Below are positions 1 through 33,001 of a DNA stretch of 33,001 nt, one piece after another. Under the pieces are notes generated by a model that did no database searches, was not told the origin of the DNA, and saw only the letters and a program-made list of their open reading frames with translations. Each line of letters begins with the position of its first letter. Position 1 is the stretch's first letter. The position numbers were made by a program, and so were the translations under genes. Source of the DNA: Thermodesulfobacteriota bacterium (GTDB lineage: Bacteria; Desulfobacterota; Anaeroferrophillalia; Anaeroferrophillales; Tharpellaceae). The stretch is from NCBI GenBank assembly GCA_024762675.1, contig JANTGZ010000018.1, positions 1-33,001 on the forward strand, read 5' to 3'.

Positions 1-1
1 C

Positions 2-511
2 AACTTGTTAGTTACTTTTTTGTTGTGTGGGTTATGGCATGGGGCTAGTTGGAATTTTGTGTTATGGGGATTTGGGCACGGGGTTTTTCTGATTTTGGAG
101 CGCCTTGGCCTGTTGAGCTTTCTTGAACGTTTACCAAGATTTTTCCGACATACTTATGTAATCTTGCTGGTTTTGTTGGGGTGGGTTCTGTTCAGGTCTG
201 AGACTTTAGAGCAGGCAGGAGATTTTTATTCAGTCATGTTTGGTTTTTCATCGGCTAACTTTTCTCCATCTCTAGTGGGTGAATTTGTCGGGGCAAAGCT
301 CTTTTGTGTACTATTTATCGGAGTCGTCGTCGCAGTTCCATCTTATCCATTTTTACGTGAAGTCTGTTTTGCTGCATTTAAAATAAGAGGGTCATTTTTA
401 ACTCGAAGTTACGACGTTGCATCGGTGGCCTGGGGCTGTTTGCTGTTTATTTTTTCGGCGATGAGCCTGGCCGCTGGGGTTTATAATCCTTTTATCTACT
501 TTCGCTTTTAG
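2..511 (+). CDS. MBOAT-family O-acyltransferase, AlgI-like (5' end outside window)
   Basis: C-terminal part of a membrane-bound O-acyltransferase. In the AlgI family these proteins pass acetyl groups across the inner membrane to acetylate exopolysaccharide. The open frame runs in from the window edge, so the start is missing. The first visible residues, NLLVTFLLCGLWHGASWNFV, contain the family's signature; the His of GLWHGASW (codon at 38-40) is the conserved catalytic His. Several hydrophobic helices follow, and the protein ends with a hydrophobic stretch and FIYFRF. The next gene, 11 bases downstream, is an AlgJ/AlgX-like acetyltransferase, the usual partner, so the pair probably O-acetylates the glycan made by the glycosyltransferases that follow. 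The family call is firm; the acceptor sugar cannot be read from the sequence. Confidence 0.9.
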   Translation, partial: NLLVTFLLCGLWHGASWNFVLWGFGHGVFLILERLGLLSFLERLPRFFRHTYVILLVLLGWVLFRSETLEQAGDFYSVMFGFSSANFSPSLVGEFVGAKLFCVLFIGVVVAVPSYPFLREVCFAAFKIRGSFLTRSYDVASVAWGCLLFIFSAMSLAAGVYNPFIYFRF

Positions 512-522
512 GGCTTTCACAG

Positions 523-2163
523 ATGTTGCGATGGCTGCTTTTTATATTCATGATTTCACTCCCGTTTATGGGGATGTGTTTGGGCTACTCCGATTCGAGC
601 AAAAAATTTGAAGCGATAGAGCAGCGACCAAAAACAAGACTAGCTTATGCTGATCTTTCAGCCCCAAGCCGATTGCCTGATAAAGTTAGCGCCAGTTTTG
701 ATGATAATTTTGGTTTCCGGGAGGTCTTGATTGATGGTTACGCGGCGCTTCTTTATAAACTATTCAGAAAGACGATAAATCAGGAGAGGGTGGTTGCCGG
801 GAAGGACGATTTCTTCTTTTTGGGTAACTATTTTTCTCAAGTAATAGATGCTAATCGCGGCCGTCTCAAGATTACGGATAGAAAAATTCATAGTTACGTG
901 GAAGCACTGCTTTGTCGGCAGAGAGCGGCTGAAAGGCAGGGGATAGAGTTTTACTTGGCTGTAGCACCAAACAAACACTCAATATATCCTGAAAAACTCC
1001 CACCCTGGTGCAACCCTAAAAAGGCCGGTAATCTCTATGACAGGTTTTATCTACAGGCTGAAAAAAGCGACTTGAATCTGATAAAAATTAAAGACAGGCT
1101 ACTTTTTCTCAAGCCGCAATACGGTGAAATGCTGTACCAGAAATCTGATTCCCACTGGACTGATTTGGGGGCCTATATTGCAGCCAAAGAAGTCCTGACT
1201 CATTTTGGTGATGCTAAAGTTTGTTTACCTGCTAATCTATCTTCGCTGGAGCATGCTCGATTTTATAAATTTGGTGATTTATTAACTATGGCGAGAATTA
1301 CCTCTCTCTTTGGGCCCGAGGATTTTTATAATGAGTTTTTAAAATGGCCCGAAAGTACGGGCTCTTTATCGATGAAATCACTTTTGCCTGATGCGGTAAG
1401 TAACTCTTTTTCTTCGGTTCCGGATAATTTTCAGATAGCTTATCTAAATGATTGTATCATTAAAAATAATCGAGTTAAAAGCGGTCTAAAATGTCTATTT
1501 TTAAGGGACTCTTTTTGTACGCAGATGAGCCCTTTCTTCAACCAGGCTTTTTCGGAGATAATTTATTTGCACTATGAAAAAGCTGAAAACTCCAATTTTT
1601 CCGAACTTTTGGAGAGATTTAAGCCTGATATGGTTGTTTTCGAGTTTGTCGAGCGCCAACTTTTATCAACTCGGGTGCATAGTGTAAATAATAGCCTGGA
1701 TAATTTGCCCAAACTGAGCCGGGATAATAGTTATAAAAAAAAGGTGAAAAGGGTTTTTGGGGAGAAGTTCATTTTGCGCGAAATCAGCTTTGTTGCAGAT
1801 AAAAAGGGGCTGGAACTTTCTCTTCTATGGGAAAGCCGCATCTCCCAGAAATTGAAATATATTAATGCTGTTCATTTGGTGGACCAACAGGGTAATATCA
1901 TCGACCAGGTTGACAGGAAGCAGAATTTACAAGAAAGAACAGCTGCGGCGGGTGAGCAGTGGAGCGAGAGCTTCTTCTTCTCTACAGAGAGGCTTGAAAA
2001 TATCAATGCCCTGGCTTTTGCCCTCTACGCTTCTCCGGACAGGTTGCTTACGGTAGATAGCGGAGTTAGAGATTGGCAGAACAAAAGGCTTATTGTCAGT
2101 CGCAGTGAGTGGGGGAAAGACTTTTCTGGTCCACTTGATGATGTGGAGAGGGAGAACAGGTAA
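523..2163 (+). CDS. AlgJ/AlgX-like SGNH-fold polysaccharide O-acetyltransferase
   Basis: A 546-residue protein with one N-terminal hydrophobic segment (about residues 3-21, signal anchor) followed by an exported domain. The SGNH-hydrolase-like pattern of AlgJ/AlgX is visible: D209-S-H211-W-T matches the Asp-x-His-Trp motif, and S330 in RDSF sits where the nucleophilic Ser is expected. In this family the Asp-His-Ser triad transfers acetyl groups in the periplasm from an MBOAT partner to the polymer, and the gene directly upstream encodes such an MBOAT protein. About 150 residues beyond the catalytic part (from about 400) are not recognised and may be a carbohydrate-binding or beta-rich add-on. 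The ATG start lacks a strong Shine-Dalgarno site. The gene is visibly AT-richer than the secretion genes at the other end of the window. Confidence 0.85.
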   Translation: MLRWLLFIFMISLPFMGMCLGYSDSSKKFEAIEQRPKTRLAYADLSAPSRLPDKVSASFDDNFGFREVLIDGYAALLYKLFRKTINQERVVAGKDDFFFLGNYFSQVIDANRGRLKITDRKIHSYVEALLCRQRAAERQGIEFYLAVAPNKHSIYPEKLPPWCNPKKAGNLYDRFYLQAEKSDLNLIKIKDRLLFLKPQYGEMLYQKSDSHWTDLGAYIAAKEVLTHFGDAKVCLPANLSSLEHARFYKFGDLLTMARITSLFGPEDFYNEFLKWPESTGSLSMKSLLPDAVSNSFSSVPDNFQIAYLNDCIIKNNRVKSGLKCLFLRDSFCTQMSPFFNQAFSEIIYLHYEKAENSNFSELLERFKPDMVVFEFVERQLLSTRVHSVNNSLDNLPKLSRDNSYKKKVKRVFGEKFILREISFVADKKGLELSLLWESRISQKLKYINAVHLVDQQGNIIDQVDRKQNLQERTAAAGEQWSESFFFSTERLENINALAFALYASPDRLLTVDSGVRDWQNKRLIVSRSEWGKDFSGPLDDVERENR

Positions 2164-2166
2164 AAG

Positions 2167-4512
2167 ATGGCACCTTTGCTTACAGTTATTATTCCGGCTT
2201 ACAATCATGAGGATTTTGTGGTTGAAGCGATAGAGAGCGTTTTGTCTCAGAGCTTTAAAGACTTTGAGCTGCTGATTATTGATGATGGCTCAACTGATTC
2301 TACGTTAGACCTGATACGTACTTTCGATGACCCTCGAATTACTGTCATTGTGCAGGATAATAGAGGGGCTGCAGCGGCTTTAAACCGGGGGCTGGAGCAG
2401 GCTAAAGGGCGCTATATTTCTATCCTTAATTCCGATGATCGTTACCATCCTGATCGTTTGCAAATATTGTGTGAAATACTGCAAAACAACTCCCAGGTGC
2501 AGTTGGCAGTTACAGGCATTAACGTTATTAATAGTGAAGGAAAAAGTGAAGCGGCGGGGTGGCTGGAAAGAGGCCGCGATTATTACCGGAAAAGTGGAAG
2601 TGTTTTTTTTGCAGCAATACGTGATAATTTTATCTGTACGAGCTCGAATTTTTTCTTTCGTCGGGAATTATTGTTAAAAACCGGACTCTTTCTACCCTTG
2701 CGTTACTGTCATGACCTCGACTTTATTCTTCAGGCTTCGGTCCATGGCGAGGTTCGTTGTTTGGATGAGGTTTTATTGGGCTATCGAGTACACGGTTGTA
2801 ACACTATAAAAGAGAGCGGTACAGATGGTGGTGAACTTTTTAAGTTTGAAGTGTCATCTGTGATAGCATATGCTTTGGGGCAGAAGGGGCTCTCTTTGCG
2901 GACAGCCCCTTTTTTCCTGGAAGAAATTTTACAAACCCAGATGGGGTCGGTGTTGGATTTAGTGGCCCTTATGGTCGGTTTTTTTAAGGGAATGAGTTTT
3001 GATCGTCAGCAGTTTTCACAGTTGTTGGTTGATGCTGAACATCCTCTTAAAATAGCACTTCTAAAGTTGATTAGAGAGAGGGATGAGAAAAGTAAGCTGC
3101 CCTGGAGTATGTATTATGATATTTTGGAAAAATATGAAGAGAAGCAGAGCACTATATCAATGATGAGTCAAACGCTGCAGGAAAAAGAGCAGCAGTTGGG
3201 GGTTTTTGAAAACAAGGTAGCGGATTTAAATCAAAGGATTTTTTCACAAAATGATACACTTGAATCACAACATGATCAGATAGCGCTACAAGAGCAAAAA
3301 ATAGAGTGGTTAGAGGGTGTGCTCAATGAGATTTACAGTTCTCGCGGATGGCTGTGGCTGACGCGTTATCGCAAGCTCTACGACAACTTGCAGAACTTGA
3401 TTTCGAAAATATCCAGGGCTGCAGAAGATAACAAGCTGCCGGAAAAGGAGAGCTGTGAATATAGGGTGAGAATTGTCCATCCTGTTAACGAGAATCGTCC
3501 TCGAGTGGTGCACGCAATTGCCAATGTTATGACGGGAGGCTCAACTCAGTTGGTGGTTGATCTTTATGAGCGCCTGGGTCACAAATATGAGCAGGTCGTG
3601 GCAACCATGTTTGCGCCGGAGACTTCCGCCTATCATGGCTTGCCGGTTTTTGACTTTTCCGGGTTAGCCACCGCCCAGGAGTTTGCAGAATTTTTAAAAG
3701 AGAGAAAGGCAGACCTTTTGCATGTGCACTATTGGGGTGAGTGTGATGAGAGCTGGTACCGGAAAATTTTTGCAGCAACTGAATTTTACTCCTGCCCTGT
3801 AGTTGAAAATATTAATATTCCGGTCTCCGCCTATCTGCACCCTGCAGTCAGCAGATATGTCTTTGTCAGTAACTACGCCGCAACCTACACTGCACCTCTG
3901 CCGCAAAACTCTCAAGTAATCTATCCCGGCAGTCATCTCTCAAATTTTACCCGGCAGGAGGTTGAGGTGCCGGATGATGTTATTGGTATGGTCTATCGCC
4001 TGGAAGCCGACAAACTTAATGAAGAGTCTATCGAGGTTTTTATTGAGGTCGTAAAGCTACGTCCGCAAACCAGGGTTTATATTATTGGTGGCGGTAGTTT
4101 TCTGGCTGGATACCAGAATCGGGTTGCAGAGGAGGGGTTCACGGATAATTTTGTGTTTACCGGTTATGTTCCCTATGCAGAGCTGCCGGCTTACTATCGC
4201 AAGCTATCTCTTTTTGTGGCACCTGTTTGGCGAGAGAGTTTCGGACAGGTCTCTACTTTTGCGATGAATATGGAGTTGCCGGTTGTTGGTTACCGGGCCG
4301 GGGGTGTGTGTGAGATGATTGGCTGCGAAGCCTGCTTTGTTCAGGGTAAAGATGCTTTGGCGGCTTTGATTGTTGACTTACTTGAGGACCGCCAACGTCG
4401 CATTGAGTTGGGTCGGGCTAATCAGAAGCGGGCTCTGGAACTGTTTTCAGTAGAGTCGATGGTCGAAAAATATGATCAAGTTTACAGCCAGGGACTTGAA
4501 CCCGGGATGTAG
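2167..4512 (+). CDS. Two-domain glycosyltransferase: GT2 + coiled coil + GT4
   Basis: A 781-residue fusion. Residues 1-230 are a GT-A fold family 2 transferase: TVIIPAYNHEDF at the N-terminus, D39-D40-G-S in the nucleotide-binding strand, S89-D90-D91 as the metal-binding DxD equivalent, and a CHDLD motif near the base position. Residues about 318-390 are Gln/Glu/Leu-rich (EEKQSTISMMSQTLQEKEQQ onward) and look like a coiled coil that could set oligomer state or act as a ruler between domains. From about residue 444 (PRVVHAIANVMTGGSTQLV) to the end is a GT-B fold family 4 transferase. In that half the EX7E motif starts at E690 but position 698 is Phe instead of the second Glu. It presumably adds two sugars in glycan assembly at the cytoplasmic membrane. 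The start is supported by AGG eight bases upstream, and the gene begins three bases after the acetyltransferase stop. Confidence 0.88.
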   Translation: MAPLLTVIIPAYNHEDFVVEAIESVLSQSFKDFELLIIDDGSTDSTLDLIRTFDDPRITVIVQDNRGAAAALNRGLEQAKGRYISILNSDDRYHPDRLQILCEILQNNSQVQLAVTGINVINSEGKSEAAGWLERGRDYYRKSGSVFFAAIRDNFICTSSNFFFRRELLLKTGLFLPLRYCHDLDFILQASVHGEVRCLDEVLLGYRVHGCNTIKESGTDGGELFKFEVSSVIAYALGQKGLSLRTAPFFLEEILQTQMGSVLDLVALMVGFFKGMSFDRQQFSQLLVDAEHPLKIALLKLIRERDEKSKLPWSMYYDILEKYEEKQSTISMMSQTLQEKEQQLGVFENKVADLNQRIFSQNDTLESQHDQIALQEQKIEWLEGVLNEIYSSRGWLWLTRYRKLYDNLQNLISKISRAAEDNKLPEKESCEYRVRIVHPVNENRPRVVHAIANVMTGGSTQLVVDLYERLGHKYEQVVATMFAPETSAYHGLPVFDFSGLATAQEFAEFLKERKADLLHVHYWGECDESWYRKIFAATEFYSCPVVENINIPVSAYLHPAVSRYVFVSNYAATYTAPLPQNSQVIYPGSHLSNFTRQEVEVPDDVIGMVYRLEADKLNEESIEVFIEVVKLRPQTRVYIIGGGSFLAGYQNRVAEEGFTDNFVFTGYVPYAELPAYYRKLSLFVAPVWRESFGQVSTFAMNMELPVVGYRAGGVCEMIGCEACFVQGKDALAALIVDLLEDRQRRIELGRANQKRALELFSVESMVEKYDQVYSQGLEPGM

Positions 4513-4533
4513 TTGATAAGGGGATTGTAAAGC

Positions 4534-5901
4534 ATGAAAGTTTTGCTGGTTGTTCACTATTTTTTTCCGGATCATTTTTACGGAACGGAAACCTACACTC
4601 TGGAGCTGGCAAGGGATCTACGGCGGCGCGGTTATGACGTCGAAATTCTCAGCGCCATGTCTTTCGGAGAAAAAGGGGGGCAGGAAAAACTTTTATTCAA
4701 CTATCAGTATGATGGTTTTAGCGTCCATTGTGTCGATTATAACTTTGCCCCTCACTCCTGTTTCAGCCAGCTCTACTATCGGCCGGAGATGTTCTCTTTC
4801 TACCATGAACTACTTTTAGAGATCGCACCTGATCTTATGCATGTTACCCACCTGATGAACCATACAGCCGTCATTTTGAATGTGGCCGAAGAATGCGCTA
4901 TTCCGGTAATGGCGACGTTAACAGATTTTTTTGGTATCTGTTTCAACTCCCGCCTCTCAGATATTAATGGTGAGTTGTGTTCGGGGCCGAACTATTCGGG
5001 GAGTAAATGTTTACGTTGCTATATGGAGGCCATTGGGGTTGAAGAGTCAGCAAAAAGTTTTGCTGTCAGTCGACAGTTGGCAGCAAAAAGTTATTTCCGA
5101 GGTTTTTTATCTTTTTGTTTTGCCTGGTTGGCAAAACTGCCTGTGGCCATGAAACGGGGTCCTCTGGTTCAGGTTCGGGATTTGACAAAAAGGGCCGACT
5201 TACTGCACTCAGTTTATCAAATATACCGAAAAATGGTAGCTCCGACCGATTTTTTATATGATGCTTATGTTGACAACCGTTTTTTAAAAGAGAAGATGGT
5301 GAAGATTAATTTTGGTATTAATTGGGATGTTGTCGCTGCCCATCGTAAGCTTCGTAAATACGATTCCAGTCGTCCGTTACGCTTTGGCTATATCGGGCAG
5401 TTGGCCGATCATAAAGGGGTTGATATGCTGGTTCGAGCCTTTAAGGCTACTGGTGGAAATAAAGAGTTGCTGCTGTACGGTTCTCCGGGGCCCGGTTCTC
5501 CCTATTATGAAAAACTGGTAAAAATAAGTGATGGTGAAAAGTCAATTGTTTTTGCCGGTACCTTTCCGGAAACCGAACTTGGTGAGCGCTTGTCGGAGAT
5601 TGATGTTCTGGTTATTCCATCGCGGTGGCACGAAAACAGTCCTCTGGTTCTGCTTTATGCTTTGGCCACCAGAACCCCGGTGATTGTCAGTGCGGTTAAA
5701 GGGATGACCGAGTTTGTTCGCGACGGAGAGAATGGTTTGACCTTCAAGCGCGGAAGCCTGGCTGATTTGACCAGAGTGCTGGAGAGAATTATGAAAAATC
5801 CGGCAATTATAGAGGAGTTTTCCAGACAGGCGGATTATCGCAAAACAATATCAGACCATACAGATGAAATTGAGAACCTCTATCGGGAAATCTTAGATTA
5901 G
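4534..5901 (+). CDS. Family 4 glycosyltransferase
   Basis: A 455-residue GT-B transferase. The N-terminal Rossmann half begins MKVLLVVHYFFPDHFYGTET, with the typical FPDxxxGTE acceptor-side loop. The C-terminal donor half contains RFGYIGQLADHKGVDMLVRA and IPSRWHENSPLVLLYALA. In that last motif E367 is present, but the residue eight positions later (375) is Tyr rather than the second Glu of EX7E. A Cys-rich insert near residues 148-165 (CSGPNYSGSKCLRCYM) is common in relatives acting in O-antigen and capsule loci. It probably adds one sugar to the lipid-linked glycan. The ATG has AAGGGG about nine bases upstream. The gene is followed by a 136-base non-coding stretch with three hairpins, so transcription may be attenuated after it. 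Sugar specificity is unknown. Confidence 0.88.
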   Translation: MKVLLVVHYFFPDHFYGTETYTLELARDLRRRGYDVEILSAMSFGEKGGQEKLLFNYQYDGFSVHCVDYNFAPHSCFSQLYYRPEMFSFYHELLLEIAPDLMHVTHLMNHTAVILNVAEECAIPVMATLTDFFGICFNSRLSDINGELCSGPNYSGSKCLRCYMEAIGVEESAKSFAVSRQLAAKSYFRGFLSFCFAWLAKLPVAMKRGPLVQVRDLTKRADLLHSVYQIYRKMVAPTDFLYDAYVDNRFLKEKMVKINFGINWDVVAAHRKLRKYDSSRPLRFGYIGQLADHKGVDMLVRAFKATGGNKELLLYGSPGPGSPYYEKLVKISDGEKSIVFAGTFPETELGERLSEIDVLVIPSRWHENSPLVLLYALATRTPVIVSAVKGMTEFVRDGENGLTFKRGSLADLTRVLERIMKNPAIIEEFSRQADYRKTISDHTDEIENLYREILD

Positions 5902-5903
5902 TA

Positions 5904-5951
5904 CCTTACAGGTTATTTTCTTGTTTTTTAACAAGAAAATAACCTGTAAGG
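5904..5951 (+). other. Perfect 22-bp hairpin after a glycosyltransferase gene
   Basis: Two perfectly complementary 22-base arms (5904-5925 and 5930-5951) surround a TTTT loop, starting CCTTACAGGT and ending ACCTGTAAGG. It begins two bases after the upstream stop codon. No T-run follows the 3' arm, so it is not a classical intrinsic terminator. It may act as a 3' stabilising or processing structure or as a protein-binding palindrome. It is the first of three hairpins in this gap. Confidence 0.7.
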
Positions 5952-5963
5952 GTTACTTATTTG

Positions 5964-6006
5964 CGGGCCGTTAAAGCCCGTTTGGGTTGCGGGAATTGTT
6001 CCCGCA
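5964..6006 (+). other. Pair of G/C-rich hairpins in the leader of the WbsX-like gene
   Basis: The first hairpin is CGGGC / GCCCG (5964-5968 with 5976-5980) with a seven-base loop. The second has perfect 8-bp arms TGCGGGAA / TTCCCGCA (5988-5995 with 5999-6006) and a TTG loop. Both lie between the long hairpin at 5904-5951 and the next start codon. They could be REP-like palindromes or a structured leader; the sequence does not decide this. Confidence 0.5.
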
Positions 6007-6037
6007 TTAGATATTATGGTTGAACAAAGTTATTTAT

Positions 6038-7126
6038 ATGACTAAATTTTGGAGTTTCTATCTACCGCAGTTTCACTCTATTCCCGAAAACGATGCCTGG
6101 TGGGGTGAGGGGTTTACCGAGTGGAGCAATGTAAAGACGGCAGCGCCACAATTTTTAGACCACTATCAACCCCATGTCCCGATGGGAACAGGCTATGAAA
6201 ATTATTACGACCTCAGCGATCCGGTAGTCCTGGTTCACCAGGCCATCCTGGCCCGCAAATATGGTATCCACGGGTTTGTTTTTTATCATTATTGGTTTTC
6301 CGGAAAGCGTTTATTGGAATCCCCGGTTAACTATCTTTTAGGAAATCGTTATTTTAAAATGCCTTTTTGCCTTTGTTGGGCCAATGAGAGCTGGACCCGG
6401 CGCTGGGATGGTCTCGACAGCGATGTGCTGATGCCGCAGAGCTACTCAGCCGAAGATGATGAGAGGCATATTCGCTTTCTACTGCCGATTTTTAAAGACA
6501 AGCGTTACTTTAAGCATCGGGGGCGGCCGGTTTTTATCGTTTATCGCAGTGAAGAGCTACATGACCCGCAGCGGACACTCGAAATTTGGCGCTCTGAGGC
6601 CAGAAAGGCCGGTTTTGACGACCTCTATTTATTAAGGGTTGAAGGCTTTCAGGGTGATCTTGATCCGTTGCGGCATGGCTTTGATGCCGCTATCGAATTT
6701 GCCCCGGATTGGCGTTGTCTGACGCGTCGGGTCTACCTCGATAAGCACGGCCGCTGGAGCTCGGATCAGGAGGGTGCTCTTGCCGGAACGATTCGAAATC
6801 GGGTTTTTCTCTATGATGATGTGGTGCGGGCCATGTTGGCCAAAAAAAAGCCCGCCTATAAGCGCTATTATGGGGTCTTTCCCGCTTGGGACAACACAGC
6901 TCGACGGCAACAGCACAGCGCAACCATTATTCACAAGGCTACTCCACAAAAGTACCAGCGGTTTTTGGAAGAGGTGGTAGAGCGTACCCGCAGGGATTTT
7001 GCTGAAGATGACAGGCTGGTTTTTATCAACGCCTGGAATGAGTGGGGCGAAGGCTGCCATCTTGAGCCGGACAGCAGGCATGGTAAAGCTTTGCTAGAAG
7101 CCTCTCGCCGGGTGGCGGAGTTATAA
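6038..7126 (+). CDS. WbsX-family / GH99-like domain protein
   Basis: Recognised by FWSFYLPQFHSIPENDAWWG followed by GFTEWSNVK near the N-terminus, then FYHYWFSGKRLLE, FCLCWANESWTRRWDG, and INAWNEWGEGCHLEPD near the C-terminus. These are hallmarks of the WbsX family, a TIM-barrel group related to glycoside hydrolase family 99 and found in O-antigen and capsule loci. Whether members are transferases or endo-acting hydrolases is not settled, so the role here is only glycan synthesis or trimming. I chose the ATG at 6038 because family members start close to the FYLPQFH motif; a TTG at 6020 in the same frame would add six residues. No clear Shine-Dalgarno site precedes either. No signal peptide is visible, so it is probably cytoplasmic. 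Full length for the family (362 residues). Confidence 0.85.
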   Translation: MTKFWSFYLPQFHSIPENDAWWGEGFTEWSNVKTAAPQFLDHYQPHVPMGTGYENYYDLSDPVVLVHQAILARKYGIHGFVFYHYWFSGKRLLESPVNYLLGNRYFKMPFCLCWANESWTRRWDGLDSDVLMPQSYSAEDDERHIRFLLPIFKDKRYFKHRGRPVFIVYRSEELHDPQRTLEIWRSEARKAGFDDLYLLRVEGFQGDLDPLRHGFDAAIEFAPDWRCLTRRVYLDKHGRWSSDQEGALAGTIRNRVFLYDDVVRAMLAKKKPAYKRYYGVFPAWDNTARRQQHSATIIHKATPQKYQRFLEEVVERTRRDFAEDDRLVFINAWNEWGEGCHLEPDSRHGKALLEASRRVAEL

Positions 7127-7140
7127 AAGGGAAGTAAAAG

Positions 7141-8445
7141 GTGCATAAAATATTGTACCATCTTCATAGAGTGGTTCTGTTTCTGCTGCCGTTAAAATTT
7201 AAAAATAGTCTCAAGGGCTCCCCCCTATATAAAGATAGCCTCCAACCAGGGTTGGCCCGGATTGTTTCATTAGGGACGGTCTTGTCAGCCGGTATCCGGA
7301 AGCGCTCAATCAAGCCCATTGTGATCAATCAGCAGCCGTGGTCTGGACCTCTGGTCAGCGTGATTGTCACCTGTTATAATTATGGCGCCTACCTCAATCA
7401 GGTTCTTACTTGTTTAGAGTCGCAGTCATGGCGGAATTTCGAAATTATTCTTATTGATGACGGTTCGACCGATCCTGAAACCATTGCCGAAATTGATAAG
7501 CTTAAAAAGTTTCAGTCGCCGCGCCTTAAAATTTTGCAGCAAATCAATCAGGGGGTCGTCGCGGCCCGCAATAATGCTATTGCCCAGGCGCGCGGAAAGT
7601 ATATTTTTCCTCTCGATGCCGATGATACGATAGATAAATTGTTTTTGGAAAAATGTCTTCTCCTGCTCGAGAATTCACCGGAACATTTCTTTGTTTATTC
7701 CTGGACCAATTCGACAGGAGCCGAGGATTTTATCTGGAAAACCAGAGACAGTTCACCGGATCTTCTATTAGAAGAAAACCGGATGGGTTTCGCGGTCTTT
7801 AGAAAAACCGCTTTTAATCAGGTGGGGGGCTACAATCCGGTAATGGCCGGTGGTTTTGAAGATTGGGAGCTCTGTGTTAACCTGGTTGTTCATGGTTATG
7901 TTGGTCGAGTGATCAGGGAGCCTCTCTACAACTATTGTGTTAAACCGGGGGCCCGTAATTTCCATGCGCTTAAAAAATTTAAAGATCTGAAAATCAAAAT
8001 TGGAAATCTGCATAGAGAGACCCTTAAGGTTCAGAAAAAGCGACTCGTGAAACTGGCTCGGCAACTCTATCGAGTGGACGGCTATTTGGTTAATTTAGCC
8101 CGTGACCTGCAAGCTGAGGAGGCGCCCAAAAGCTTCCTGCTGGATCTCTATAATAGTGACGAGTTTGGCCGCGGTGATGTCGAACCGCTTTCTGTTTTCA
8201 AAGATATTTTGTTGTGGGCCGGCAACTCACCGGCAACGATTCTCCTGACCCTGGACATTCGCTGGCGGGAGCGATTTCTCCCTAATGATCTTGAGAACCT
8301 CTTTGTCTACTATCCGGAGCAGTATCATCCCGAGCACGATGTGAAACCTTTTTATGAATATCTTGAACACCGCTACCGGCCGGACAAAGTGACATATAAA
8401 CAGGTTAAGGAGAGAGGTTTTTATGGGAAAAGTTTCCTGGGTTAA
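7141..8445 (+). CDS. Family 2 glycosyltransferase
   Basis: A 434-residue protein with a GT-A domain from about residue 70 to 290: SVIVTCYNYGAYLNQVLTCL, nucleotide-binding D106-D107-G-S, L158-D159-A-D161-D162 as the metal-binding motif, and GGFEDWELCVNLV as the catalytic ED-type loop. All key residues are present. The N-terminal 60 residues are basic and may contact the membrane. The C-terminal 130 residues (from DLYNSDEFG) are not a standard GT2 part, but they recur in the gene at 9252, which is a paralogue along this whole length. The start is GTG with GGGAAG upstream, 14 bases after the WbsX stop. The end overlaps the methyltransferase start by 23 bases, suggesting translational coupling. 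Confidence 0.87.
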   Translation: MHKILYHLHRVVLFLLPLKFKNSLKGSPLYKDSLQPGLARIVSLGTVLSAGIRKRSIKPIVINQQPWSGPLVSVIVTCYNYGAYLNQVLTCLESQSWRNFEIILIDDGSTDPETIAEIDKLKKFQSPRLKILQQINQGVVAARNNAIAQARGKYIFPLDADDTIDKLFLEKCLLLLENSPEHFFVYSWTNSTGAEDFIWKTRDSSPDLLLEENRMGFAVFRKTAFNQVGGYNPVMAGGFEDWELCVNLVVHGYVGRVIREPLYNYCVKPGARNFHALKKFKDLKIKIGNLHRETLKVQKKRLVKLARQLYRVDGYLVNLARDLQAEEAPKSFLLDLYNSDEFGRGDVEPLSVFKDILLWAGNSPATILLTLDIRWRERFLPNDLENLFVYYPEQYHPEHDVKPFYEYLEHRYRPDKVTYKQVKERGFYGKSFLG

Positions 8446-9259
8446 AATCGAGGATTATTACCGTCATAAAATGTGTCGGCGTTATGGCGGCATTGTTCCT
8501 CAGCATGCCCTTATGGAGTCTATTCTGGCTGAACACTCTGGAGAGTACGAAAAACGTATAAAACAGTTTACCTCTTTTATGGAGCAGTTCCTGACCATTC
8601 CCCTCTCTCCGTCTGCTGCCCTTTCGTCGAAAGAGCCGGTATGGAATAACGGCTTCTTTCCGGCTTTAGATGCGATCTCCCTGTTCGGGTTTATTTCTAC
8701 TTTAAAGCCCCGTATCTATTTTGAGATTGGCTCCGGTCACTCGACCAGGATTGCCGCTAAAGCCAGGGTTTTAAACAGCCCTGCGACCCAAATTGTGTCA
8801 ATTGACCCGAACCCTAGAGCCGAGATCGATGAGCTTTGTGATGAGGTTGTGCGTAAACCTCTTGAAGAGTGCGATCTGTCGGTATTTGATCAGTTATCGG
8901 AAAATGACATACTTTTTTTTGACGGCTCTCACAGGGCTCTACAGAACTCCGATACGACAGTTTTTTTCTTCGATATACTTCCCCGCCTAAAGCCCAATGT
9001 ATATATCCATATTCATGATATTTACTGGCCTTTCGATTATCCGGATGAGTGGGCCAGGCGAATGTATTCAGAGCAGTATGTCCTGGGCAGCTTACTGCTT
9101 TATGCTCGAAAAAGTTACGAGATTATTTTGCCCAACATCTATATCTCCTGGTGTACGCACTTGCTCGACTATTTTCGCGAGCTCTGGAAGTGTCCGAGAC
9201 TCCAGGGGATAGAAAAAGAGGGGGTCTCTTTTTGGCTCAAGAAGAGAGCTGATGATTAA
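8423..9259 (+). CDS. Class I SAM-dependent methyltransferase (Methyltransf_24-like)
   Basis: A 278-residue protein with a Rossmann-type SAM-binding signature, IYFEIGSGHSTRIAAKA, at about residues 99-115. An acidic strand-2 motif (IVSIDPNPRAE) and ILFFDGSHRAL follow, and a conserved His-rich stretch (VYIHIHDIYWPFDYP) resembles the metal-binding site seen in small-molecule and sugar O-methyltransferases. Located between glycosyltransferases, it probably methylates a sugar, or a chain end as a capping step, although no chain-length motif is visible. The ATG is preceded by AGGAGAGG at ideal spacing, which fixes the start even though it lies inside the upstream gene. The substrate is inferred from context only. 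Confidence 0.8.
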   Translation: MGKVSWVKIEDYYRHKMCRRYGGIVPQHALMESILAEHSGEYEKRIKQFTSFMEQFLTIPLSPSAALSSKEPVWNNGFFPALDAISLFGFISTLKPRIYFEIGSGHSTRIAAKARVLNSPATQIVSIDPNPRAEIDELCDEVVRKPLEECDLSVFDQLSENDILFFDGSHRALQNSDTTVFFFDILPRLKPNVYIHIHDIYWPFDYPDEWARRMYSEQYVLGSLLLYARKSYEIILPNIYISWCTHLLDYFRELWKCPRLQGIEKEGVSFWLKKRADD

Positions 9260-11792
9260 ACCAGCAGCGGGCAGAGAAACCAGGCCAGGCCAAAATCAAG
9301 CTCGAGGCTCCTTGTTGGGGCGGTTGCATGAGTTGTGTAATGGCCGGCAGGCGGCTTCTTGGTTGCGGGAGCTGTTGCGCATTATTTTGCCCTCTTCCTG
9401 GCGGGAAAGAGTGCGCCGGTGGCGCACTCAAGCAGCCTTTTTCAGATCCAGCCGCAACCTTTGGCCGGCTTTGAAAAAAGATCTTCTCTCTTATGCCGGG
9501 CGTTTTCTCAACTCACATTGCTACCGCCAGGAAAATTACGGAGAAGCGCCATTGCTGACTCTGTTGGTCTCCTGTGATTTAAGTGGTGCTCCTTTTAGTG
9601 CGTTGTGTGCTTCTCTCAAGGGCCAGACCTGGCCTCATTTTGAACTCTTTTTTTTGCTTCGTGGCGCTGACCATCGATTTACGCAAAAGCTTTCAGTTAT
9701 GTTGGCCGATAAGGGGTGTGCAAGCTGGAAAGTCCTGGCGGTCGATTCATCCTCCTTGGTTGAGGTTTTTAACCTGGCATTACAAGAAGCTCAGGGTAAA
9801 TATGTTGTGTCTCTTAAGGTTGGTGATGAGTTGTCGCCGACATTTCTCGAAAAAAGTCTATTGTTGTTGGAAGCCTCACCTCCACATTTTTTCATTCAGA
9901 GCCTAAACCAACCCTTTCATGAGGCCGGAGGAGAGGGGCTTGAAATCTTTGAGCCCACTGCCTGTCTCATTGAAAATCGTTTCCGGGCGCTTGTTTTTCC
10001 ACGTTCAGCCGGGCTCGCATTGGCGGGGTATAATGAAAGTATCCCGTCAGGTTACGAGGAGTGGGAGTTCTATGTTAAGCTGGTTCGGCATGGTTATGTC
10101 GGATGCATGATGCCCGACCGGGTTTACCGCTGCAGCTCCCATAGACCGGCTGAGAGTGTGAGTTTCGATTTTGCTCTCAGCCGGAAACGGATACAGGCTT
10201 TGTATTGGGGGTATATCTTTAACCACGAGCGCTGGTTGCGCCGTCGCGCCCAGCAATATTGGCAGGTAACTGAGCCGTTATGCAACCTCTTGCCGCCCGC
10301 AGGCGCTGAGAAAAAAGTTGTGTTCTGGCTTGATCTGCTGGGGGAGTGTTTTGAACCCTGGAGATTGTTTCCCAGGCTGATGGCTCGGACTGAAGATGCA
10401 AAGATACCATTAGTCGTGACCGTTGAGAGCCGCTGGCAATCGTTTTTCAACTATAATAAAAAAGCCGGCCTCCACGTTTATCTGCCCAAAGAGTATAATC
10501 TGCAAGGCAAGAGTGCCGATTTTTACCACTATCTTAAAACTTCCTATCAACTTAAGAAAGTATCAGTGGAGGATATTCTGCAATTGCCGGAGCCCGACTC
10601 CGGCTCAAGTGAAGCGCAGTTAAGTGGTGGTCTGGAGCCTAAAAATCTTAAACTGAGAATCCTCTATGTTGCTCCCTGGCTAATTACCGGAGGCGCCGAT
10701 ACGATGACGGTTGACTGGTTTTCTCGACTTAAGTCTGAATGGAGTGAAAAATATTTTGTTACCACTCTATTTCGTGATAATAGTTGGTTGCCCAAAATCG
10801 CCGACTATGCGCAAGGGGTTTATGATCTGCCGGCATTGGGGTGCTTGGATCAGACGGCGATGACCGATTTCTTACTGGAATTTATCGCCCTGCAAAATAT
10901 CGATATTTTGCACATTATGAACAGCGAGATAGCTTTTCATGCCCTGCCGAAACTGAAAGAACGCTTTCCCGGGCTCAAAGTGGTTGCCCAATTTCACTGT
11001 TTCGATTACTTTCCCGATGGGCGGCGCACCGGTTACGCATTTGAAATGCCGCCGCGTTATGATCATCTTATTGACCGTTATAATCTTGAATATTCTCAGC
11101 TTGGCGAGGAGATCGTTCAGCTCAATCCCCATATTGAGAGCTCTAAATTCAAGGTTATACATGGTCGTATCGATAGTGATTTTTATAATCCGGAAGGTCG
11201 ACAGCCGGCTGCAAAGATCGCGGGATATCGCCGGAAAGGCGTGTTAAATCTTCTCTTTATCGGGCGTTTGGATCGGCAGAAGCAACCCTTGAGGCTTCTC
11301 GGCATTGCGAATATTCTGCGTCATCAAGAAATTTCCTTTGTCATGCATGTTATCGGTGAAGGGAACCTTGAATCGCAGAAAAAAGAGTTTCTTGCCGAGT
11401 TGCAGCGGCAAGGTTTAGCAGGGCAGGTTCTCTGGCACGGGGAGCAGTCCTTGGTGAGGTTGGTAGATTGGTATATGGTAGCCGACATTCTGCTCCTGAC
11501 CTCAGATTGGGAAGGGGTGCCGATGGTGCTTTACCAGGCCATGGCCATGGCGGTGGTGCCGGTTGTGGCCGAGGTTGGCGGTTGTGCTGAGCTGGTCACT
11601 AAAGAGTGCGGATACCTGGTTGCGGAGCCGAATAACGCAGAAGCCTATGCTGCAGCGATTAGGGAACTTGTCGATGATAAGCGCCGGCAATTGATGGCAT
11701 CCGCAGCCCGGCAGCGCATGCTGGATCATTTTTCTCTGGTCGATCTTGACCGGGAGTATAAGGTTTTCTACAGGTCATTGGTAAATAATTGA
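9252..11792 (+). CDS. Fusion of a degenerate GT2 domain with a GT4 glycosyltransferase
   Basis: An 846-residue protein. Residues about 95-470 align by eye with the whole GT2 protein encoded at 7141: FLEKSLLLLEASPPHFF matches FLEKCLLLLENSPEHFF, and YEEWEFYVKLVRHGYVG matches FEDWELCVNLVVHGYVG. The catalytic signatures are gone: the DDGS site reads L136-R-G-A-D140 and the LDADD metal site reads L188-K-V-G-D192. The GT2 half therefore looks non-catalytic and may be an acceptor-binding or scaffold module. From about residue 475 (LRILYVAPWLITGGADTMTV) to the end is a GT4 domain, with LFIGRLDRQKQP and WEGVPMVLYQAMAM; E754 is present but the second EX7E Glu is Gln762. The start overlaps the methyltransferase by eight bases. 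The GT4 half is probably active; the donor is unknown. Confidence 0.83.
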   Translation: MIKPAAGRETRPGQNQARGSLLGRLHELCNGRQAASWLRELLRIILPSSWRERVRRWRTQAAFFRSSRNLWPALKKDLLSYAGRFLNSHCYRQENYGEAPLLTLLVSCDLSGAPFSALCASLKGQTWPHFELFFLLRGADHRFTQKLSVMLADKGCASWKVLAVDSSSLVEVFNLALQEAQGKYVVSLKVGDELSPTFLEKSLLLLEASPPHFFIQSLNQPFHEAGGEGLEIFEPTACLIENRFRALVFPRSAGLALAGYNESIPSGYEEWEFYVKLVRHGYVGCMMPDRVYRCSSHRPAESVSFDFALSRKRIQALYWGYIFNHERWLRRRAQQYWQVTEPLCNLLPPAGAEKKVVFWLDLLGECFEPWRLFPRLMARTEDAKIPLVVTVESRWQSFFNYNKKAGLHVYLPKEYNLQGKSADFYHYLKTSYQLKKVSVEDILQLPEPDSGSSEAQLSGGLEPKNLKLRILYVAPWLITGGADTMTVDWFSRLKSEWSEKYFVTTLFRDNSWLPKIADYAQGVYDLPALGCLDQTAMTDFLLEFIALQNIDILHIMNSEIAFHALPKLKERFPGLKVVAQFHCFDYFPDGRRTGYAFEMPPRYDHLIDRYNLEYSQLGEEIVQLNPHIESSKFKVIHGRIDSDFYNPEGRQPAAKIAGYRRKGVLNLLFIGRLDRQKQPLRLLGIANILRHQEISFVMHVIGEGNLESQKKEFLAELQRQGLAGQVLWHGEQSLVRLVDWYMVADILLLTSDWEGVPMVLYQAMAMAVVPVVAEVGGCAELVTKECGYLVAEPNNAEAYAAAIRELVDDKRRQLMASAARQRMLDHFSLVDLDREYKVFYRSLVNN

Positions 11793-11797
11793 CCTGT
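11770..11797 (+). other. 8-bp inverted repeat over a stop codon
   Basis: ACAGGTCA (11770-11777) and TGACCTGT (11790-11797) are perfect inverted repeats with a 12-base loop, spanning the end of the fused glycosyltransferase gene. The arm ends resemble those of the 5904-5951 hairpin (TACAGGTTA / TAACCTGTAA). No T-run follows. The function is unknown. Confidence 0.4.
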
Positions 11798-11812
11798 AAA
11801 AAGTTCACTATC

Positions 11813-11836
11813 AAGCCGAGAGTGAGAGCGGCTTTT
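11813..11836 (+). terminator. Weak candidate intrinsic terminator
   Basis: AAGCCG and CGGCTT flank a ten-base loop, and the 3' arm runs into TTTT. The stem is short and the T-run is only four bases, so at most partial termination is expected before the epimerase gene. It lies in the only gap between genes from 6038 to 15802 that is long enough to hold such a site. Confidence 0.3.
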
Positions 11837-11853
11837 GACAAGGATATAGTAAT

Positions 11854-12789
11854 ATGAACTATCTGGTTTTGGGTGGGGCCGGTTTTATTGGCTCTCATGT
11901 CGTGGACGTTCTGGTTGCCGCCGGTCATCGAGTTCGGGTTTTTGAGCGGCCCGGTTGCGATCTTGAAAACCTGGCCGGCGTCCTTGGCAAAATCGAGTTG
12001 TGCTATGGCGACTTTTCTAAAACGGATGAGCTTGACGAGGTTTTTGCGAAGGCCCTTGAAGGTATTGACCTTATAATTCACTTGGTGAGTACGGTGTTGC
12101 CGGCCTCTTCCAACATAGATCCACAATATGATATTGAGACCAACCTTAAAGGTACGGTCTGCTTGCTTGAGCAAGCTGTAAAAATGGGTGTGAAAAAGGT
12201 GGTTTTCGCCTCTTCCGGCGGTACCGTCTATGGCCCGGCATCAGTTTTTCCTATAAATGAAGAGAGCTCGACCGAACCTCTGTCATCTTACGGTATCATC
12301 AAACTGACAAGCGAAAAATACCTTAAACTTTTTCACCACTTGCATGGTCTTGATTATACAGTTCTGCGGATTGCCAATCCTTATGGCGAACGGCAGAAAA
12401 TCAGTGGCGCCCAAGGGGCGGTTGCGGTCTTTTTGGGACGTATAAAGAGCGGGGAAGTTATTGAGATCTGGGGCGACGGTAAGATCTCTCGGGATTATCT
12501 TTATATCGTTGATTTGGCTCGGGCTATCCTGCTTGCCTGTGAAAACAGTTCACCGGTAAAGCTTTTTAACATCGGTTCAGGCTATCCCTGCAGTCTCAAT
12601 GAACTGATCACCCTGCTTGAAGAGGTTAGCGGATGTCGGGTGCCGGTTGTCTATAAAGAGAGTCGGGCCTGTGACAGCCCGGTGAACTATCTCGATTGCC
12701 GTCGTGCTCGACAAGTGCTTGGCTGGCGGCCGCAATACACTTTCCGGGAGGGTTTGCAGCGAACCTGGAAGTGGGTGGCCGGAGCGTGA
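11854..12789 (+). CDS. NAD-dependent sugar epimerase/dehydratase (GalE-like extended SDR)
   Basis: A 311-residue extended short-chain dehydrogenase. The NAD-binding GGAGFIG motif is at residues 7-13, followed by VFERPGCDLENL with the acidic-side loop. The catalytic Y146-G-I-I-K150 is preceded by SSGGTVYG, which supplies the Ser/Thr of the triad. EIWGDGKISRDYLYIVDLARA and FNIGSGYPCSLNELI are typical of nucleotide-sugar 4-epimerases and dehydratases. It probably converts a UDP-hexose or UDP-N-acetylhexosamine in the cytoplasm to feed the neighbouring glycosyltransferases. CAAGGA lies about eight bases upstream of the ATG. The stop codon overlaps the next start (TGATG). The exact substrate is not readable from the sequence; UDP-glucose/galactose or UDP-GlcNAc/GalNAc are the leading options. 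Confidence 0.85.
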   Translation: MNYLVLGGAGFIGSHVVDVLVAAGHRVRVFERPGCDLENLAGVLGKIELCYGDFSKTDELDEVFAKALEGIDLIIHLVSTVLPASSNIDPQYDIETNLKGTVCLLEQAVKMGVKKVVFASSGGTVYGPASVFPINEESSTEPLSSYGIIKLTSEKYLKLFHHLHGLDYTVLRIANPYGERQKISGAQGAVAVFLGRIKSGEVIEIWGDGKISRDYLYIVDLARAILLACENSSPVKLFNIGSGYPCSLNELITLLEEVSGCRVPVVYKESRACDSPVNYLDCRRARQVLGWRPQYTFREGLQRTWKWVAGA

Positions 12790-14840
12790 TGGTGAAAAGA
12801 AAAGCGGCACCGGTTTCAGTGGTGATCCCTTGTTATCGGGCGGGTACTACGATTGGCAGGGCTCTAGCCTCAGTTGCAGCTCAGAGCCGCAGTCCTAAGG
12901 AGGTTATTGTAGTTGATGACGGCAGTGATGACGAGACCCTGAAAGTGCTCGCTTTGATGGCGGAAAAGTATGGTTCGAGCTGGTTGAAAATCTTTTTTCT
13001 GGAAAACAATCGGGGCCCCGCAGCAGCTCGAAATTATGGTTGGGAGCGGGCGAGTCAGCCCCTCATTGCTTTTCTCGATGCCGATGACTCCTGGCATGTC
13101 GACAAACTTGCCCTGCAGTCTGAGTTTATGGAGAGTCATCCTGAAATTGTTCTCTCCGGTCATGGTTGTGCTGATTACCAAACTCTTATGGCCAGGCTGC
13201 CGACGCGTTTTCGAGTTGTTAAATGCTCTCTGTCAGGACTTCTCTATACGAACTCTTTTAGAACTCCAAGTGTTATGTTGCGCCGTGATATCGCATTACG
13301 TTTTCCCGAAGAGCGACGTTATGGTGAGGATTATTATCTCTGGCTGAATATTGTCGGGGCCGGTGGCCGGGCAGCTTTTTTAGACCTGCCGATGGCTGTA
13401 ACCTATAAGTCGGCTTTCGGGGTTGGGGGGCAGAGTGCGGCCCTCTGGCGCATGGAGAAAGGTGAACTTGAGGCTTTGGCTGCGGTCAGGCGCAAAAGAG
13501 AGACCTCATTTTTGATCTTTGCCGGGGCTTTTATCTGGTCGTTACTCAAATTTTTTCGACGTCTGTTGATTAGCGAATTTCGTTGTTTTAAGAGGGTTAT
13601 GGGCTATTCAGTTAAATCTGTTGCCGATGAATCATGTGGTTTTGAGGGGGTATCGCCTGGGTGGAGTTTGGCCGGGCGACAAAATCCAACTATCCTTTTT
13701 CTGGTAACCGACGACTGGTTTTTTCTCCTTCACCGCAAAGCTTTGGCCGTTGCTGCTCAGGCGGCCGGATTTAAAGTTCTGGTGGCCACGGCACCCGGGC
13801 CCGGGGTGGCTGCAATCGAGGCCTTGGGCTTTACCCACTATTCCTTGAAGATGCGCCGGGCCAGTCGCAATCCGGTTCGGGAAGTGATCGGTTTTTTCGA
13901 CCTGCTGAACCTCTACCGGCGGCTCAAGCCCGATATCGTTCATCAGGTCTCGATTAAGCCGATTCTTTACGGGTCGTTAGCGGCCCGGCTGGCAGGGGTT
14001 CCGGCGGTCGTCAATGCTGTGACCGGACTCGGATTTGTCTTTATCGCCGGCGGGCGGCGTAAAAAATATCTTAGAAATATTATCGAAATGGCTTATCGCC
14101 TGACCGGTAGCCGCGCATCTGTCAGGTTTCTTTTCGAGAACCCTGACGATCGCAACCATTTTCTGGCAAGAAAAATTGTTCGGCCGGAACGGGCAGTGCT
14201 GATTCTTGGTTCCGGGGTAGCGGTTGAGCGTTTTCAGCCGGAACTCTCTAAACTGAAAGTGGAGGTTCCGGTTGTTCTGCTCGCCGCCCGTATGCTCTGG
14301 CATAAAGGGATCAAAGAGTTTGTTGAGGCTGCGCGGGTTTTGCAGGATAAGGGATTGAAGGCCGAATTTTGGCTGGCCGGTATGCCGGATATGAGTAATC
14401 CGGCCGCCGTACCGGTTTCCCGCCTGCTCTATTGGCACCGTCAGGGATGCGTTCGCTGGCTTGGTTTCCATAAAGATATGCCGGCCCTTTACCGGCAGGC
14501 CGCGATAGTTTGTCTGCCGACCCGGTATCGGGAAGGGATACCGGTCACTCTTCTTGAGGCTGCCGCTTGCGGCAAGCCTCTGGTGGCGACCGATATGCCG
14601 GGCTGTAGAGAGATCATCATGCCTGGAGAAAATGGTTTTCTGGTACCTCCAGGTGTGGTTTCAGAGTTGGCTGCAGCCCTTGAGAGATTGATTGTTGATT
14701 CCCAATTGCGCTCTGAATTTGGCTTGAAAGGCCGCCGGCTTGTGGAGAAAAAGTTTAGTGACAAAAAAGTAATTGCCGATACATTTGTAGTCTATCGTGA
14801 GCTTTTGGGGGAGAATTGGCCACATCCGGAAAAATTTTGA
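12789..14840 (+). CDS. Two-domain glycosyltransferase: GT2 + GT4, both intact
   Basis: A 683-residue fusion. The frame is open further upstream, but the ATG at 12789 is favoured: it overlaps the epimerase stop as TGATG, has GGAG close upstream, and places VSVVIPCYRAGTTIGRAL at the N-terminus as the family requires. The GT2 half has D43-D44-G-S and D97-A-D99-D100. A hydrophobic stretch (FLIFAGAFIWSLLKFF) near residues 237-252 may be a membrane anchor. The GT4 half starts near PTILFLVTDDWFFLLHRKAL and includes DIVHQVSIKPILYGSLAARL, VNAVTGLGFVF and a complete E582-x7-E590. The acceptor half resembles enzymes acting on undecaprenyl-diphosphate-linked N-acetylsugars. It is the only GT4 domain in this locus with both Glu residues of EX7E. 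Confidence 0.87.
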   Translation: MVKRKAAPVSVVIPCYRAGTTIGRALASVAAQSRSPKEVIVVDDGSDDETLKVLALMAEKYGSSWLKIFFLENNRGPAAARNYGWERASQPLIAFLDADDSWHVDKLALQSEFMESHPEIVLSGHGCADYQTLMARLPTRFRVVKCSLSGLLYTNSFRTPSVMLRRDIALRFPEERRYGEDYYLWLNIVGAGGRAAFLDLPMAVTYKSAFGVGGQSAALWRMEKGELEALAAVRRKRETSFLIFAGAFIWSLLKFFRRLLISEFRCFKRVMGYSVKSVADESCGFEGVSPGWSLAGRQNPTILFLVTDDWFFLLHRKALAVAAQAAGFKVLVATAPGPGVAAIEALGFTHYSLKMRRASRNPVREVIGFFDLLNLYRRLKPDIVHQVSIKPILYGSLAARLAGVPAVVNAVTGLGFVFIAGGRRKKYLRNIIEMAYRLTGSRASVRFLFENPDDRNHFLARKIVRPERAVLILGSGVAVERFQPELSKLKVEVPVVLLAARMLWHKGIKEFVEAARVLQDKGLKAEFWLAGMPDMSNPAAVPVSRLLYWHRQGCVRWLGFHKDMPALYRQAAIVCLPTRYREGIPVTLLEAAACGKPLVATDMPGCREIIMPGENGFLVPPGVVSELAAALERLIVDSQLRSEFGLKGRRLVEKKFSDKKVIADTFVVYRELLGENWPHPEKF

Positions 14841-15802
14841 TTACCGGGGCCGCCGGTTTTGTCGGGGTTGCCCTTTGCCGTCGGTTGGTAAGTCGGGGGT
14901 TGCCGGTTCGGGCGATCATTCGACGTGGAGGGACGCTGTTGCCAGCTGACCTCTCCGGCTCTCTGGATGATGTTGTGGTGGTTGATGATCTGGCGGAGCC
15001 GTTGGTTTGGGAAGAGCTTTTGGCCGGGGTTGAGAAGGTTGTCCATCTGGCGGCGCGAGTCCATTGCCAGGGAAAGAAAAGATCGTCATCTGATGACCTT
15101 TTCTTTCGTGATAATCTGGATGCTGGTATCACTTTGGGCGAGGCGGCCGTGAGGTTCGGAGTCCGGCGTTTGGTTTTTCTTAGCACAGTCAAGGTTAATG
15201 GGGAAGGGGGATGGGGGCCGGATACCCGCCCCTATAAGCCTTCGGACAAGCCTCACCCTCAAGGTGCATATGCGGTCAGTAAATGGCGAGCCGAACAGGA
15301 GTTGCGACGTCTGTGTGGTGATTCAGAGGGGCCTGATTTGACTGTGATCCGGACGCCATTGGTTTACGGGGCTGGAGTTAAAGGTAATTTTGCTGCACTC
15401 TTGCGCTGGCTTAATCGGGGGTTGCCGATACTGGCTTCCCGGCCCGGTAACCGGCGCAGTATGATCTATCTGGGAAACCTTGTTGATCTGATTGAATTCT
15501 CTCTTTTACATGAGGCTGCCGGCGGTCGGATTCTGCTGGCGGCCGATCGTGAAGATTGGTCGATGGATAGGCTGGCAAATTTTTTAGCGAGAGGTTTAGG
15601 ACGACGGGCTCGAATTTTGCATGCTCCAGAATCATGGCTGCGGTGGGGCGGCAAGATAGTGCGTCGGCAAGAGAGTGCTGTTAAAATGTTTGGCAGCCTG
15701 CGGGTAGATAGTCGAGCCTTGGCCAAATTGGCTTGGAAGCCTCCTGTTTCCGAAGATGAGATTTTGCAGGATTTGCCACATTGGCTCAACAAACGTTCAT
15801 AA
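14816..15802 (+). CDS. WbpV-like SDR: nucleotide-sugar 4-epimerase/4-ketoreductase
   Basis: A 328-residue extended SDR with GAAGFVG (residues 11-17) for NAD(P) binding, FLSTVKVNGEGG, and catalytic Y152-A-V-S-K156. The STVKVNGE signature is characteristic of the WbpV/RmlD-like subgroup that reduces UDP-4-keto-6-deoxy-GlcNAc toward QuiNAc-type sugars in O-antigen loci; this assignment rests on recalled family features. The start must be the TTG at 14816, because a stop codon in frame lies 18 bases upstream and the glycine-rich strand begins at once. GGGGGAG precedes it closely. It overlaps the upstream fusion by 25 bases. Relatives are often followed by a MraY/WecA-like initiating transferase, but none is present here; the next gene is an unrelated secreted protein with its own promoter. 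Confidence 0.82.
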   Translation: MATSGKILITGAAGFVGVALCRRLVSRGLPVRAIIRRGGTLLPADLSGSLDDVVVVDDLAEPLVWEELLAGVEKVVHLAARVHCQGKKRSSSDDLFFRDNLDAGITLGEAAVRFGVRRLVFLSTVKVNGEGGWGPDTRPYKPSDKPHPQGAYAVSKWRAEQELRRLCGDSEGPDLTVIRTPLVYGAGVKGNFAALLRWLNRGLPILASRPGNRRSMIYLGNLVDLIEFSLLHEAAGGRILLAADREDWSMDRLANFLARGLGRRARILHAPESWLRWGGKIVRRQESAVKMFGSLRVDSRALAKLAWKPPVSEDEILQDLPHWLNKRS

Positions 15803-15811
15803 ATAAAGAGA

Positions 15812-15843
15812 GTCTTCATCGCTTGCTAATGGATTGTCTTCAT
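15812..15843 (+). repeat. 8-bp direct repeat upstream of a promoter
   Basis: GTCTTCAT occurs at 15812-15819 and 15836-15843, 24 bases apart and about 30-60 bases upstream of a -35 box. The spacing is about two helical turns, as expected for tandem activator sites, but two 8-mers are weak evidence. The rest of the 178-base gap contains the promoter listed separately and no gene. Confidence 0.25.
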
Positions 15844-15871
15844 TAAAGGTTTTTCATTTGATAAAACAAAC

Positions 15872-15900
15872 TTGACAACTGTCGCATGTGGGCATATAGG
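15872..15900 (+). promoter_or_regulatory. Sigma70-like promoter for the secreted MopRP protein
   Basis: TTGACA (15872-15877) matches the -35 consensus perfectly. After exactly 17 bases, TATAGG (15895-15900) matches four of six -10 positions. Transcription would start near 15907, leaving a leader of about 75 bases before the ATG at 15981. It separates the polysaccharide locus from the secreted-protein gene. Confidence 0.65.
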
Positions 15901-15980
15901 CTACTTAAATAGTTGGTTTTTTGATTGAAGGGCTGCTTTAGAGCTCGGTAATTATTTGATAATTGAAGGAGAAGTGTGAA

Positions 15981-16418
15981 ATGATTCGATCTGGAATCAG
16001 AAAAGTAATGTCGTTATTGTTGTTGGGGGTTCTGGTTTTGGCCGTAGCCGGTTCAGCTGATGCTTTACAAGGCGGTCCGGACAAGTATGGCTATCGTTAT
16101 ATCGATAGTCTCGATTTAAAAGGGCCGAGGTTCAGCATGGAGAAGCTGGGCGAGGATATGGTTGGTTTTGTAAACTCAAGTGGCAAATCATTGGTTCCCG
16201 CCAGCAGTTTGACGGAGTCACGCGAGATCGGTTTTCCTTTCGAGTTTTATGGCAAGGAGTACACCTATTTTCATCTTTCCGGGAACGGTTACATCGTCTT
16301 TGCCGGTAGTGGAACAGATTATGGTTCATACCCCTACAAGGGACAGAGTGTGCCCTCTTCGGATCCTCCCAATCGAATGATTGCCCCGTTCTGGTCCGAT
16401 AATAACTCAACCGCCTGA
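15981..16418 (+). CDS. Secreted MopRP protein, N-terminal part up to in-frame TGA
   Basis: Start of a large exported protein. The ATG at 15981 has AGGAGA eight bases upstream. Residues 1-30 form a Sec signal peptide: a basic start (MIRSGIRKV), hydrophobic core (LLLLGVLVLAVAG) and a likely cut after SADA. The rest is the first copy of a beta-rich domain (KYGYRYIDSL, FPFEFYGKEY, LSGNGYIVF, RMIAPFWSD), which recurs downstream at GYRYITSNDS, YFEFYGNKYN, IAGNGYLTF and NLVAPLWVG. The frame is stopped by TGA at 16416-16418. It then continues without a shift into GFTAYYETRGVKPNREFV, which matches VEVIYETLGVEPQRRFV of the second copy. This fragment and the frame that follows are therefore one gene, with either a nonsense mutation, a sequence error, or a recoded TGA. 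Confidence 0.75.
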   Translation: MIRSGIRKVMSLLLLGVLVLAVAGSADALQGGPDKYGYRYIDSLDLKGPRFSMEKLGEDMVGFVNSSGKSLVPASSLTESREIGFPFEFYGKEYTYFHLSGNGYIVFAGSGTDYGSYPYKGQSVPSSDPPNRMIAPFWSDNNSTA

Positions 16419-16451
16419 GGATTCACCGCCTATTATGAGACCCGTGGGGTC
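16416..16451 (+). other. In-frame TGA followed by a SECIS-like hairpin
   Basis: TGA at 16416-16418 interrupts a reading frame that is open from 15981 to 19076 apart from this codon. A perfect GACCC/GGGTC stem (16439-16443 with 16447-16451) with a GTG loop lies 20 bases after the TGA. The loop starts with G, and 25 bases separate it from the TGA. As I recall the bacterial SECIS model, this fits the loop-G and distance rules. Against selenocysteine, the second copy of the domain has Ala at the aligned position, not Cys. A change from TGG or CGA is the simpler reading. Confidence 0.4.
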
Positions 16452-16502
16452 AAACCGAATCGCGAGTTTGTTTTACAATACAATAAAATAAATTCTAATA
16501 TC

Positions 16503-19076
16503 GTGGGAGGAGAAGGTTACAGGCCGGTTTATCAGATTGTCTTGCGAGAGGGTAGTTCCGATATCCTTTTCAATTATGCACTGGTCTATTCCGGTGGTCC
16601 AAGTACAGGTATGGCCGGCATCGAGAATAATGACGGCTCGATCGGTCTACGCTACTCGGGCTTTGATAAGCCGGGGTTGTATACCAGCCGTTCCGTTCGT
16701 TTTTACAAGGATAACACTCCAGCGCCGGTCTATTATGATCGGGATGGTGATGGCTATACCAGTGATGTCGATTGTAATGATTACAATTCGACAATTCATC
16801 CTGGTGCTGATGAATTATGTGACGGGTTAGATAACGATTGTGACGGATTTGTCGACGAGAGGTGTATTGTCGATCTTCCATCTGCTATAGATAATGATGG
16901 TGATGGTTACGATCAAGAGCATGATTGTAATGATTTCAATGCTGCGATTCATCCGGGAGCCGCCGAAATTTGCGGTGATAAACTGGATAACGACTGTGAC
17001 GGACTGATCGATGAAGGTTGTGCTGTTACTGGTGAAGGCAGCGGCGGGCCGGATGCCTTTGGCTATCGCTATATAACCAGTAATGATTCCGGGGGGCCGG
17101 CTTATAACTGGGAATATCTTTCAGATGAGTCGCAAAGGCAGCTGTTTTATGCCGACAGCGGTCTGGTCAACGCCATCCCGATGGGCTTCTTTTACGATTC
17201 CAAATCTGAGGTTACGCCCTATTTTGAGTTTTATGGTAATAAATATAATAACGTCTATATTGCCGGTAACGGTTATCTGACCTTTGTTCCTGACAGTAAA
17301 TATTCAAACTTTGAGTATCAGGGCCAAGGTTTGCCGGCTCCTGACGAAGCCAATAATCTGGTTGCTCCATTGTGGGTCGGGGGACAGTCGCCGGAAGTAG
17401 CCGGTGCTCTGGTCGAGGTTATCTATGAAACCCTGGGAGTTGAACCGCAGCGCCGTTTTGTCATGCAGTTTAAACGCAATAATGCTGACGGCCAGGAGCT
17501 TGCTTATCAGGTGGTTTTCTATGAGCAGGAGAACACCATCCAGATTAACTACAAGTCAGTAGTCCCGATGGGGGCCGACTTTCAAGTGGCCGGTATCGAA
17601 AACAGTGACGGCAGTATCGGGCTTCAATATGCTGATGTTGATGCCTCGGCAAACTTTGCCGAGCGCTCAGTACTCTTTTATCTCGGAGATCCTCCGGCTG
17701 GAGATCCTAAGCAGAGCCCGCCACCCAGTCTTGCGGCCGGCGGCGCAAATCTCTTTATGCCTCTGGTTATGGCCGGAGGGTGGCAAACTTCAGTTGTTCT
17801 TTTAAATGATAGTGCCAGTGAGACCGTAACCGGCATTTTGCAGGGGCGTGATGCCATGGGCGAAGTGCTGGTCTCCTCCGAAGCTATTGTTTTGGATCCC
17901 CTGGCCCGTCAGGCGGGAACCTTGAATGATTTCTTTGGTGATTTTGACGGAGACCTTGCCTATCTGACTTTTACCGGGAATCTTGATGCGGTTGTTGGGT
18001 CTGTACATCTGCAGGTTGACGAATATGGCATGTCGGGTTCCTATCCGGCCCTCTCCCATGCGGCTGCCGGTGAGACTCTCCATCTGCCCCTGGTTATGAC
18101 CAAAAACGGCTGGATTAATGCTCTCAGCCTTATCAATACTGACAGTAATAGTTGCTATGCGACGATAGAGTTTAATAATGGTACTTCGAAGAGGCTCTTT
18201 CTTGAGCCGGGTCAGCAGGTATTCTTCTATCCCCTGGCTGACCTCTCAGTACTTGCTGCAAATCGACAACAGCTCGCGTTAAAGGATACCATACCTGAGC
18301 CGACGAATGCCGTAATTAGTGGCGGTAAAGGTTTAGTCGGTGCGGCCCTCTATTTTCAAGGTGAGATGCTGAGTGCTGTGGCTCTTGCTGCCGGCGCCGG
18401 TGAAGAGGTGAAGTATCCTTATGTGTTCAATAATGCGGCCTGGTGGAGTGGTCTCGTTATCTATAATCCGCAAGCTGATCCCATTAATGCAGCTTTGAGC
18501 GCTTTTCTTTCTGATGGAGAAGCTGCAGAGTTGAATGAGGACGATATCGCTCTGGGGTATATGCAGAGTCGAACCTTAACTCCTTCCGAATTACAGCTTG
18601 ATAGTGGGGGTTGGTTATTGGCCGAAGCTACTTCACCGATTACCGGAACGGAGTTTCTTGGAACGGTTGACGGTAAGCAGATGGCGTCGGTTTCGACTGG
18701 TGGGTTGCAAGGCAGCAGTGGTGTTTTCTCTTGTATACATTCAGGTGTAGAAGGGGCTTGGAGCGGGCTTGTGCTGGTTAATCCCGGGGTTGTCGAAAAC
18801 CAGGTAGTGCTGGCTGCCTACGATGATAATGGGCATTCCCTGGGAGAGGCCCGCAGAACGATCCCGGCTCACGGGCAGGTGGTCAGCGAAGTTACAACTC
18901 TTTTTGAGCCGGCCAGCATAGAGCAAGCGACTTTTATCCGCTTTAGCGCCGAGAGCGAAATTGTCGGCATCTTGATTAATGGTCGTAACTTTAATAAGAG
19001 TGAGAGCAGTTACTCCTTTAACGCGTTGGAAGCTCTGCCGCCGTTGCGACTGGCGACAACCGACGCTCGCTATTAA
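16503..19076 (+). CDS. Secreted MopRP/beta-repeat protein, part after the in-frame TGA
   Basis: Continuation, in the same frame, of the gene starting at 15981. The frame is open from 16419; the GTG at 16503 has no Shine-Dalgarno site and is unlikely to be a true start. Counting from 16503: the end of the first beta domain is at 1-75. Two MopRP metal-binding repeats follow at about 79-121 and 129-173 (DRDGDGYTSDVDCNDYN, CDGLDNDCDGFVDERC, DNDGDGYDQEHDCNDFN, LDNDCDGLIDEGC), rich in Asp and paired Cys. A second beta domain covers about 180-400. Four repeats of about 105-110 residues then start near 415, 523, 633 and 738, each with a Pro-x-Val strand, a Trp and an Asn-ended strand (FMPLVMAGGWQTSVVLLN is the first). 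No cell-wall, autotransporter or PEP-CTERM anchor is visible. It is probably exported by Sec and perhaps onward by the type II system encoded nearby. Function unknown. Confidence 0.75.
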   Translation: MGGEGYRPVYQIVLREGSSDILFNYALVYSGGPSTGMAGIENNDGSIGLRYSGFDKPGLYTSRSVRFYKDNTPAPVYYDRDGDGYTSDVDCNDYNSTIHPGADELCDGLDNDCDGFVDERCIVDLPSAIDNDGDGYDQEHDCNDFNAAIHPGAAEICGDKLDNDCDGLIDEGCAVTGEGSGGPDAFGYRYITSNDSGGPAYNWEYLSDESQRQLFYADSGLVNAIPMGFFYDSKSEVTPYFEFYGNKYNNVYIAGNGYLTFVPDSKYSNFEYQGQGLPAPDEANNLVAPLWVGGQSPEVAGALVEVIYETLGVEPQRRFVMQFKRNNADGQELAYQVVFYEQENTIQINYKSVVPMGADFQVAGIENSDGSIGLQYADVDASANFAERSVLFYLGDPPAGDPKQSPPPSLAAGGANLFMPLVMAGGWQTSVVLLNDSASETVTGILQGRDAMGEVLVSSEAIVLDPLARQAGTLNDFFGDFDGDLAYLTFTGNLDAVVGSVHLQVDEYGMSGSYPALSHAAAGETLHLPLVMTKNGWINALSLINTDSNSCYATIEFNNGTSKRLFLEPGQQVFFYPLADLSVLAANRQQLALKDTIPEPTNAVISGGKGLVGAALYFQGEMLSAVALAAGAGEEVKYPYVFNNAAWWSGLVIYNPQADPINAALSAFLSDGEAAELNEDDIALGYMQSRTLTPSELQLDSGGWLLAEATSPITGTEFLGTVDGKQMASVSTGGLQGSSGVFSCIHSGVEGAWSGLVLVNPGVVENQVVLAAYDDNGHSLGEARRTIPAHGQVVSEVTTLFEPASIEQATFIRFSAESEIVGILINGRNFNKSESSYSFNALEALPPLRLATTDARY

Positions 19077-19141
19077 CGTTTTCTTGAGAGAAGTCTCTTT
19101 TTTAATAGTGGCGCAAAGCTTTAACCGGTTTTGTTCAAAAT

Positions 19142-19188
19142 AAAAATATCACCATAAAAAAGCAATTTTTTATGGTGATATTTTTTTT
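19142..19188 (+). terminator. Strong intrinsic terminator with GCAA tetraloop
   Basis: Perfect 20-bp arms (19142-19161 and 19166-19185) close a GCAA tetraloop of the stable GNRA class. The 3' arm runs into eight Ts (19181-19188), and the 5' arm starts with an A-run, so it could also work on the opposite strand. It ends the secreted-protein transcript. The remaining gap of about 60 bases to the next gene shows only a possible TATATT -10 box without a convincing -35. Confidence 0.85.
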
Positions 19189-19247
19189 GCTTTGTTATAT
19201 TCAACATTCGTGAGCAGAGACGAGTAAAATTTCTTTGGAAGGAGCCT

Positions 19248-21128
19248 GTGAGCAGTTTTTTTGTAAAAGATGGGGAGTTTCGAGTTCTTCCGGTTGTTAC
19301 ACTGATCCTTCTGGGTTCTTTGCTGGCTTACTGGCAAGTGCACGAATTTGCCTTTGTCAATTTTGATGACTTTGAATATGTGGTTGATAATCCAGCTGTT
19401 AGAAATGGTTTGAGCTGGGTTTCTGTCAAATGGGCCTTTACAGCTTTTTATGCTGCCAACTGGCATCCTCTGGCCTGGCTCTCTCATATGCTCGATGTCT
19501 CGATTTTCGGGCTTGATGCCGGTCGTCATCATCTGGTCTCTTTAGGGTGGCATCTGCTTAATAGCGTGCTTCTCTTCTTTCTTCTGCGTCGCTGGGGGGG
19601 AGGGCTCTGGCGTTGCGCTCTGGTGACCACTCTTTTTGCCTGGCATCCTTTGCGGGTTGAGTCCGTGGCCTGGGTGGCTGAGCGTAAAGATCTTCTCTGT
19701 GCCTTTTTCTGGCTTCTAACCCTGATTTTTTATACGCTTTACAGCGCCAGGCCTGATTGGCGGCGATACCTGTTGACACTATTTAGTGCAGCTCTGGCTT
19801 TAATGGCCAAACCGATGGCAGTGACTTTGCCGTTTCTTCTTCTTCTGCTTGATTATTGGCCATTACAACGCTACTTAAAATTAGGAGTCTTGCGCCTTCT
19901 GCTCGAAAAAATCCCCTTTTTTTTGTTGGTTTTGGGTTCCGCAGCATTGACGTTTATGGCTCAACATCAAGCTGGAGCGGTAAGTTCAGCGGTCGAGCTC
20001 GGGCTGCTTCCACGCCTGACCAATGCGATAGTTGCCTATGTTGAATATGTGAAATTGTTAATGTGGCCCCGGGACCTGGCCGTTCTCTACCGCTACCGGG
20101 TCGATTATTCAATGATGCGGGTGCTGTTTTCAACCCTTTTTCTTGTTGCTTGTTCAGGCTGGGTTATCCGTGAACGTCGGCGCTATCCGGTTCTGTTGGT
20201 CGGATGGTGCTGGTTTCTCGGGACTTTGGTGCCGGTAATCGGTTTGGTGCAGGTTGGAGGTCAGGCCTGGGCTGATCGTTATACCTATTTCCCAGCCATC
20301 GGTCTATGGTTGGCATTAGTTTGGTTTGGCTACGAAGTCTGCCCCCGAGATCGGCGTCGGCTGGTTGGCGGGGGGCTCTTCGTGGTGGCTTTGTTTTTTT
20401 TGTCGCTGACCTGGTATCAGAGTCGTTATTGGCGCAACTCTGTAACCCTTTTTCAGCGCGCGGCTACAGTTGATACGGAAAACAGCGTTGCCTATAATCT
20501 TCTTGGGTTGGCTTTGGCAAAAGAGGAGCGTTGGCTTGAGTCCGATCAGGCCTTTGCCCGGGCGCTGCAGCTCAATGCGCACTTTGGCCAAGCTCTGGTT
20601 AACTGGGGAAATGCTTTGCATGAGCAGGGGCGCAACCGGGAAGCCGAGCAGATTTATCGTAAGGCAATGCAACCCGAAGTTCGGGAAATAGATGCCTTTG
20701 TCGCTTTGGCGGCCTTGCGTAAGCAAGAGCGCCGCCTGGATGATGCGGCAGATATTTTGCAAAAGGCTTTGCAATTTGCTCCTTACTCTCCCGGCGTCAA
20801 CTACAATCTTGGTACGGTGCTCTTGAGCAAGGGGCTGGTTGCCGAGTCCTTGCAACCTTTGCGTCAAGCTTTGGACAAAAGACCATACCATATCAAAACC
20901 CGTGTCAATCTGGGAATAGCTTTAGCTCGTATGGGGCAGCTAGACGAAGCAGAAGAGCTCTTTTTAGCGGTTTTACAGTTTGCCCCGGAGCATCCTCAGG
21001 CGCGTTATAATTTACAGCAGCTCAAGCTTCTTAAGGAGAGAGATTCCTTAAGAGGGGGGCGTTCTCTGCTCGCTACAGTCGGGGATTTGCCTCAAAGAGG
21101 GCTGGGCCCGGCAGGAGGATCGTTGTAG
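19248..21128 (+). CDS. TMTC-like GT-C glycosyltransferase with C-terminal TPRs
   Basis: A 626-residue multi-spanning membrane protein. After the first helix comes FVNFDDFEYVVDNP with D40-D41, the conserved acidic pair of the GT-C fold. ANWHPLAWLSHMLDV and FAWHPLRVESVAWVAERKDLL follow, closely resembling eukaryotic TMTC O-mannosyltransferases and bacterial relatives. About ten hydrophobic helices run to residue 395. From about residue 413 (AYNLLGLALAKEERWLESDQ) to the end are five to six tetratricopeptide repeats, probably in the periplasm, where they could hold a protein acceptor. GT-C enzymes use polyprenyl-phosphate sugars, and the next gene encodes a DPM1-like enzyme that could make such donors. 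The start is GTG with GGAAGGAG just upstream. The stop overlaps the next start by one base. The acceptor is unknown; O-glycosylation of exported proteins is inferred. Confidence 0.82.
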   Translation: MSSFFVKDGEFRVLPVVTLILLGSLLAYWQVHEFAFVNFDDFEYVVDNPAVRNGLSWVSVKWAFTAFYAANWHPLAWLSHMLDVSIFGLDAGRHHLVSLGWHLLNSVLLFFLLRRWGGGLWRCALVTTLFAWHPLRVESVAWVAERKDLLCAFFWLLTLIFYTLYSARPDWRRYLLTLFSAALALMAKPMAVTLPFLLLLLDYWPLQRYLKLGVLRLLLEKIPFFLLVLGSAALTFMAQHQAGAVSSAVELGLLPRLTNAIVAYVEYVKLLMWPRDLAVLYRYRVDYSMMRVLFSTLFLVACSGWVIRERRRYPVLLVGWCWFLGTLVPVIGLVQVGGQAWADRYTYFPAIGLWLALVWFGYEVCPRDRRRLVGGGLFVVALFFLSLTWYQSRYWRNSVTLFQRAATVDTENSVAYNLLGLALAKEERWLESDQAFARALQLNAHFGQALVNWGNALHEQGRNREAEQIYRKAMQPEVREIDAFVALAALRKQERRLDDAADILQKALQFAPYSPGVNYNLGTVLLSKGLVAESLQPLRQALDKRPYHIKTRVNLGIALARMGQLDEAEELFLAVLQFAPEHPQARYNLQQLKLLKERDSLRGGRSLLATVGDLPQRGLGPAGGSL

Positions 21129-21880
21129 TGTTTCGTGATAAAAAAGTTGTTGTGGTCATGCCGGCCTATAATGCCGAGCCGACGTTACGTCAGACCTATA
21201 ATGAGGTTATGGCTCAAGGGGTTGTCGATCATGTTGTGATTGTTGATGATGGCAGCTCAGATGCTACGGCCGGGATTGCCGCCGGACTGCCTTTTTCTGA
21301 ACTGGTTCGGCATCAGAGTAACCTGGGCTATGGTGCCAACCAGAAGAGTTGTTACCGGCGGGCTCTTAAGGCTGGCGCCGATATTGTCATTATGGTTCAT
21401 CCCGACTACCAGTATACCCCGCTTCTGATCCCGGTTATGACGGCCATGATCGCCAGCGGGCTCTATGACTGTGTTCTGGCGTCGCGTATTCTTGGCGGAC
21501 GGGCTCTTGCAGGGGGGATGCCCTGGTGGAAATATATTGCTAATCGGGGGCTGACCTTTTTGGAAAATTGTTTGCTGGGTACAAAGCTCTCCGAATTTCA
21601 TACTGGTTACAGAGCTTTTTCCGCCCCTTTGCTGGAGCGTCTGCCCTTGCATCGTAACTCAGATGATTTTATCTTTGACAATCAGATTCTAGCTCAGATT
21701 CACGGTTTGGGTTATGTGATCGGTGAAGTGAGCTGTCCAACCAAATACTTTCCCGAGGCCTCATCGATAAATTTCTTACGTAGTGTAAAATATGGTTTAG
21801 GCTGTTTATGGACTGCGGTCAGGTTTCGCCTCCACCGCTGGCAACTGCTGCGATCATGGTTGTTTGAAAATGGAGCGTAA
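21128..21880 (+). CDS. DPM1-like family 2 glycosyltransferase
   Basis: A 250-residue single-domain GT-A enzyme: VVVVMPAYNAEPTLRQTY at the N-terminus, D40-D41-G-S for nucleotide binding, and MVHPDYQYTP, where the metal-binding motif reads HPD with D93. Later come a conserved ASRILGGRALAGGMPWWKY and FHTGYRAFSAPLLE. This group makes polyprenyl-phosphate-linked hexoses or transfers sugars at the membrane. There are no C-terminal membrane helices, unlike GtrB-type enzymes. The GTG start overlaps the upstream TAG, with AGGAGG about ten bases before it. It probably supplies polyprenyl-P-sugar to the GT-C protein encoded next to it; this is context inference. The end overlaps the following gene by 11 bases. 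Confidence 0.83.
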   Translation: MFRDKKVVVVMPAYNAEPTLRQTYNEVMAQGVVDHVVIVDDGSSDATAGIAAGLPFSELVRHQSNLGYGANQKSCYRRALKAGADIVIMVHPDYQYTPLLIPVMTAMIASGLYDCVLASRILGGRALAGGMPWWKYIANRGLTFLENCLLGTKLSEFHTGYRAFSAPLLERLPLHRNSDDFIFDNQILAQIHGLGYVIGEVSCPTKYFPEASSINFLRSVKYGLGCLWTAVRFRLHRWQLLRSWLFENGA

Positions 21881-22373
21881 CCTCTGTTTGGCTTTTGCAG
21901 GGCTTTTTCTCCTGCTCTTTTTCGGAATGGCCTGGTTCGGGGTTTCCAGCGTCGCCCGGCGTCTCGATATGACGCATATGGAGTCCAATTTCAGGGCCGC
22001 CGAGGAGGCGCGACACGGCGGTCGGAAAAAGTTTGCCGCTCAAGCTTATCGTGCGGCTGTGGTTAAATACCGGCGAGGTTTGTCACGAGGCGGTTACTAT
22101 CCTGTAAAAAGCGGCGAATCTCTGACGGCGGGCAACTGTTATTGGCAGCGTCGCCAACCCCGAGCCGCACTGCAATGTTATGAAGAGGGGTTGCGTTGTG
22201 AACCTTTCTCGATAAGCCTTCTCTCCAGCCTGGGAAGCTGCGCTTACCATCTCGGAGAGTCAGAGAAGGCACTTGTAGCATTGGAAAAAAGCAGCTCTAT
22301 CTATCCTCTGAAAAAGGAGATGCGCCTTCTTCTAAGAAAGCTGAGAACGGCAAAACCGGGAGAGGGTAAATGA
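21870..22373 (+). CDS. Membrane-anchored TPR protein
   Basis: A 167-residue protein with one hydrophobic segment (residues about 5-26, CLAFAGLFLLLFFGMAWFG) that should anchor it in the inner membrane with the rest outside the cytoplasm. The remainder contains TPR-like helices (QPRAALQCYEEGLRCEP; SSLGSCAYHLGESEKALVAL; KSSSIYPLKKEMRLLLRKL). I chose the ATG at 21870; a TTG two codons upstream is less likely. It overlaps the DPM1-like gene, and its stop shares ATGA with the O-antigen-ligase-like gene, so it is translated with them. A helper or substrate-holding role for the downstream ligase is plausible, because many Wzy_C proteins carry TPRs in the same polypeptide. Confidence 0.7.
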   Translation: MERNLCLAFAGLFLLLFFGMAWFGVSSVARRLDMTHMESNFRAAEEARHGGRKKFAAQAYRAAVVKYRRGLSRGGYYPVKSGESLTAGNCYWQRRQPRAALQCYEEGLRCEPFSISLLSSLGSCAYHLGESEKALVALEKSSSIYPLKKEMRLLLRKLRTAKPGEGK

Positions 22374-23791
22374 GAAAGCGAGGATCTGTTAATAAAAAAG
22401 GGGGGGCTCCGGTTTCAGCGCTTCGCTTGCCCTCTTTTTTTGCGAAGATATCGCATTGGGGGTGGCATCTCCTGCTCTTTTTTTTCTTTCTGGCCTCCCC
22501 GTTAATATTTGTTTCCGGGTATGCTCCCGATGGCCGGCTTTTTTGTACCCTTTATGACCTGCCCAAAGTCAACTTTATCGCCGCCTATATCCTGTTAATC
22601 TGTTTTTTTTATGCTCTTTACCTGGCTTTTACGCCGGAACGCAGGCAAAAGTTTCGTTTTTTTCTGCGGCATAATAGTGGGGTTCGGGTTTCCGCTCTGC
22701 TGTTTCTGCTTATGGCCTTCTCTCTCTTTAGAGCACCGGTAAGAGAGGCCGCCCTCTATGGCTTGTTAAATTATCTGTTAATGGGTCTTTTTTTTATAGT
22801 TCTGGCCCAACTTTTTGTTCGGCAGGAGTGGCGTTGGGCTGCAATCTATGGTTTGGTCGCCGGGTTATCGGTGTTCTCATTTTTAGGGATACTTCAGTTC
22901 TTTGGTTATAAAATTCCCTTCTTAATGCCGATCAAGGGGCCCGCTTCAACCCTTGGTTACCGAAATCCGGCAGCCCATTTCATTGCCATGGTGCTTCCGT
23001 TTGCTCTTTTCGCTACCTGGCGTCACTGGCGTTGGTGGCGGGTAAAAGGTCAGGTACTCCAGAGGAATCTCTTTGTCGGCTTTTGCTTAGTGGTTCTTGG
23101 GGGTCTGGCTTTGCTCTTCATGAATTACTCGCGTGCTGCCATTATGGCGCTTGCGGTTGAGAGTCTGGTTTTGCCTTTATTGTGGCTGCGACCGCAAAGA
23201 GGGGCAACGGAGGGCGCCCGGCGGCATTGGGGTCGAGCTTTTATGGTTGGCACGTTAGTGCTGCTTATGATCGCTTCGTTGGCCATGGTCTTTCCCCAGA
23301 GCCGAAAGCGGGTCGTAAGAAGTTGGACCAGGTTTCAGAAAAGTCCGGCCCAGTTGCTGGAGGCTCGTTACTATCACTGGGGCAATACGCTGATGATGAT
23401 CAAGAAGAACCCGGTTTTAGGTGTCGGGCTCGGCAACTGGCGTTTCAGCTACCCCCTCTACTATAAAAGTTTTGCCAAAGACCCTACGTTTCATTACCGT
23501 ATGCAGGTGCGCAAAAGTCATAACGACTATTTGCAACTGGCGGCGGAATGTGGTATCCCGGCATTGCTCCTCTTCTTGCTGCTCTGGGGTCGGCAGTTCT
23601 ATCTTTTGCGTTATTTTACGGCTGGGAGTGATGGTGAAGAGGATTGGCGTTTGCCGCTTTTAGCATCACTTCTGGCTTTTTCGGTGATCATGTTTTTTTC
23701 ATTTCCCATGCAGATGGCTTACAGTCGTATGTTCTGTTTCTTTCTGCTGGCTTTAGGGGAGGCGCGGGCATGGCCGGTATTATCGAGCTGA
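22370..23791 (+). CDS. O-antigen ligase family (Wzy_C) membrane protein
   Basis: A 473-residue protein with about ten membrane helices. The Wzy_C region is visible: FMNYSRAAIMALAVES, then a large periplasmic loop with PVLGVGLGNWRFSYPLYYKS and RKSHNDYLQLAAECGIPALL. The HNDYLQ motif and upstream Arg/Lys residues are typical of WaaL, Wzy and PglL-type enzymes. These move a lipid-linked glycan to lipid A core, to a growing chain, or to protein Ser/Thr; the sequence alone does not choose. It is coupled by ATGA to the upstream TPR gene. Its last 22 bases are shared with the start of gspE, tying it to the secretion operon. The Ser/Arg-rich N-terminus is cytoplasmic. Confidence 0.83.
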   Translation: MRKRGSVNKKGGAPVSALRLPSFFAKISHWGWHLLLFFFFLASPLIFVSGYAPDGRLFCTLYDLPKVNFIAAYILLICFFYALYLAFTPERRQKFRFFLRHNSGVRVSALLFLLMAFSLFRAPVREAALYGLLNYLLMGLFFIVLAQLFVRQEWRWAAIYGLVAGLSVFSFLGILQFFGYKIPFLMPIKGPASTLGYRNPAAHFIAMVLPFALFATWRHWRWWRVKGQVLQRNLFVGFCLVVLGGLALLFMNYSRAAIMALAVESLVLPLLWLRPQRGATEGARRHWGRAFMVGTLVLLMIASLAMVFPQSRKRVVRSWTRFQKSPAQLLEARYYHWGNTLMMIKKNPVLGVGLGNWRFSYPLYYKSFAKDPTFHYRMQVRKSHNDYLQLAAECGIPALLLFLLLWGRQFYLLRYFTAGSDGEEDWRLPLLASLLAFSVIMFFSFPMQMAYSRMFCFFLLALGEARAWPVLSS

Positions 23792-25455
23792 TGGTTGAAC
23801 GAGGTCTGCTCTCCACGGTCGACCTCAAAAAAATCAAACCAAGTGGCCGCGAACGGGAGGCTCTGCATCGTCTGGCGATCCGGACCGGGCTTGTATCTGA
23901 GGAGGACTTTCTTGCTCTGGTTGCCGAGGAGCTGAAACTGGGCCAGATCAGTGAATTGCCGACCGACTATGATCATGCCGCATTTACTGATATTTCCCCG
24001 CTTTTTTTAGAAGAGCACCGCTGCTTTCCTTTAGGGGGGGCTGAAGCTCTGGCCGTAGTCGTCAATGATCCTTATGACCATCTCGTTACTGAGACCTTCA
24101 GGCGGCTTTTTCCCGGGCGTCGAATTGAACTGCTTCTGGCCCGGGAAGAGAAAATTACAAGCTGGATCCGGGAGCATTTTTTGGCAGTCGCTACCGGTGC
24201 CGATGACGCTGCCGGTTCCGAGGTTGATGCGCTGGCCGGCGTTGCCGGCGTCGAACTTGGTGATGATGCTGATCACTTGCGTGATCTTGCTTCAGAAGCT
24301 CCGATTATCAAACTTGTCAACCAGTTTCTTACCAAAGCCGTCGAAGAGGGGGCCAGTGATATTCACATTGAACCCCAGGCCGAGAATCTCCAGGTTCGCT
24401 TTCGCGTTGATGGGGTTTTGCGCGAACATGCAACCCCGCCCAAGAATATTCAGTCATCGGTTATCTCCCGAGTCAAGATTATGGCGCGCATGGATATCGC
24501 CGAACGGCGCCTGCCCCAGGACGGTCGGATACGGATCAAGATCTCCGGTAAAGATATCGATTTGCGGGTCTCCTGCCTGCCGACCGTCTACGGTGAAAGT
24601 GTGGTCATGCGTATTCTTGATCGCAACAGTATCTCTTTCAGTCTCGGAACCCTTGGCTTTCCGGAAGTCGAACGCCGTCGTTTTGAGGAGATGATTCATC
24701 TCCCCTATGGTATTATTCTGGTCACCGGCCCGACCGGCAGCGGTAAGACGACGACTCTCTACGCAGCTCTTAATACAATTAACGCGATTGACAAAAAAAT
24801 TATTACAATCGAAGATCCGGTTGAGTATGAACTCAACGGGATCAACCAGGTTCAGGTCAACAGTAAGGCAGGCTTAGGTTTTTCAAATGGTTTACGCTCG
24901 ATTGTGCGCCAGGATCCGGACGTAATTCTGATTGGTGAGATTCGTGATCGCGAGACCGCCGATATCGCCATTCAGTCAGCCTTGACCGGGCATCTGGTTT
25001 TCTCCACCCTGCATACCAACGATTCGGCTGGAGCCGTGACCCGGATGGTTGAGATCGGGGTCGAGGGCTATCTGCTCTCATCTTCACTGGTCGGGATTAT
25101 GGCCCAGCGACTGGTACGGGTTCTTTGCCCTGTATGTAAAGAAGCTTTTATTCCCGAGCCTGCTTTGGTAGAGCGTTTGCAGCTTCCCTTTGAGGCGACA
25201 AAAGAGGAGCCGATTTATCGGCCAAAAGGCTGTAAAGAGTGCGCATTCAGTGGTTTTCGCGGACGCGTCGGCATCTTCGAGCTGTTGCCGGTAACTGACG
25301 CGGTTCGTAGTCTTATACTGGAGAGTCAAAGCTCTCTGCTCTTGCGCGAACATGCCGTTAACAACGGTATGACCCTTCTCCGTGAAGATGGTTGGGCCAA
25401 AGTTCGGGCCGGGATTACCTCGCTCGAAGAGGTGGTTCGTGTGAGCGGAGCTTAA
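23770..25455 (+). CDS. gspE: Type II secretion ATPase GspE
   Basis: A 561-residue cytoplasmic motor ATPase of the GspE/PilB family. The order is: an N-terminal T2SSE_N domain (to about 130); SEAPIIKLVNQFLTKAVEEG and SDIHIEP, the start of the N2/PAS-like domain; Walker A GPTGSGKTTTLY with K326; Walker B ILIGEIRDRETADIA; and the His box GHLVFSTLHTND. The zinc-binding Cys quartet follows (LCPVCKE near 455 and GCKECAF near 489). The frame is open upstream, but the ATG at 23770 is chosen because GGGGAGG lies seven bases before it and it starts the known domain. It overlaps the ligase gene by 22 bases. The pseudopilin genes downstream make GspE far more likely than PilB. Confidence 0.92.
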   Translation: MAGIIELMVERGLLSTVDLKKIKPSGREREALHRLAIRTGLVSEEDFLALVAEELKLGQISELPTDYDHAAFTDISPLFLEEHRCFPLGGAEALAVVVNDPYDHLVTETFRRLFPGRRIELLLAREEKITSWIREHFLAVATGADDAAGSEVDALAGVAGVELGDDADHLRDLASEAPIIKLVNQFLTKAVEEGASDIHIEPQAENLQVRFRVDGVLREHATPPKNIQSSVISRVKIMARMDIAERRLPQDGRIRIKISGKDIDLRVSCLPTVYGESVVMRILDRNSISFSLGTLGFPEVERRRFEEMIHLPYGIILVTGPTGSGKTTTLYAALNTINAIDKKIITIEDPVEYELNGINQVQVNSKAGLGFSNGLRSIVRQDPDVILIGEIRDRETADIAIQSALTGHLVFSTLHTNDSAGAVTRMVEIGVEGYLLSSSLVGIMAQRLVRVLCPVCKEAFIPEPALVERLQLPFEATKEEPIYRPKGCKECAFSGFRGRVGIFELLPVTDAVRSLILESQSSLLLREHAVNNGMTLLREDGWAKVRAGITSLEEVVRVSGA

Positions 25456-25458
25456 GGT

Positions 25459-26763
25459 ATGCGGAAATTCAGCTATAAAGCGACCAATGCCGGGGGCGAT
25501 ATCAGCTCCGGCAGCTTGCCGGCCCTTGATGAACGCCAGGCTGCAGCTCTGCTGCAGCGCCAGGGATTGATCCCATTGCAGATTGCCTTAATGGATGGGG
25601 ACACAGTAAAGAATGCCGTCTCGCCGGTTGCGAAAGGGGCTTCTTATAAGCCGAAGCGTAAATCTTTATTTGCTTCCACGGGGCAGCTTTCCTTTTTCCC
25701 TGGGTGGCTTGATAAAATGCCTTGGCGCCGGCCCGGGGTCAAGGAGCTGGCCGGTTTCGCCGAAGATCTGGGACTTTTGCTTAAAGCCGGCGTACCTCTG
25801 AATCGAGCCCTGGTAATTCTCGTGGAATTGATTGAGAAGCCGCTTTTCAGCCGGGTTATGGAAAACCTTAGGGAACAGGTTAAAGAGGGCAGTACCTTTT
25901 GGGAGGCTCTGCGCAGCCATCCTCAGATATTCCCTCCGGTTTTTGTCGGAATGGTGCGAGCCGGTGAGAGTGGCGGGATTATCGATACGGTTTTAGGCCG
26001 CCTGGCCCTCTACCTCAACGGTATCAGGGAGTTGAAAGAGTTTCTGGTCGGGGCCATGATCTACCCTTTAGTGTTGACCATGACTACCGGGGCTTCGATT
26101 ATTCTGCTGCTGGCTTTTGTCCTGCCCAAGTTTGCCGCCATTTTTTCTGATATGGGGGTGGCTCTGCCTACAGCCACCAGGGTGATGCTTAATTGTGGTG
26201 ATTTTATGCGGGCTTGGTGGTGGGCTTTGGGGTTGGGACTTGGCGGCCTGATCTTTGCCTGGCGCCGTCTTTATCGCCATCCCCAGGGCCGTTTGCTGGT
26301 CGATCGTCTGGTCTTGCGTCTGCCGGGACTTGGCGGAATTCTTGTCAAGATGGATCTGGCCCGTTTTTTTCGGACCCTGGGGGCCATGTTGTCCAGCGGC
26401 GTGCCGATTCTTGAAGCCCTGCAGGTGGTCAGTGGGGTCATCAGTAATCGGATTCTTGAGCAGAAGGTTGCTCATCTGCAGGAAGAGCTGCGTCAAGGTG
26501 CGGTGATGTCGCAGGTTCTGGCCCAGGACCCGCTTTTTCCGTCTTTGGCGGTCCATATGATCGGTGTTGGTGAGGAGACCGGCCATCTCGACGAGATGCT
26601 CGATAAGTTGGCCGAGATGTATGACCGTGAGTTGAAGGTGACGATCAAAGCATTGACCTCTCTTTTCGAACCCCTGGTGATTCTCTTTATGGGTTTGGTG
26701 ATCGGGGCTATCGTGGTCTCCATGCTGATGGCGATTTTCAGTGTCAACGAACTGGGAGGTTAG
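25459..26763 (+). CDS. gspF: Type II secretion inner-membrane platform protein GspF
   Basis: A 434-residue protein with two copies of the T2SSF domain. The first includes FAEDLGLLLKAGVPLNRALV, FVGMVRAGESGG and the helix MIYPLVLTMTTGASIILLLAF. The second includes ARFFRTLGAMLSSGVPILEAL, AVHMIGVGEETGHLDEML and the final helix PLVILFMGLVIGAIVVSML. GspF connects the GspE ATPase to the pseudopilus base. It is about 30 residues longer than the usual 400-405; the extra length is a Lys/Ser/Phe-rich linker at about 55-95 between the N-terminal region and the first repeat. It starts three bases after gspE. The gene after it is not part of the secretion machine. Confidence 0.92.
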   Translation: MRKFSYKATNAGGDISSGSLPALDERQAAALLQRQGLIPLQIALMDGDTVKNAVSPVAKGASYKPKRKSLFASTGQLSFFPGWLDKMPWRRPGVKELAGFAEDLGLLLKAGVPLNRALVILVELIEKPLFSRVMENLREQVKEGSTFWEALRSHPQIFPPVFVGMVRAGESGGIIDTVLGRLALYLNGIRELKEFLVGAMIYPLVLTMTTGASIILLLAFVLPKFAAIFSDMGVALPTATRVMLNCGDFMRAWWWALGLGLGGLIFAWRRLYRHPQGRLLVDRLVLRLPGLGGILVKMDLARFFRTLGAMLSSGVPILEALQVVSGVISNRILEQKVAHLQEELRQGAVMSQVLAQDPLFPSLAVHMIGVGEETGHLDEMLDKLAEMYDRELKVTIKALTSLFEPLVILFMGLVIGAIVVSMLMAIFSVNELGG

Positions 26764-26771
26764 GAGCTCTT

Positions 26772-27197
26772 ATGAATAGTTTTGGCTCCCGCAGAGACGC
26801 AGAGGCGCTGAGTGGAGATGAAAACGAAATTGGAACCATTGTCATTGAGTCATCTATTGTGGTGCTTAGGGAACTTGGCCCGGGACTTCTTGAAACGGTT
26901 TACGAAGTGGTTCTTTGTCGGGAGTTGCAGGATAGAGGGCTAAAGGTTGAGCGTCAAGTTTCTGTGCCAATTCATTACAAAGGGATTAGGTTTGCCGAGG
27001 GTTTCAAGGCAGATATTATTGTCAATGATAAGGTTGTTTTGGAGTTGAAATCGGTTGCGCTGGTGACTGCGGCGCATAAAAAACAGGTGCAAACATATTT
27101 GCGCTTAACGGGATGCAAGCTCGGATATTTACTTAATTTCGGTGAGGCTCTGATGAAGCACGGGATTACCCGCTGTGTTAATGGGTTGGATGAGTGA
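26772..27197 (+). CDS. GxxExxY protein (PD-(D/E)XK-like) inside the secretion operon
   Basis: A 141-residue protein carrying G38-L-L-E41-T-V-Y44, the motif that names the GxxExxY family. FKADIIVNDKVVLELKSV follows, a PD-(D/E)xK-like nuclease core, and then KKQVQTYLRLTG and GYLLNFG. The biological role of the family is unsettled. The gene sits between gspF and gspG, where no secretion component belongs. Its first codons are themselves repeat-derived (SRRDAEALSGDEN), because CGCAGAGGCGCTGAG at 26798-26812 is repeated in inverse orientation just after the stop codon. The whole unit therefore looks like an inserted cassette. It is on the same strand as the operon, so it should be co-transcribed. 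Confidence 0.85.
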   Translation: MNSFGSRRDAEALSGDENEIGTIVIESSIVVLRELGPGLLETVYEVVLCRELQDRGLKVERQVSVPIHYKGIRFAEGFKADIIVNDKVVLELKSVALVTAAHKKQVQTYLRLTGCKLGYLLNFGEALMKHGITRCVNGLDE

Positions 27198-27229
27198 AGC
27201 TTTTTGCACAGCGTCTCAGCGCCTCTGCG
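26798..27229 (+). mobile_element. Candidate mobile cassette: GxxExxY gene between inverted repeats
   Basis: CGCAGAGGCGCTGAG at 26798-26812 and its exact complement at 27215-27229 bound the GxxExxY coding region. Similar CGCAGAG-type units extend outward on both sides (from 26788, and to about 27236). No transposase lies inside, so movement, if real, would be in trans or by recombination. No target-site duplication was identified by eye. Confidence 0.5.
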
Positions 27230-27281
27230 GGGGAAGAAATTAAATTTTTAAGTTAAAGAAAATGTTGAGGGAGATACAGTA

Positions 27282-27725
27282 ATGTGTAAACGGATTGCTA
27301 AATGCAGGAGAGATTCAAACAATCGGGGTTTTACTCTGATTGAGTTGTTGATTGTTATGGTTATTATCGGCCTGCTCGCCTCTTTAGTGGCGCCGACCAT
27401 GTTCAAAAAGGTTGGCGGGGCCAAACGCAAGACCGCTAGAGCCCAGATTGAACTGCTGGGAACGGCGCTTGATTCCTATAGGCTCGATAATGATATGTAT
27501 CCCACTAGCGAACAAGGTATGCAGGCCTTAAGAGTGAAACCTGAAGGAGCGAACAACTGGGATGGCCCCTATCTGCCCAAAGAGGTTCCCAATGACCCCT
27601 GGGGTAACCAGTACGTCTACAAAAGTCCGGGTGACCACGGTGATTACGACCTCTCATCCTACGGCGTTGACGGTCAGTCCGGAGGGGATGGGGATAATGC
27701 CGATATAAACAGCTGGGAAAATTAA
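27282..27725 (+). CDS. gspG: Type II secretion major pseudopilin GspG
   Basis: A 147-residue prepilin-like protein. After a basic leader (MCKRIAKCRRDSNNRG) comes the prepilin peptidase site G/FTLIELLIVMVIIGLLASLV with Glu at +5. The mature domain has the conserved GspG core: ARAQIELLGTALDSYRLDND, YPTSEQGMQAL, WDGPYLPKEVPNDPWGNQY and a C-terminal Asp-rich calcium loop (GDYDLSSYGVDGQSGGDGD). GspG polymerises into the pseudopilus that pushes folded substrates through the secretin. GAGGGAG lies about ten bases before the ATG. The GxxExxY cassette separates it from gspF. Confidence 0.95.
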   Translation: MCKRIAKCRRDSNNRGFTLIELLIVMVIIGLLASLVAPTMFKKVGGAKRKTARAQIELLGTALDSYRLDNDMYPTSEQGMQALRVKPEGANNWDGPYLPKEVPNDPWGNQYVYKSPGDHGDYDLSSYGVDGQSGGDGDNADINSWEN

Positions 27726-27734
27726 CGGTTTTCT

Positions 27735-28259
27735 ATGAAAAAGGTTTCATCTGATTCAGCTTTTACTCTGGTTGAACTGATTGTTGTGGTTGCCATTATG
27801 ACCATGGGGATGAGTCTTTTTCTTGGTATCAATTATCGCCAGCGCGAGGCTTTTCGTTGGCGGGGCAATCTTCGTGAGCTCCACGTTTTTCTTAAAGTGG
27901 CACGCAGTTATGCGGTCCTTGAGCGGCGTACCAATGAATGTCGATACAATCTTGAGCAGCGAAGTTTTGATGAAAGCCTGCGCGGTCGGCGGGTGGAGCT
28001 TGCAGCCGGGGTCGAGTTTGTCCTCTCGGATGAGCAGCAGGCCCTGATTGAGGCTCTTGAAAATGATGGAGCGGCGGCTGAGGTTGAGACCGAAGCCTCC
28101 AGTCCTGAGGTTGTTATGGTAACTTTTTATGCTGATGGCGGTGCCTCCGGAGGTCATCTGGAAGTTCGCGGCGGTCGCAAGGGGGCTCTTCTTGAGGTTG
28201 ATCCTTTAACCGGCGAGGTTAAAGTAGAGGAGATGGTCTCAGATGATGCCGAGATGTGA
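27735..28259 (+). CDS. gspH: Type II secretion minor pseudopilin GspH
   Basis: A 174-residue pseudopilin with leader MKKVSSDSA and hydrophobic N-terminal helix FTLVELIVVVAIMTMGMSLF. The residue before the cleavage site is Ala instead of the usual Gly, which prepilin peptidase tolerates less well; Glu at +5 is kept. The following domain (YRQREAFRWRGNLRELHVFL, RSYAVLERRTNECRYNL) fits GspH, including its position between gspG and gspI. Residues about 110-125 are acidic and Ala-rich. It starts nine bases after gspG and overlaps gspI by 17 bases. Confidence 0.85.
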   Translation: MKKVSSDSAFTLVELIVVVAIMTMGMSLFLGINYRQREAFRWRGNLRELHVFLKVARSYAVLERRTNECRYNLEQRSFDESLRGRRVELAAGVEFVLSDEQQALIEALENDGAAAEVETEASSPEVVMVTFYADGGASGGHLEVRGGRKGALLEVDPLTGEVKVEEMVSDDAEM

Positions 28260-28695
28260 TGAGCGCGGTTTTACCCTGCTCGAAATGATGGTTGCGGTGC
28301 TGATTGTCGGCCTCACCGTAACTACCTTTTTTCAGCTCTTTGGCGCCAGTCTGCGACTTGAACAGCGGGCTCGTGGTTTTGATGAAATAATCGTGCTCGG
28401 TCGTCAGACCTTTGCTCTTTTATTGGCTCGTGATTTGCGCAGTGATGAATTTCCCTGGTCGGGTGAGATCGAAAATTTTACCTGGAGTTTACGTCTTGAG
28501 CCGGTCGATGTGCAACCTGAAGTGGATGGGGCCGCAAAGGATGAAACCTTAAGTCTGCGCTGGACCAGCGAGCTCTATCGGCTGGTCTTTGCTCTGCAGG
28601 ATATCCGGCGCCCCGGCCGCCATCTGAACCTGGTCGCCTACCAACAGGTAAAACCCGGATTTTTTACCGATGAGTTTAAAGAAGAGCACCTCTAA
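28243..28695 (+). CDS. gspI: Type II secretion minor pseudopilin GspI
   Basis: A 150-residue pseudopilin: short leader MMPRCDERG, then G/FTLLEMMVAVLIVGLTVTTF with Glu at +5. The small mature domain and place between GspH-like and GspJ-like genes point to GspI, which with GspJ and GspK forms the pseudopilus tip. Two ATGs are adjacent (28243 and 28246); GAGGAG upstream serves either. It overlaps gspH by 17 and gspJ by 26 bases, a sign of translational coupling. Confidence 0.82.
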   Translation: MMPRCDERGFTLLEMMVAVLIVGLTVTTFFQLFGASLRLEQRARGFDEIIVLGRQTFALLLARDLRSDEFPWSGEIENFTWSLRLEPVDVQPEVDGAAKDETLSLRWTSELYRLVFALQDIRRPGRHLNLVAYQQVKPGFFTDEFKEEHL

Positions 28696-29413
28696 AAGGG
28701 GCTTTACCCTGATCGAGATGGTTATTGCAATGACCATTCTGGCTCTGGTGGTTATGGTGCTCTATCTGGCTTTTTCAAGTGCCGGGCGGATCTGGACCCG
28801 GCAGCAGATCAAGGGGGGGCGCGGTGAACATGAAGCGGCCCTGGCTCGCCTTTTGAGTGACGACCTGCAAAATCTGGTGCCCTATAGTTTCAGCTGGGAA
28901 AAAGGTGAGGGTTTTTTCTTTGCTTTGGGTCCCAGTGCTCTGTTTTATGCCACAACCAGTGGCTATGGCGCCAGGCAGCGCTCGGTTGAGGGGCTCTACT
29001 TTGCCTGTTGTTACCTTAAAGAGAGCGAGGATGAAGAGGGTTTTGCTCTCTATATAGCCAAAGAGATGGGCCCCAAAACCTTTCTTATTGAAGCTTTGTG
29101 GGATTTTATTCAGGGGCCGGAAAAAAGTCTGGTCGCCAATGAGACCTTAAGTGAAGCGTCGCTCATTGTTCTTGACGGCCTGACCAACGCCTCTTTTGCC
29201 GTAGTCAGTGACCCGGAAAAATTGAATCTGCCCGAAGGTGAGGTCGAAGAGGGAGCTCTTATCGAGAGTGATATGATCCGTAATTGGAGTTCCAAAACAC
29301 TGCCCGCAAATATTCTTTTTCGTTATGAAAATTCGGATGCCGGCAAGCGTAATCTGTTGCTGGCCCTGGAACCGCCGCCTCAATTGCCGGCTAAAAAAGA
29401 TGAAAAGAAATAG
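28670..29413 (+). CDS. gspJ: Type II secretion minor pseudopilin GspJ
   Basis: A 247-residue pseudopilin with leader MSLKKSTSKRG and processing site G/FTLIEMVIAMTILALVVMVL, Glu at +5. The larger mature domain (GEHEAALARLLSDDLQNLVP, then a long beta-rich region) and the gene order match GspJ. No clear Shine-Dalgarno site precedes the start, which lies inside gspI, so translation probably depends on re-initiation. It overlaps gspK by 14 bases. Confidence 0.83.
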   Translation: MSLKKSTSKRGFTLIEMVIAMTILALVVMVLYLAFSSAGRIWTRQQIKGGRGEHEAALARLLSDDLQNLVPYSFSWEKGEGFFFALGPSALFYATTSGYGARQRSVEGLYFACCYLKESEDEEGFALYIAKEMGPKTFLIEALWDFIQGPEKSLVANETLSEASLIVLDGLTNASFAVVSDPEKLNLPEGEVEEGALIESDMIRNWSSKTLPANILFRYENSDAGKRNLLLALEPPPQLPAKKDEKK

Positions 29414-30335
29414 AAAGGGTTTTGCCCTGCTGGCCGTCTTCTGGATCGCTTTGCTGCTCGGCATTCTCGCTCTAAACTATGCGACGACGGCCCGGCTCAA
29501 TGCTGAGGCGGCTCGTAATCGCCGGCTCGGGGCGGAGCATGACTACCTCTTGCGTTCAGCTGTGGCCAAAGGCTATCATGAGTACTTGAAATATCGGGCC
29601 AATCGCTCCCTGCTGGCTAAAAAAGAGGAGGTTGAAGAGCTCAGCGGTCAGACTTTGGAGCTCTGGTATCCTCGCTATGAGCCTTGGGAATGTGATATTG
29701 AAGGGATTAAGGTTGGAGTGAAAATTGTAGGAGAGGCCGGTAAATTCAAACTTAACGGGCTAAAGGTCGAACGTTGGCGCAGGATTGTCGAGACTTGTGG
29801 GGTGGTAGATGAAGAGGCTAGGGACGGTATCGTCGACTCTATTCTTGACTGGGTTGATGGCGACAGCCTGCACCGGCTGAATGGGGCGGAGAGTGACTAT
29901 TATGAAGAGCAGGGGCTGGATTATGGTTGCAAGAACCGGGAGATTGATGTAGTAAATGAGCTCTTGCTGATCAAAGGAGTCACTTATGCACTATATGCCG
30001 GTAGCGACGGTCATCCCGGTCTGATCGACCTGCTTTCGCCTTACGGGCGTGATGACAGAGTTGATATTAACAGTTGTGCTCCGGCAGCTTTTGCCCTGGT
30101 CGAAGATCTGCCTCAGGATGTTATCAATGAAATTGTTGCCTACCGGTCGGCAACCCCGATAACTAAACTGGCGGAATTGAGTGAATTGGTGCCGCCCGAT
30201 TATTTTAGTTTGCTGAATCAATATTTTACAGTTGCCGATTCACAATATGTCTCTATAAGCGCGGCCGAATCGGGCCGTGACGGCGAGGCCGGCAACTGGT
30301 ATCGGCAAGTTTTCGCGGTAAATGATAAAAGATAG
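29400..30335 (+). CDS. gspK: Type II secretion pseudopilus tip protein GspK
   Basis: A 311-residue protein starting MKRNRKG/FALLAVFWIALLLGILAL. It lacks the Glu at +5 of other pseudopilins, which is the hallmark of GspK at the pseudopilus tip. The large mature domain includes VDSILDWVDGDSLHRLNGAE and a helix-hairpin-helix-like region (VDINSCAPAAFALVEDLPQD, IVAYRSATPITKLAELSELV) typical of the family. The frame is open upstream, but the ATG at 29400 places the leader and cleavage site correctly. The next gene is delayed by a 198-base non-coding stretch, unlike the tight packing before it. Confidence 0.9.
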   Translation: MKRNRKGFALLAVFWIALLLGILALNYATTARLNAEAARNRRLGAEHDYLLRSAVAKGYHEYLKYRANRSLLAKKEEVEELSGQTLELWYPRYEPWECDIEGIKVGVKIVGEAGKFKLNGLKVERWRRIVETCGVVDEEARDGIVDSILDWVDGDSLHRLNGAESDYYEEQGLDYGCKNREIDVVNELLLIKGVTYALYAGSDGHPGLIDLLSPYGRDDRVDINSCAPAAFALVEDLPQDVINEIVAYRSATPITKLAELSELVPPDYFSLLNQYFTVADSQYVSISAAESGRDGEAGNWYRQVFAVNDKR

Positions 30336-30379
30336 TTTTTTAGAAATATTCAGGTGCCGTCTTCGAATTGTCTCGATGC

Positions 30380-30466
30380 GGGGACATACCTCCAGGCCGG
30401 GCTTTAGCCCGTGACGGGCTGAGCTGTGTCCCCAGTCGGAGTGGGCGAAGCGAAGTTCGCCGCCAC
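30380..30466 (+). repeat. REP/BIME-like palindromic element between gspK and gspL
   Basis: GGGGACA (30380-30386) and TGTCCCC (30427-30433) form outer arms. Inside, AGCCCG/CGGGCT (30406-30411 with 30415-30420) and CGGGC/GCCCG (30398-30411) can form alternative hairpins. A second hairpin, GTGGGCGAA with TTCGC and CCAC (30441-30466, two-base bulge), follows. Outer GGGGACA/TGTCCCC ends recall repeats tied to REP-associated tyrosine transposases, from memory and without a search. With the tandem repeat that follows it fills most of this gap; I see no gene in it. Confidence 0.5.
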
Positions 30467-30473
30467 CCGCTGT

Positions 30474-30530
30474 AACTTAACTTTGAACTTTGAACTTTAA
30501 ACTTTAAACTGTGAACTGTGAACTGTCAAC
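30474..30530 (+). repeat. 7-bp tandem repeat directly before gspL
   Basis: From 30479 to 30527 there are seven consecutive 7-base units: AACTTTG twice, AACTTTA twice, AACTGTG twice, AACTGTC once. Partial AAC units lie at both ends. The changes are ordered in pairs along the array, as expected from stepwise duplication. The array ends three bases before the gspL ATG, replacing the place where a Shine-Dalgarno site should be. Confidence 0.9.
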
Positions 30531-30533
30531 CCC

Positions 30534-31817
30534 ATGAACCTACCCTGGCTGCCTGAGACTAAACTTTTGTTGATTGAGGAGGGGCGTCTGCTCTTTCTCA
30601 GGTTGCGGCGGAGTTTTGGTGGTCGTGCTCGAGTGGTGGAGCAAAAGGAGTACGCTCTGCCCCGGCCCGAAGATTTCGGAGTTGCGGTCGCGGCCATGAA
30701 GAGTGATTGCTTGCCGCGCCTTGATGACCTCCTGTTGTTGGGCCTGCCCCTTGAAATTTTTACGATTGTGCACTTTACTCTGCCCCTGGCCGCAGCCGAG
30801 AACCTTGATGATGCGGTTGGCTATGAGTTGATGCGCCATGTCCCGCATGATCTTGAAGGGCTCTACTGGTGTTACCGTTGCAATGAAGAGGAGGGGCGGT
30901 TGGCGGTCAGCGTCACCCTGGCGGCACGCTCTCGGGTGCAAAGTTACCTGGCGGCTTTTACAGCTTTAGGCCTCAACCTTTCGGCGGTGTTTCCGGCTCT
31001 TTTTCTCCTGGCCTGGATGGTTCAAGAGCCCGGCCTCTTTCTTGGTGGTGGATCCGGGCACAACGAAATGGTGCTTTTTGACGGCCAGGCCGTAAATTTC
31101 CAGGCTTTTGAGAGTGTCGAAGGCGATACTGCCGGGACCGGTTTTCTGTTGCACAATCTGCCTCTGGCCGAGAATCGCGGCCAGGCTTTAGAGAAAGCTT
31201 TTTTATGGTCGCCTGCGGCGGGCATGGCCGAGAGTCTGGCCCGGTTGCGACCGGGGCTGGCGGTTTCGGAAATTAATAACTTGCCGGAGAACTTGAGCCT
31301 GGACTGGTCCGGTTTTCCCTATAGTATAGATCTTATCTCACCCCAGGTTCTGCGACGGCGGCGGCTCTGGTTTAAGTTTGAGGTTGCAGCCGTACTTTTT
31401 CTGCTGGTGGCTCTGATCGGCCAACCCCTGGCGGTCCTGGCCGGTAAGCGTCGCCATCTGCAGAAACTTGAAAAAAGGTTGGCGGTTGTTCGTTTGGAGG
31501 CTGATAAACTCAGCGGTATTCGGAAGCAGAATCAGGCGACCATCAGCCATTTCGAGACGCTCTCCGGGCTGGTTCGGGAGCAGTCGGTGACGATCGACCT
31601 TTTAAAAGAGCTCACCGAGGTGATTCCTCAGGATACCTGGCTCAGATCCCTGGCAATTCGCGCCCGAAAAATCCATCTTCAGGGAACCTCGGCCTCGGCT
31701 ACGACCGTGGTCAAGTCCCTTGAAGACTCCCCCCTTTTTAAAGGGGTTCACTTCGACTCTCCCGTGGTCAAAAAAGGGAGCAGTGAAACCTTCAAAATTG
31801 TCGTGGAGTTGGAATAG
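30534..31817 (+). CDS. gspL: Type II secretion protein GspL (with PilN-like C-terminal part)
   Basis: A 427-residue bitopic protein. The first about 270 residues form the cytoplasmic actin-like fold of GspL (PETKLLLIEEGRLLFLRLRR, LGLPLEIFTIVHFTLPLAAA, AVGYELMRHVPHDLEGLYW) that binds GspE. One helix (FKFEVAAVLFLLVALIGQPL, about 280-300) crosses the membrane. The periplasmic part has a coiled coil and a PilN/ferredoxin-like domain (LLKELTEVIPQDTWLRSLAI). The ATG at 30534 has no Shine-Dalgarno site: the bases before it are AACTGTCAACCCC, from the tandem repeat. No better start exists nearby in frame. Translation may be weak or depend on other signals. Confidence 0.87.
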   Translation: MNLPWLPETKLLLIEEGRLLFLRLRRSFGGRARVVEQKEYALPRPEDFGVAVAAMKSDCLPRLDDLLLLGLPLEIFTIVHFTLPLAAAENLDDAVGYELMRHVPHDLEGLYWCYRCNEEEGRLAVSVTLAARSRVQSYLAAFTALGLNLSAVFPALFLLAWMVQEPGLFLGGGSGHNEMVLFDGQAVNFQAFESVEGDTAGTGFLLHNLPLAENRGQALEKAFLWSPAAGMAESLARLRPGLAVSEINNLPENLSLDWSGFPYSIDLISPQVLRRRRLWFKFEVAAVLFLLVALIGQPLAVLAGKRRHLQKLEKRLAVVRLEADKLSGIRKQNQATISHFETLSGLVREQSVTIDLLKELTEVIPQDTWLRSLAIRARKIHLQGTSASATTVVKSLEDSPLFKGVHFDSPVVKKGSSETFKIVVELE

Positions 31818-31821
31818 TGCC

Positions 31822-32388
31822 ATGAAGAGCTTGGAATTTTTCTCAGATATATTCAGGCGGAGGGAATTTTTACTGGCCTTGGCGGGAATCTTGCTGGTAT
31901 TGGTCATCGGCCGCTCCGGCCTCGGATTTTACCAGGATAAAAATCGGGCTTTAGATGATGAAATCGCCCTTAAACAACTCCAGTATGAAAAGTTCAGTCG
32001 CCTGGTCGCCCGGCAGCAGGAGTTTGTTGCTCTCGATCAGGCTTTAAAGAAGTTTGACCAGGAGGTTAAGGCCCGTCACCTGGTTCAGGGAGAGACTCCA
32101 ACCTTGACCGAGGTTCAATTCCAGAACCTGCTGCAGACCCTGGCGCGTGAAAGTGCGGTCGATGTGCGAACGACAAAAGTTCTGCCCGAGATAAAAAAAG
32201 ATGGAATTACGATGTTGCGCCTGCGTTTGAGTTGTCGGGCCGAGATCGGGGCGGTAAAGGATTTTTTGATCAAGATTAATAATAGCGATAAATTTATCTT
32301 TCTTCAGGAACTTGAGGTCAAAACCATAAGCCGCCGGGAGAAACGCTACTACTACCTGAATGCTGTTGTGACCGCCCTCACTGTATAG
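31822..32388 (+). CDS. gspM: Type II secretion protein GspM
   Basis: A 188-residue bitopic protein: short cytoplasmic start MKSLEFFSDIFRR, a membrane helix (EFLLALAGILLVLVIG, about 14-29), a coiled-coil stretch (DEIALKQLQYEKFSRLVARQ) and a small PilO/GspM-like domain ending in YYYLNAVVTALTV. GspM pairs with GspL in the inner-membrane platform. The frame extends upstream into gspL, but the ATG at 31822 correctly places the cytoplasmic tail and helix and lies four bases after the gspL stop. Confidence 0.83.
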   Translation: MKSLEFFSDIFRRREFLLALAGILLVLVIGRSGLGFYQDKNRALDDEIALKQLQYEKFSRLVARQQEFVALDQALKKFDQEVKARHLVQGETPTLTEVQFQNLLQTLARESAVDVRTTKVLPEIKKDGITMLRLRLSCRAEIGAVKDFLIKINNSDKFIFLQELEVKTISRREKRYYYLNAVVTALTV

Positions 32389-32419
32389 CGCTTGATGGTT
32401 TCGCAAAAAGTCAAAAATC

Positions 32420-32433
32420 TGACGAATCCGTCA
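32420..32433 (+). other. Small hairpin in the gspM-gspC gap
   Basis: TGACG and CGTCA pair around an AATC loop. It is preceded by TGATGGTTTCGCAAAAAGTC (32394-32413), which resembles, from memory, a dispersed intergenic repeat of deltaproteobacteria. There is no T-run, so it is not a terminator. Only one copy is seen in this window. Confidence 0.25.
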
Positions 32434-32452
32434 TCGAAGTAAAGGAAAACAG

Positions 32453-33001
32453 ATGATTAAATGGGCTCCATCCCGGGCCGGGCTCTCTCTTCTTTTTTTA
32501 TTTTTAGGGCTTGTGGTGCTGGTTTTCGACCGGTATACCTACAAGCGTTATTCCGGGGCTGAGATCGCTTATTCTAACAAAGCCACCCCGGCTGTTGCCG
32601 GCACGGCAGTCCAGGCGACGATAAAAGAGTTAAGTTCAAAACTTTTAAAGCCTGATGTCGGAGCCGGGCGTTATGCGGTGACGGCTGACAAAAACCTTTT
32701 TGCCGCCAATCGTAAGGCCTGGCAGGCTCCGACTCCAGCTCCGGCAGATACCGGAAAAAAAGATGAAGCAGTTGCTCCTGAAGTTTCTCCAAAGAGGCGG
32801 GATGTCGTTCTCTATGGAACCTATCTGGCCGGCTCGGTCAAAAAAGCGATGCTTCATTTCAAGCGTTTTCGTCAAGGGCGGATGCTGGTGGCCGAAGGGG
32901 AGCAGGCTAAAGATGAGGCGGCCGGCGATTCCGGTCGCCGCAAGACACCGGTCTATACGGTTCTTAAGGTTGAAGCAAAAAAAGTTACGTTGAAAGATGA
33001 G
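32453..33001 (+). CDS. gspC: Type II secretion protein GspC (3' end outside window)
   Basis: An open frame of 183 codons from ATG 32453 to the window edge without a stop. AAAGGA lies about six bases before the start. The protein has a short cytoplasmic start (MIKWAPSRAG), one membrane helix (LSLLFLFLGLVVLVF, about 11-25), a periplasmic linker, and the homology-region signature of GspC: VTADKNLFAANRKAW, then VVLYGTYLAGSVKKAMLHFK and TPVYTVLKVEAKKVTLKDE. A Pro/Ala/Lys-rich loop lies between the two parts. GspC links the inner-membrane platform to the GspD secretin, which would be expected next. Whether a PDZ domain follows cannot be seen. Confidence 0.83.
   Translation, partial: MIKWAPSRAGLSLLFLFLGLVVLVFDRYTYKRYSGAEIAYSNKATPAVAGTAVQATIKELSSKLLKPDVGAGRYAVTADKNLFAANRKAWQAPTPAPADTGKKDEAVAPEVSPKRRDVVLYGTYLAGSVKKAMLHFKRFRQGRMLVAEGEQAKDEAAGDSGRRKTPVYTVLKVEAKKVTLKDE

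Follow-up and report, generated by a model that had tools for sequence, protein, structure and literature searches.

A GxxExxY gene between word-built inverted arms in a type II secretion operon: a candidate minimal mobile cassette

The gspF-gspG gap in the window and in related genomes

The window, that is, the whole stretch of DNA analyzed, is an entire contig of 33,001 bases (G000:C18) from an assembly of 2.9 Mb in 217 contigs. The contig carries a type II secretion operon, in which a GxxExxY gene lies between gspF and gspG and is bracketed by inverted arms. The features are as follows.

25459..26763, + strand: gspF, upstream neighbor in the host operon (best family GspF, below cut-off; synteny)
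26772..27197, + strand: GxxExxY (TIGR04256 / PF13366) coding region, 141 aa (open reading frame and profile matches)
26788..26812, + strand: left (5') arm, CC followed by the words CGCAGAG (26790-26796), CGCAGAG (26798-26804) and CGCTGAG (26806-26812)
27207..27231, - strand: right (3') arm, inverted, with the words CGCAGAG (27229-27223), CGCTGAG (27221-27215) and CGCTGTG (27213-27207)
26788..27231, + strand: cassette consisting of arm, nuclease-family gene and arm (outer edges approximate; target-site duplication not recognized)
27282..27725, + strand: gspG, downstream neighbor in the host operon (GspG above cut-off)

The GxxExxY frame scored 132.2 bits against TIGR04256 (cut-off 35) and 133.4 bits against PF13366 (PDDEXK_3, cut-off 22), had no second Pfam match, and was the sole GxxExxY match found in this genome. 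Against the NCBIfam models, the upstream neighbor scored 379 bits for GspF, under the model cut-off of 424, and the downstream neighbor scored 169 bits for GspG, over the cut-off of 88.85. The inverted repeats that the initial annotation placed around the gene are present, with CGCAGAGGCGCTGAG at 26798-26812 and its exact complement at 27215-27229, and the arms proved longer than it had claimed. This exact 15-bp inverted repeat is the core of two longer arms, the left one being CCCGCAGAGACGCAGAGGCGCTGAG, which ends at 26812 and has its imperfect complement at 27207-27231; each arm is made of three 7-bp words separated by 1-bp spacers. A repeat search allowing up to 3 mismatches gave 5 matches in the window compared to 0.75 expected (100 shuffles, largest 4), and the two arms contain 4 of the 5.

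The cassette was also described as lying in the direction of the operon without breaking it, and this agrees with an insert that is co-directional with gspF and gspG and would leave the host operon readable. The claim that the left repeat encodes the start of the protein held in part: the left arm is translated, as residues 7-14 (RRDAEALS), but the start codon, ATG at 26772, is upstream of the arm, 8 nt past the gspF stop. By eye, a Shine-Dalgarno-like AGGAG overlaps the gspF stop before this ATG. In the relatives compared, the GxxExxY start codon was found by eye just inside the arm (L058, for instance, has ATGAATGAAAATG), and the window ATG at that position is out of frame.

The gspF-gspG junction was then compared with those of relatives, as had been proposed. 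GspG profile matches were present in 57 of 59 genomes, the window genome included, and 30 loci were read. A GxxExxY match was absent from all 29 GspG loci besides that of the window, 5 of which show no gspF. None of 10 gspF-gspG junctions carried the gene, neither in the 9 same-genus genomes with such a junction (G001, G003-G007, G009, G011 and G012; the other three same-genus genomes yielded no gspF-gspG locus) nor in the single same-family genome (G014). The window gene is therefore not an old, fixed member of this operon, a reading ruled out by these 9 same-genus and 1 same-family junctions.

Other inserts and other sites were seen by eye among the relatives. The gspF-gspG gap of G007 contains a tract of CACAGATGGA-type repeats, whereas in G001 (L067) it contains an inverted-repeat insert of approximately 300 bp. 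An inverted repeat similar by eye to the one bracketing the G001 insert, GGGCGAAGCGAAGTTCGCCGCCACCC, is present in the window at 30440-30470, in the gap after a GspK-like gene (best NCBIfam family GspK, below cut-off). In G010, a GxxExxY gene sits in a different gap, between ends that resemble the window GspK-like protein and the open reading frame that follows it, which has no NCBIfam match. G006, G009 and G011 have the gene at one common site, followed by a frame that we take to be lspA-like.

Inverted arms and private words across GxxExxY loci

We collected 105 GxxExxY loci: the window genome and its relatives supplied 25, and genome_contigs supplied 80 across many phyla, as judged from record titles. 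These 80 scored best among at least 572 matches, and the sample therefore leans toward window-like proteins. The relatives gave 39 GxxExxY match rows, 30 of them with loci, of which 25 were used (the fragments L050-L053 and L060 were omitted). At least 80 nt of flank on both sides was available for 99 of the 105 loci, and these were analyzed. The 220 nt flanking each gene on one side were aligned locally, in inverted orientation, with the 220 nt on the other; the best alignment gave the inverted score, and 180 segments from the same loci served as controls. The median score was 23 for the 99 GxxExxY loci compared to 10.5 for the control segments. Scores exceeded the control 95th percentile at 87 of 99 loci and the control maximum at 22, and 12 loci were at or under the 95th percentile. 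Bracketing of this kind thus holds for GxxExxY genes in general. When flanks were instead paired with those of other GxxExxY loci, the mismatched median was 11 and only 38 of 99 loci exceeded the 99th percentile, the upper tail of this control being raised because all arms share a consensus. That consensus word is C-R-C-(A/G mostly)-R-A-G, and words and spacings differ from element to element.

A two-word motif, C-R-C-N-R-A-K, pointed inward on both sides at 63 of 99 loci compared to 2 of 180 controls. It pointed outward on both sides at 11 of 99 loci, 7 of which also had inward motifs and 4 of which (L047, L127, L143 and L148) did not. Neighboring frames, examined at 85 loci, were co-directional with the gene in 45 of 49 decided cases upstream and 29 of 37 downstream.

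Both arms could be parsed in 63 of the 99 loci. In these, when a word of one arm was compared with words at other positions in the opposite arm of the same element, the difference was 0.66 of 7 letters, compared to 1.80 with arms reassigned among elements (0 of 5000 shuffles), and spacer sums matched between the arms in 59 of 63 loci, with 31.7 expected and a maximum of 45 in 5000 shuffles. In G065, a genome with Pirellulales in its record title, seven GxxExxY places were read, six of them with 5' and 3' arms matched by eye and with clearly different words; the seventh (L414) is a broken copy with the left arm only. In 29 pairs of nearest protein relatives, the changes in the arms affected one arm at 20 positions and both arms alike at 1. 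Quick gene conversion between arms is thus unsupported, and since changes are nearly always in a single arm, the long-term likeness of the words is upheld neither by such conversion nor by pairing.

Two other protein families served as specificity controls. Y1_Tnp (PF01797) loci of the same 59 genomes had the GxxExxY motif in 0 of 18 cases (18 of 30 loci were read, flanks were incomplete in L248 and L250, and loci were anchored on the open frame, so that a start deep inside a long frame would be missed). Y1-transposase-family frames of 331-334 aa at L248, L249, L255 and L257 start near GGGGTCA and end at TGACCCC, with the stop codon within the repeat. Loci of TIGR02436 had the GxxExxY motif in 1 of 24 cases (24 of 30 loci used), and 22 of 24 had inverted short-repeat arms made of other words, over the 99th percentile of shuffles. 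The CRCNRAK word class is restricted to the GxxExxY family among the three that were compared. Within that family, one word class is kept from Cyanobacteria to Verrucomicrobia, in proteins down to approximately 45% identity to that of the window. Because the word class stays while the proteins diverge, and the two other families are without it, we infer that the reader of the words is the protein or something linked to it.

These results bear on the description of the element as non-autonomous, which they do not support. A search for a transposase acting on the repeats had been proposed; Y1 was the transposase family tested, and no transposase was tied to the arms. Arms of this class accompany the GxxExxY protein, which is therefore the leading candidate for their partner.

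The Sphingomonas fabD-fabG site and arms without genes

Among the best 80 of at least 572 genome_contigs loci, three Sphingomonas loci sit between fabD and fabG (names backed by NCBIfam profiles, fabD from partial sequence). We therefore took this junction from the 151 genomes of the genus of G059: FabD was found in 147, all 147 junctions were taken, and one had no fabG in reach. The GxxExxY gene was present in 83 of 146 junctions, with a shortened gap in three (L335, L397 and L401), and 63 had no GxxExxY match, five of these with a stretch of over 700 nt ahead of the fabG match. By eye, at least three gene-less junctions (L354, L367 and L386) hold remnants, which have lost pieces and show no clean excision. 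The nearest occupied and empty pair had a fabG distance of 0.078, and no pair was close enough to give an exact insertion point. Unrelated palindromic repeats were also seen by eye in the gap at L320, L326, L327, L341-L343, L372 and L380, so the fabD-fabG gap appears generally permissive.

Residents at this site differ even between close relatives. L261 and L262 have FabD proteins that are 98% identical, GxxExxY proteins that are 70% identical, and different arms. We compared protein, arm and species distances for 79 of the 83 occupied junctions (genes of at least 105 aa), with 118 protein columns outside the arm-encoded part and with fabG distance as the species control. Given fabG distance, protein distance had a partial correlation with arm distance of 0.40 for the 5' arm and 0.43 for the 3' arm (0 of 5000 permutations each). 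Species and arm distances were uncorrelated (r = -0.05 and -0.02), protein and species distances gave r = 0.15, and the two arms gave r = 0.79. Gene and arms thus move as a unit, and one such unit takes the place of another in this gap: their distances correlate, and species distance does not predict the arms. This correlation is evidence for exchange as a unit and not for recognition, because linkage alone would produce it; mutual information likewise found protein columns linked to the arms that were inseparable from lineage. The median dN/dS of 0.17 (278 usable pairs, 73 Sphingomonas sequences) shows purifying selection on the protein at this site.

A search for other copies of the repeats, also proposed at the outset, found 18 places in the window genome besides the window element, of which 16 were read. 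At 9 of the 16, one end of a MITE-like repeat of approximately 250 bp was detected by script, and a few more degenerate ends were seen by eye. This repeat has CAACTTTCTGACTTG ends and an outward-pointing arm pair in the middle (L003, L007, L009, L015, L017, L018, L024, L026 and L028), and several copies lie at contig ends; the hairpins L020 and L022 are without CAACTTTCTGACTTG ends. A second genome, G018, has a MITE of 152 bp (L428-L445) with the ends GTAAATATTCGACT and AGTCGAATGTTTAC and an inward-pointing CRCRRAG arm pair in its middle. Of 19 places read, 18 had one or both flanks of this MITE, in diverged form at one of the 18 (L436), and an exact 8-bp target duplication was present at 9 of 11 places with both edges recognized. 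With many solo hairpins riding in such repeats in both genomes, we rejected the idea that they are non-autonomous copies of the GxxExxY element.

Because solo arms spread as MITE cargo, the genome-wide arm count says little about the nuclease. At least 6 arm hits were found in 18 of 23 genomes with a GxxExxY gene compared to 5 of 36 without (Fisher p approximately 1e-6), an association inflated by MITEs and based on a threshold picked after the counts were seen. The arm words were plentiful in 5 of 59 genomes in which no GxxExxY gene was detected (G005, G008, G012, G026 and G039). Near-identical copies within one genome were absent among 20 of 22 places in 5 multi-copy genomes (blastn, E 1e-10), so no recent hop was caught. 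By eye, no target-site duplication was recognized at the window or Sphingomonas elements, for which there was no close enough empty site. GxxExxY places numbered at least 572 in genome_contigs, 7 in plasmid records, 1 (confirmed) in viral_contigs and none in phage records, in collections that differ in size.

The predicted nuclease, its possible action and the alternatives

The structure predicted for the window protein had a pLDDT of 89. Its best structural match was SSO0001 (4ic1), which we take to be a Cas4 protein, with a Foldseek E value of 2.3e-4 and a modest TM of 0.41-0.55; a second comparison (VIA) gave Z 9.5 for 4ic1, with an rmsd of 3.8 over 102 residues. The next Foldseek matches were LHK-Exo and lambda exonuclease. 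The next VIA match was the restriction-endonuclease-like 3ijm (Z 8.3), and type II restriction enzymes, Hjc and a named Cas4 (4r5q) followed at Z 6-7, a range shared with unrelated rows. No PDB relative was found by sequence below E = 0.5, and PHROG 1706 ('CRISPR/Cas system associated') matched weakly (1.1e-4). Seven residues were invariant in 50 sequences (G36, G38, E41, Y44, D81, E91 and K93), the GxxExxY signature being G38..E41..Y44. The protein belongs by its PF13366 match to the PD-(D/E)XK nuclease superfamily, with a predicted fold like those of Cas4 and lambda exonuclease and with catalytic-type residues conserved.

Presence and absence at homologous sites, the mark of a mobile element, were seen at both gaps, with the gene in 0 of 10 gspF-gspG junctions of relatives and 83 of 146 fabD-fabG junctions. 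That a mobile GxxExxY cassette exists is, in our judgment, highly probable. Whether the nuclease is the agent of its mobility is an evenly balanced question, and we give an equal chance to the reading we prefer for the window, in which the element is a minimal mobile cassette of approximately 440 bp with one predicted PD-(D/E)XK nuclease gene whose product acts on its own arms. The nuclease, perhaps with one subunit per word, would recognize its own arms and nick or cut there, and repair or recombination of the broken end would then insert the cassette or swap it for the resident at the same gap. The cassette probably depends on read-through transcription, since the gene upstream of it mostly points the same way, and the host operon would stay readable. 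More tentatively, these cassettes could rank with the smallest mobile elements that are self-sufficient, and their restriction-like enzyme, a nuclease of the Cas4 and lambda-exonuclease type and possibly a trimer, would read the three words of each end by one subunit per word. Private words would then let mutually blind elements coexist while rivals replace residents at shared operon gaps, and TIGR02436 would be a second, unrelated system on the same plan; we regard this wider picture as possible but doubtful.

Several other explanations were weighed against an arm-directed nuclease. The element could be truly non-autonomous, in which case the nuclease gene would merely ride along while a transposase encoded elsewhere, or recombination by the host, moved anything that has arms. 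The cassette indeed has no transposase and no target-site duplication was found, and gene-less solo arm hairpins exist, many of them in the MITE-like repeats of two genomes. However, the word class follows the GxxExxY family (Y1 0 of 18, TIGR02436 1 of 24), and a single common mobilizer would not predict six elements of G065 with six different matched words; we consider this explanation unlikely. It is quite unlikely that the arms act as nucleic-acid structure, with a transcript stem that is processed so that the insert is tolerated in operons, as for 23S rRNA intervening sequences. Inverted arms, the prevalence of co-directional upstream frames, the location of some inserts within operons and the similar architecture of TIGR02436 four-helix-bundle genes would all suit such a stem. 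Against it, mismatches in the Sphingomonas arms showed no excess of G.U-compatible over incompatible pairs (98 vs 121), changes between close relatives were paired once compared to 20 single ones, pairing leaves the likeness of words at non-pairing positions unexplained, and Rfam had no match up to E = 1 in the window at 26600-27400.

Purifying selection, the different variants at one site across a genus, and the mostly chromosomal location where searched (1 viral_contigs place, 0 phage and 7 plasmid records) could instead reflect a selfish or defense-like unit, in which the nuclease is harmful unless the arms serve as binding or decoy sites, loss is punished, and spread occurs by ordinary gene transfer. 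No PADLOC defense family matched up to E = 0.01, however, the cassette holds no partner gene, and the 63 of 146 junctions without the gene, some with remnants, indicate that loss is tolerated, making this an improbable account. An ordinary fixed operon gene flanked by chance repeats is hardly credible: the frame is intact and the gene lies in the operon direction, but the lack of a match at this gap in the relatives examined and the family-wide inverted arms, with 87 of 99 loci over the control 95th percentile, rule against it.

For the arm-directed nuclease, known systems offer partial parallels. RAYT (TnpA-REP) genes occur with REP/REPIN palindromes in the available excerpts of PMC3116915, PMC8266576 and PMC3733652. 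Like the GxxExxY cassettes, they consist of one small gene flanked by inverted repeats, relatives of which occur at other places in the genome, and the repeat class goes with its own protein, although this is an analogy only. In contrast, the predicted GxxExxY enzyme belongs to the PD-(D/E)XK superfamily and RAYT is a Y1 HUH transposase, the arms are three 7-bp words and a REP is one tagged palindrome, and Y1 loci of the same genomes are without the GxxExxY motif. The cassette plan is similar to that of RAYT-REPIN systems, yet the Y1 transposase that defines them is absent. Insertion sequences and MITEs share terminal inverted repeats and presence or absence at homologous sites; the cassette differs in that its sole gene belongs to the PD-(D/E)XK superfamily and its arms are repeated words, and no target-site duplication was seen. 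PD-(D/E)XK nucleases of the Cas4, lambda-exonuclease and Hjc types share the predicted fold and the D..ExK residues, whereas the structural likeness is modest, sequence relatives in the PDB are lacking below the E value given, and the cassette has no partner gene. In the available excerpts of PMC2996986, Geobacter bemidjiensis has multicopy intergenic palindromes and direct repeats of 6-42 nt, one family of which also occurs inside genes; this likeness is one of description, and no gene is linked to those repeats there.

No description of a GxxExxY cassette was found in the open-licence PMC literature, where the available excerpts of papers mentioning 'GxxExxY' held nothing on repeats. Twelve exact repeat strings were absent from the same literature, and TIGR04256, TIGR02436 and 'IVP-like' were not found among the papers listed, nor were PDDEXK_3 and PF13366 among those listed for them (a weak test, as the two terms were required together). 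If the nuclease reads its own arms, a function could be assigned to many genes, across many phyla, that are annotated only as 'GxxExxY protein'. A class of short repeats found between operon genes in environmental bacteria could then be attributed to that protein, and the matching proteins and words of each genome would be natural material for working out a DNA-recognition code. If TIGR02436 is a second system on the same plan, this would point to a general class of 'word-armed' bacterial elements.

TIGR02436 four-helix-bundle proteins are presumably relatives of the S23 protein of 23S rRNA intervening sequences. Such an intervening sequence in Coxiella is the subject of PMC4990558, as far as its available excerpts show. 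The TIGR02436 loci resemble the GxxExxY cassettes in that a small gene is flanked by inverted arms built from short tandem repeats (22 of 24 loci), and differ in that the protein family is unrelated and the words are different, with CRCNRAK in only 1 of 24. The arms of these genes (L171-L200; for example, L194 at G000:C65:8588-8911) are of the GGATGAA, GTCAGTG, AGCTGAA, TCAAGG and GTGAGAA types. A run of TTTGAACTTTGAACTTTAAACTTTAAACTGTGAACTGTGAACTG words in a style like that of TIGR02436 arms is present in the window at 30476-30530, in the gap after the GspK-like gene.
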